Positions 1-39,026 of a stretch of 39,026 bases of DNA are shown piece after piece. A program made the position numbers and the translations under genes. The DNA is from Candidatus Kuenenbacteria bacterium RIFCSPHIGHO2_02_FULL_39_13 (GTDB lineage Bacteria; Patescibacteriota; Patescibacteriia; UBA2196; GWA2-42-15), in the NCBI GenBank assembly GCA_001783595.1, contig MFMW01000005.1:18377-57402 (forward strand), given 5' to 3'. How positions within the stretch are numbered: the stretch's first letter is position 1; every line of letters starts with the position of its first letter. Below the pieces are notes generated by a model. That model was not told the origin of the DNA and did no database searches. It saw only the letters and a list, made by a program, of their open reading frames with translations.

Positions 1-34
1 GCAATAAGCAATAAACAAAGAATAAAAGACAAGG
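1..34. repeat. CAATAAN heptamer repeat tract (left edge)
   Basis: The window opens with two CAATAAG/CAATAAA heptamers followed by CAAAGAATAAAAGA. The same unit recurs at 5665, 6051 and 25095. It lies just beyond the 3' end of the L27 gene, and the array may continue to the left of the window. Confidence 0.7.
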
Positions 35-49
35 AATTTTTAAAACATC

Positions 50-322
50 TTAAATAACTTTCACAAACTTGACCAACTTCAGCTTGCCATCGTATTTTTT
101 TATCTTTTTAGACAAAAATTCAACCACCCCTCCTTTAATTGCGTAAAGCGTGTCATCACCGCCTTTTTTTACATTAAATCCAGGGCGAATTCTAGTTCCC
201 CGCTGGCGCATTAAAATAGCCCCGGCTTTAACTTTTTGCCCGGCAGTGACTTTAGTGCCCAGCCTTTTTGACATTGAATCGCGGCCCAGCTTGGTGGACC
301 CGCCTGCTTTACGATGTGCCAT
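50..322 (-). CDS. rpmA: 50S ribosomal protein L27 (bL27)
   Basis: Large-subunit ribosomal protein L27, which sits near the peptidyl-transferase centre. The 90-aa product has the family's signature N-terminus ([16 protein letters not shown], then SKRLG) and the conserved core with QRGT, PG.NV and GGDDTLYA. The length is normal. There is no N-terminal extension needing cleavage, unlike Firmicutes. The gene follows a DUF4258-DUF2283 pair by 17 bp on the same strand, and no separate promoter is obvious, so it is probably co-transcribed from the strong promoter at 832-859. Normally rpmA directly follows rplU (L21). Here a plus-strand rplU starts only at the far right end of the window, so that pair is not adjacent. 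Confidence 0.97.
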
Positions 323-339
323 TGAAGTTAATTTAATTT

Positions 340-582
340 TTAAGCCGTTGCTCTTTGTACTGGAGCTTTTTGCAAATCATAATTCCAATTTTGTATTAAG
401 AGTTCCCCCAGCTTTTCTTTGCCCAATTTTTCTGCCGCTCCAATTATTTCCAGATAAAGTGGAACGCCATTTTTATCCACATCTAAATTAACCTCTGGTG
501 CAATTTCCCGAGTTTCTTCAACCTCGCCTTCCTTAAAGGTGATGGATAAGCTGTCGGCTATATGGTCGTAAAATAATTTCAT
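340..582 (-). CDS. DUF2283 family protein
   Basis: Small 80-aa protein with the DUF2283 pattern: an N-terminal YD..ADSLSI segment, then [26 protein letters not shown] near residues 24-50. The family is small, mostly beta, of uncertain function, and is often encoded next to DUF4258 proteins. Here it starts 5 bp after the stop of such a gene, so the two form an operon. The pair is toxin-antitoxin-like in size and arrangement, but no toxic activity can be read from the sequence. The pair lies directly upstream of rpmA. Confidence 0.8.
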
Positions 583-587
583 CTTGT

Positions 588-815
588 TTAAGGTTTAAAT
601 TTTTTATCCCAATGAGCAGTGATAACGATTTTTTGATTATTGCTTTCTATAAATACCACTTTTAAATACTGCTTTTGAAAATATTTATAAGCTGCTTGGC
701 GATTGCCAAAGGTTGATATTACGTGATCAGGATTCTCCATCGTAATTTCTACAAGTTTCCGAGGAACTCTTCTTTGAGCCAATTTTATTAAAGCGTGCTT
801 AGTAAATATAGCCAT
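588..815 (-). CDS. DUF4258 family protein
   Basis: 75-aa basic protein with the DUF4258 layout: an N-terminal FTKHALIKLAQRRVPRKLVEI helix carrying the conserved His and Arg, a central beta region around KYFQKQYLKVVF, and a C-terminal VITAHWDKKFKP strand. DUF4258 proteins are RelE-like in size and commonly pair with DUF2283 proteins, which is the case here. A toxin-like RNase role is only an inference. The start is the ATG at 815, 17 nt downstream of a near-consensus -10 box, so the leader is about 10 nt long. Confidence 0.8.
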   Translation of the reverse strand: MAIFTKHALIKLAQRRVPRKLVEITMENPDHVISTFGNRQAAYKYFQKQYLKVVFIESNNQKIVITAHWDKKFKP

Positions 816-831
816 ATTAACTGTTAGTAAG

Positions 832-859
832 ATTATACCAGACTGTTAAATTATGTCAA
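832..859 (-). promoter_or_regulatory. Strong sigma70-type promoter for the DUF4258-DUF2283-rpmA cluster
   Basis: On the minus strand TTGACA (859-854) is followed after 16 nt by TATAAT (837-832), with TGG directly before the -10 giving an extended -10. The ATG of the DUF4258 gene is 17 nt from the -10. Confidence 0.85.
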
Positions 860-865
860 TTTTTT

Positions 866-1042
866 TTAATGCCCCCGAATTTCATTTTTAGTTTTACTAA
901 TTAATCTCTCCAGTTCAGGACTAATTTTCACCGGATATTGATAAGTCGTCTCAATTGCTAAATATTTTTTGGGCAGATATTTTAATTGCTTTTTTACATA
1001 ATCCCTAATTGCCAACACGTTGGGCAAATCATAAATTAACAT
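866..1042 (-). CDS. Uncharacterised 58-aa protein coupled to a PEP mobile-domain gene
   Basis: A 58-codon reading frame begins MLIYDLPNVLAIRDYV and ends ISKTKNEIRGH. Its ATG overlaps the stop of the upstream PEP mobile-domain gene (ATGTTAA, 7-bp overlap), the pattern of translational coupling. It is charged, probably helical, and has no signal peptide or membrane segment. No family is recognised. The tight overlap and the otherwise unexplained 170-bp gap support it as a real gene. Confidence 0.6.
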   Translation of the reverse strand: MLIYDLPNVLAIRDYVKKQLKYLPKKYLAIETTYQYPVKISPELERLISKTKNEIRGH

Positions 1043-2112
1043 AGTTTTCTCACTATCCCTTTATCTGCGTCCACTTCCACCATATCCCCGTCTTTAAGGA
1101 CTTTGGTGGCGATTTTTGTGCTCATCACACTGGGAATTTTAAATTCTCTTGCAACAACTGCGATATGTGAAAGCACCCCTCCTTCATTGGTTATTATGGC
1201 TGCGAATTTCCTTAGCAGTGGTGTATCATTTGGCTTTGTTATATTTGTTACTAACACATATCCCGGCTTAGAAATTTTTATTCCGTGGAAAGCCTTATAT
1301 ACTTTACCTGTTATCTTGCCGGGATAGGCGGTGACTCCTTTTAAAATATTAATATTTTTTTTAACATCAATAAATTCCTTACGCACGCCGTTGACAGTCG
1401 CTTTATGTGAGGTAACATATTCTTTGTTTTCGTAAATCAAATACAGATAGCCTCTTCTTCGTTTAAACAGCTTAACAATATTATTTTTATAAATTTTTTT
1501 TTGCCTGATAATGCTTTTTAATTCTTGCAAAGTTGCATATCTTAATAAATCGCCCTCAAAACAAAAAGTTTTTCCGATTTTATTCACACATTTTTTTATA
1601 AGCGGTTCTATTTCTGGATAAATTAAATTAGCGACATTATCCCTTTCCTTCGCAATCAAAGAGATTAAATTACTCAACTTTTTTGCCCGGTTGAGATCGT
1701 CTTTTACGTAGCGCATGATGGAATTGTAAAAACCAATTTGGGAAAGAACGTGAGGATATACACGTAATACAACTGTTAATGTTTTAAAAGGATCTTTTTC
1801 GTTTTTTGTGCGCATTATGAGTTGTTTGTTTTTGTCAAAGATTTGTCTCATTTTTTTAATTATCAAATTCAAGTTTTTTCGTTTTAGCAATTTACCAAAG
1901 GAATCTCCAATCCGGTCTTCATTTATCAAAAAATTGGCCTGATTTTTTTTGCCAATACTACCTAAAGTGTTATAAAAAAAACCAACTACTTTTTTAAGAA
2001 TTTTGGTATAGCCCAAAAATATACAACTTACTGATATCAAGGGAAGCTGCCTTGAGCTGGCGTGAATCAATCCATTGTTTCTAATGATTTTGAAATAATT
2101 ATCCGCTTTCAT
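1036..2112 (-). CDS. PEP-utilising enzyme mobile-domain protein (paralogue 1)
   Basis: 358-aa protein. About residues 1-255 are a mostly helical region of unknown function. About 260-358 form the swivelling phosphohistidine domain of PEP synthase/PPDK, with the motif TNEGGVLSHIAVVARE; the phosphorylatable His is residue 316. The ATP-grasp and PEP-binding barrel domains of true PEP synthases are absent, so it cannot be a complete PEP synthase; a phosphocarrier or regulatory role is inferred. The 443-aa protein at 14859 has the same layout, and a tiny relic of a third copy lies immediately upstream. The 3' end overlaps a 58-aa gene. Confidence 0.85.
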   Translation of the reverse strand: MKADNYFKIIRNNGLIHASSRQLPLISVSCIFLGYTKILKKVVGFFYNTLGSIGKKNQANFLINEDRIGDSFGKLLKRKNLNLIIKKMRQIFDKNKQLIMRTKNEKDPFKTLTVVLRVYPHVLSQIGFYNSIMRYVKDDLNRAKKLSNLISLIAKERDNVANLIYPEIEPLIKKCVNKIGKTFCFEGDLLRYATLQELKSIIRQKKIYKNNIVKLFKRRRGYLYLIYENKEYVTSHKATVNGVRKEFIDVKKNINILKGVTAYPGKITGKVYKAFHGIKISKPGYVLVTNITKPNDTPLLRKFAAIITNEGGVLSHIAVVAREFKIPSVMSTKIATKVLKDGDMVEVDADKGIVRKLC

Positions 2113-2164
2113 TTTTTTTATTTAGTTTCCTAACTAAACCTTTATCCGCATCAACTTCCACCAT
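2099..2164 (-). pseudogene. Relic C-terminal end of another PEP mobile-domain gene
   Basis: Just upstream of the intact 358-aa gene, the minus strand reads MVEVDADKGLVRKLNKK, nearly identical to the extreme C-terminus of that gene (MVEVDADKGIVRKLC) and of the 443-aa paralogue (LVEVDADKGIVKKI). Its codons differ from both copies. Its stop overlaps the start of the intact gene. The rest of the copy is missing. This fits a tandem duplicate largely removed by deletion or replacement. Confidence 0.75.
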
Positions 2165-2179
2165 ATCATTGCTTCAGCT

Positions 2180-3052
2180 TTATTTTTGTTCAATTTTTTT
2201 CTCCAATCCCTTCCTATCTTCAATTACTTCTTCTAACAATTTACGATCAATACTTATTTTTTCAGTTTTGTCGCCTATGTCGTAAGTTATCTCTATTGTT
2301 TGACTTTTGCCATTGTTTATTATTTCAGTATGAAAACCTTGCGTTTCTTTATAGCCATTTCCTCCCACTGTATTGACATATTTATCCCTTGCCTCTGGCC
2401 CTTTGGTTTTTTCAAGTAGTTTAGCAATAAAACTTTCAGCTGCTCCGTTGTGTGTGGCCAAGTATCTCTCAAGCTGGTTGCCAAATTTTTCATATTTATC
2501 GGTTTGGCTGGCGAGTTTATTGAAATTATCACCCATTAATGAATATTTGTTATAAAGTTCAGCTAAATTGCCAGCATATCTTAAATAACTTGATTCTTTA
2601 GAATCCTTGTTCCTTAATACTGATTTATCGCTTTCCTCTATTAAAAATTTCAACAATCGTCCTTCATTATAAGCTGCTAGCGACTCTGCTGTTGAGTGAA
2701 AATCTAACCTTTCATCAGTATGTATTTTTGTGCCCATTTTTAATTCTTCAGCTATTTTAGTTTCCATCTGTTCTAAACTATCATCGGCCGAAATTTTTTC
2801 CTCATTAGCCAACATCATATGTCCAGCAGTTTCCAGCGTTCTTTTTTGTAAGCTGCCGGTAGCAATAGCCACTTCCGATTGGGGATTAAATTCTTTCCCC
2901 TTATTCGTTGCTTGCTGTCTGCCAAATGGAGTTAACAATCTGTCGCGATTATCCTTTTCTGGGTCATTTTCTTTTTGCCCGTGGCGCCGGCACTCAATAA
3001 TAACTTTGGTAACTTTTGTTTCAAGCTCTTTTGGTGACATTTTTTCTGGCAT
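2180..3052 (-). CDS. Histidine phosphatase superfamily (phosphoglycerate-mutase-like) protein
   Basis: 290-aa protein with the RHG signature of the branch-1 histidine phosphatases (R23-H24-G25 in IECRRHGQKE), the following LTPFGRQQA..KG segment, and AIATGSLQKRTLETA, which matches the phosphate-pocket Arg region. LATHNGAAESF near H201 is the likely second catalytic His. It is soluble, with no signal peptide. Substrate cannot be inferred; it is not the glycolytic mutase, because a clear gpmI is present at 16714. It is about 80 aa longer than simple members because of a helical insertion around residues 85-195. Confidence 0.8.
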   Translation of the reverse strand: MPEKMSPKELETKVTKVIIECRRHGQKENDPEKDNRDRLLTPFGRQQATNKGKEFNPQSEVAIATGSLQKRTLETAGHMMLANEEKISADDSLEQMETKIAEELKMGTKIHTDERLDFHSTAESLAAYNEGRLLKFLIEESDKSVLRNKDSKESSYLRYAGNLAELYNKYSLMGDNFNKLASQTDKYEKFGNQLERYLATHNGAAESFIAKLLEKTKGPEARDKYVNTVGGNGYKETQGFHTEIINNGKSQTIEITYDIGDKTEKISIDRKLLEEVIEDRKGLEKKIEQK

Positions 3053-3120
3053 AGTTTTTGCTATTAATTAATAATTCCTCTATATACTTTTATCTTATCC
3101 CTTTTATCTAAAAAAATCAA

Positions 3121-3144
3121 AAAAATACCTCCCAAGGTATTTTT
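3121..3144. terminator. Bidirectional terminator at the end of the pilus operon
   Basis: AAAAATACCT (3121-3130), loop CCCA, AGGTATTTTT (3135-3144): a perfect 10-bp stem with A and T tracts on both sides. It lies 22 bp beyond the last pilus gene on the minus strand. Confidence 0.8.
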
Positions 3145-3165
3145 AGCCTATCAATCCTAATCATT

Positions 3166-3453
3166 TTACTCAAACGGATTTCTGGTGAATTTTTCGGCTG
3201 CTGCCGGCGGCTGTTTTTTTAATTCAACCTTTTTTTTAATCTCCTGCCATATTTTCATATCCACCGTTTCCGTGGCCACCTGCTCCTGCAAGCTGACAAC
3301 CAAGCGCGTGTCATTAATTGATTTCAATAAAATATTGCTTAAAAATATGAAGCAAATTATTAAGATTAAAATCCCCGTTATTAAAAAAACTCTACTGCCG
3401 CATTTAGAGCATTTAGCCAGAATTATTTTAAGCTGTTGTTTTAGCTCTGCCAT
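3166..3453 (-). CDS. Small single-pass membrane protein at the end of the pil operon
   Basis: 95 aa from the ATG at 3453, which follows the pilO-like stop by 2 nt; an upstream TTG gives a 99-aa alternative. It has a short basic N-terminus with a Cys-x2-Cys pair (AKCSKCGSR), one transmembrane segment (about residues 22-44), a periplasmic-type helix, and ends EKFTRNPFE. It is not recognisable as PilP by sequence, but position and topology (last gene after pilM-N-O, inner-membrane anchor) suggest an alignment-complex partner. Confidence 0.65.
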   Translation of the reverse strand: MAELKQQLKIILAKCSKCGSRVFLITGILILIICFIFLSNILLKSINDTRLVVSLQEQVATETVDMKIWQEIKKKVELKKQPPAAAEKFTRNPFE

Positions 3454-3455
3454 AC

Positions 3456-4037
3456 TTATTTCCAATAAGTTAATCCGTTCAAGCGCATTGCAAGCACACT
3501 TGGAGCTTGCTTATTTTCTTCCTCACTTTGCGCCTGCCCGGGAAATTTTTTGTTTATCTCCTCGCCTTGTTTAGTCAGTTCAATGTTTTGAAAATTAATA
3601 TAATAATCAAATGCCTCAATTTGAGCCAGATACGTTAGAATATTTTCCAGACTGCCAGAGAGCTGCAGTTCCAAAGGAATAATTTTGTTTCCTTTTTTTT
3701 CATTTGCTTGGGTATTGTCAAAAGTTATCGTCTGCTGCAAATTGTTTTTTTCTGCCGCGCTTTCCAAATCAGTAATAAATTCAAGTTCCTCCCCGCTGTT
3801 AAGCCATATCTCTTGCAGTATGTTAATTTCGCTTTTAACCGCTTGCACATTCTTTTGGTTTTCCCTGACACTCTGGCCTTGGCTCAATAATTTGTCTAAT
3901 TTTTCCCGCTGCTCATGTATTTGACTGGTATTTTGTCCGATAGCACTCGCTGCTGGCAGAATTACCCACCATAAAAGCCCCAGTGACATAAGCGCCAGCA
4001 GACTAAATATTATTAATAATTTTTTATTGTCTGGCAT
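3456..4037 (-). CDS. pilO: Type IV pilus PilO-like inner-membrane protein
   Basis: 193-aa bitopic protein: a short cytoplasmic N-terminus, a transmembrane helix at about residues 7-30, a long coiled coil (about 35-85, containing HEQREKLDKLLSQGQ and VKSEINILQEI), then a ferredoxin-like C-terminal region including PLELQLSGSLENILTYLAQIE. This is the PilO architecture. Known PilO pairs with PilN in the inner-membrane alignment subcomplex linking the motor to the envelope. It starts 1 nt after the pilN-like gene and is followed by a small anchored protein. Confidence 0.8.
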   Translation of the reverse strand: MPDNKKLLIIFSLLALMSLGLLWWVILPAASAIGQNTSQIHEQREKLDKLLSQGQSVRENQKNVQAVKSEINILQEIWLNSGEELEFITDLESAAEKNNLQQTITFDNTQANEKKGNKIIPLELQLSGSLENILTYLAQIEAFDYYINFQNIELTKQGEEINKKFPGQAQSEEENKQAPSVLAMRLNGLTYWK

Positions 4038-4038
4038 A

Positions 4039-4548
4039 CTATAAATTTAATTTAGCTCGCATGGTAAAGTCAACGTCAGCCCGATGCAGCAGATTGGAAA
4101 TGGGCGATTCAATCTCCGAGAGCATTTGAGAATTTTCCAGATTTGCTTTAAGCTGTAAAAAATCGTCTCTTGTTTTCGCCCAGCCGTTCATGGTCATTGT
4201 CCCTTGTGCTCTATCCAAATTTATGCTTTGAATCGTATTGCCCGCTGGCAGTAAAGCCAGAAAATTATTCAATATACCTGACCACTTAACAAAATCTTTT
4301 TGCACTGCGCTAGCTTCACTCATCAGATTGTTAATCTCTCCAATCCCGCCAGGCTGCGTCATTTGTCCATTATTTTCACTGATCATCTTTAGTTCGTGAG
4401 CTATATATTTTTGACTGGCCAGCATCAAGGCAGAAGCAATTAAAAAAATTGCCGTTAATATCAGGGCATTATTAACCATAGCCACATAGCGCGTCTTTTT
4501 TATGATTTGTTTTTTTATTGCTCGCGGCAAAAGATTGAGTTCAATCAT
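4039..4548 (-). CDS. pilN: Type IV pilus PilN-like inner-membrane protein
   Basis: 169 aa starting MIELNLLPRAIKKQI; the NLLP motif near the N-terminus is what PilN uses to bind the PilM groove. One transmembrane helix (about residues 24-46) is followed by a coiled coil and a PilN-type fold (QSINLDRAQGTMTMNGWAKT). Its ATG overlaps the pilM stop by 4 nt (ATGA), giving translational coupling. Confidence 0.87.
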   Translation of the reverse strand: MIELNLLPRAIKKQIIKKTRYVAMVNNALILTAIFLIASALMLASQKYIAHELKMISENNGQMTQPGGIGEINNLMSEASAVQKDFVKWSGILNNFLALLPAGNTIQSINLDRAQGTMTMNGWAKTRDDFLQLKANLENSQMLSEIESPISNLLHRADVDFTMRAKLNL

Positions 4549-5660
4549 ATCATATTTTTTAAAGCCAGGCCTAGCGCCGTGGTATAAGCATAGAGGTTGC
4601 CAATTTTTCTTGGCAGCTCGCCCGAAATATTTGTGAGCGGGTCAGCAATCAAAATTCTTCTTTTTAATTTTTTTTCCAATATTTCGTCCAGACGATTTAT
4701 ATTTGAGCCGCCGCCGCATAAAATTATTTCTAAATCTTTTGTCTGCCCTGAAAAATGGTCCTGGTAAAAATTTATGGTATTAATGATTTCTTTAACCAAT
4801 TCATCTATGACTTCCATCATTATGTCCCGGATCACTCCTTTACATTTTTTAGCGTCACTGCCGCAAATCAACTTTGCTTTTTCCGCCTTAATGTAAGATA
4901 AATTTTTTCTCTCCATAATGGCCTTGGTAATTTTTTCTCCAGAAATATTGGCAATGCTATTGGCAAACTGTATTATTCCTTTGTCAAGCAGGATAATGCT
5001 TGTTCTGGTCGCGCCCAAGTCTAAAATGATTTTAGCCCCCTCATTTTTGTTATTGTTCGCCAGTTCTTTTGCTTTATGCCATGGTAATTTATTCAGCCAT
5101 CCTTGCTGGCTATTTTCAGTTGCGATAGGCAAAATTGCTCTGGTAATTGCCTGTGCCTCAACTTCAAGCGCCACTACCTCAAGTTGGGCCATATCACACA
5201 GCTTGATATATTCCTCGGCGACAATACGCGGCACGGCCGCCACTAGAAATTTCCTGTATTTATGGTCATTGCCAATTTCCTGCCAGTCAATTTGCACCTC
5301 GCTCATCTCAAGCGGCATATGCCTTGGCAGTTCCTTGCTAATCAAATCTCTGACTTTATCCGTTTGCGTGTCAGCGTGCGCTATGTCAATTACTTTAATA
5401 AAAGTTTTAGTTTCCGGCAAAGAAATCGCCGCATAGCGCGTGGTGAACTTATTAGCTGATTTTTGAATTACTTGCCGAATAAATCCAGCTACTTTTGGTG
5501 CATCTTTAATCACACCCTCCTCAATAATTCCGGGTGGCAGATTGATTGAATTTAATGCTTGAATATAATTTTTCCCCCTTTTTCTTTTAATTTGCGCGGC
5601 TTTTAAGGACAAATCAGAGATATCCAAGCCTAATATTTTATTGGGTGAAGTTAAAGACAT
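4545..5660 (-). CDS. pilM: Type IV pilus assembly protein PilM (actin-like ATPase)
   Basis: Actin/FtsA-fold cytoplasmic protein of the pilus alignment complex. Phosphate-1 (KILGLDISD near the N-terminus), phosphate-2 (IILDLGATRTSIILLDKG) and adenosine motifs (IILCGGGSNINRLDE) are visible. The start chosen is the ATG at 5660 (MSLTSPNKILGLD). An in-frame ATG at 5681 would add MIIAYCF, but those residues are encoded by the CAATAAN repeat read in reverse, so that extension is an artefact. The product is 371 aa. It is separated from the upstream PilX-like gene by the inserted four-helix-bundle gene. Confidence 0.9.
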   Translation of the reverse strand: MSLTSPNKILGLDISDLSLKAAQIKRKRGKNYIQALNSINLPPGIIEEGVIKDAPKVAGFIRQVIQKSANKFTTRYAAISLPETKTFIKVIDIAHADTQTDKVRDLISKELPRHMPLEMSEVQIDWQEIGNDHKYRKFLVAAVPRIVAEEYIKLCDMAQLEVVALEVEAQAITRAILPIATENSQQGWLNKLPWHKAKELANNNKNEGAKIILDLGATRTSIILLDKGIIQFANSIANISGEKITKAIMERKNLSYIKAEKAKLICGSDAKKCKGVIRDIMMEVIDELVKEIINTINFYQDHFSGQTKDLEIILCGGGSNINRLDEILEKKLKRRILIADPLTNISGELPRKIGNLYAYTTALGLALKNMI

Positions 5661-5697
5661 GAAACAATAAGCAATAATCAATAAGCAATAAGCAAAG
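5661..5697. repeat. CAATAAN heptamer array, left flank of the four-helix-bundle gene
   Basis: GAAA followed by CAATAAG, CAATAAT, CAATAAG, CAATAAG and a partial CAAAG (5665-5697). It lies exactly between the pilM start codon and the stop codon of the four-helix-bundle gene. An inverted copy bounds the other side of that gene at 6051-6093. Confidence 0.85.
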
Positions 5698-6051
5698 TTA
5701 TAACTTTCTATTTTTTATTTTTGTCATGGACACCCAAAGCATTGCTGAAATCTCATCAATAAGATTAGTTAATCTAAGATATTCATCTTCTGAAAAATAT
5801 TTTAATTCTTTTGCCAGATAAATAATATATTTACATTCTCTCGCAGAACCATAAGATATTTCCCAAAAATTTAATTTTACATTTTCTTTTATTCTCGCAT
5901 AGCCTTCAAGAAAATTTAGCATTACTGACACCGCCGCTCTTCTTAGTTGGGATGTTAAAGCATATAGCTCGTTTTTCGGAAATTGGTTACTATATTGATA
6001 AGTTAATTTTATAAATTCATGAATTTTTACTTTAAGAATATTATTTTCCAT
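5698..6051 (-). CDS. Four-helix-bundle protein (23S rRNA intervening-sequence type)
   Basis: 117 aa matching the S23/IVS four-helix-bundle family: an N-terminal VKIHEFIKLTYQYSNQFPKNELYALTSQ helix pair, RRAAVSVMLNFLEGYARI (the conserved ..A..V..NIAEG.. region), FWEISYGSARECKYIIYLA and a last helix with LTNLIDEISAMLW. Relatives are encoded in 23S rRNA intervening sequences and as free-standing genes; the accessory protein Avd of diversity-generating retroelements has a similar fold. No reverse transcriptase is present here. The gene interrupts a pilus operon and is tightly bracketed by inverted CAATAAN arrays, so it looks like a passenger of a small insertion unit. Confidence 0.88.
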   Translation of the reverse strand: MENNILKVKIHEFIKLTYQYSNQFPKNELYALTSQLRRAAVSVMLNFLEGYARIKENVKLNFWEISYGSARECKYIIYLAKELKYFSEDEYLRLTNLIDEISAMLWVSMTKIKNRKL

Positions 6052-6093
6052 TCTTTGTTTATTGCTTATTATTCTTTGTTTATTGTTTCTCCG
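6051..6093. repeat. CAATAAN heptamer array, right flank (inverted)
   Basis: On the minus strand this reads GAAACAATAAACAAAG, AATAATAAG, CAATAAACAAAGAA. It is the inverted counterpart of 5661-5697, sharing the outer GAAACAATAA. The TAA stop of the PilX-like gene (6080-6082) lies inside the array. Confidence 0.8.
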
Positions 6094-7537
6094 TGGTTTC
6101 TTGCCACTGTAAAATCTGGTATTCTCCGGTTGTTGGAAAGCCAGGCGGCGGGTTATAGGTCAAATTTGAATCATAAATCGTTTCTGTGTTTCGGTAACCA
6201 GAGACAGTCTGGCCCCAGCCATTAACCCATGACCAAGTCCAAATCGTATTGGTAATAATTACTCCATACAAGCTGATTTTATTTCTCAAAACATAGTTTC
6301 TGGCATCTGCCGGCACTTGATATGAGCCGCTGGTTGTATAATATTTGCGAAAGACATGTCCTTTTTGCGCCATTAACACCGCGTTTATTTCTAGCTCATC
6401 AGGCGCCGAGTAAAGCGGCACATAAATATTGGACTGCGAAATCAGTCCCAAACTGCTCGTGCCATCCTTGGCCGCATAAACTAAATTCCCGTTAATCACA
6501 ATTTTTGGGTTGCTGCCCGAGTCTGGTAGTTTAGCAGCCACGACCGTTGTCTGTCCGTTGACCGTGCCATCAACCCAAAGATCATCTTCTACAAAAATTA
6601 TACCACAATTTCCCGGGATATTATAATTCCCGGTGTAAGATTCCCGGTCAATGTCATCAGATTCGCGCAGCCATTTAGAACTGTCCCAACCCCAGACAGG
6701 ATTTTTAAGCTTTGACACCCGATACATATCAAAAGTGCCGTCACTTTTAAAATTCAGATGATAGCCCAAGCCGCGCTGTTGAAAATAGCAATCTTCAGTT
6801 GTGGAGCACATTGAATTTTGGGCCAATGTTTTAAGCGTGGCCAAATCAGTTGTCACTTCGTCAAAGTCAATGTTAGACAGGGGAAAATCCCATAATGATT
6901 GTTCCTCGCCAGTTCCCCATACTCCCGGTTTTGTCTGGTAAGAACAGCCGTGTTCCGGCCCGCAAATATATGTTTCTTTAGCTGATGTTGTTTTGCCGTC
7001 ATTATAGCCGTCCATTCTAATGCCGCCGTTAGAATGCAGCGGCCCATGCAATGTTTCCGTGTCGCCAAACCAGACATTGGAATTAGTCAAAAAGGCGAAT
7101 TGCGCCATTGATGGCCGGCCGTATTTTACTTTAACGGTTCTATCCACACCCGGGTCATTATTCATCCAGCCTGTTGACTCAATTATGACTGTGTTGGAGC
7201 ATTCTGAAGGGGGAGTAATGGCTAAAGAGAATTTGCCAATCGTGTTGCCTAAATTATCTTGGTAATCGTGCACGTAAGGTCCGGGCAATCCTGTGCCGTC
7301 CTGAAAATCGTCAGGCGCGTGCGCCAAATGCCAGCGGTAATAATTAACTCCGGCCTCTGCCGTTGCTAAAGCCTTTGCCCAATTTATTTTTTTCAAGCCC
7401 AATTTATGCTGGCTAGCAATCATGCCTGACAGTCCTACTGCTATTACGGTGAACAGCATTGTAAAAACCAGCGCCATAATCAGCATCGCGCCCCTTTTAT
7501 TTTCAAGAATATTAATCCTGTTGCTTATTAATCGCAT
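6080..7537 (-). CDS. PilX-like type IV pilus accessory protein with pilin-type N-terminus
   Basis: 485-aa exported protein. KRGAMLIMALVFTMLFTVIAVGL (about residues 14-36) resembles the N-terminus of PilX/minor-pilin assembly proteins: a basic stretch, Gly, then a hydrophobic helix. It is followed by WAKALATAEAGVNYYRWHLA, the helix typical of PilX N-terminal domains. The remainder is a beta-rich extracellular region with several Cys (CGPEHGC, CSTTEDC) and Trp/Tyr-rich C-terminal strands, probably an adhesin-like domain. It is the first gene of the pil operon, transcribed from an extended -10 promoter at 7554-7562, and its stop codon is supplied by the repeat array. The exact family of the C-terminal domain is not recognised. 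Confidence 0.75.
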   Translation of the reverse strand: MRLISNRINILENKRGAMLIMALVFTMLFTVIAVGLSGMIASQHKLGLKKINWAKALATAEAGVNYYRWHLAHAPDDFQDGTGLPGPYVHDYQDNLGNTIGKFSLAITPPSECSNTVIIESTGWMNNDPGVDRTVKVKYGRPSMAQFAFLTNSNVWFGDTETLHGPLHSNGGIRMDGYNDGKTTSAKETYICGPEHGCSYQTKPGVWGTGEEQSLWDFPLSNIDFDEVTTDLATLKTLAQNSMCSTTEDCYFQQRGLGYHLNFKSDGTFDMYRVSKLKNPVWGWDSSKWLRESDDIDRESYTGNYNIPGNCGIIFVEDDLWVDGTVNGQTTVVAAKLPDSGSNPKIVINGNLVYAAKDGTSSLGLISQSNIYVPLYSAPDELEINAVLMAQKGHVFRKYYTTSGSYQVPADARNYVLRNKISLYGVIITNTIWTWSWVNGWGQTVSGYRNTETIYDSNLTYNPPPGFPTTGEYQILQWQETTEKQ

Positions 7538-7553
7538 TTTGTATTCTGATTTT

Positions 7554-7562
7554 ATTATAGCA
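7554..7562 (-). promoter_or_regulatory. Extended -10 promoter of the pil operon
   Basis: Minus strand TGC-TATAAT, with the ATG of the PilX-like gene 17 nt further on. No clear -35 box. It is back-to-back with an identical TGCTATAAT on the plus strand at 7599. Confidence 0.7.
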
Positions 7563-7598
7563 CATTTTGCATTTTTTTAACTTTTCCACAGTCATATA

Positions 7599-7607
7599 TG
7601 CTATAAT
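7599..7607 (+). promoter_or_regulatory. Extended -10 promoter of the hydrogenase operon (apparently leaderless)
   Basis: TGC-TATAAT ends 6 nt before the ATG at 7614, so transcription would start at or next to the A of the start codon. There is no Shine-Dalgarno sequence. Confidence 0.75.
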
Positions 7608-7613
7608 ATATAC

Positions 7614-8603
7614 ATGAATAAACTTATCAAAAAAATTGAAGCCGCCGGTCTTTTGGGTCGCGGTTGCGGCACTTTCCCAACGGCTAAAAAATGGTTGGCC
7701 GTGTTAAATGCGCCCGGCAGGGAAAAATATGTCATCGTCAACTGTTCCGAGTCAGAGCCAGGCATTTTTAAAGACGAATTTATTTTAGATAATTATCCAG
7801 AGCTTGTTTTGGACGGTCTTAAACTCGCCATGCGAACTCTGAACGCCAGTCAAGGTTTTATTTATCTCAATCCCATATTTAATTCTCGTTTTAGAAACAA
7901 GATCCAAATCTTAATTGGTCATGATAATATTGAAATTTTTTCAGAACCATCCAAATCCTACATCGCTGGCGAAGAATCAACCATTGTCAATCTGATGGAA
8001 GGCAAAAGAGAAGAGCCCCGTTTTAAACCGCCCTTTGTTTTGGAAAAGGGTTTTTTAAATAAACCCACCCTAGTCAACAATTGTGAAACATTTTATGACA
8101 TAGCTCTTATTAATCAAGGCAAATACAAGCGAGAAAGATTTTTCTGCATTGCCGGTGATAACACTCCTAAAAATATTTTCAAATTCCCAGAAACCATAAC
8201 CGTTAAGCAAGCTCTGCTTGAATCCGGCCATTATCCTAATTTTAAATTTTTTATTCAGCTTGGCGGCGCCATGGCTGGCATCTGCCTTGCCGCAGACCAA
8301 TTGGATGATTACGCAATCCAGTATTATGGAGGGCTGATAATTCACGAGTTGGCAAAAGACGAGCGGCAGCTAGTCAATAAATGGCTTGAATTTTACAAAA
8401 AAGAAAGCTGTGGGCAATGCGTTCCCTGCCGCGAAGGCACTTATCGGCTTTATGAAATGTATAATGCAAAAGATTTTAACCACCAGCTATTTGCCGATAT
8501 CATCTTTGCCATGCAAAACTCATCTCTTTGCTCCATGGGTAAAATGGCCGCTACTGCCATTACCAGTTATTTTGAAAATATAAAAAAATGCAAAAAAAGA
8601 TAA
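7614..8603 (+). CDS. NuoF/HydB-like NADH-dehydrogenase 51-kDa-type subunit, N-terminally short
   Basis: 329 aa. Flavoprotein-type subunit that passes electrons between NAD(H) and the adjoining [FeFe] hydrogenase. Visible parts: a glycine-rich FMN/NADH loop (LLGRGCGTFPTAKKW, residues 13-27), SESEPGIFKDEF (about 45-56), SYIAGEESTIVNLMEG, an SLBB-like segment (about 190-225) and a C-terminal 4Fe-4S site with C266, C269, C272 and C306 (CGQCVPC, then SSLC). Compared with NuoF (about 430 aa) it lacks the leading 60-100 residues, and the loop GRGGAGFPTG is altered to GRGCGTFPTA, so NAD(H) binding may be changed. The 3' end overlaps the hydrogenase gene by 16 bp. Confidence 0.85.
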   Translation: MNKLIKKIEAAGLLGRGCGTFPTAKKWLAVLNAPGREKYVIVNCSESEPGIFKDEFILDNYPELVLDGLKLAMRTLNASQGFIYLNPIFNSRFRNKIQILIGHDNIEIFSEPSKSYIAGEESTIVNLMEGKREEPRFKPPFVLEKGFLNKPTLVNNCETFYDIALINQGKYKRERFFCIAGDNTPKNIFKFPETITVKQALLESGHYPNFKFFIQLGGAMAGICLAADQLDDYAIQYYGGLIIHELAKDERQLVNKWLEFYKKESCGQCVPCREGTYRLYEMYNAKDFNHQLFADIIFAMQNSSLCSMGKMAATAITSYFENIKKCKKR

Positions 8604-10405
8604 AAATAACCATCAATCATAAGCAATACTTTAGCCAAGAGAGCCAGACTATTTTAGATGTTTGCCAAGCCAATGGTATTGATATCCCAACCCTGTGCAA
8701 ACATCCTGATTTAGTTATTCAAGGCAAATGCCGGATTTGCTTGGTTGAAGTTGAGGGGCAGGGGATTATTACTGCCTGCACTCAAACTGCGGCAGATGGC
8801 ATGGAAATCAAAACCGACACTTTACTTGTCAAGCGCGCTCGGGCGGTTAATCTGGAAATGATTTATGCCGAGCACATTGAAAAATGCTCTAGCTGCATTC
8901 AGGAACATTCTTGCGCTCTTAAAGATTATGCTAACCAGTATGGCCTTAAAATTACTCGCTACCAAGACCGCAAGGCTAAATTACCAGCCTGGCACTTTGG
9001 CGACTTTATCCAGTTTGATTCCAGTAAATGCATTGACTGCGGAATTTGTAGCGAAGTTTGCACTGATAAACAAACCTGTGATTTTTATCAGACCATTAAT
9101 AAAGGTTATCAAACTCAAACCAAACCAACTGATGATCCTAAAAAAGACTGCACCTACTGCGGCCAATGCGTTGTCCATTGTCCAGTTGGCGCGGTTCAGG
9201 GCGTGCCCCATTGGCAATTTGTGGAAGAGTTGCTAAAAAATAAAAAGACAAGCGCTAAAACTCTTGTGGCCCAAATTGCTCCCTCAATCAGAGTGAGTAT
9301 TGGCGAAGAATATAATTTTGCTTATGGCCAAATTACCAGCGGTCAACTGGCTGCCAGTATGCGCGCCTTAGGCTTTGATGTTGCTTTTGATGTTTCAGCC
9401 GGGGCTGATTTTACCAGTTATGAGGAAGCGCTTGAACTAATTCATTGGCTTGAGGCAAAAAAAGACCGTCCGATGTTCACTGCTTGCTGTCCAGCTTGGG
9501 TGAAATTTGTTGAATTTTATTATCCAGAATTTATCTCTCATCTCACCACCACTCGTTCGCCGCATATTCATTCAGCCATCATAACTAAAACTTATTGGGC
9601 AGAGCTTATGGGAAAAAAGCCGCAAGATATTATTGTTGTTTCCATTATGCCGTGTACGGCTAAAAAGCAGGAAATTAGTCTAACCACCCAGCGCTATCAG
9701 CATCTGCCCATCGTTGATTATGTGGTCACCACGCGCGAATATGTTTATCTGCTCCGCAGGGCAAAAATTGATTTTCCAAAATTGGCATCAAAAGAGCTGG
9801 ATAATCCACTGGGTAATTCCTCCGGCGCCGGCGTAATTTATGGCGCTAGCGGCGGTGTGATGGAATCAGCTCTTCGTTCTGCCGACTATATGCTGCGGGT
9901 AAAAAAAGAAACAGGCAGTTTAAAGCCAATTATCAATGGTGAAAATTATCAACTAATCAAAAATAGATATTCCCGGATTAGCCAAAGCAGAATTGAATTC
10001 ACACAAGTCCGCGGCCAACAAGGGATTAAAGAAGCAGCGGTAAATATTGGCGGCAAAAATCTGCGCGTAGCCATTGTGAGCGGTTTGGGCAGTGCCAGAA
10101 AATTGATTGAAAACATCAAAGCTAAAAAATGCCAGTATGATTATGTGGAAGTGATGGCTTGCCCAGGCGGCTGTATTGGCGGAGGCGGGCAACCACTGCC
10201 AGTCAGCGCTGAAATCAGGGCGAAGCGCGCCGCTGCGCTCTACAATATTGACCAAAACCTAGTCATACGGGTCGCTCATGAAAATAAATTTTTGCTGACT
10301 GTCTATCGTGATTATTTTAAGGGCAGACAAGAACTGATTGAACAATTAATGCATTGCCAGTATAATGTAGCTAACCGGGCAGGTTATAAAAAAATAACTA
10401 ACTAA
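8588..10405 (+). CDS. hydA: [FeFe] hydrogenase, multi-cluster (group A type)
   Basis: 605-aa iron-only hydrogenase, H+ + e- to H2. In order: 2Fe-2S domain (C37, C48, C51, C64), His-Cys3 4Fe-4S site (H96, C100, C103, C109), two 4Fe-4S clusters (C148/151/154/158 and C188/191/194/198), then the H-cluster domain with L1 TACCPAW (C300, C301), L2 MPCTAKKQE (C356) and L3 EVMACPGGCIGGGGQP (C525, C529). The proton-path residues (E-A-L-E at 280-283, S324 in TRSP) look conserved. L1 has Ala where TSCCPxW has Ser. No signal peptide, so cytoplasmic. The maturases HydEFG and a 24-kDa HydC/NuoE subunit are not in the window. Overlaps the NuoF-like gene. Confidence 0.95.
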   Translation: MQKKIKITINHKQYFSQESQTILDVCQANGIDIPTLCKHPDLVIQGKCRICLVEVEGQGIITACTQTAADGMEIKTDTLLVKRARAVNLEMIYAEHIEKCSSCIQEHSCALKDYANQYGLKITRYQDRKAKLPAWHFGDFIQFDSSKCIDCGICSEVCTDKQTCDFYQTINKGYQTQTKPTDDPKKDCTYCGQCVVHCPVGAVQGVPHWQFVEELLKNKKTSAKTLVAQIAPSIRVSIGEEYNFAYGQITSGQLAASMRALGFDVAFDVSAGADFTSYEEALELIHWLEAKKDRPMFTACCPAWVKFVEFYYPEFISHLTTTRSPHIHSAIITKTYWAELMGKKPQDIIVVSIMPCTAKKQEISLTTQRYQHLPIVDYVVTTREYVYLLRRAKIDFPKLASKELDNPLGNSSGAGVIYGASGGVMESALRSADYMLRVKKETGSLKPIINGENYQLIKNRYSRISQSRIEFTQVRGQQGIKEAAVNIGGKNLRVAIVSGLGSARKLIENIKAKKCQYDYVEVMACPGGCIGGGGQPLPVSAEIRAKRAAALYNIDQNLVIRVAHENKFLLTVYRDYFKGRQELIEQLMHCQYNVANRAGYKKITN

Positions 10406-10414
10406 CAAGAAAAT

Positions 10415-10924
10415 ATGCTCAAAGCGATTACTTTACAAAGGGTAAATATCAGCTATGCTGCAAGATTTTTAGTCATCTTGACAATGGCCACTGGCGCACC
10501 GCTTATTGGCATCCACTCTCAATGGCTTACCGGCCCAATTGTCAACATGTCCCTAATTCTTGCTGTTTTTTTAATTGGAATTCGCGGAGCACTGCTGGTT
10601 GGAATTCTGCCATCAACTATTGCCCTAGGCACAGGTTTGTTGCCAGCGATTTTGGCGCCCATGATTCCTTTCATTATTATTTCTAATACTATTTTGATAT
10701 TAGTGGTTGACTGGTTTAAGAATTATAATTATTTTCTCGGTTTATTCTTCGCCGCCGGAGCAAAATATCTTTTTTTATTCATTACCTCAAGCATTGTCAT
10801 CAATTTATTATTAAATCAAGCTCTTGCCCCCACAGTGGCTGCGATGATGAGCTGGCCGCAATTTTTTACAGCTGTAATTGGCGGAGTATTGGCTTGGGGA
10901 ATATTAAAATTTATCAATAAATAA
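10415..10924 (+). CDS. Small polytopic membrane protein downstream of hydA
   Basis: 169 aa with five to six hydrophobic helices and Gly/Pro-rich turns (ATGAPLIGI, GPIVNMSLILAVFLIGIRGALLVGILPS). The fold resembles an ECF-transporter S component. From memory, small membrane proteins of this sort are found beside [FeFe] hydrogenases in some anaerobes, but no substrate can be read here. It starts 9 bp after hydA and is probably in the same transcript. Confidence 0.6.
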   Translation: MLKAITLQRVNISYAARFLVILTMATGAPLIGIHSQWLTGPIVNMSLILAVFLIGIRGALLVGILPSTIALGTGLLPAILAPMIPFIIISNTILILVVDWFKNYNYFLGLFFAAGAKYLFLFITSSIVINLLLNQALAPTVAAMMSWPQFFTAVIGGVLAWGILKFINK

Positions 10925-11000
10925 TAAAAATACATGAGTAATAATGATAAAAATAAGTTATGAGCATCAAATCAATTAAAAATCCGAAACACAGACTGGT

Positions 11001-11040
11001 GTTGTAAAAATTACAACAATTGTAGTATAATTAAACTACA
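11001..11040 (+). promoter_or_regulatory. Promoter overlapped by two palindromes (autoregulatory operator) for the MNT/HEPN pair
   Basis: Perfect inverted repeat GTTGTA-aaaat-TACAAC (11001-11017) covers the -35 (TTGTAA, 11002-11007). TGTAGT-N8-ACTACA (11021-11040) covers the -10 (TATAAT, 11026-11031, spacing 18). The ATG is 14 nt beyond the -10. The placement suggests repression by the winged-helix MNT protein. Confidence 0.7.
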
Positions 11041-11044
11041 TATA

Positions 11045-11602
11045 ATGTTAAGCAAATCTAAAACCACACGCAAGCTATTAGCTTTCTACTTCACTAACCC
11101 TCAAGCCAAAAAATATGTTAGACAGTTGGCCAGAGTTTTGGGTTTGGATGCCGGGAATCTTTCTAAAGAATTAAAAAAATTTGAAACACAAGGTCTTTTT
11201 TTATCTACTAGAAACGGTGACCAGAAAATTTTTTATCTCAATAAAAATTATCACTTATTTGAAGAATATAAAAATATAATTTTAAAAACTGAAGGTATTG
11301 AAGCTAGCTTAAAAAAATTACTATCTCAATTCAAGAAAATTGAGCAAGCATATATTTTTGGTTCTTTCGCTGATAATAGTCAAAGAACTGATTCAGATAT
11401 TGATTTACTGGTTATTGGCCAAGTTGATTTTGGCAAATTAAATAGGGGAATTAATCAGTTAGAAAAAAAACTCCAGCGCGAAATAAATCAGGTAGTCTAT
11501 AGTTCACAAGAATTTCAAGCACAAAAAAGAAAATCACCGTTTTTAAAAAATATTTTAAGAAATAAAAAGGTAATTTTAATTGGCCAAGATGAAACAAAAT
11601 AA
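11045..11602 (+). CDS. Winged-helix / minimal nucleotidyltransferase (MNT) antitoxin
   Basis: 185 aa. Residues about 1-80 form a winged-helix DNA-binding domain (LARVLGLDAGNLSKELKKFETQGLF). About 95-185 are a minimal nucleotidyltransferase with intact GSFADNSQRTDSDIDLLVIG, holding the GSF and DxD metal-binding motifs. In type VII toxin-antitoxin systems MNT enzymes neutralise HEPN toxins by adding AMP. The next gene, overlapping by 14 bp, is a HEPN protein. The DNA-binding domain and the two palindromes in the promoter point to autoregulation. Confidence 0.87.
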   Translation: MLSKSKTTRKLLAFYFTNPQAKKYVRQLARVLGLDAGNLSKELKKFETQGLFLSTRNGDQKIFYLNKNYHLFEEYKNIILKTEGIEASLKKLLSQFKKIEQAYIFGSFADNSQRTDSDIDLLVIGQVDFGKLNRGINQLEKKLQREINQVVYSSQEFQAQKRKSPFLKNILRNKKVILIGQDETK

Positions 11603-12062
11603 TTTGGACAAAAAAATCAAAGAATTAAAAAGTAAAAATTTAGCTAAAAATTTTCAGGTTAGTTTTTCTGATATCATAAAATATTTAAATAGGGCGAAAA
11701 AAGAGTTAATCATCGCTCATAAAAATATTAAAATTGATAAAAATACATCTTGCGTCTTGATTTATCAGTCAATGCTTAAAGTTGGTCGCTGTCTAATGTT
11801 TTCTTATCATTTGCGGCCGATTGATGGGAGCCAGCATAAAACGACCATTGAATTTTGTGAAGTAATCATCGGAGAAAAATTTAGACAACTAATTGAAAGT
11901 TTTGACGAGCTAAGAAAAAAAAGAAATAAATTTGTTTATGATGTTACCGAAGTTGAAATTTCTGATTCTGAATTGAATTATTATTTTAAAGAAGCTCAAA
12001 AGCTGATTGAATTAGTTGATAAAATTATTAAGCATAAAAATCCTCAAAAAGAACTATTATAA
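11589..12062 (+). CDS. HEPN-domain protein (putative toxin of the MNT/HEPN pair)
   Basis: 157 aa from the ATG at 11589 (MKQNNLDKK); a TTG 9 nt upstream is the alternative. All-helical HEPN layout: a long helix with YLNRAKKELIIAHKN, a middle helix LIYQSMLKVGRCLMFSYHLRP, then ELRKKRNKFVYDVTEV, which matches the HEPN Rx4-6H region. Where many active HEPN RNases have His, this has Tyr-Asp (RNKFVYD), so catalysis may differ or be lost. Followed 12 bp later by pgk. Confidence 0.8.
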   Translation: MKQNNLDKKIKELKSKNLAKNFQVSFSDIIKYLNRAKKELIIAHKNIKIDKNTSCVLIYQSMLKVGRCLMFSYHLRPIDGSQHKTTIEFCEVIIGEKFRQLIESFDELRKKRNKFVYDVTEVEISDSELNYYFKEAQKLIELVDKIIKHKNPQKELL

Positions 12063-12074
12063 GGCCTTTCAGTT

Positions 12075-13169
12075 ATGAAATTTAAATCCCTTAAATATAT
12101 AAGAAATCTGGCTGGCAAACGTGTTCTCGTGCGCTGTGATTTCGATCTGCCCATGAAAAATTGCAAAATAATTGATGATACCAGATTAAAAGCGTGCGTG
12201 CCGACGATAAAATATTTATTATTTAAAGGCGCCAAGGTGGTTTTGGTGGGGCATTTGGGAAGACCAAAGGGCGTGGATGAAAAACTAAGTTTATTGCCGG
12301 TGAAAAATAAACTAGAAAAAATACTTGAAAAAAAAATAGTTTTTATAGATTGGGATGAGATCCCTAGCCGCCTTGCTCCTCGGAATGACATATCACTAAG
12401 AATGTTAGAGAATCTAAGATTTTACACTGGCGAAGAAAAAAATTCTAAAAAATTTGCCAAAAAATTAGCAAGCTTAGCAGATATTTATGTGAATGAGGCA
12501 TTTGCCGTGAGCCACCGCAGCGTCGCTTCGGTTGATGCCATTCAAAATTATCTGCCGAGCTACGCTGGGCTACGTCTTGAAAAAGAAATTGAGAATTTAT
12601 CAGCCGTTCTGAAAAATCCCAAACACCCAGTGATCCTTATTATCGGCGGAGCCAAAATTGAGACCAAGTTGCCGGTGATTAAAGAGTTTCAAAAAATTGC
12701 CGACCAAATTCTTGTGGCTGGCGCTGTGGCCAATACTTTTTTAAAAGCCGCCGGGGTGGAAGTGGGGAAATCATTAGTTGATGAAAAATATATTGATGAA
12801 GCAAAAAGTATTTTAAATTCAAAAATTTTACTGCCCGTTGACTGGCGCGTAAAGAATGGAAAGATTCTTGATATTGGTCCGCGGACTATTGAATTATTTG
12901 CGCAAAAAATTAAATTAGCCAAGACAATCGTCTGGAACGGACCAATGGGAAAGTTTGAAGAGAAAGAATTTGCCATTGGCACACAGGAAATCGCTAAGGA
13001 AGTTTTAAAATCAAAAGCAAAAGTTGTGATTGGCGGAGGAGACACAGACAAAATTTTACAGGGTAAAAAATTTGGCAGTAACATTTTTGTTTCCACCGGC
13101 GGCGGGGCAATGCTGGAATTTCTGGCAGGGAAAAAATTACCCGGTTTTAAAAGAATCTTTTTACATTAG
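12075..13169 (+). CDS. pgk: Phosphoglycerate kinase
   Basis: 364-aa glycolytic enzyme (1,3-bisphosphoglycerate + ADP to 3-phosphoglycerate + ATP). Diagnostic segments: GKRVLVRCDFDLP with following DDTRLKA, HLGRPKG, LENLRFYTGEE, NEAFAVSHRSVAS, IIGGAKIETK, TIVWNGPMG, VIGGGDT and STGGGAMLEFLAGK. It is 25-35 aa shorter than typical. At residues 94-105 the usual helix before LLEN is replaced by DEIPSRLAPRND, the translation of a repeat-like element (12354-12390). The stop codon lies inside an 18-bp inverted repeat that bounds the pgk-eno spacer. Confidence 0.96.
   Translation: MKFKSLKYIRNLAGKRVLVRCDFDLPMKNCKIIDDTRLKACVPTIKYLLFKGAKVVLVGHLGRPKGVDEKLSLLPVKNKLEKILEKKIVFIDWDEIPSRLAPRNDISLRMLENLRFYTGEEKNSKKFAKKLASLADIYVNEAFAVSHRSVASVDAIQNYLPSYAGLRLEKEIENLSAVLKNPKHPVILIIGGAKIETKLPVIKEFQKIADQILVAGAVANTFLKAAGVEVGKSLVDEKYIDEAKSILNSKILLPVDWRVKNGKILDIGPRTIELFAQKIKLAKTIVWNGPMGKFEEKEFAIGTQEIAKEVLKSKAKVVIGGGDTDKILQGKKFGSNIFVSTGGGAMLEFLAGKKLPGFKRIFLH
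12354..12390. repeat. In-frame palindrome-type repeat inside pgk
   Basis: GATGAGATCCCTAGCCGCC followed by TTGCTCCTCGGAATGACA. This is the form of interspersed bacterial hairpin repeats ending GGAATGACA, matching the unit ends GGATGACA/GGATGACG in the pgk-eno spacer. It encodes DEIPSRLAPRND, foreign to normal PGK sequences. Confidence 0.65.
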
Positions 13170-13499
13170 GACTTTCGCGTTTGTCATTCCCTTGCTTGAC
13201 AAGGGAATCCAGTTTTTAAATAATAGTGCTGTTAGCTTATCCTCTGGATCCTCGGATCAAGTCCGAGGATGACGGAAGAAGAGCCCGAATATTTATTTGT
13301 CATTGCCCGACCCTCGATCGCAGCCGAGGGCAGGCTTGATCGGGCAATCCAGACAAAAAAACAAACAAAAAAGAATTATGGTAGTTAGATTAACAGAATG
13401 GATCCTCGGATCAAGTCCGAGGATGACAGAAGAGAGAGTCCGAGGATGACAGAAGAGAGTCTGTGGATAACAGAAGGAGGGCAAACGCGAAAGTCCTAA
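13166..13499. repeat. Composite REP-like element with 18-bp terminal inverted repeats between pgk and eno
   Basis: This 355-bp gene-free stretch is bounded by TTAGGACTTTCGCGTTTG (13166-13183) and its exact complement (13482-13499). Inside are several hairpin units: ATTCCCTT/AAGGGAAT (about 13185-13210), two CCTCGGA-tcaag-TCCGAGG copies (about 13250 and 13404) and a partial third, and a nested ATTGCCCGA/TCGGGCAAT hairpin containing CCCTCG/CGAGGG (about 13302-13350). Arm sequences differ but pairing is kept. No protein gene is supported here. Confidence 0.8.
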
Positions 13500-13524
13500 A
13501 AACTAAAAAATTAACTTGAAATTT

Positions 13525-14862
13525 ATGACCAGAATCAAAAACATCATTGCTCGTGAAATTTTAGACTCGCGCGGCGACCCAACCATTGAAGTTCAGGTAG
13601 TGTTAGAAGATGGTATTACTAACGCCATTGCTTCCGTGCCCAGCGGCGCTTCCATTGGCAGCCACGAAGCACTAGAACTGCGCGATGGCGATAAAAAACG
13701 TTATGGCGGCAAAGGCGTGCTCAAAGCCGTAGCTAACGTCAATAAAAAAATTGCGCCGATTCTCACAGGCGAAGAAATAACTAACCAGCAGCGCATTGAT
13801 CAGCTAATGATTGAACTTGACGGCACTCCTAACAAAGAAAATCTGGGCGCTAATGCCATTTTGGGCGTTTCTTTGGCTTGTGCTCGCGCCGCTGCTAAAA
13901 TCAAAAAACAGCCTCTTTATCAGCACATCCGCGAGCTGTATAACATTAAATTTCCAGGCTGGCGCATACCCATGCCTCAATTCAATATCATCAACGGCGG
14001 AAAACATGCTGATAGTAATTTAGACTTTCAGGAATTTATGATTATTCCCATCATCAACACCACTTTTTCAGAACGTCTCCGAGTTGGCACAGAAATATTT
14101 CATCAGCTGGGTAAAGTGCTTAAAGCAGATGGTCTTGACACTGATGTTGGCAATGAAGGCGGTTATGGTCCTGATATTGATTCTGCCGTTAAGGCGGTTG
14201 AATATATTTTGAGCTCTATTAAACAAGCAGGATACATTGCCGGTGAACAAGTGGTTCTTGGCATGGACGCCGGTGCCTCAACATTTTATTTGCCACAGGA
14301 AAAATTATACAACTTTAGTCTGGACGAATCATTTCTTGATTCAGACCAGCTTGTTTATCTTTATAAAGAATGGTTTGAAAAATATCCTTTCTTACTGCTT
14401 GAAGATCCTTTAGCAGAAGATGACTGGCAGGCTTGGATTAATATGACCAAAGAATTTTCCGAGCTAAATTTAAAAGTTCACAATTACCGGCTTGATAATA
14501 AAAAATTCATTAAACTTCATGAAAAAAATTTACACCCGATCATTGTCGGTGACGATTTATTTACCACTAATGTCAATCGCTTAAACGAAGGCATTAAACT
14601 CGGCGCGGCCAATGCCGTGGTTGTTAAGCCCAATCAAATCGGTACATTGACAGAAACAGTTAGATTTGCCGAGCTGGCCAAAGAAAATAATTATCAACTT
14701 GTTGTTTCCCACCGTTCTGGTGAAACTTATGATGATTTCATCGCTGACCTGTCCGTTGCTCTTGGCGCGGAATTCATCAAAGCAGGCGCGCCGTCCCGCG
14801 GAGAGCGTGTGGCAAAATACAACAGATTATTGAAGATTGAAGAGGAATTAGTTGACCAATGA
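13525..14862 (+). CDS. eno: Enolase
   Basis: 2-phosphoglycerate to PEP. The ATG at 13525 (MTRIKNIIAREILDSRGDP) is the standard enolase N-terminus; a TTG 9 nt upstream is less likely. Visible: SVPSGASIGSHEA, NGGKHADSNLDFQEFMI, GNEGGYGPD, GMDAGAS, LLEDPLAEDDW, IVGDDLFTTN, VVVKPNQIGT, VVSHRSGET and GAPSRGERVAKYNR. The product is 445 aa, slightly long because of an extra stretch around residues 313-334 (HNYRLDNKKFIKLHEKN) just before the catalytic VGDDLF strand. The stop overlaps the start of a PEP mobile-domain gene (ATGA). Confidence 0.97.
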   Translation: MTRIKNIIAREILDSRGDPTIEVQVVLEDGITNAIASVPSGASIGSHEALELRDGDKKRYGGKGVLKAVANVNKKIAPILTGEEITNQQRIDQLMIELDGTPNKENLGANAILGVSLACARAAAKIKKQPLYQHIRELYNIKFPGWRIPMPQFNIINGGKHADSNLDFQEFMIIPIINTTFSERLRVGTEIFHQLGKVLKADGLDTDVGNEGGYGPDIDSAVKAVEYILSSIKQAGYIAGEQVVLGMDAGASTFYLPQEKLYNFSLDESFLDSDQLVYLYKEWFEKYPFLLLEDPLAEDDWQAWINMTKEFSELNLKVHNYRLDNKKFIKLHEKNLHPIIVGDDLFTTNVNRLNEGIKLGAANAVVVKPNQIGTLTETVRFAELAKENNYQLVVSHRSGETYDDFIADLSVALGAEFIKAGAPSRGERVAKYNRLLKIEEELVDQ

Positions 14863-16190
14863 CCAAAAAGCAGTTAATACAAAGGGTAAATAACATTCAG
14901 TGGGAATGGGATTGGGGAAGGAAATTTAGTCCCTTGTTTAGTTATGCCGTTGTTTGTGCTTGGACCAAGGCGCGTCAGGAACTATCGGGACAAGTCAATA
15001 ATGTCATATTGTTCAGTAAAAATTATTACACGAATTTTTTTGTCAATATCAAAGATTTAAATCAAGCAGGTAAAAAGGCCTATGAATTGAGTACTCAAAA
15101 AGGATTTATTAATTTTTATGAATGCGAAGCACGAAGAGCCTGTCAAAAATTAATCAAACTATCTAAATTTGATAAGACCGGAGACTTGCTCAGTCAGTAT
15201 AATAACTGGCTTAATGCTTATGTGGCTGTTTTAGAATTTGTTGCTCATATTAGGATATTTAACAGAATCGGTGAGAAAAAAATAAGAGAATTTATAAATT
15301 CAAAAATAAAAAATTCTAAAAAACAAGTGGAAATATTTAGTATTCTTTCCGCGACAACAAGAATAAATGCTTTTGATGATTTTCATAAAAAAATAACGTT
15401 GGCCTATCAGAAAAAAACAAAAAACAATTTAATTTTAGAACAAATTGTTCGGGATTTTAAATGGATGCCTGTCGGCTATGGGGATGAGCCGGAATGGACC
15501 ATAAAAGATATTAAAAAACAATCACAAAGCTTTAGGCCGATCAAACCAAACAAAATAGACAAAAGTTTGATAATTAAAAAATTAGTGCCAAACCGCGAAA
15601 TTTTAAACCTGATTGCGGCCATTGATTTGTTTGTTTATTACAAAGATTATCTGCGCAGGATTTGTAATTATTGTCACTATTATTCGCGGCCTATTTTTAT
15701 AGCATTAGGCAAGCGATACAACTTAAGTTTGCAAGAATTAAAAATGTTGTTGCCGAAAGAAATTGGCAAGGTGAAGCCAAATAAGGGAAATATATTGTTT
15801 TCAGACAAGGGTAAAATTTATAAATTTAATTATGACGAAAAACTGGAGAATGAATTTTTTACTACTAATGATAAGAGCGTGGTTGGCACGGTCGCTAATA
15901 CTGGTAAGGTAAAGGGCGTGGTTGTAGTTGTTAATAACCCTAAAGATTTGAAGAAGGATTATAATAATCGTATTTTAGTTTCAGTAATGACAACACCTGA
16001 CATTACTATTGCCATTAAGAAAGCCAAAGCCATTATCACTGACGAAGGCGGTATTACCTGCCACGCGGCCATAATTTCCCGCGAACTCGGTATCCCCTGT
16101 ATTATCGGCACTAAAATCGCCACACATGTTTTAAAAGACGGAGATTTGGTTGAAGTTGACGCGGATAAGGGAATTGTGAAAAAAATATGA
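14859..16190 (+). CDS. PEP-utilising enzyme mobile-domain protein (paralogue 2), coupled to enolase
   Basis: 443 aa. About residues 1-330 are helical and unassigned, with FKWMPVGYGDEPEWT and LLPKEIGKV, segments also seen in PEP-synthase-like CPR proteins. About 345-443 are the phosphohistidine swivel domain with ITDEGGITCHAAIISRELG; H402 is the likely phosphorylated residue. No ATP-grasp or PEP-barrel domain is present. The start overlaps the eno stop by 4 nt, so the two are translationally coupled; enolase makes PEP, the donor used by this domain family. Homologous to the protein at 1036-2112. Confidence 0.85.
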   Translation: MTKKQLIQRVNNIQWEWDWGRKFSPLFSYAVVCAWTKARQELSGQVNNVILFSKNYYTNFFVNIKDLNQAGKKAYELSTQKGFINFYECEARRACQKLIKLSKFDKTGDLLSQYNNWLNAYVAVLEFVAHIRIFNRIGEKKIREFINSKIKNSKKQVEIFSILSATTRINAFDDFHKKITLAYQKKTKNNLILEQIVRDFKWMPVGYGDEPEWTIKDIKKQSQSFRPIKPNKIDKSLIIKKLVPNREILNLIAAIDLFVYYKDYLRRICNYCHYYSRPIFIALGKRYNLSLQELKMLLPKEIGKVKPNKGNILFSDKGKIYKFNYDEKLENEFFTTNDKSVVGTVANTGKVKGVVVVVNNPKDLKKDYNNRILVSVMTTPDITIAIKKAKAIITDEGGITCHAAIISRELGIPCIIGTKIATHVLKDGDLVEVDADKGIVKKI

Positions 16191-16306
16191 CCCTTCCCCA
16201 ACCCTCCCATTGGTAAGGGGAGGGAGCGGATTTAATATTAATCTGTGAAAAACCAGGTTCCCCCTCCTTACAAAGGAGGGGGACAAGGGGGTGGTCATTA
16301 AATTCT
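16191..16306. repeat. G/C-run hairpin repeats upstream of the DUF559 gene
   Basis: Two hairpins: CCCTCCC/GGGAGGG (16202-16224) and a perfect 10-bp CCCCCTCCTT-aca-AAGGAGGGGG (16260-16282), followed by ACAAGGGGGTGG. G-run palindromes of this kind often accompany stand-alone DUF559 genes. The GC skew stands out sharply from the AT-rich surroundings. Confidence 0.75.
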
Positions 16307-16663
16307 ATGACCGTAATTTTCAACCAACACAAGTATAAACAAACACGACAGCTTTTAAGAAATAACAGTACTAAGGCTGAAAGAATTTTGTGGAATCATT
16401 TAAATGGCAATCAAATTGGAATAAAATTTCGTCGTCAATATAGCATTGGTGATTATATCGCAGATTTTTGCGCACCAAGAAAAAAGTTGATTATTGAACT
16501 TGACGGTGGAATTCATTTGGTCAAAAATCAAAGATTATATGACAAAGCAAGACAGCTGGATATTGAGCATTTGGGATTTAGGGTGATTAGATTTGCCAAT
16601 AAAGAAATAGCCCACAATCTTGATAAAGTGCTTGATAAAATTAAAAAAGAAATAAAAATATGA
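16307..16663 (+). CDS. DUF559 (Vsr-like) endonuclease-domain protein
   Basis: 118 aa with the DUF559 signature: QTRQLLRNNSTKAERILWNHL, IKFRRQYSIGDYIADFCAPRKKLIIELDGGIHL (PD-(D/E)XK-like core D..E.D) and a C-terminal GFRVIRFANKEIAHN. The fold is related to very-short-patch-repair nucleases. Solitary copies with flanking hairpins behave like mobile passengers, but the biochemical role is not established. It splits the glycolytic run between the PEP-domain gene and gpmI. Confidence 0.88.
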   Translation: MTVIFNQHKYKQTRQLLRNNSTKAERILWNHLNGNQIGIKFRRQYSIGDYIADFCAPRKKLIIELDGGIHLVKNQRLYDKARQLDIEHLGFRVIRFANKEIAHNLDKVLDKIKKEIKI

Positions 16664-16713
16664 GTAAGGTGGAAGAGTTTTGTTTAAATTTACCGTAGCA
16701 TAAATTTATTTGT

Positions 16714-18297
16714 ATGCCAACTATTAATTCAAAAAATAGGCCATACCATCCATTTGTTCTAATAATATTAGATGGTTTTGGCATTGCTCCTTCTGGCCCT
16801 GGCAATGCCATTAGGTTGGCAAAATTGTCCAATTTAAACTATTATTTTTCCCATTATCCCTACACTGAATTAAAAGCTCATGGCGAGTATGTCGGTCTTT
16901 TTCCCGGCGAAGAGGGCAATTCTGAAGCCGGTCATATTAATCTTGGCGCTGGCAGGATTGTCAAACAGGATGTGGTGGCAGTTTCTGATATGATTAAAGA
17001 CGGCACTTTTTTTAAAAATGCCGCTTTTCTTGCCGCCTTTGATTATGTTAAAAAAAATAAATCAAATTTGCACTTTATTGGTCTTTTAACCGGTCCTAAT
17101 TCAGCTCATGCCTATCCGGAACATCTTGACGCCTTGATTAAAATGACGCGCCAGAACAAACTTAAGCAAGTTTACCTTCATCTTTTTACTGACGGCCGCG
17201 ATTCCCCGCCCTTTGAAGGTTACAGTTATTTGCAGCGATTATTACAAAAACTTGATCCGGCGCATGAACAAATAGCCACGCTTATGGGCCGTTTCTATGG
17301 TATGGACCGCAAAAAAGAATGGACTAGAACTGAACTTGCTTTTAACGCCCTTGTCTTTGGCAGCCAATACCATGCCGACCATCCCTTAAAAGCAGTTGAA
17401 GACGGTTATGGCCGCGGTGAATCAGATGAATATATTAAGCCAACCACTATTTATAAAAATAATAAAATGCTGCCGCGGATCAAAGACAACGACGCTATTA
17501 TTTTTTTTAACGCCCGGTCTGACCGCGCCAGGCAATTAACCAAAGCTTTTGTTCAGGACAAATTTAATGAGCAAAACCCCGGCTCATTTCGGCGCAAAAG
17601 GAAATTAAACAACCTTGTTTTTGTCGCCCTTACTGATTTTGGGCCGGATCTGCCTAATATCTTGACTGCTTATCCTTCGCCTGATTTAAAAAATACCCTA
17701 GCTATGGAACTTGCCGATCTGCGCCAGCTTTATATTGCTGAAACTGATAAATATGGTCACCTGACATATTTTTTTAATGGCGGTTATGCTGATCCAGTTG
17801 CCGGAGAAGAAAGAATTTTAATCAAATCGCCTGATGCTAGATCATACGATTCAGTACCTAATATGTCTGCCGGCACCATTGCTGACATTGTAGTTAAAAA
17901 TATCCAAAATAAAATTTATGATTTTGCCGCTGTTAATTTTGCCAATCCGGACATGCTCGGCCATACCGGCAACTTAAGCGCAACTATCAAGGGCTTGGAA
18001 TTTATGGATAAATGTGTTAAGAAAATTGTATTGGAAGCAGTTGATAAAAACAGAGGCTATGTTGTAATTACTGCTGATCATGGCAACGCCGAGGAAATGA
18101 TTGATATTAAAACTGGCAAGGTAGATACCCAGCACTCAATTTTTCCAGTTCCATTTTGTATTATTGGTCCGGCAGAGCCAGTTAGAAAAATAAAACTCCG
18201 TTCCAACGGCATCCTGGCTGACGTGGCGCCCACTATTCTTTATTTAATGAAACGGGACAAACCTCAAGAAATGACAGGAAAAAATTTGATTATATAA
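16714..18297 (+). CDS. gpmI: 2,3-bisphosphoglycerate-independent phosphoglycerate mutase
   Basis: 527 aa, the usual length. Interconverts 3- and 2-phosphoglycerate, the step between pgk and eno. Alkaline-phosphatase superfamily metal ligands: ILDGFG (D20), the nucleophile S70 in EEGNSEAGHINLG, DGRDSPP, FFNARSDRARQLTK, NFANPDMLGHTG and TADHGNAEEM; the substrate residues RFYGMDR are present. It starts at the ATG 50 bp after the DUF559 gene. Confidence 0.97.
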   Translation: MPTINSKNRPYHPFVLIILDGFGIAPSGPGNAIRLAKLSNLNYYFSHYPYTELKAHGEYVGLFPGEEGNSEAGHINLGAGRIVKQDVVAVSDMIKDGTFFKNAAFLAAFDYVKKNKSNLHFIGLLTGPNSAHAYPEHLDALIKMTRQNKLKQVYLHLFTDGRDSPPFEGYSYLQRLLQKLDPAHEQIATLMGRFYGMDRKKEWTRTELAFNALVFGSQYHADHPLKAVEDGYGRGESDEYIKPTTIYKNNKMLPRIKDNDAIIFFNARSDRARQLTKAFVQDKFNEQNPGSFRRKRKLNNLVFVALTDFGPDLPNILTAYPSPDLKNTLAMELADLRQLYIAETDKYGHLTYFFNGGYADPVAGEERILIKSPDARSYDSVPNMSAGTIADIVVKNIQNKIYDFAAVNFANPDMLGHTGNLSATIKGLEFMDKCVKKIVLEAVDKNRGYVVITADHGNAEEMIDIKTGKVDTQHSIFPVPFCIIGPAEPVRKIKLRSNGILADVAPTILYLMKRDKPQEMTGKNLII

Positions 18298-18306
18298 TGT
18301 GTAGGT

Positions 18307-18371
18307 CTTTGCGGTGCCTTCGGCACAACGCAAAGCCCGTTCTCGGTACTCGGCCTAAAGCAGTTTAGGCC
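18307..18371. repeat. Tandem hairpins between gpmI and the mannose-1-P guanylyltransferase gene
   Basis: Hairpin 1: CTTTGCG-GTGCC-ttc-GGCAC-aa-CGCAAAG (18307-18335), 12 bp with a 2-nt bulge. Hairpin 2: GGCCTAAA-gcag-TTTAGGCC (18352-18371), a perfect 8-bp stem. No T-tract follows either, so these are REP-like repeats or RNA structures rather than ordinary terminators. Confidence 0.7.
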
Positions 18372-18389
18372 TCGTTTAACCCTCGAACT

Positions 18390-19427
18390 ATGAAGATTAT
18401 AATCTTTGCCGGCGGCGTGGGCACCAGATTTTGGCCAATCTCTCGCCGTAAATTTCCCAAACAATTCCAAAAGATATTTAATGGCCAATCAACTTTAGAG
18501 CTCGCCTGGCAGAGAATAGCTCCTTATTTTGGCGCGGAAAATATTTATTTGCAAACCACTCCTGAATTAAAAAATCTAACCTTAAAAGAACTGACCGGAT
18601 TAAAGAAAGATCATATTATTATTGAACCTGAAAGAAGAAATAATGGCCCGGCTGTTTGCCTAGCTCTCCAAAAACTAATTCAAGAAAATAAATCCGGCCC
18701 AGTAGCCATTCTTTGGGCTGATCACCTGATGGATCAGCCGCAAGAGTTTGTTAAGAATTTAAAAACAGCTGAAAAATTAATTCAAGAAAATCCTAACAGG
18801 TTTATTTTTCTGGCTGAACAGCCTCGCTTTGCCAATAATAATTTGGGCTGGATTCATGTCGGAGAAAAAGTCGGCCGGATAGGGAAGTGCGATTATTTCA
18901 AATTCCTTGGTTGGCAATACAAACCAAAGCAGGCTGAATGCCATAAAATATTTGAATCTGGAGAATATTTCTGGAATCCAGGCTACTTCATCAGCTCAAT
19001 TAAATTTCTCAATGATCAATTTCAAAAACTTGCTCCTGAAATGTGCCAGTCAGTTAAAAATGACTATGCCCATGCTCCTAAAATCAGTTTTGATCAAGCA
19101 ATTATTGAGCGGCTTGATTTATCCCAGGCAGTCATTCTGAAAACAAATATGGGCTGGTCAGACCCGGGTAGTTTATACGCGCTCAAAGAAGCTTTACAAA
19201 AATCACAAGATGAAAATGTTATTCAAGGCAAAGTTTTCAATCTTGATTCCCAGGACTGCCTTGTTTATAATTTTGAAGACAAAAAACTCCTCACTACCGT
19301 CGGTCTTGAGGGCCAAGTGGTCATCAACACCAGAGATGCTCTGATTGTTGTGCCCAAAGACAAAGTCAAACAAATTACCGAGCTGTTGGAAAAATTAGAA
19401 CAAGAGGGGTTGGCAGAATATTTGTAG
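18390..19427 (+). CDS. Mannose-1-phosphate guanylyltransferase (nucleotidyltransferase domain)
   Basis: 345 aa with the signature IIFAGGVGTRFWPISRRKFPKQF of the ManC/mannose-1-P guanylyltransferase family and following IEPERRNNGPAVCLAL, LWADHLM, ESGEYFWNPGYFISS and MGWSDPGSLYALKE. Makes GDP-mannose from GTP and mannose-1-P for surface glycans. The C-terminal isomerase domain of bifunctional ManC is absent. Supplies a likely donor for the GT4 enzymes at 27750-32327. Confidence 0.88.
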   Translation: MKIIIFAGGVGTRFWPISRRKFPKQFQKIFNGQSTLELAWQRIAPYFGAENIYLQTTPELKNLTLKELTGLKKDHIIIEPERRNNGPAVCLALQKLIQENKSGPVAILWADHLMDQPQEFVKNLKTAEKLIQENPNRFIFLAEQPRFANNNLGWIHVGEKVGRIGKCDYFKFLGWQYKPKQAECHKIFESGEYFWNPGYFISSIKFLNDQFQKLAPEMCQSVKNDYAHAPKISFDQAIIERLDLSQAVILKTNMGWSDPGSLYALKEALQKSQDENVIQGKVFNLDSQDCLVYNFEDKKLLTTVGLEGQVVINTRDALIVVPKDKVKQITELLEKLEQEGLAEYL

Positions 19428-19448
19428 CAAAGAGAATTTATTGTCTCA

Positions 19449-19478
19449 TTGACTTTTATCCCTTGTTATTTGTATAAT
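19449..19478 (+). promoter_or_regulatory. Promoter of mltG giving an apparently leaderless mRNA
   Basis: TTGACT, 18 nt, TATAAT (19473-19478), with the ATG at 19485 only 6 nt downstream. The transcription start should fall on or next to the start codon. Confidence 0.8.
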
Positions 19479-19484
19479 TATTAT

Positions 19485-20549
19485 ATGCCAGTCTATAAAC
19501 TAGAAAAGCAAAAAGCAAAAAAAAGTGGCCGGAAAATTTTCGGCGTTTTTATTAGCCTTGTTATTTTTGTCGGTTTTATAATGAGCATCTGGTTTTTATT
19601 TATTCTTTTAAACCCCATTTCTATTGGACACACCCAGTTCACCATCAGCCATGGACAAAATGTCAATGAAATTAGCCAAAATCTTTTTGCAAATGGCATA
19701 ATTAAAAGCAAATTTGTTTTTGAAATCTACGTTTATCTTAAAGGCATTGAAGGCAAACTTAAAGCAGGAGAATATAACCTGCCAAACGTTATAAATATCA
19801 AACGGCTGACGGAAATTCTCATTGTCGGTGAGCTACCTCAAGAATGGGAATTGACAGTGATTGAAGGTTGGACAATTAAAGACATTGCCTGGCAGCTGGA
19901 AAACATTGGTAAGTTTCAAGCAGTAGAGCTTCTTGAAGCAACCGGCGTCAACCAGCCGAACAATCAATTTAATTTTGACATTTCAAATTATGACTTTTTA
20001 AGCGATAAACCAACAACCGTCAATCTTGAAGGCTATATGTTTCCTGATACTTACCGTTTTTTCGCTTACGCGACCATTGACGATATTGTCCGTAAAATGC
20101 TTAATAATTTTGACAAGAAATTAACCCTGCAGCTGCGCCAAGACATTCAAGCCCAAGGCAAAACTATTTTTGACATTATTACCATGGCTTCAATCATTGA
20201 ACGGGAAGTTATGACGGACAATGATCGCGCTATTGCTGCCGGCATTTTTTGGAAACGGCTTGAGGCTGGCGTGCCGCTTCAGGCAGATTCCACCATTAAC
20301 TACATCACTGGCAAAAAAACCCCGGCAGTTTCCGCTGAAGACTTAAAAATCAATTCATTCTACAACACCTATCTTTATCCCGGTTTGCCGCCCGGCCCAA
20401 TCAGTAATCCCGGCCTAGCTTCAATTAAAGCCGCTGTCTATCCGCAAGCCTCGGATTATTGGTATTTTCTCACTGACAGCGATGGCAACGTCCATTACGC
20501 GCCTGATTTTGAAGAGCATAAGGCGAATAAGGTGAAGTATTTGAATTAA
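19485..20549 (+). CDS. mltG: Endolytic murein transglycosylase MltG (YceG-like)
   Basis: 354 aa from the ATG at 19485; the TTG at 19449 is part of the -35 box, so the longer frame is rejected. A single transmembrane helix (about residues 18-42) anchors a LysM-like region (ISHGQNVNEISQNLFANG) and the YceG domain: TVIEGWTIKDIA, LEGYMFPDTYRF, MASIIEREV (catalytic Glu), PLQADSTINYITG and LYPGLPPGPISNPGLASIKAA. Cleaves nascent peptidoglycan and ends glycan strands at the cytoplasmic membrane. Confidence 0.95.
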   Translation: MPVYKLEKQKAKKSGRKIFGVFISLVIFVGFIMSIWFLFILLNPISIGHTQFTISHGQNVNEISQNLFANGIIKSKFVFEIYVYLKGIEGKLKAGEYNLPNVINIKRLTEILIVGELPQEWELTVIEGWTIKDIAWQLENIGKFQAVELLEATGVNQPNNQFNFDISNYDFLSDKPTTVNLEGYMFPDTYRFFAYATIDDIVRKMLNNFDKKLTLQLRQDIQAQGKTIFDIITMASIIEREVMTDNDRAIAAGIFWKRLEAGVPLQADSTINYITGKKTPAVSAEDLKINSFYNTYLYPGLPPGPISNPGLASIKAAVYPQASDYWYFLTDSDGNVHYAPDFEEHKANKVKYLN

Positions 20550-20552
20550 AAT

Positions 20553-20581
20553 TTGACACCTATTTTCGTCTGTTGTATAAT
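20553..20581 (+). promoter_or_regulatory. Consensus promoter upstream of the coiled-coil gene
   Basis: TTGACA (20553-20558), 17 nt, TATAAT (20576-20581). The leader to the ATG at 20617 is about 29 nt. Confidence 0.85.
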
Positions 20582-20616
20582 GTAAGAGTTATAAATATTC
20601 CTGTTCAATTACTCAT

Positions 20617-21051
20617 ATGCTTGAACAAAAAGACTATAAAAAATTAGAAAAACTTTTTGACCAGCGAGGACGTCAGCTTTTTAAGGAAGAAGGGCGCAAG
20701 TTGTTTGAACAAGAAGGTAAGAAGTTGTTTGAACAAGAAGGTAAGAAGTTAGAAGACAGAATTATTACCCAAGTCGGTGAAATGATTGAACAGAACATCT
20801 CGCCTATTTTATGTGATCACACAAACAGGCTGGATAAGCTTGAAAAAAAGATTAACAATTTACCGGACAAGCTTTACTTAAGTGATAAGTTCGCCGACTT
20901 GCAAGCCAACGTTACATCTCGCCAAAGAAAAGAAGACGAGAAAGTTAATCTTCTGATTAGTTTCCTTAAAAAGAGAAAGGTGTTGGTTGATAGAGAAGTA
21001 GAAATACTTGAGGCAATTGAAGTGTTTCCTAATCCTCAAAAAATAAGTTAG
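20617..21051 (+). CDS. Coiled-coil protein with KLFEQEGK repeats
   Basis: 144-aa highly charged protein. Residues about 8-45 are four to five imperfect octads (KLFDQRGR, QLFKEEGR, KLFEQEGK, KLFEQEGK, then KLEDR), two of which are encoded by a perfect 24-bp direct repeat (20698-20721 and 20722-20745). The rest is predicted coiled coil (LDKLEKKINNL) with no membrane segment or signal peptide. Function is unknown. The strong own promoter and intact frame support a real gene. Confidence 0.75.
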   Translation: MLEQKDYKKLEKLFDQRGRQLFKEEGRKLFEQEGKKLFEQEGKKLEDRIITQVGEMIEQNISPILCDHTNRLDKLEKKINNLPDKLYLSDKFADLQANVTSRQRKEDEKVNLLISFLKKRKVLVDREVEILEAIEVFPNPQKIS

Positions 21052-21072
21052 TAAAATCAATTTAACTTAAAT

Positions 21073-21101
21073 TTGACATCTTGCGTTTTTCTTGCTAGAC
21101 T
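21073..21101 (+). promoter_or_regulatory. Promoter of the rplJ-rplL operon
   Basis: TTGACA (21073-21078), 17 nt, TAGACT (21096-21101). The transcript would begin near 21108 and carry a leader of about 150 nt. Confidence 0.8.
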
Positions 21102-21117
21102 TACTCTAGCAATTTAA

Positions 21118-21240
21118 ATTACCCGCAGACAGCAGGCAAATCCGCCTCCATTCGGAGTCGAGACAAGTAAGACCTGCCGAGGTCAAAATTTTAGCTAATT
21201 TTAGCTATATTAATCTCTGCGGTAAAACGCGGTTTTTTAA
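21118..21240 (+). promoter_or_regulatory. Ribosomal protein L10 leader with attenuator-like hairpin
   Basis: The leader carries the L10-leader hallmarks CGCAGACAGCAGGC and, further on, GACCTGCCGAGGTC, which form the L10-binding kink-turn region. Near its end CTGCG-gtaaaa-CGCGG is followed by six T (21217-21238), a terminator-like hairpin. Binding of L10(L12)4 is known to repress this operon in other bacteria; here it is inferred from sequence. Confidence 0.85.
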
Positions 21241-21256
21241 TTTTAATGATGCAATA

Positions 21257-21781
21257 ATGCCAAAAACAAGACAACAAAAAGAAACTGTTTTGAGTGAGCT
21301 AACAGATAATTTAAAAAATGCCAAATCAGCCGTCTTGGCTAATTTTTCAGCCATTACGGTCAAGGACGACCAGCAGTTAAGAAACGTTATACGTTGCCAA
21401 GAGATCAATTATTCAGTTATTAAGAAAACACTTTTGAGGAAAGCTTTTGAAAAATTAGGCTTTAAGACAGATTTGTTTAAGGGTGTTGACGGCAACATTT
21501 CCATGGCCATTTCAGCCGCAGATGAAGTTGCTCCGGCCAAAGCCATTCACGGTTTTATTGCCAAAAATAATAATATGAACATTATTGGCGGCATACTGGA
21601 AAACAATTGGATTGACAGTAATAAAGTCAAAGCGCTGGCTGTTTTGCCGTCAAAACAAGAGTTGCTTGCCAAAGCCATTAGTACAATCAAAGCGCCGCTA
21701 AGCGGATTGGTAAATGTCCTAGCAGGCAATTTGCGAGGTTTGGTTAATGTTTTGAAGGCAATTAAAGATCAAAAGTCGTAG
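21257..21781 (+). CDS. rplJ: 50S ribosomal protein L10 (uL10)
   Basis: 174 aa, the base of the ribosomal stalk. N-terminal MPKTRQQKETVLSELTDNL, then AVLANFSAITVKDDQQLRN, YSVIKKTLLRKAF, AADEVAPAKAI and the C-terminal helix region ISTIKAPLSGLVNVLAGNLRGLVNVLKAI that binds L12 dimers. First gene of the rplJL operon, downstream of its own leader. Confidence 0.97.
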   Translation: MPKTRQQKETVLSELTDNLKNAKSAVLANFSAITVKDDQQLRNVIRCQEINYSVIKKTLLRKAFEKLGFKTDLFKGVDGNISMAISAADEVAPAKAIHGFIAKNNNMNIIGGILENNWIDSNKVKALAVLPSKQELLAKAISTIKAPLSGLVNVLAGNLRGLVNVLKAIKDQKS

Positions 21782-21817
21782 AAAATAAATAATATTTTAT
21801 TAATTAATTATAATAAT

Positions 21818-22243
21818 ATGGCAGATGAACAAAAAACCCAAGAAGAAAAAATTGTTGCCGTGCCTGACAAATTCAAATCAATCGTAGCAGAGATTGAAAA
21901 AATGTCAGTCATTGACCTGTCGGCGCTGGTTAAAATTCTTGAGGAAAAATTCGGTGTTTCCGCTGCTGCTCCCATGATGATGGCGGCCATGCCAGTTGCT
22001 GGCAATGGTATGGCAGAAGCTGCCGCGGAAAAATCAGATTTTGATATTGAGCTCACCGCTACCGGTGAAAATAAAATCGCTGTCATTAAAGCCATTCGCG
22101 AGGTCACTGAAAAAGGCTTAAAAGAAGCTAAAGACATGGCAGAAGGCGCTCCAGTAACAATTAAAACCGCTGTCAAAAAAGAAGAATCCGAGGCAATAAA
22201 GAAAAAGCTTGAAGCAGCAGGCGCCCAAGTTACTTTGAAATAA
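21818..22243 (+). CDS. rplL: 50S ribosomal protein L7/L12 (bL12)
   Basis: 141 aa. N-terminal dimerisation helix (VIDLSALVKILEEKFGVSAAAP), an Ala/Met-rich hinge and the C-terminal factor-binding domain (EKSDFDIELTATGENKIAVIKAIREVTEKGLKEAKDMAEGAP). Slightly longer than the usual 120-130 aa through a 15-residue N-terminal extension. Followed by a clear terminator. Confidence 0.97.
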   Translation: MADEQKTQEEKIVAVPDKFKSIVAEIEKMSVIDLSALVKILEEKFGVSAAAPMMMAAMPVAGNGMAEAAAEKSDFDIELTATGENKIAVIKAIREVTEKGLKEAKDMAEGAPVTIKTAVKKEESEAIKKKLEAAGAQVTLK

Positions 22244-22264
22244 AATTTGTTTCAATTAAAAATT

Positions 22265-22294
22265 CGCTCCGATAAGCATCAGAGCGGGTTTTTT
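22265..22294 (+). terminator. Terminator of the rplJ-rplL operon
   Basis: CGCTC-c-GAT-aagc-ATC-a-GAGCG (22265-22286), then GG and six T (22289-22294). Confidence 0.85.
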
Positions 22295-22307
22295 AATTAC
22301 TCAAAAA

Positions 22308-24386
22308 TTACAATTCTATCTTATAAACTTTATTAACCGTCATAATGTATAGTTCTTGTTCGTTGCTGTTCGGCGCTATGGAAATTATTTTTTCCAGCTC
22401 ATCGCCCAAAAATTGTTTTGACACCCGGCCGGTTTTATCCGCTATAAGAATTCTATTTTTGTCCCGGTCAAGCAGATATAAGTTGTTGATTAGCTCGTTG
22501 GTCAGCAGCAGGGTATGGCTGCTTATTTTTTCATAAGCTCCTTTTAAGCTAAAAACCTCTTTTTTGCCTTTAAAAAATTTGTTTATCTGGCCGTCTTTCG
22601 CCCCTAGCCAGACATTGCCGTCAACCGCAATTGTCTCATTGCCCGCCAGATCCTCCTGGCCGGACAGCCATTTAGTCGGGGTGGCAAAACTAGTCGTCTG
22701 ATAATTATATTTGTATATATTATTATTTCCGTCATCAAGCAAATATATTTTTAATCCGTAAACTGCTAGGTCAACCAGCTGGCTTTTTTCCGGCAGCTCC
22801 AAAGCAATTTCTCTGACGTTATAATTATTGGTATCCATTATCCACAGTTTGCCCGCCGAGGTCAAAATTAGCATTTTATTTTTTTCAAAATTCATCAGCT
22901 TTTTAGCCTGTCCAGCGATACTGGCCACTTTGTCCAGCGCCTTATTGGCGGAGTTCACCTTGTAAATTTCATCTCCGCGCGCCAAATAAATTATATTATT
23001 TGAAGCGAGATATATATTGGATGTTGGCGCAAAGCCTTGCGGCAAATCAGCCGTCACTTCCGGGTTGGTAATAGTTTCTAAATTATAAATTCTATTAATC
23101 TGCTTTGCCAGCTTATTTTTTAATTCCTGATACTGGTATTGTTCTTCAGGATTATTGCTCGTTAGCTTGGCCAAAAGATTATTGGCTTCGCTCAAAAGCC
23201 CTTGCGCTTTGTCCTCGTCTTTGTAAATGAGCGCCGCTTCCACAGAATTTATCTTGCTGTTTATTTCTTCAGCCAATGTCTGGAATTCCTGCTTCTTCGT
23301 TTGCTTTGCATTTTTTTTATTAATCATAAGCAAACTGCCGGCAAATAAAATGGCGGCCAATATAATGAGTAATATTAAGCGATACTCCACAATATTAAAG
23401 CTTTTCCATTTTTTAAAGGCCAAACCCCTTGCTTTTTTCCCAGTGTCCTGGTCAGCTATTTGTTGTTCACTCCCCACTCTTGTTTCAACCAACTGCCCGA
23501 GCTCTTTTTTTGCTTCTTTTTTGCCAGTCATTTTTAATCTGCCTGCTTTTTTAATCAGGGCGTGAATTTTAGCTAAGCCGCTTTTAGCAGAGCCAGCTAG
23601 GGCCATAAATATTTTAGCCATTATCCCTGGTGCGGCTTTGTTTAACATTGCCACGGCATCTATTGTTTGAAGCACATTAACTTCTGTTGTGGCATCAACA
23701 ATTTGTTGCGGCGTTTTTTTAAAAGCCATGAATTTAATAATAATAGTGCTAAAATCAACTGGCACTTTGTAATCAAGCAAAGTATTTTTAAAAAATGCGC
23801 AAGCCTGCGTCGGCGCCAAACTCATCACGGTTTTTTTGATTTTTTCATCTGAAAAATAGTCAAAAATAGTATTATTAGTTAGCAGTAAAATATCCTCGTT
23901 AATCAGCTGTCCGCTAATCAATTGACAAAGTATTTTTTTGCCAGTCGCATTTTTGTTGCCGCCGCCGCCTGTAATATCATGGATTTTATTGTTCCTAAAA
24001 AGCCAGGCGCGCAGGCCGCCAAAATTACTAATAATTAATTTGTTGTCTTGAACCGCCGCGATCAAAATACTCATTTTTTCTCTTATCCACCTTAAATTTT
24101 TGCCAGTAATGTCATCAATGTTTTCATTAAAATACTGCGCCGCCGTTTCCAGCGCTGCTTCCGTGTTTTTAGTAGGCGAGTGATAATAATATTCTGACAG
24201 CTCGTTCACCAACTGATCTAAAATACCGGGGATTTTTTTCTCGCGCGACCTTGACTCAACCACTATAAAAAGTTGTCCCAAACCCGTTGTCCCTTGCCTG
24301 TCGGAAGGCGCCACATACACATGCGATTGATAATAGCCCTTGGCATTGCCAATCGTTAATTTATCCACTTTTGTTTGATATATCAT
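22308..24386 (-). CDS. Membrane protein: degenerate PP2C-like domain plus propeller-like region
   Basis: 692 aa. Residues about 1-220 resemble a PPM/PP2C phosphatase fold: LIAAVQDNKLIISNFGGLRAWLFRNNKI aligns with the PP2C strand pattern ANVGDSRAYL, but the metal-binding Asp residues (GD of NVGDSRAY and the early DGMGG) are missing, so it is probably a pseudophosphatase. A transmembrane helix at about 331-352 is followed by a coiled coil (about 360-440) and a beta-rich C-terminus (about 450-692) with repeated IYLASNNIIYLARGDEIYK-like blades, suggesting a six-bladed propeller outside the membrane. A sensor or scaffold role is inferred. Convergent with rplL. Confidence 0.65.
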   Translation of the reverse strand: MIYQTKVDKLTIGNAKGYYQSHVYVAPSDRQGTTGLGQLFIVVESRSREKKIPGILDQLVNELSEYYYHSPTKNTEAALETAAQYFNENIDDITGKNLRWIREKMSILIAAVQDNKLIISNFGGLRAWLFRNNKIHDITGGGGNKNATGKKILCQLISGQLINEDILLLTNNTIFDYFSDEKIKKTVMSLAPTQACAFFKNTLLDYKVPVDFSTIIIKFMAFKKTPQQIVDATTEVNVLQTIDAVAMLNKAAPGIMAKIFMALAGSAKSGLAKIHALIKKAGRLKMTGKKEAKKELGQLVETRVGSEQQIADQDTGKKARGLAFKKWKSFNIVEYRLILLIILAAILFAGSLLMINKKNAKQTKKQEFQTLAEEINSKINSVEAALIYKDEDKAQGLLSEANNLLAKLTSNNPEEQYQYQELKNKLAKQINRIYNLETITNPEVTADLPQGFAPTSNIYLASNNIIYLARGDEIYKVNSANKALDKVASIAGQAKKLMNFEKNKMLILTSAGKLWIMDTNNYNVREIALELPEKSQLVDLAVYGLKIYLLDDGNNNIYKYNYQTTSFATPTKWLSGQEDLAGNETIAVDGNVWLGAKDGQINKFFKGKKEVFSLKGAYEKISSHTLLLTNELINNLYLLDRDKNRILIADKTGRVSKQFLGDELEKIISIAPNSNEQELYIMTVNKVYKIEL

Positions 24387-24414
24387 ACATAATTTATTTT
24401 ATCAGATTTTTCAT

Positions 24415-24443
24415 TTTACAACAACAAAATACTATACTATAAT
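24415..24443 (+). promoter_or_regulatory. Promoter of the degenerate MNT regulator
   Basis: TTTACA (24415-24420), 17 nt, TATAAT (24438-24443). Leader of about 48 nt to the ATG at 24498. Confidence 0.75.
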
Positions 24444-24497
24444 AGAAATATCAATAAAATCGCCAAGGTACTATTAAATTAACTTAAGACTACGATT

Positions 24498-25100
24498 ATG
24501 TTAGAGGATTTATTTGGTTCAAAAACTCGCGCCAAACTTTTAACTCTGTTTTTCAATAACATTGACTCTGCCTTTTATGTGCGCGGCATTGCCAGAGACT
24601 TGAAAGAAAACATTAATTCCATTAGAAGAGAAGTTTTAAATCTGGAAAAACTGGGAATTATAAAGAGTGTGCCGCTTGATAAAATTGATGTTCCAAAAGA
24701 AGAGCTGGCGCGAGACAAGCAGGAAAACAGGAAATATTATCAGGTCAACAAAGAATACACCATGTTCAATGAGCTCCATAGCTTGATCATCCGCTCTAAA
24801 CTTCTAGTTGACAAAGCTATGCTTGAAAAACTTAAGGAGATGAACGGCATCAAGTTATTGGTTTTAAGCGGCATTTTTGTTTCCGATGTCAGGGCGCGCA
24901 CAGACATTCTCATTATGGGCAATGTTGATAAAAACAAAATCAGAAGATTAATTTCTGGTATGGAAAAAAATTTCAGCAATCCCATTCGCTATTCCGTGAT
25001 GACTCAAAAAGAATTTGACTATCGCAACCAGATGACCGACAAATTTTTATTTGAGATTATGGAAGGCAAAAAGCATGTGGTGGTGGATAGAAGACAATAA
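24498..25100 (+). CDS. Winged-helix protein with a degenerate nucleotidyltransferase domain
   Basis: 200 aa. N-terminal winged helix (LFGSKTRAKLLTLFFNN, VRGIARDLKENINSIRREVLNLEKLGIIKS), then a domain aligned with the MNT protein at 11045 (LLVLSGIFVSDVRARTDILIMGNVDKNKIRRLISGMEK). The GSx..DxD active site is lost: GSF is replaced by SGIF and only one Asp remains. It has no HEPN partner; the next gene is rluB-like. Probably a transcription regulator that kept the fold without the activity. Its TAA stop is supplied by the first CAATAAN heptamer. Confidence 0.78.
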   Translation: MLEDLFGSKTRAKLLTLFFNNIDSAFYVRGIARDLKENINSIRREVLNLEKLGIIKSVPLDKIDVPKEELARDKQENRKYYQVNKEYTMFNELHSLIIRSKLLVDKAMLEKLKEMNGIKLLVLSGIFVSDVRARTDILIMGNVDKNKIRRLISGMEKNFSNPIRYSVMTQKEFDYRNQMTDKFLFEIMEGKKHVVVDRRQ

Positions 25101-25147
25101 ACAATAAACAATAATCAATAATCAATAAGCAATAAGCAATAAGCAAG
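25095..25147. repeat. CAATAAN heptamer array (seven units)
   Basis: Seven exact-period units: CAATAAA x2, CAATAAT x2, CAATAAG x3 (25095-25143), then CAAG. The variable seventh base changes in blocks A,A,T,T,G,G,G. The upstream gene's stop codon lies in unit 1. Confidence 0.9.
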
Positions 25148-25167
25148 GGCGCTTTTCAGGCGCTTTT
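25141..25167 (+). terminator. Possible terminator after the heptamer array
   Basis: AAGGGCGC-ttttcag-GCGCTTTT forms an 8-bp stem if two G-U pairs are allowed, ending in TTTT. Moderate strength. Confidence 0.45.
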
Positions 25168-25176
25168 GTTCGGAAT

Positions 25177-25845
25177 ATGAAAATATATCTCCAACAATTT
25201 TTATCTACTGCCGGACTAGCTTCCAGAAGGGCAGCGACTGACCTCATAAAACAAGGTCGTGTCAAAGTCAATCATAAACCAGCCGAGCTAGGCATAAAAA
25301 TTGATCCAAAAAAGGACAGGATAGAATACCAAGGTAAGATAATCAAAGCGCCTGAAGAAAAAGTCTATTATTTGGTCAATAAACCAATCGGTTGCACCTC
25401 AACTGTCAAAGACAGGCACGCCTTAAAAAAAGTGGTTGATCTTGTCCCTAAAGTTCCCAAAGTCTGGCCTGTTGGCCGGCTTGATAAAGATTCTCATGGT
25501 TTAATCATTCTTACCAACGACGGCGATTTGACTAACAAATTAACTCATCCTAAATTCAAGCATGAAAAAGAATATATTATTACGATAAATAAAGCCGTCA
25601 CTCAAGACTTATTATCAAAACTTTCAAAAGGCGTTAAATTAGAAGAAGGGTTGGCTCGGGCTGATAAAATTAATAAATTGGATGAAAATAAATTATCAAT
25701 TACTCTCCACCAAGGCTGGAAAAGGCAAATTAGAAGAATGCTGGGAAAGTGTGGATATAGAGTAATAGACTTACAAAGAATAAGAGTGGATAAAATTAAA
25801 TTAGGAAATTTAAGAATTGGTTTATACGCAAAAGTGCAATTATGA
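25177..25845 (+). CDS. rRNA pseudouridine synthase, RluB/RsuA family
   Basis: 222 aa. An N-terminal S4 RNA-binding domain (LQQFLSTAGLASRRAATDLIKQGRVKVN) and an RsuA-type catalytic domain with PVGRLDKDSHGLIILTNDG (catalytic D103), HEKEY and LHQGWKRQIRRMLGKCGYRVIDLQRIRV. Isomerises a uridine in 23S or 16S rRNA; the site cannot be assigned from sequence. Confidence 0.93.
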   Translation: MKIYLQQFLSTAGLASRRAATDLIKQGRVKVNHKPAELGIKIDPKKDRIEYQGKIIKAPEEKVYYLVNKPIGCTSTVKDRHALKKVVDLVPKVPKVWPVGRLDKDSHGLIILTNDGDLTNKLTHPKFKHEKEYIITINKAVTQDLLSKLSKGVKLEEGLARADKINKLDENKLSITLHQGWKRQIRRMLGKCGYRVIDLQRIRVDKIKLGNLRIGLYAKVQL

Positions 25846-25868
25846 AAATTAAAATCAAAAAATAGTAT

Positions 25869-26741
25869 ATGCAATCATATTTAAACATAGTTAAAAAAAT
25901 TTTAGCACAAGGCAAGGCAAAGCCTGATCGCACTGGCACCGGCACTATTGCCATAGCCGGTCATATGTTCCAGCATGATATGGCAAGTGGTTTTCCGCTT
26001 CTGACCACAAAAAAAGTGCCTTATCGGCTGGTAGCCAGCGAACTGGAATTTTTTATCAAAGGCATCACTGACAAAAAATGGCTGCAAGACAGAAATAACC
26101 ACATTTGGGACGAATGGTGCACGCCCTTGAAGGTGCCATACGCCCACGATGAGCAGACAAAAAAAAGAATGATTGAAGAAAGAGATCTTGGTACCATTTA
26201 CGGCTGGGAATGGCGGCATTTTGGCGCAGAGTACAGGGATTATAATACCGATTATACTGGTCAGGGAGTTGATCAACTTAAGAAATTAGTTGACAATATA
26301 AAAAGGGAGCCAACCAGCAGGCAGATGCTCGTGCTTGCCTGGAATCCGCTTGATATTAAAAAAGCCGTTCCCCCGTATTGTCATTACGCTTTTCAGGTTA
26401 CGGTTATTGATGGCCGGCTGAATCTTTTTTGGAATCAACGGTCTGTTGACGTGGCTCTGGGCCTGCCGTTTAATATCGCGAGCTATGCCACGTTGCTGCA
26501 TCTCTTGGCTCTTGAAACAGGATATAAAGAAGGCATGCTCACGGGGTTTTTAGCAGATGTTCATATTTATCTAAATCATATTGAAGGCTTGAAAGAACAA
26601 TTAACAAGAGATCCCAATAAATATCCTTTGCCAACGATTAAAACTGAAAACTTTAAGTCAATTTTTGATTGGCAGTACACCGATACTGTTGTAGAAAATT
26701 ATCAAAGCTATCCCAGCATAAAATTCCAGATAGCCGTTTAA
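25869..26741 (+). CDS. thyA: Thymidylate synthase (ThyA type)
   Basis: 290 aa; dUMP + methylene-THF to dTMP + DHF. RTGTGT, the IWDEWC region, GTIYGWEWRHFGAEY, the nucleophile C171 in VPPYCHYAFQ, NQRSVDVALGLPFNIASYA and DVHIYLNHIEG are visible. The residue before the catalytic Cys is Tyr (PPYCH), where Pro is usual (PPCH or APCH). The next gene, 4 bp on, is a DHFR-like reductase that would recycle the DHF. Confidence 0.95.
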   Translation: MQSYLNIVKKILAQGKAKPDRTGTGTIAIAGHMFQHDMASGFPLLTTKKVPYRLVASELEFFIKGITDKKWLQDRNNHIWDEWCTPLKVPYAHDEQTKKRMIEERDLGTIYGWEWRHFGAEYRDYNTDYTGQGVDQLKKLVDNIKREPTSRQMLVLAWNPLDIKKAVPPYCHYAFQVTVIDGRLNLFWNQRSVDVALGLPFNIASYATLLHLLALETGYKEGMLTGFLADVHIYLNHIEGLKEQLTRDPNKYPLPTIKTENFKSIFDWQYTDTVVENYQSYPSIKFQIAV

Positions 26742-26745
26742 AACT

Positions 26746-27255
26746 ATGAAAAAAATATTAATGATGGCAATAACAGTTGATGGCAAAATAGCCAAATACA
26801 CTGACCAGCCGGCTACCTGGACCAGTCAGGCTGATAAAAAAATGTTCATAGCAGAAACCAAACGGGTCGGCGTGATTGTCATGGGTAAAACAACTTATGA
26901 CACTATTGGCAAACCTCTGCCGGGACGGCTCAATATGGTTATGGATTTTGACGTGAGTAAATATGAGAATATTCCGGGCGCATTGGAATATACTAATAAA
27001 AAACCAGAAGAAATCATAGCCGAACTTGAAAGTCGTGGTTTTAAAGAAATGATTGTTGGCGGCGGTGCAACCATCAATGGCTTGTTTTTATCACAGGGTT
27101 TAATAGATGAAATCTGGCTGACTGTTGAACCCAAAGTTTTCGGCAATGGACTGTCACTTTTCAAAGGCGCGGATGTCAATCTTGATTTGGAACTTATAGA
27201 AGTAAAAAAACTTGACGATAATGTTATTCATGTCAGGTATAAGGTAAGGAAATAA
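26746..27255 (+). CDS. Dihydrofolate-reductase-like (RibD C-terminal type) reductase
   Basis: 169 aa of the DHFR/RibD-C fold: MMAITVDGKIAKY, GVIVMGKTTYDTIGKPLPGRLNMVM, MIVGGGATINGLFLSQGLIDEIWLTVEPKVFGNGLSLF. Closer to the RibD-C branch than to classical FolA, but its position directly after thyA supports a folate-reducing role (inference). Followed 2 bp later by a hydrolase fragment. Confidence 0.82.
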   Translation: MKKILMMAITVDGKIAKYTDQPATWTSQADKKMFIAETKRVGVIVMGKTTYDTIGKPLPGRLNMVMDFDVSKYENIPGALEYTNKKPEEIIAELESRGFKEMIVGGGATINGLFLSQGLIDEIWLTVEPKVFGNGLSLFKGADVNLDLELIEVKKLDDNVIHVRYKVRK

Positions 27256-27257
27256 CT

Positions 27258-27596
27258 ATGGAAAAAGTATTTATAAAAAATAGAAAGGGACAAAAGATCT
27301 CCGCTTTAATTGATGAAAGTAAAAACCAAAAAGGCCTTGTTTTTATTTTACACGGTTTGGGAGGTTTTAAAGAACAGCCTCATATACAAACATTTATTAA
27401 GATACCAGTTTTGCTCATTGTTGGGCGAAATGATGAAAGCACTCCACTAGAACACCAAAGGATTTTATTTGACGCCCTAAAGACGGATAATAAAGAATTA
27501 CATCTAATTAAAGGAGCTCCTCATGCTTTCAGTGACAAAGTACATTTAGATGAAATTTATGACATCTTTGATAAATGGATTAAAAAATATTTATAA
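27258..27596 (+). CDS. Alpha/beta hydrolase with the central region deleted
   Basis: 112 aa. Residues about 27-42 (GLVFILHGLGGFKEQPH) are the oxyanion strand of an alpha/beta hydrolase. It then passes straight to IPVLLIVGRNDESTPLEHQ and LHLIKGAPHAFSD, the C-terminal Asp and His segments of the triad. The roughly 100-130 residues holding the GxSxG nucleophile elbow are missing in frame, so it cannot be a normal hydrolase. Probably a decaying gene, although the frame is open. Confidence 0.7.
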   Translation: MEKVFIKNRKGQKISALIDESKNQKGLVFILHGLGGFKEQPHIQTFIKIPVLLIVGRNDESTPLEHQRILFDALKTDNKELHLIKGAPHAFSDKVHLDEIYDIFDKWIKKYL

Positions 27597-27644
27597 TTTT
27601 TAAGTGACCTTACATAAATAGCAGAAAATAACATAAATAATACT

Positions 27645-27703
27645 GTCATCGCGAGCGATCCGCTCACCTTTTGAAAAAAGGTGAGGGAGAGCGTCGCAAT
27701 GAC
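27645..27703. repeat. REP-like hairpin with CTCACCTTTT/AAAAGGTGAG inner stem
   Basis: Outer arms GTCATCGCGAGCG and CGTCGCAATGAC (27645-27703) enclose a perfect inner stem CTCACCTTTT-gaa-AAAAGGTGAG (27663-27685). The same 10-bp arms flank the tRNA at 35233-35304. Confidence 0.8.
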
Positions 27704-27749
27704 ACAGGGAGAGGAGTGCGTAAGGTTTTTTATTTTTTATTTTGATTTT

Positions 27750-28910
27750 ATGAAGATTGCTCACATCGTCTGCCGTTTTCCGCCGTATTCAGGCGGTATG
27801 GGAGTGGTAACTTATGAACAAGTGAAAAGACTGGCTGAAACTGGTCACCAAATGACTGTTTTTACATTGAATCAAAAAGAGAAGCTAGAGCCAGATAATT
27901 TTAAAATTAAATATATAAAAACTCTACGTTTTGGCAATGCCGGTATTTGCCCCAGTTTTTTATGGCGCTTGAGAAATTTTGATATCATTCAACTGCATTA
28001 CCCGTTTTATGGCGCTCAAGAATTTATCTGGCTGGCAAAAAAATTTAAACTTTTAAAAAGCAGCAAGCTCATTATCTGGTACCATATGGATGCCACTGCC
28101 AGAAATTTATTCCATAAAATTTTACAGTTAAGCTCATGGTCCATCCAAAAACATCTTTTAAAGCTAACTGATAAAATCTGTTCTGCCTCGCTTGATTATG
28201 TTAAAAATTCAAAAATAAAAGAGATATTTAAAAAATATAATGAGAAATTTGTTGAAATTCCCTTTGGCAGCAACCAGCATCCGGAAGAAGTAGAACAGTC
28301 GCAAGTGGATGAGTTGAAAAATAAATTGCATATTAAATCAGAAAAAATCATTCTTTTTGTTGGTGGTCTTGACAGCGCCCACTATTTTAAAGGCGTGCCA
28401 ATCTTAATTGACGCCATGAAGAAAATCCCGAAGCTCCGAGACAAACTCGGAGTTCGGGATCACCCAAATATTAAACTCGTCATTGTTGGCGACGGCAATC
28501 TGCGCAATGATTATGAGCGCCAAGTGGCCGGCTCTAATTTGCAAAATCAAGTTGTCTTTACCGGCCGCATAAAATTTGACGAACTAAAAAATTATTATGC
28601 GCTGTGCGACATAACGGTGCTGCCTGCAACTACCAGCGCCGAAGCTTTTGGGCTTGTCTTGATTGAAGCTAAAACTTACGGCAAGCCAGTTATCGGCTCT
28701 GACCTGCCAGGTGTCAGAGATGTGGTCGGGCAGTCTGGTTTAATAGTCAAACCGGGCGATTCAAATGATTTAGCTGAAAAAATTGAAAAAATACTGACTG
28801 ATAAAAGTCTATATAATAATTTTTCCCAGAGCGCCATCCAAGAAGTCAAAGAAAAATATAACTGGGATAAACACATTAAAAAATTATTAGAAATTTACAA
28901 TACTATTTAA
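27750..28910 (+). CDS. Glycosyltransferase family 4 (GT-B)
   Basis: 386 aa from the ATG at 27750 (MKIAHIVCRFPPYSGGMG); an upstream GTG frame starts inside the repeat and is rejected. N-terminal acceptor Rossmann domain, then the donor domain with IILFVGGLDSAHYFKG, LVIVGDGNLRNDYE, VVFTGRIKFDELKNYYALCDITVLPATTSAEAFGLVLIEA (EX7E-type motif) and GLIVKPGDSNDLAEKI. Residues 226-237 (IPKLRDKLGVRD) are encoded by an in-frame palindrome. Confidence 0.9.
   Translation: MKIAHIVCRFPPYSGGMGVVTYEQVKRLAETGHQMTVFTLNQKEKLEPDNFKIKYIKTLRFGNAGICPSFLWRLRNFDIIQLHYPFYGAQEFIWLAKKFKLLKSSKLIIWYHMDATARNLFHKILQLSSWSIQKHLLKLTDKICSASLDYVKNSKIKEIFKKYNEKFVEIPFGSNQHPEEVEQSQVDELKNKLHIKSEKIILFVGGLDSAHYFKGVPILIDAMKKIPKLRDKLGVRDHPNIKLVIVGDGNLRNDYERQVAGSNLQNQVVFTGRIKFDELKNYYALCDITVLPATTSAEAFGLVLIEAKTYGKPVIGSDLPGVRDVVGQSGLIVKPGDSNDLAEKIEKILTDKSLYNNFSQSAIQEVKEKYNWDKHIKKLLEIYNTI
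28426..28459. repeat. In-frame palindrome inside the GT4 gene
   Basis: Arms TCCCGAA/TTCGGGA (28426-28432, 28453-28459) and CTCCGAG/CTCGGAG (28434-28440, 28446-28452), loop ACAAA, one bulged G: a 14-bp stem. It lies where GT4 enzymes usually have a short loop before the LVIVGDG strand. Confidence 0.85.
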
Positions 28911-28913
28911 TTT

Positions 28914-29510
28914 ATGCGAGAATACGAAGTAATGTACACGGACATCAATCCAGTTCAAATTAGAAAAAAACTAAAAGCCATTGGCGCCAAGAAAAAATAT
29001 AAGAGAATTTTTAAATGGACCAATTTTGATTTTCCTGATTGGAGATTGCACAAAGATCATTCATGGATCAGATTGCGCAATGAGGGAGATAAAGTCACTT
29101 TAACTTATAAACAAAGACTCGGACCAGGAAAAGGGGGGAACGGAAATGATAAAGGCATGAAAGAAATTAGTTTCGCTATTGATGATTTTGATATGGCCTG
29201 TCATTTTTTTAAAGCAATTGGCATGACTGTCAAATATGAAGTAGAAAAAGAACGAGAGCATTGGGTTTTAAATGATCTTGAATTTGATATTGATAAATAT
29301 CCTCTTATTCAGCCACTTTTAGAGATAGAATCAACCTCAATGGCCAAAGTAGGTAAAGGCATCAAACTGCTAGGTCTTGATCCCGAGAAAAAGAAAATTC
29401 AAACAGCCTATCAAATATATCTAGATAATGGAATTGATATAGAAAAATTCATTACGATTCATTTTGATAAACAGAAAAAGAGAAGAGTAAATGAAATGCC
29501 GGCTAGCTAG
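28914..29510 (+). CDS. CYTH-domain protein
   Basis: 198 aa of the CYTH (adenylate cyclase class IV / thiamine-triphosphatase) superfamily: an N-terminal EYEVMYTDIN strand, HSWIRLRNEGDKVTLTYKQR, MKEISFAIDDFD, VKYEVEKEREHW, LNDLEFDIDKYPLIQPLLEIES. The usual ExExK is altered (EYEVM, Lys replaced by Met), so triphosphate chemistry may be changed. The stop codon lies inside a terminator stem. Confidence 0.85.
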   Translation: MREYEVMYTDINPVQIRKKLKAIGAKKKYKRIFKWTNFDFPDWRLHKDHSWIRLRNEGDKVTLTYKQRLGPGKGGNGNDKGMKEISFAIDDFDMACHFFKAIGMTVKYEVEKEREHWVLNDLEFDIDKYPLIQPLLEIESTSMAKVGKGIKLLGLDPEKKKIQTAYQIYLDNGIDIEKFITIHFDKQKKRRVNEMPAS

Positions 29511-29520
29511 CCGGTTTTTT
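29499..29520 (+). terminator. Terminator fused to the following promoter
   Basis: Perfect palindrome CCGGCTAGCTAGCCGG (29499-29514) followed by six T (29515-29520). It contains the TAG stop of the CYTH gene, and its last two T are the first two bases of the next -35 box. Confidence 0.8.
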
Positions 29521-29547
29521 GACACAACCGCTAAAAAAGGGCATAAT
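29519..29547 (+). promoter_or_regulatory. Promoter of the second GT4 gene
   Basis: TTGACA (29519-29524), 17 nt, CATAAT (29542-29547); the ATG at 29560 is 12 nt beyond, leaving a leader of only about 6 nt. Confidence 0.8.
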
Positions 29548-29559
29548 AAAATTAAATAT

Positions 29560-30720
29560 ATGATTGAGCCAAATAAGAACAAAGTCCTAATTTTTTCAGT
29601 TACCTATTTTCCTTTTGTCGGCGGGGCAGAAGTTGCTTTGTATGAAATTACTAAGCGCATAACTAATGTTAAATTTGATTTAATTACTGCTAAGTTTAGC
29701 CGAAATTTACCAGATTTAGAGGTTGTGGATAACATCACAGTTCACCGTGTTGGCCAAGGGAAAAAAATAGACAAGTATCTTTATCCTTTAAAGGCTTTTT
29801 TTCTTGCCCGCAAGCTGAATCGTCAAAACAATTATTATTTAATTTGGGCAATGATGGCTAATTGGGCAGGCATGGCAGCGCTAGTCTTTAAATTATTTCA
29901 CCCAAAAACAAAATACTTTCTCACTTTACAGGAAGGGGATTCCGCAGCTTTTTTAAAAGCCAGAACCTGGTTTTGGCGCCCGCTATATGCCCAAATTTAT
30001 AAAAAAGCTGATCATATCCAGGTTATTAGTCATTGGCTGGCAAAGAGAGCCAGAAGTTATGGCTATAAAAAGGAAATTAGTATTATTCCTAATGGCGTCA
30101 ACGTAGAAAAATTTAAAAACTCACAACTGCCAACTAACAACTCACAGTTAAAAAAACAATTAAATATACCGGAAAAAAATCAAATTATTTTCACTAGTTC
30201 ACGGCTGGTTAAAAAAAATGACATAGCCTCGCTTATCCGCGCTTTTGACATATTAGTTGCAAGTTGTAAGTCGTCAGTTACTTTAGTTATCGCCGGTTCT
30301 GGCAAACTTGAACAAAAATTAAAACAGCTCACTAAAGATTTAAAGTTAGAAAATAATGTCATTTTTCTTGGTCAAATTGACTATGATGAAATTTCAAAAT
30401 ACTACTCCAGCGCAGATATTTTTGTCCGTTCTTCTCTTTCTGAAGGCCAGGGCATTGCTTTTATTGAAGCTATGGCTGCCGGTTTGCCAGTTATTGCCAC
30501 TCCTGTCGGCGGTATTACTGATTTTTTACTTGATAAAAAAACAGGACTTTTTTGCCAGGTAAAAAACCCCGAGGATTTAGCTGAAAAAATAAAACTGCTT
30601 TTAGCAGATAAAAAATTATACCTTGAAATTCAAAAAAACGGTTTAGAGTTAGTCAGGCAAAAATATGACTGGAATTTAATTGCCGCAAAAATGAAAGAAA
30701 TTTTTAATAATTTAATCTAA
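29560..30720 (+). CDS. Glycosyltransferase family 4 (GT-B), with heptamer-repeat insertions
   Basis: 386 aa from the ATG at 29560 (MIEPNKNKVLIFSVTYFPFVGGAE); a longer frame beginning in the previous terminator is rejected. The GT-B donor domain has IIFTSSRLVKKNDIASLIRAF, LVIAGSGKLEQKL, VIFLGQIDYDEISKYYSSADIFVRSSLSEGQGIAFIEAMAAGLPVIATPVGG. Two short foreign stretches, about residues 187-197 (NSQLPTNNSQL) and 232-241 (LVASCKSSV), are translations of period-7 DNA repeats. The stop overlaps the start of the next gene by 1 nt. Confidence 0.9.
   Translation: MIEPNKNKVLIFSVTYFPFVGGAEVALYEITKRITNVKFDLITAKFSRNLPDLEVVDNITVHRVGQGKKIDKYLYPLKAFFLARKLNRQNNYYLIWAMMANWAGMAALVFKLFHPKTKYFLTLQEGDSAAFLKARTWFWRPLYAQIYKKADHIQVISHWLAKRARSYGYKKEISIIPNGVNVEKFKNSQLPTNNSQLKKQLNIPEKNQIIFTSSRLVKKNDIASLIRAFDILVASCKSSVTLVIAGSGKLEQKLKQLTKDLKLENNVIFLGQIDYDEISKYYSSADIFVRSSLSEGQGIAFIEAMAAGLPVIATPVGGITDFLLDKKTGLFCQVKNPEDLAEKIKLLLADKKLYLEIQKNGLELVRQKYDWNLIAAKMKEIFNNLI
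30120..30147. repeat. In-frame CTNNCAA heptamer array in the GT4 gene
   Basis: Four period-7 units: CTCACAA, CTGCCAA, CTAACAA, CTCACAG. The array is the reverse complement in type of the TTGNNAG array 105 bp downstream. Confidence 0.75.
30253..30280. repeat. In-frame TTGNNAG heptamer array in the GT4 gene (inverted type)
   Basis: TTAG followed by TTGCAAG, TTGTAAG, TCGTCAG, TTA. The unit TTGNNAG is the complement of CTNNCAA at 30120. Confidence 0.7.
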
Positions 30721-32327
30721 TGATCAAATTTGCCATTAAGCATATTAAGAAACGCGCACAATTTTTCAAATACTGCGTTGGCGGCGGTACGGCTTTTATT
30801 GTTGATTTCAGTTTGCTCTATATCTTCACTGAATTTCTCGGCCTGTGGTATCTTTGGTCAGCCAGCGCTTCATTTATCATTGCCGTTTATGTTAATTATT
30901 TAATTCAAAAGTTCTGGACGTTTAAATCAAGCGGTCAGCGCGCTCTGCGCCAATTCCTCGTCTTTAGCGCCGTGCAAATTGTCGGGCTTTTTATCAACAA
31001 CACAACGATCTATATTTTAGTAGAAAGTTTTGGCCTGTGGTATATGTTTTCCAAAGCCGCTGCCGCTGCCATTGTTCTCATCTGGAATTTTTGGGCAAGC
31101 AAGATGTTTGTTTTCAATGACAAATTTTTGAACCAGAAAGCGCAAATTATCATTGCCGCTGAAATCTTTCCGCCTGACATTGGCGGCCCGGCCACTTACA
31201 CTTACCGCATCGCCAAATATCTGGCAAATCAAAAGATAAATTTTAAAATTATCTGCTATGCCACGGTTATCCCTAAAAAAAGCCGAGAAGAATTTGGTCG
31301 GCGGGTTACCCGCATTTCCAGTTTCTTGCCTTTAGCCATTAAATATTTTATCTATTTTATCAATCTTTTTGTACTCTCTTTGTCAATCTCTGCCAAGGTT
31401 ATTTATGCCCAAGGCCCAGTTGCTTCAGGATTGCCCGCGGTGCTAGTCGGAAAAATTTTACGTAAACGGGTAGTTATCAAAATAGTCGGTGATTATGGCT
31501 GGGAGCAAGCCAGAATGTTCCATGCCAGCGAACGGAGCATTGATGATTGGCAGCATCAAAGAGTCTTTAAAGCTCAAAATTCGTTGATTAATCTAAAACT
31601 AAAATTTATCTGCCAAGTGCAAAAATTCGTTGCGCGACAAGCTAACGCCATTATCGTTCCTTCGCATTATTTAAAGAATTTAGTTATCGCCTGGGGTGTG
31701 CGCGAACAGAAAATTAAAGTTATTTATAATGCGGTTGATTTCCAATTTTACGAGCTCCATAGCCAAAAAGAGGCTAAGGAAAAAATAAAAATTGACGGCG
31801 ATCTTATTTTAACAGTTGGCCGTTTGATTCCTTGGAAAGGCATGGACACCTTGATTTCAATTATGCCTGAAATAAAAAAGATTAATCCTTGTTTTAAATT
31901 AGTTATTGCCGGTTCGGGGTCGGAAGAAAAAAATTTAAAACTACTGATTAAAGATTTAAAACTGACTAGTTCGGTCATTATGGCCGGCCGGCTGTCTCAA
32001 CAGGAAATGTCAAAATTCTATCAAGCCTCTTCGCTTTTTGTCCTTAATTCGTCTTATGAAGGTCTGTCGCATGTTATTTTAGAGGCCATGTATTACAAAC
32101 TGCCCATCATTGCATCAGCTGTCGGCGGCAATCCAGAGCTTATTCAAGATGATTATAACGGCTGTTTAGTGGAATATAATAATAAACAAGCATGGCTAGC
32201 TGCCATTAAAAGGCTGTGGGAGAGCAATTCGCTCCGCGAACGATTTTGCTCAAGCCCGCTGGTTAAAATGGATGTTTTTAGTTTTGACCATATGGTCCGT
32301 GATACTATAAAAATTTTAAATTTTTAA
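30720..32327 (+). CDS. GtrA-like membrane domain fused to a GT4 glycosyltransferase
   Basis: 535 aa. Residues about 13-135 are a GtrA/DPMS-like four-helix membrane domain (FFKYCVGGGTAFIVDFSLLYIF, VNYLIQKFWTFKS, FWASKMFVFND). From about 139 a complete GT-B enzyme follows (IIIAAEIFPPDIGGPATYTYR, KVIYNAVDFQFYE, LILTVGRLIPWKGMDTLIS, LVIAGSGSEEKNLK, SSYEGLSHVILEAMYYKLPIIAS). GtrA proteins are thought to flip lipid-linked sugars, so the fusion would couple flipping or lipid-carrier binding with sugar transfer (inference). Confidence 0.88.
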   Translation: MIKFAIKHIKKRAQFFKYCVGGGTAFIVDFSLLYIFTEFLGLWYLWSASASFIIAVYVNYLIQKFWTFKSSGQRALRQFLVFSAVQIVGLFINNTTIYILVESFGLWYMFSKAAAAAIVLIWNFWASKMFVFNDKFLNQKAQIIIAAEIFPPDIGGPATYTYRIAKYLANQKINFKIICYATVIPKKSREEFGRRVTRISSFLPLAIKYFIYFINLFVLSLSISAKVIYAQGPVASGLPAVLVGKILRKRVVIKIVGDYGWEQARMFHASERSIDDWQHQRVFKAQNSLINLKLKFICQVQKFVARQANAIIVPSHYLKNLVIAWGVREQKIKVIYNAVDFQFYELHSQKEAKEKIKIDGDLILTVGRLIPWKGMDTLISIMPEIKKINPCFKLVIAGSGSEEKNLKLLIKDLKLTSSVIMAGRLSQQEMSKFYQASSLFVLNSSYEGLSHVILEAMYYKLPIIASAVGGNPELIQDDYNGCLVEYNNKQAWLAAIKRLWESNSLRERFCSSPLVKMDVFSFDHMVRDTIKILNF

Positions 32328-32332
32328 AAAAT

Positions 32333-33925
32333 ATGGCTGCTTTTCCCAACGCTATTGCCAACTGGCTGGACAACTATTGCGCAGTCATTGCCAGCCAAAA
32401 AGAAAAAACCCCAGGTGCCACTGTTGAAGTGAGTGATGCCGCTGGCAAGCTGGCTTTTATTTATGAAAAAATCAGAAATACCGTTGACTATAAAGACGAC
32501 CATCTCTTACGGAAGCATGCCATTGCCCGCATGCTCAAGCGCTTAGCCGTCCCGGGCGCCAAAGGCTCAACCATTGCCTTGCCATTGGTTGAAGAATTAA
32601 TTCGGGCAAGATACCTGCCCAACAAAGCCGTCTTTGATATGTCTGTGGAGCAGATTCGTCATGCCATCAATAAATATATTGTGATTTACAATTCAGCAAT
32701 TGATAAAAATTATAACTCCCGAGAATTAAGAAAATTTTATGATTGGCTGATTCATCTGGCCGCCTGTGAAATAGAAGAAATCTTAGTTCCCGCCAGAGAA
32801 ACTTTAATTACCGTTGATGCCATGCATCGGGTCGTCAGACAAAATGTTATTTTAGACGGCAATTCAGGGCTTGATCCAATTGATCAAAATATTCAAATAT
32901 ATATCGCCGTTCTAAAATCCCTGATTAAAGCCGACGAGATGACAATCAACTATTTTCTTTTTAAATACTATTTTCCAGATTGGCAGAAGTTAACGCTGGC
33001 TCAAGTTGAAAAGCTGGTCGGGCAAATTTGGCAGATTAAATATCTAATTCAAGCCCACGCCGTTTATCATTTAAATGAAAAATTAACCCACGAATTTAAA
33101 AAATATGCCGTTGTTTTCTGGATACTGCAAGATATTATCAGCCAAAACCCCGGCCAGTTTCAGAATATTTTTGCTTCAAGAGAACTCCTGACTGAAGAAA
33201 TTAAAAAAGTCTGCCATAAAAAATATAAAAGCATTGGCAAAAAAGTCCGCACAGCCATTGTCCGTTCAGTTATCTATATCTTCCTGACAAAAATGATTTT
33301 TGGTCTTTTACTTGAATTTCCATACGATTATTTCTTTCTAGAAAAAGTCCAATGGCTGCCGCTCTCAATCAATGCTCTTTTCCCGCCAGTGCTTATGGCC
33401 GCCATCGGTATGAGCATCAGGACGCCCAAAGAAGACAACACCCAAGCCATCATCGCTGAAGTTGACAACATTGTTTATTGCAGTCAGGGCAAAGAACATC
33501 GTGTCAAAATCAGACAGCCAAAACATGGTTTTGGTTTCTACTTATCGCAAACCATTTATGCCATTCTCTATCTTATTTCTTTCGGTTTGGTTATTTACGG
33601 TCTTGCCCAGCTGCTTTTCAGTTTTGCGAGTATGATAATTTTTATCTTTTTTCTGACCATGGTCAGCTTCTTTTCCCTGCGCATCAGAAAAACCGCTGCC
33701 GAGCTGATTATTCTGGAACAGCGGGAAAGATTTTTAACTGTTATTTTTACTTTTCTGGCCATTCCTGTTTTGCGCGTCGGCCGCTGGATTTCAGTTCATT
33801 CGTCAAAAATCAACGTCTTTATTTTTATGCTTGATTTTTTTATTGAAACCCCGTTTAAAATTTTTATCCGCATTTTTGAAGACCTAGTGGTCTTTGTTAA
33901 AGAAAAAAGAGATGAGATGCTCTAA
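32333..33925 (+). CDS. Uncharacterised multi-pass membrane protein
   Basis: 530 aa, not recognised. Residues about 1-300 are helical and soluble-looking (NTVDYKDDHLLRKHAIARMLKRL, LVEELIRARYLPNK). Hydrophobic helices occur near 308-330, 340-360, 415-455 and 475-495. The C-terminus is basic (KEKRDEML). It lies between the GtrA-GT fusion and murF with 5 bp before and an overlap after, so it belongs to a surface-glycan/cell-wall operon. Confidence 0.7.
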   Translation: MAAFPNAIANWLDNYCAVIASQKEKTPGATVEVSDAAGKLAFIYEKIRNTVDYKDDHLLRKHAIARMLKRLAVPGAKGSTIALPLVEELIRARYLPNKAVFDMSVEQIRHAINKYIVIYNSAIDKNYNSRELRKFYDWLIHLAACEIEEILVPARETLITVDAMHRVVRQNVILDGNSGLDPIDQNIQIYIAVLKSLIKADEMTINYFLFKYYFPDWQKLTLAQVEKLVGQIWQIKYLIQAHAVYHLNEKLTHEFKKYAVVFWILQDIISQNPGQFQNIFASRELLTEEIKKVCHKKYKSIGKKVRTAIVRSVIYIFLTKMIFGLLLEFPYDYFFLEKVQWLPLSINALFPPVLMAAIGMSIRTPKEDNTQAIIAEVDNIVYCSQGKEHRVKIRQPKHGFGFYLSQTIYAILYLISFGLVIYGLAQLLFSFASMIIFIFFLTMVSFFSLRIRKTAAELIILEQRERFLTVIFTFLAIPVLRVGRWISVHSSKINVFIFMLDFFIETPFKIFIRIFEDLVVFVKEKRDEML

Positions 33926-35168
33926 AAAAACAATCCAATACATTTTAAAATCATTGGCCAAGGCAATCTTAAAAAAATATCAGCCTGATGTTATCGGCAT
34001 CACCGGTTCTGTGGGCAAAACCTCAACCAAGATGGCCATTCAAACCGTTTTAAAAAATGATTTTAAAGTCCGCGCTAGCCAAAAAAGCTATAATACCGAA
34101 ACTGGCGTGCCATTGACTGTTATTGGCGCGGATAATCCGGGCCACGATATTTTTGGCTGGCTGGCCGTGTTTTTAAAAGCTATATTTTTGATTTTTGCTC
34201 GCGATAAAAATTATCCGCAAATTTTTATTCTGGAAATGGCCGCTGACCATCCGGGTGATATTGAATATCTGACTGATATTGCCAGGCCAAAGATCGGCCT
34301 CATCACTTCAGTCGGCCCGACCCATCTTGAATTTTTTGGCTCTGTGGCCAACGTAGCCAGAGAAAAAAGCACCATGATTACCAGTCTTCATACTACTGAT
34401 TATGCCGTGATTAATAACGACCAAAAGACATTAGCGGAGCTAGCCAAAAAAACTAAGGCTCAACTTTTAACTTATGGCTTGAAGCAGGCTGATTTAACTG
34501 CCAGTGATATTAAATTTAATCAGGATAGCGCTGGCCTTTATTTTAAGATAAATTATAAATATGATAGCGCTAGCGTAAATTTGCCTAATATGTTGGGCCG
34601 GCCAGTCGTCTATGCGTTTTTGGCCGCCAGCGCGGTTGGCATTATCTATCATCTTGACCTGAAAAAAATTGCCCAGCGGCTGGAACATTTTGAAAATCCA
34701 CCGGGCCGCTTGAATTTATTGCCCGGCATTAAATGCACCCGTATTATAGACGACTCATATAACTCTTCCCCTCTGGCAGCCAAAGCTGCTTTGGAAACAT
34801 TGAGCCAATTAAAATGCGCTGGCAATAAATTCGCAGTTCTGGGCGATATGCTTGAACTTGGCGATTATACAAAAAAAGCCCACCAAGAAATAGGGGAGTT
34901 GGTTGCCAAGCTGGCAATAGATTATCTAATTACCGTGGGCGAACGTTCTCACCATACGGCTGAATCAGCCAAAGAATTCGGCATGAATCCGGATAGAATT
35001 TTTAGTTTTGACAATCCGGAAAACGCCGGCTGTTTCCTCCAAGAGCGCATTGCAGAAGGCGATTTAATCCTGATTAAAGGCTCTGCCGCTATGTCTATGG
35101 AGCGCATCACCAAAGAAATAATGGCCGAGCCAAAAAGAGCAGGTGAACTGTTAGTTAGACAAAAATAA
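33912..35168 (+). CDS. murF: UDP-N-acetylmuramoyl-tripeptide--D-alanyl-D-alanine ligase (MurF)
   Basis: 418 aa from the ATG at 33912, which overlaps the previous gene by 14 bp; a TTG 18 nt upstream is an alternative. Mur-ligase features: VIGITGSVGKTSTK (P-loop, residues 28-40), SYNTETGVPLT, ILEMAADHPGDIEYLTDIARPKIGLITSVGPTHLEFFGS, then RIIDDSYNSSPLAAKAALETL (PGRLN before it) and VLGDMLELGDYTKKAH. Completes the cytoplasmic peptidoglycan precursor. The set MurF plus MltG indicates a real murein wall. Confidence 0.93.
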   Translation: MRCSKKTIQYILKSLAKAILKKYQPDVIGITGSVGKTSTKMAIQTVLKNDFKVRASQKSYNTETGVPLTVIGADNPGHDIFGWLAVFLKAIFLIFARDKNYPQIFILEMAADHPGDIEYLTDIARPKIGLITSVGPTHLEFFGSVANVAREKSTMITSLHTTDYAVINNDQKTLAELAKKTKAQLLTYGLKQADLTASDIKFNQDSAGLYFKINYKYDSASVNLPNMLGRPVVYAFLAASAVGIIYHLDLKKIAQRLEHFENPPGRLNLLPGIKCTRIIDDSYNSSPLAAKAALETLSQLKCAGNKFAVLGDMLELGDYTKKAHQEIGELVAKLAIDYLITVGERSHHTAESAKEFGMNPDRIFSFDNPENAGCFLQERIAEGDLILIKGSAAMSMERITKEIMAEPKRAGELLVRQK

Positions 35169-35179
35169 AAGTTTGATTT

Positions 35180-35220
35180 TGGTAGCCCGTAGGGGAATCA
35201 AACCCCTTTTATCAGGATGA
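35180..35220 (-). pseudogene. 3' half of a split tRNA-Glu (with encoded CCA)
   Basis: Read on the minus strand: TCATCCTGAT (end of the anticodon loop and 3' anticodon stem), AAAA, T-arm GGGG-TTTGATT-CCCC, acceptor strand ACGGGCT, then ACCA. T-loop position 56, normally C, is T. Its acceptor strand pairs fully with GGCCCGT of the 5' half at 35318-35339, on the other side of the inserted tRNA. Confidence 0.8.
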
Positions 35221-35233
35221 CCCCTCACCTTTT
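35221..35233. repeat. Left arm of the 13-bp inverted repeat flanking the inner tRNA
   Basis: CCCCTCACCTTTT, exact complement of AAAAGGTGAGGGG at 35305-35317. Its inner 10 bases equal the arms of the hairpin at 27663-27685. Confidence 0.9.
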
Positions 35234-35304
35234 ACCGCCACGGGGAATTGAACCCCGGTTACCAGGATGAGAACCTGGCGTCCTAACCATTAGACGATAG
35301 CGGC
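35233..35304 (-). tRNA. tRNA-Glu (anticodon CTC)
   Basis: 72-nt cloverleaf on the minus strand. Acceptor GCCGCTA / TGGCGGT (two G-U pairs), D-arm around GTCTAATGGTTAGGAC, anticodon stem CCAGG-TTCTCAT-CCTGG with anticodon CTC at 34-36, T-arm CGGGG-TTCAATT-CCCCG. The overall body matches tRNA-Glu. The 3' CCA is not encoded (AAAA follows). The 13-bp inverted repeat abuts both ends of the acceptor stem, which could extend it to a 20-bp helix. Confidence 0.9.
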
Positions 35305-35317
35305 AAAAGGTGAGGGG
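35305..35317. repeat. Right arm of the 13-bp inverted repeat flanking the inner tRNA
   Basis: AAAAGGTGAGGGG, complement of 35221-35233; directly adjacent to nucleotide 1 of the inner tRNA. Confidence 0.9.
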
Positions 35318-35339
35318 CTAATCATTAGACGAACGGGCC
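35318..35339 (-). pseudogene. 5' half of the split tRNA-Glu
   Basis: Minus strand GGCCCGT-TC-GTCTAATGATTAG: the acceptor 5' strand and the D-arm up to TTAG. It begins 3 bp after the stop codon of the thioredoxin-DsbD gene. About 12-13 nt (the D-stem 3' strand, the anticodon stem 5' strand and the first loop bases) are missing relative to a normal tRNA-Glu, replaced by the inserted unit. Confidence 0.8.
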
Positions 35340-35342
35340 GAA

Positions 35343-36578
35343 TTACTTGAACATTAAAAGCTGTGGGTTAATGAGCATTATCACCCCCAGTATCAAAAGC
35401 AAAATGCCGCCGATTAAATGCGAATATTTTATATATTTATTACTGCTAATTAAAAGCTGCCAGGTAAATCCAGCTATCAAAAGCACCGCAATATCGTCCA
35501 GCATATAGAAAAAATCATAAGTCAGCAAATAGAGATAGTAGCCGATTTTAGATAAATTATTTTGTGACAGCACCTGCGTATAAACCGCGGGAATACCGGC
35601 TGAACAAAGCAATTCAATTAAATTAACGCTAAAGGCCACCAATGCCACGGCAATTATTATGGCCAAAACCGATTTTTTTTGTATGGCGCGTTCCAGTCTG
35701 GCAATTAGTTTATTTTTAGTCGTTGCTGAAGTTACTTCGCAAGTCAATGCCGCCTGCTTTCTTTTTTTATAAAAATCATTCAGAAAATATATGCCCACCC
35801 CGACAGCCAGAATTCCAATCAGAATTTTGACCGCTGCCAGATAACCGACAAATAAAAAAGTATTAAACCAAGCTGTTAAAAACAGGAAATATGATAGGCT
35901 AGAGGCAATGATAAAAGTGCTGCCCACCAGCCACAGCTTTTTCTTTGAGCCAGTATTAATTAAAAGCGTAATTAAAACAGCCAAAGCCCACATAGAGCAT
36001 GGATTAAAGCCGTCTAATGTGCCCAAGATCACTGTTAGCAAAGGCAATGACAAATTTTTCAAATTAATCTCGCCAATCAGCGGATATTTTATTTTTTCCC
36101 CTATTGGAGATGCTGGTATTGGTTCGCTGCCGCCAGTATTATCCATCTTGCTTTTTACAATATATATATCCAAGAGCTGTTTTATCTTGGCGCCGGTCGT
36201 ATCTTCACTGCTAAAACCGAGCACCAGTTCATCGCCAATCACAGTGACTGGCACAGAGCCAGTTGCTTGCCCGCTTTTTTCTTGTGTCACCTGCAGTAGC
36301 AGCTGATAGTTTGCCTTATCATTCCAAGTTTCAAAGTTTAACCAGTCAATTTCCGGATAATCGTCTTTTATTTTTTGCAAAAAAATTGCTTCGTCATGGC
36401 AATGCGGACAGCCATCTCCCCAGAAAAAATAGACCGGCAGTTTTTCACTTTTTTGCGCCAACTGCGCTTGGCTCTCATTGGGCGCGTTAAGAGCGGCTTG
36501 GGCAGTCCCTGTATTAAAAAATACTCCCACTGCCAATAGGATAGTTAAAAACAGGCTAAATATAACAATCTTTTTCAT
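35343..36578 (-). CDS. Thioredoxin-like domain fused to a DsbD/CcdA-type membrane protein
   Basis: 411 aa. Signal peptide (residues 1-28, ending TAQAA), an extracytoplasmic thioredoxin-like domain with FFWGDGCPHC (C57, C60) and SVPVTVIGDE (cis-Pro), then from about 170 a CcdA/DsbD-like domain of about six helices with paired cysteines in FNPCSMWALAVL and LLCSAGIPAVY. Would pass electrons across the membrane to extracytoplasmic thiols, in reverse order of the usual DsbD layout. Suits a Cys-containing pilus/secretome. Confidence 0.85.
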   Translation of the reverse strand: MKKIVIFSLFLTILLAVGVFFNTGTAQAALNAPNESQAQLAQKSEKLPVYFFWGDGCPHCHDEAIFLQKIKDDYPEIDWLNFETWNDKANYQLLLQVTQEKSGQATGSVPVTVIGDELVLGFSSEDTTGAKIKQLLDIYIVKSKMDNTGGSEPIPASPIGEKIKYPLIGEINLKNLSLPLLTVILGTLDGFNPCSMWALAVLITLLINTGSKKKLWLVGSTFIIASSLSYFLFLTAWFNTFLFVGYLAAVKILIGILAVGVGIYFLNDFYKKRKQAALTCEVTSATTKNKLIARLERAIQKKSVLAIIIAVALVAFSVNLIELLCSAGIPAVYTQVLSQNNLSKIGYYLYLLTYDFFYMLDDIAVLLIAGFTWQLLISSNKYIKYSHLIGGILLLILGVIMLINPQLLMFK

Positions 36579-36689
36579 GTAATTGATTATAAACCAAAAA
36601 TTAATTCAGGTCAATTTTGACTAAAATCAGTTTTTTTTGTAAAATAAGCAGTAACAAAGCTAATAATTTTTTAATTTAAAAAATTTAAC

Positions 36690-37280
36690 ATGAGCGCCTA
36701 TTACAATCTCAAGGCCATAATCTTAAAGCGTCAAGATTTTCGCGAAGATGATTTGCTCGTCACGGCATATTCGCGCGAAAAGGGTAAAGCCATTCTTCAG
36801 GCCAAGGGCGCTAAAAAGATATTAAGCAAGCTCGCCGGCCATTTGGAGCCGGTCTCTTTGTCTTATCTCAATGTGGTTGACGGCCGTTCCATTGACCAGC
36901 TCATTGGCGCGGAAATGCGCCAAAGTTACGGAAAAATAAAAACCAACCTCGCCAAACTTTCCCCGGCCGGCTGGTTTCTGAATTTGCTTGATCAGATGAC
37001 GATGGAAAATCATTCGGATCCGCGCATTTTTCAACTTACCCAAAAATACCTTGACTTTTTAGAGCAAGAGAGCAAAGATTACGAAATAGCTAAATTGGCG
37101 GTCGGGTTTAAGTTGCTGCATCTGTTAGGTTTGAATCCGGCCGCTAAAACTGAAGTTGAGCTTAAAGATGAGATAGGGTTTATTGTTAAAAACAATATTG
37201 AGGAGATTTATAAAAATAAAGAGATACAAATTAATCAGAATAAATTGGAAAAAATTTTGAATCAAGAAATACAAACATAA
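36690..37280 (+). CDS. recO: DNA repair protein RecO (short form)
   Basis: 196 aa. N-terminal OB fold (LKAIILKRQDFREDDLLVTAYSREKGKAILQAKGAKKI, LEPVSLSYLNVVDGRSIDQLIGAE) and the helical region (LDFLEQESKDYEIAKLAVGFKLLHLLGLNP). The zinc-finger part and C-terminal region of 240-aa RecO proteins are shortened. Loads RecA in the RecFOR pathway. Starts 111 bp after the divergent thioredoxin gene and is followed 2 bp later by tgt. Confidence 0.88.
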   Translation: MSAYYNLKAIILKRQDFREDDLLVTAYSREKGKAILQAKGAKKILSKLAGHLEPVSLSYLNVVDGRSIDQLIGAEMRQSYGKIKTNLAKLSPAGWFLNLLDQMTMENHSDPRIFQLTQKYLDFLEQESKDYEIAKLAVGFKLLHLLGLNPAAKTEVELKDEIGFIVKNNIEEIYKNKEIQINQNKLEKILNQEIQT

Positions 37281-37282
37281 AT

Positions 37283-38437
37283 ATGTTTCATTCCTCATCC
37301 AGAACCCGAAAATCGTCAATCCGCAACAGGATTATCGCGACTCCGCACGGTAAAATCAGAACGCCGTTTTTTATGCCTGATGCCACGCAAGGCGCAGTCA
37401 AATTGATTGAAAGCGAAAAAATTAAAACCATTGGCGTGCCAGCCATGGTTGTGAATACTTTGCATCTTTATCTCCAGCCCGGCTTGAAAATTATTCAAAA
37501 GGCTGGCGGTATCCACCAATTTATGAATTGGCAAGGGCCTTTACTTTCAGATAGCGGGGGATACCAAGTGTTTTCTTTAATTTATAAAACCAAAGGCCGG
37601 GCGGGAAAAGTTTATGAAGATAAAGTAGTTTTTAGGTCGCCCATAGACGGCTCGCGGCACGAATTGACCCCGGAAAAATCCATTCAAATTCAATTCGCGC
37701 TTGGCACTGATATGATGGTCTGTCTGGACGATGTCCGGCCCAATGACACTGACCGGCGAGAGGCCGAAGCATCTGTTGAGCGGACGATTAAATGGGCGCG
37801 AAGGTGCAAGCGTGAATTTGAGAAACAAGTCAGAAGCCATAAGCCAAAAGTCAAAAGTTATCACCCGCCCCTGCTTTTTGGCGTGGTGCAGGGTGGTATT
37901 TTTCCTGATTTGCGGCGCGAATGCGCTAAAGAATTGGTGAAAATCGGTTTTGACGGCCTGGGCTATGGCGCCCGGCCGATTGATGAGAATGGAAAATTTT
38001 TAGAAGAAGTTTTAACCGCCACGACCGCAGCCATTCCGGAAAATTATTTGCGTTTTGCTCTGGGAGTCGGCACGCCGGAAGACGTTATTCGTTTCGCTCG
38101 GCTGGGCTGGGATATGTTTGACTGCGTCATTCCGACCCGGGAAGGCAGACATGGACGTTTATACCAAAGTCAAAAGTCAAAAATCCCTGCCTCGCCGGCA
38201 GGCAGGAAAAGTCAAAATTTTGGAAAAGATTTTTATAGAATTTTAAATATCACCAATGCGAAGTTTGCCATGGATTTTTCGCCAATCAATGCAGACAGCA
38301 AACTTCCGGAACTGCGCGAGCATTCCAAGGCCTATTTACACCATCTGTTCAAAGTCAGTGAACCACTGGGCCAACGCCTCGCCAGCTTGAATAATTTGGA
38401 GTTTTACAATAATTTGATACTAAAAATCGGCTCATGA
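37283..38437 (+). CDS. tgt: tRNA-guanine transglycosylase (TGT), zinc site lost
   Basis: 384 aa. Exchanges G34 for queuine/preQ1 in GUN-anticodon tRNAs. TPFFMPDATQGAVK, the general base/nucleophile D90 in LLSDSGGYQVFSL, FGVVQGGIFPDLR, GYGARPIDENG and second Asp D280 in FDCVIPTREGRHGRLY are present. The canonical zinc ligands CxCxxC...H are replaced (S339, L341, L344, N370). Two insertions, about residues 182-193 and 295-313, are encoded by period-7 repeats and a palindrome. The TGA stop lies within the terminator hairpin. Confidence 0.92.
   Translation: MFHSSSRTRKSSIRNRIIATPHGKIRTPFFMPDATQGAVKLIESEKIKTIGVPAMVVNTLHLYLQPGLKIIQKAGGIHQFMNWQGPLLSDSGGYQVFSLIYKTKGRAGKVYEDKVVFRSPIDGSRHELTPEKSIQIQFALGTDMMVCLDDVRPNDTDRREAEASVERTIKWARRCKREFEKQVRSHKPKVKSYHPPLLFGVVQGGIFPDLRRECAKELVKIGFDGLGYGARPIDENGKFLEEVLTATTAAIPENYLRFALGVGTPEDVIRFARLGWDMFDCVIPTREGRHGRLYQSQKSKIPASPAGRKSQNFGKDFYRILNITNAKFAMDFSPINADSKLPELREHSKAYLHHLFKVSEPLGQRLASLNNLEFYNNLILKIGS
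37826..37860. repeat. In-frame NAAGYCA heptamer array in tgt
   Basis: Five units with exact period 7: CAAGTCA, GAAGCCA, TAAGCCA, AAAGTCA, AAAGTTA, encoding QVRSHKPKVKSY-like residues absent from other TGT proteins. Confidence 0.82.
38165..38220. repeat. In-frame AAAAGTC heptamers enclosing a palindrome in tgt
   Basis: CAAAGTC, AAAAGTC, AAAAATC, then a 21-nt palindrome-type unit (CCTGCC-tcgcc-GGCAGG-cagg, 38186-38206), then AAAAGTC and AAAATTT. The palindrome is exactly three heptamer lengths, and total phase is kept. Confidence 0.82.
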
Positions 38438-38459
38438 AGATATGTGAGCCAATTTTTTT
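38429..38459 (+). terminator. Terminator of recO-tgt
   Basis: GGCTCA (38429-38434) pairs with TGAGCC (38445-38450), then AA and seven T. Contains the tgt stop codon. Confidence 0.85.
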
Positions 38460-38531
38460 ATCCACTTTTTCATTTGACCGCCGGGGATGGGTTATGATAT
38501 GTTTAAATTAACAAACGGGTCCCTAAAAAAC

Positions 38532-38538
38532 AGGAGGT
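38532..38538 (+). promoter_or_regulatory. Strong Shine-Dalgarno of a tiny membrane-peptide gene
   Basis: AGGAGGT, 5 nt before the ATG at 38544. Most other genes in the window have no such site. Confidence 0.85.
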
Positions 38539-38543
38539 GGATT

Positions 38544-38669
38544 ATGTTGGTGCAGCTTATAACTTTAAGTTTGTGCCTATTGTTCCTCATCTCGATAATC
38601 GGAACACTAATTGAAACGATATTACACCCTCCCACCACCAAGAAAAAGGAAAACACAAATGGACAGTAG
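38544..38669 (+). CDS. Tiny membrane peptide (41 aa)
   Basis: Begins MLVQLITLSLCLLFLISIIG: one transmembrane helix, then a short charged tail (PPTTKKKENTNGQ). A consensus Shine-Dalgarno fixes the start. The gene ends 9 bp before a strong bidirectional hairpin and faces a second tiny hydrophobic gene on the other strand. Could be a membrane-acting toxin-like peptide or a regulator; no family is recognised. Confidence 0.65.
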   Translation: MLVQLITLSLCLLFLISIIGTLIETILHPPTTKKKENTNGQ

Positions 38670-38677
38670 GCCCAAAG

Positions 38678-38726
38678 AAAAAAGGGAACAACATCTAAAT
38701 GGATTTCCGATGTCTGTTCCCTTTTT
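38678..38726. terminator. Bidirectional terminator shared by the two tiny genes
   Basis: AAAAAGGGAACA-ACATC / GATGT-c-TGTTCCCTTTTT with a 13-nt loop: 17 bp with one bulge, A and T tracts on both sides. Confidence 0.85.
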
Positions 38727-38744
38727 ATTTTTTTATTAGCACCC

Positions 38745-38810
38745 TCACATTTTGAGGGCGATAATAAAAAATAATAAAAACAAAAAAATTGAAATAACAA
38801 CCCAAATCAT
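38745..38810 (-). CDS. Tiny hydrophobic peptide (21 aa), convergent
   Basis: Minus-strand ATG at 38810 preceded by AGAGGAGGAGAT, a very strong Shine-Dalgarno. The peptide starts MIWVVISIFLFLLFFIIALK and stops one residue later: almost entirely a membrane helix. The last codons and stop lie in a CCCTCA/TGAGGG hairpin (38742-38758). A real micro-gene is supported by the ribosome-binding site, not by homology. Confidence 0.5.
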   Translation of the reverse strand: MIWVVISIFLFLLFFIIALKM

Positions 38811-38828
38811 ATCTCCTCCTCTAAAAAT

Positions 38829-38857
38829 TTGACATAAAGTACGATTTTCCCTATACT
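38829..38857 (+). promoter_or_regulatory. Promoter of rplU
   Basis: TTGACA (38829-38834), 17 nt, TATACT (38852-38857). Leader of about 24 nt to the ATG. Confidence 0.85.
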
Positions 38858-38887
38858 ACTTCTTAATATCCTTAATCTAACCATATT

Positions 38888-39026
38888 ATGCTAAAAATTG
38901 CAATTATCAAGACTGGCGGCAAGCAGTATATTGTCAAAGAAAAAGATATTTTGAAAGTGGAAAAACTCAAGGCCAATGCCGGCGACGAGCTTGATTTGGA
39001 AACCTTGCTTTTGGCCAATGAAGACG
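38888..39026 (+). CDS. rplU: 50S ribosomal protein L21 (bL21), partial at window end
   Basis: The first 46 residues are present: MLKIAIIKTGGKQYIVKEKD, then VEKLKANAGDELDLETLLLANED. KTGGKQY at the N-terminus is diagnostic of L21. The gene runs off the window. It has its own consensus promoter. rpmA, its usual partner, is at the opposite end of the window on the other strand, so the canonical rplU-rpmA pair is split, unless a second rpmA follows outside. Confidence 0.93.
   Translation, partial: MLKIAIIKTGGKQYIVKEKDILKVEKLKANAGDELDLETLLLANED

Follow-up and report, generated by a model that had tools for sequence, protein, structure and literature searches.

A probable IVS-type insertion cassette with inverted heptamer arrays as its ends in a bacterial pilus operon

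The S23/IVP protein is known mainly as the ORF of unknown function in the intervening sequences (IVSs) of rRNA genes. Heptanucleotide arrays have been reported repeatedly from bacterial genomes, and their cause has not been given. The best comparison for the locus described here is the IVS in the 23S rRNA gene of Coxiella burnetii, which RNase III cuts and which is 428-444 nt long, with a terminal stem and with tandem heptamers (GACAGAT) preceding its S23p ORF (PMC4990558). A quotation in that paper gives the idea of Ralph and McClelland that an IVS is a former mobile element with a mobility ORF, and a citation there has Xcc0516, of the S23 family, as a homopentamer. In CPR bacteria, IVP-encoding insertions occur in both 16S and 23S rRNA genes (PMC11270868). 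As far as the available text of two papers on heptamer arrays goes, TAACTGA arrays occur in Beggiatoaceae, Cyanobacteria and Bacteroidetes with no mechanism evident (PMC4679880), and GGGAATC arrays in Xanthomonas and GGGGAYT arrays in Nostoc show no general link to known mobile elements, with 70-75 inverted heptamer-array pairs in Xanthomonas (PMC4692102). Among open-licence papers we found none that links IVP/S23 genes with inverted heptamer arrays outside rRNA, or that links the two genome-wide. Here we describe a 429-bp unit in a pilus operon that is probably a selfish cassette of the IVS (S23/IVP) type inserted there, in which an IVP gene lies between inverted 7-nt arrays serving as its ends.

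The cassette in the pilus operon

The window, by which we mean the whole stretch of 39,026 nucleotides analyzed, contains the features collected in Table 1. In a profile search the gene at the center of the cassette matches both PF05635 (E=7.8e-29, 100.5 bits against a cut-off of 33.8) and TIGR02436 (E=5.8e-28, 97.3 bits against a cut-off of 24). The AlphaFold (AF2) monomer model of its protein has four helices (pLDDT 97.2), and the best PDB folds for this model are the S23-family structures 2GSC (TM 0.85-0.91) and 2RLD; the next-nearest solved fold after the S23 proteins is Avd of diversity-generating retroelements.

Table 1. Positions of the cassette, its parts, its operon neighbors and further CAATAAN arrays in the window
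Feature	Position	Strand	Remark
IVP / S23 four-helix-bundle gene, 117 aa	5698..6051	-	sole ORF of the cassette
Heptamer array at the 3' end, NTTATTG when read along the gene	5661..5697	-	outer edge adjoins the pilM start codon
Heptamer array at the 5' end, CAATAAN when read along the gene	6053..6089	-	includes the Gln-stop (CAATAA) with which the PilX-like gene upstream closes; stops 1 bp short of the IVP ATG
Whole cassette, 429 bp with both arms	5661..6089	-	predicted fold is a single closing stem that has the ORF in its loop
pilM, downstream operon neighbor	4545..5660	-	
PilX-like minor pilin gene, upstream neighbor	6080..7537	-	in relatives pilM comes straight after
Stand-alone CAATAAN array, 7.6 units	25094..25146	+	begins at a Gln-stop codon; no IVP gene
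Edge of a further CAATAAN array	1..25	+	left edge of the window

The two arms are 37 nt each, with 355 nt between them, and are 84% complementary, forming a stem around the ORF as in an IVS; the predicted RNA fold of the cassette closes via these arms (z = -2.33). The preliminary description had placed the gene between CAATAAN arrays of opposite orientation with a common outer sequence, and both points hold: the outer ends form a perfect 10-bp inverted pair (GAAACAATAA / TTATTGTTTC). It had also stated that one array touches the start of pilM and the other provides the stop of the PilX-like gene, which agrees with the coordinates, since the pilM ATG (5658-5660, minus strand) stands directly against its arm and the other arm has, as its first TAA, the stop codon of the PilX-like gene (6080-6082). 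The cassette, described there as a precise unit of about 430 bp without a transposase, fits exactly between this stop and this start, and codes for nothing besides IVP. It lies on the same strand as both pilus-operon neighbors, with tight spacing.

The repeat is abundant well beyond the arms: with up to one mismatch allowed, the window contains 14 occurrences of CAATAANCAATAA, against 1.0 expected, a count reached by 0 of 100 shuffles. The CAATAAN heptamer is also arrayed without a gene, at the two further places in Table 1 and elsewhere in the genome. As a terminal word it is particular to the pilus-operon element; other elements use other heptamers.

Several features of the window lie apart from the cassette. 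A DUF559 gene at 16307-16663 (PF04480, 1e-31) is preceded at 16210-16310 by repeats of the CCCTCCTTACAAAGGAGGGGGACAAGGGGG type, a different repeat-associated cassette; we rejected it as a second heptamer-bracketed cassette because its repeats are different and do not have period 7. At 11045-12062, a nucleotidyltransferase gene (Polbeta, PF18765) is followed by a gene for a 160-aa protein without a Pfam match, and the pair looks like a toxin-antitoxin system of the MNT/HEPN type. The adjoining DUF2283 and DUF4258 genes at 340-815 are possibly a toxin-antitoxin-like pair as well. Downstream of a pgk-like gene, at 13414-13476, there is a tandem repeat of period 21-23 (AGTCCGAGGATGACAGAAGAGAG) that is unrelated to the heptamers.

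Insertion sites, matched arms and movement

It had been proposed to look for an empty site in related genomes, with the contrary case in mind that relatives might conserve the gene in their pilus operon without the arrays. The comparison gave empty sites and no instance of the contrary case. In four of four genomes of the same family, which belong to other genera and whose pilM is 48-51% identical to that of the source genome, the IVP gene is absent from the junction and pilM directly follows the PilX-like gene. The gap amounts to a few bases or none in two of them (L027, L028), reads AAACAATAATCAATCAACAG in the third (L029) and consists of unrelated filler in the fourth (L026). No IVP gene was found near pilM at 29 further pilM loci of the class. 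Because the relatives' junctions lack the gene, the cassette is, judged by sequence comparison, an insertion in the lineage of the source genome. No direct target-site duplication was seen by eye here or at the accB-accC junction discussed below, the compared empty sites being strongly diverged.

The source genome (G000) carries four clear IVP genes, each bracketed by inverted arrays in a heptamer of its own (CAATAAN, TAGTTGG, ACTAACG/AGTCGTC and GAAAATT). The fifth match is weak: L005, an Avd-like gene adjoining a reverse transcriptase (RT) gene, has no arrays. This region, on contig C16 at about 38.6-41.9 kb, comprises the Avd-like gene, an RVT_1 gene (C16:40630-41259) and, upstream, a likely variable-repeat target; it is a probable diversity-generating retroelement.

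IVP genes are present in 145 of 287 Patescibacteria genomes, in up to 11 copies. Of some 180 IVP loci that we examined, in Patescibacteria and in further bacterial phyla, most have inverted arrays of period 7 (sometimes 8) on both sides, the word differing by locus. At 90 patescibacterial loci, the period-7 score is 9.5 in the 5' array and 11.0 in the 3' array; other periods score 3.4-5.9, and flanks at a distance of 400 bp score 4.0-5.3. The arms also match each other. Compared with the reverse complement of its own 3' array, the 5' array scores a median of 14, against 7 for the 3' arrays of other loci; a match of at least 12 is reached by 67% of these loci, against 2.4% when loci are mismatched, and by 71.6% against 0.9% at 88 loci of many other phyla, viral contigs included. 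With both arms summed, the best period is 7 in 62/97 plus 47/88 loci and 8 in 10 plus 17, and periodicity is weak in 19 plus 23; shuffled controls give essentially none. Thus the anatomy is widespread, cyanobacterial plasmid copies included, and periodic arrays are weak or missing at about 20-25% of IVP loci.

The dimensions and placement of these elements are also alike. Patescibacterial elements have a median length of 440 bp from arm to arm, against 473 bp for those of other groups. The matched repeats in the arms typically cover about 25 nt, and in 71-73% of cases the upstream stop codon and the start of the 5' arm are no more than 15 bp apart. With neighboring genes called by simple ORF calling, 70 of 95 patescibacterial copies are co-directional with both neighbors. 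A protein operon as target is the rule, not the exception, for IVP cassettes. The earlier idea of an IVS-type insertion in a protein operon is therefore supported by the empty sites, but was too narrow in treating such a target as special.

Evidence of movement comes from two copies in one genome (L064 and L088 in G077) that lie 2.7 kb apart and encode proteins 92% identical. Their nucleotide identity starts in the 5' array and stops in the 3' array, and their flanks are unrelated, which indicates, as far as sequences can tell, that the array-bounded unit is mobile and moved as a block. A host recombination route could have produced this recent duplication. The differences between the copies are mostly synonymous (dN/dS 0.11), so the IVP protein appears to be under selection. 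At L064 (1820-1900; G077:C1, about 116.4 kb) the 3' end of the cassette apparently gives the downstream prepilin gene its start codon and leader (MGSKNKNLPTTNYKLPTQQGFSLVE...), and the insertion may therefore have rebuilt the N-terminus of a protein.

The same junctions are occupied in different species by distantly related IVPs with different words. One junction holds IVPs only 41% identical (L115 and L123), another is occupied both at L140 and in G226, with no IVP there in G263, and a third, which lies upstream of recR, is likewise occupied by distantly related IVPs. The accB-accC junction of the gammaproteobacterial order Xanthomonadales is empty in most genomes examined and contains a full element in several, with GGGATTC/GGGAATC arms around an IVP gene; two loci (L423, L440) have gene-less inverted array pairs of other words there. 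The sampled genomes do not include the exact locus of Xcc0516, in whose place relatives of 60-71% identity were taken. The source genome also has gene-less inverted pairs (C14:15.2 kb and C32:17.7 kb). On plasmid pANA02 of Anabaena sp. 90 (L303, 42792-46127), an IVP gene with ACAGGTG arrays lies between cas6 and cas4-cas1d. A domain named 23S_rRNA_IVP is listed with CRISPR adaptation modules in PMC10910872, and insertions of this kind may explain that listing. IVP genes found in operons, such as this one, are probably insertions and not parts of the system, which is a warning for annotation.

Stand-alone arrays, repeat words and the mechanism of transfer

In its 643 kb the source genome has 37 arrays of period 7 and 10 of period 8, compared with 0-3 for each of periods 4-6 and 9-12. 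Several lie inside ORFs, in the stop-free orientation. The period-8 arrays, several of them of the AACAATGG / GAAACAAT type at L152 (G000:C9, 3179-5624) and on other contigs, are an 8-mer sister class of the heptamer arrays. In random 20-kb samples, in which some of the counted arrays are arms of IVP cassettes, array density rises from 0 through 0.7 and 8.0 to 18.4 per 100 kb in genomes with 0, 1, 2-5 and at least 6 IVP copies. Array density correlates with copy number (Spearman 0.705, p 1e-8, with genomes taken as independent). No heptamer array was found in 357 kb sampled from 19 IVP-free genomes; among family-matched genomes the densities are 0 for the IVP-free and 10.0 per 100 kb for the others; and G083, with six IVP genes, has 23 arrays in 60 kb, compared with 0 in 40 kb of its IVP-free congener G189. 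The IVP-free genomes thus rule out that heptamer arrays are a general trait of small AT-rich genomes.

The stand-alone arrays also have words in common with the resident elements. At a score of 14, such matches are found for 22 of 44 arrays in G000 (controls 2-4 of 44) and for 15 of 23 in G083 (controls 0-5 of 23). The controls were reversed or unit-permuted arms of the same composition and period, which excludes composition as the cause. Arrays and IVP are clearly associated, but which of them makes the other does not follow from the association alone. The arrays could themselves be the mobile or self-expanding entity, growing by slippage, microhomology or template switching, with the IVP gene a passenger between inverted arrays. 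They might spread alone, since there are many more arrays than IVP genes (in G000 about nine for each gene when arms are included) and ORFs often contain them; they are found singly and as gene-less inverted pairs, and their first units often fall on a host stop codon. We consider this unlikely in view of the array-free sequence of the 19 IVP-free genomes and of G189, the trend with copy number, the resident words of lone arrays, and the strong purifying selection on IVP after duplication. Moreover, long-spaced inverted pairs in G000 enclose IVP genes, with one exception around the end of another gene. Widespread IVP cassettes appear instead to be the source of the scattered heptamer repeats in many bacterial genomes.

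Where does the word of an element come from? Related elements have a common word, unrelated elements have different words, and the two arms of one element match. With falling protein identity, the similarity of arms between elements declines from 32 (identity at least 0.85, one pair) through 14.8, 10.2 and 8.2 to 7.4, while the match within an element stays at 13.5-14.7 in all classes, the one closest pair (20) excepted. The word is thus inherited with the element and drifts, with both arms in step. Since words diverge while an element's own arms stay matched, a fixed recognition sequence fails as an explanation and period plus complementarity succeed; the recognized feature is probably the 7-nt period together with arm-to-arm pairing. 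That the heptamer is instead made anew from each target at insertion seems quite improbable to us, given that words follow protein relatedness, that a single word is repeated at many sites of one genome, and that L064 and L088 bring one word to unrelated sites, which rejects templating by the target as sole origin. The observations that suggested it concern the pilus operon, where the outer GAAACAATAA of the arm overlaps Glu-Lys-Gln-stop codons partly conserved in relatives, and where the empty junction of L029 holds CAATAATCAATCAA. In a mixed model, elements may favor targets that resemble their own word.

How could such a unit settle in operons without harm? In the reading that we prefer, the cassette moves as a block, mostly to gene junctions within operons; there its arrays can provide the neighbor's stop codon and adjoin the next start, so that no protein is broken. 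Such junctions would be tolerated because the arms would pair into a long stem in the transcript; by analogy with 23S IVSs, which RNase III excises without ligation, the operon mRNA is probably cut there, which would keep the insertion nearly harmless. The conserved IVP protein most likely binds the repeats and would be the factor by which the cassette itself moves or makes arrays. Given that the solved relative is a pentamer and that the matched arms cover about 25 nt, each repeat might, by analogy, bind one subunit, which would be a natural arrangement. Stand-alone arrays and gene-less hairpins would be by-products or non-autonomous derivatives.

To our knowledge IVP has no known catalytic motif, and an enzyme working in trans might conceivably move the cassette: a resident RT, given the common fold of IVP and Avd, or a Y1/REP transposase with the hairpin as its substrate. 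G000 has one RT gene and one Y1 gene, and IVP-positive genomes are somewhat richer in both (odds ratios 2.4 for RT and 3.0 for Y1). However, nine genomes with 5-11 IVP copies, G077 included, have neither RVT_1 RT nor Y1, by which we rejected either as a necessary partner, and the IVP-free, array-free G189 has two Y1 genes; we regard movement in trans by these enzymes as very unlikely. Because neither is required, IVP together with host enzymes is left as the most likely machinery of DNA transfer, another unrecognized enzyme being also possible. Its strand and tight spacing might suggest that IVP is a normal accessory member of the pilus operon, conserved there and flanked by spacers that contain simple-sequence repeats; this is hardly credible when the gene is missing from the operon in all relatives examined and the inverted arrays match far above chance.

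If cassette and protein make the arrays, then many operon insertions, spacer repeats and 23S IVSs have one origin, and DNA movement without a known recombinase becomes testable. In its widest form, which we put forward tentatively as a possibility, these cassettes would be a pan-bacterial mobile element without a known recombinase, whose pentameric protein of the Avd fold, guided by period and by the pairing of arms, recognizes or writes 7-nt repeats that are free in sequence, and which generates most bacterial heptanucleotide arrays and is the source of the 23S IVSs.

Comparison with known systems

The cassette differs from the familiar short mobile units. MITEs and REP/RAYT hairpins are likewise short, lie at gene junctions as inverted-repeat units and have gene-less derivatives, but the cassette has no fixed terminal sequence, its termini are tandem heptamers, and it requires no Y1 in the genome. 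Its terminal words vary between elements and it has no transposase gene, unlike an insertion sequence or MITE, and 13 genomes with at least five IVP copies are without Y1, unlike what is expected of REP/RAYT. Avd (4DWL, 8UB7) has a similar fold (TM about 0.8) but is only 7-11% identical, and the score with the Avd model is 29.1 against a cut-off of 80 bits. Neither an RT nor a template or variable repeat was found beside the cassette, whose neighbors are pilus genes; the genome's RT is on contig C16.

The arrays themselves resemble published STRR-like heptanucleotide arrays, since period 7 stands far above other periods in the source genome. Within the available text of PMC4679880 and PMC4692102, those arrays are tandem 7-mers as well, mostly intergenic and near start or stop codons, with in-ORF copies on the stop-free strand. 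The same text does not tie them to IVP, whereas here GGGAATC/GGGATTC arrays bracket IVP genes at accB-accC.

The IVP-encoding insertions of CPR bacteria have the same domain in the same phylum, but they lie in rRNA genes and ours in mRNA operons with array ends, of which a text search of PMC11270868 found no mention. The Coxiella 23S IVS belongs to the same protein family, has nearly the same size (429 bp here) and likewise has complementary termini stemmed around an ORF. Its site, however, is helix 45 of the rRNA, and decay of its ORF is reported (PMC4990558), whereas the pilus cassette lies in a protein operon, has heptamer arrays as both arms, and belongs to a family that is multi-copy and mobile across phyla. 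Because it lies outside any rRNA gene, between the PilX-like gene and pilM, we do not file it as a 23S IVS; in our best reading, the cassette is a general form of the 23S rRNA intervening sequence.
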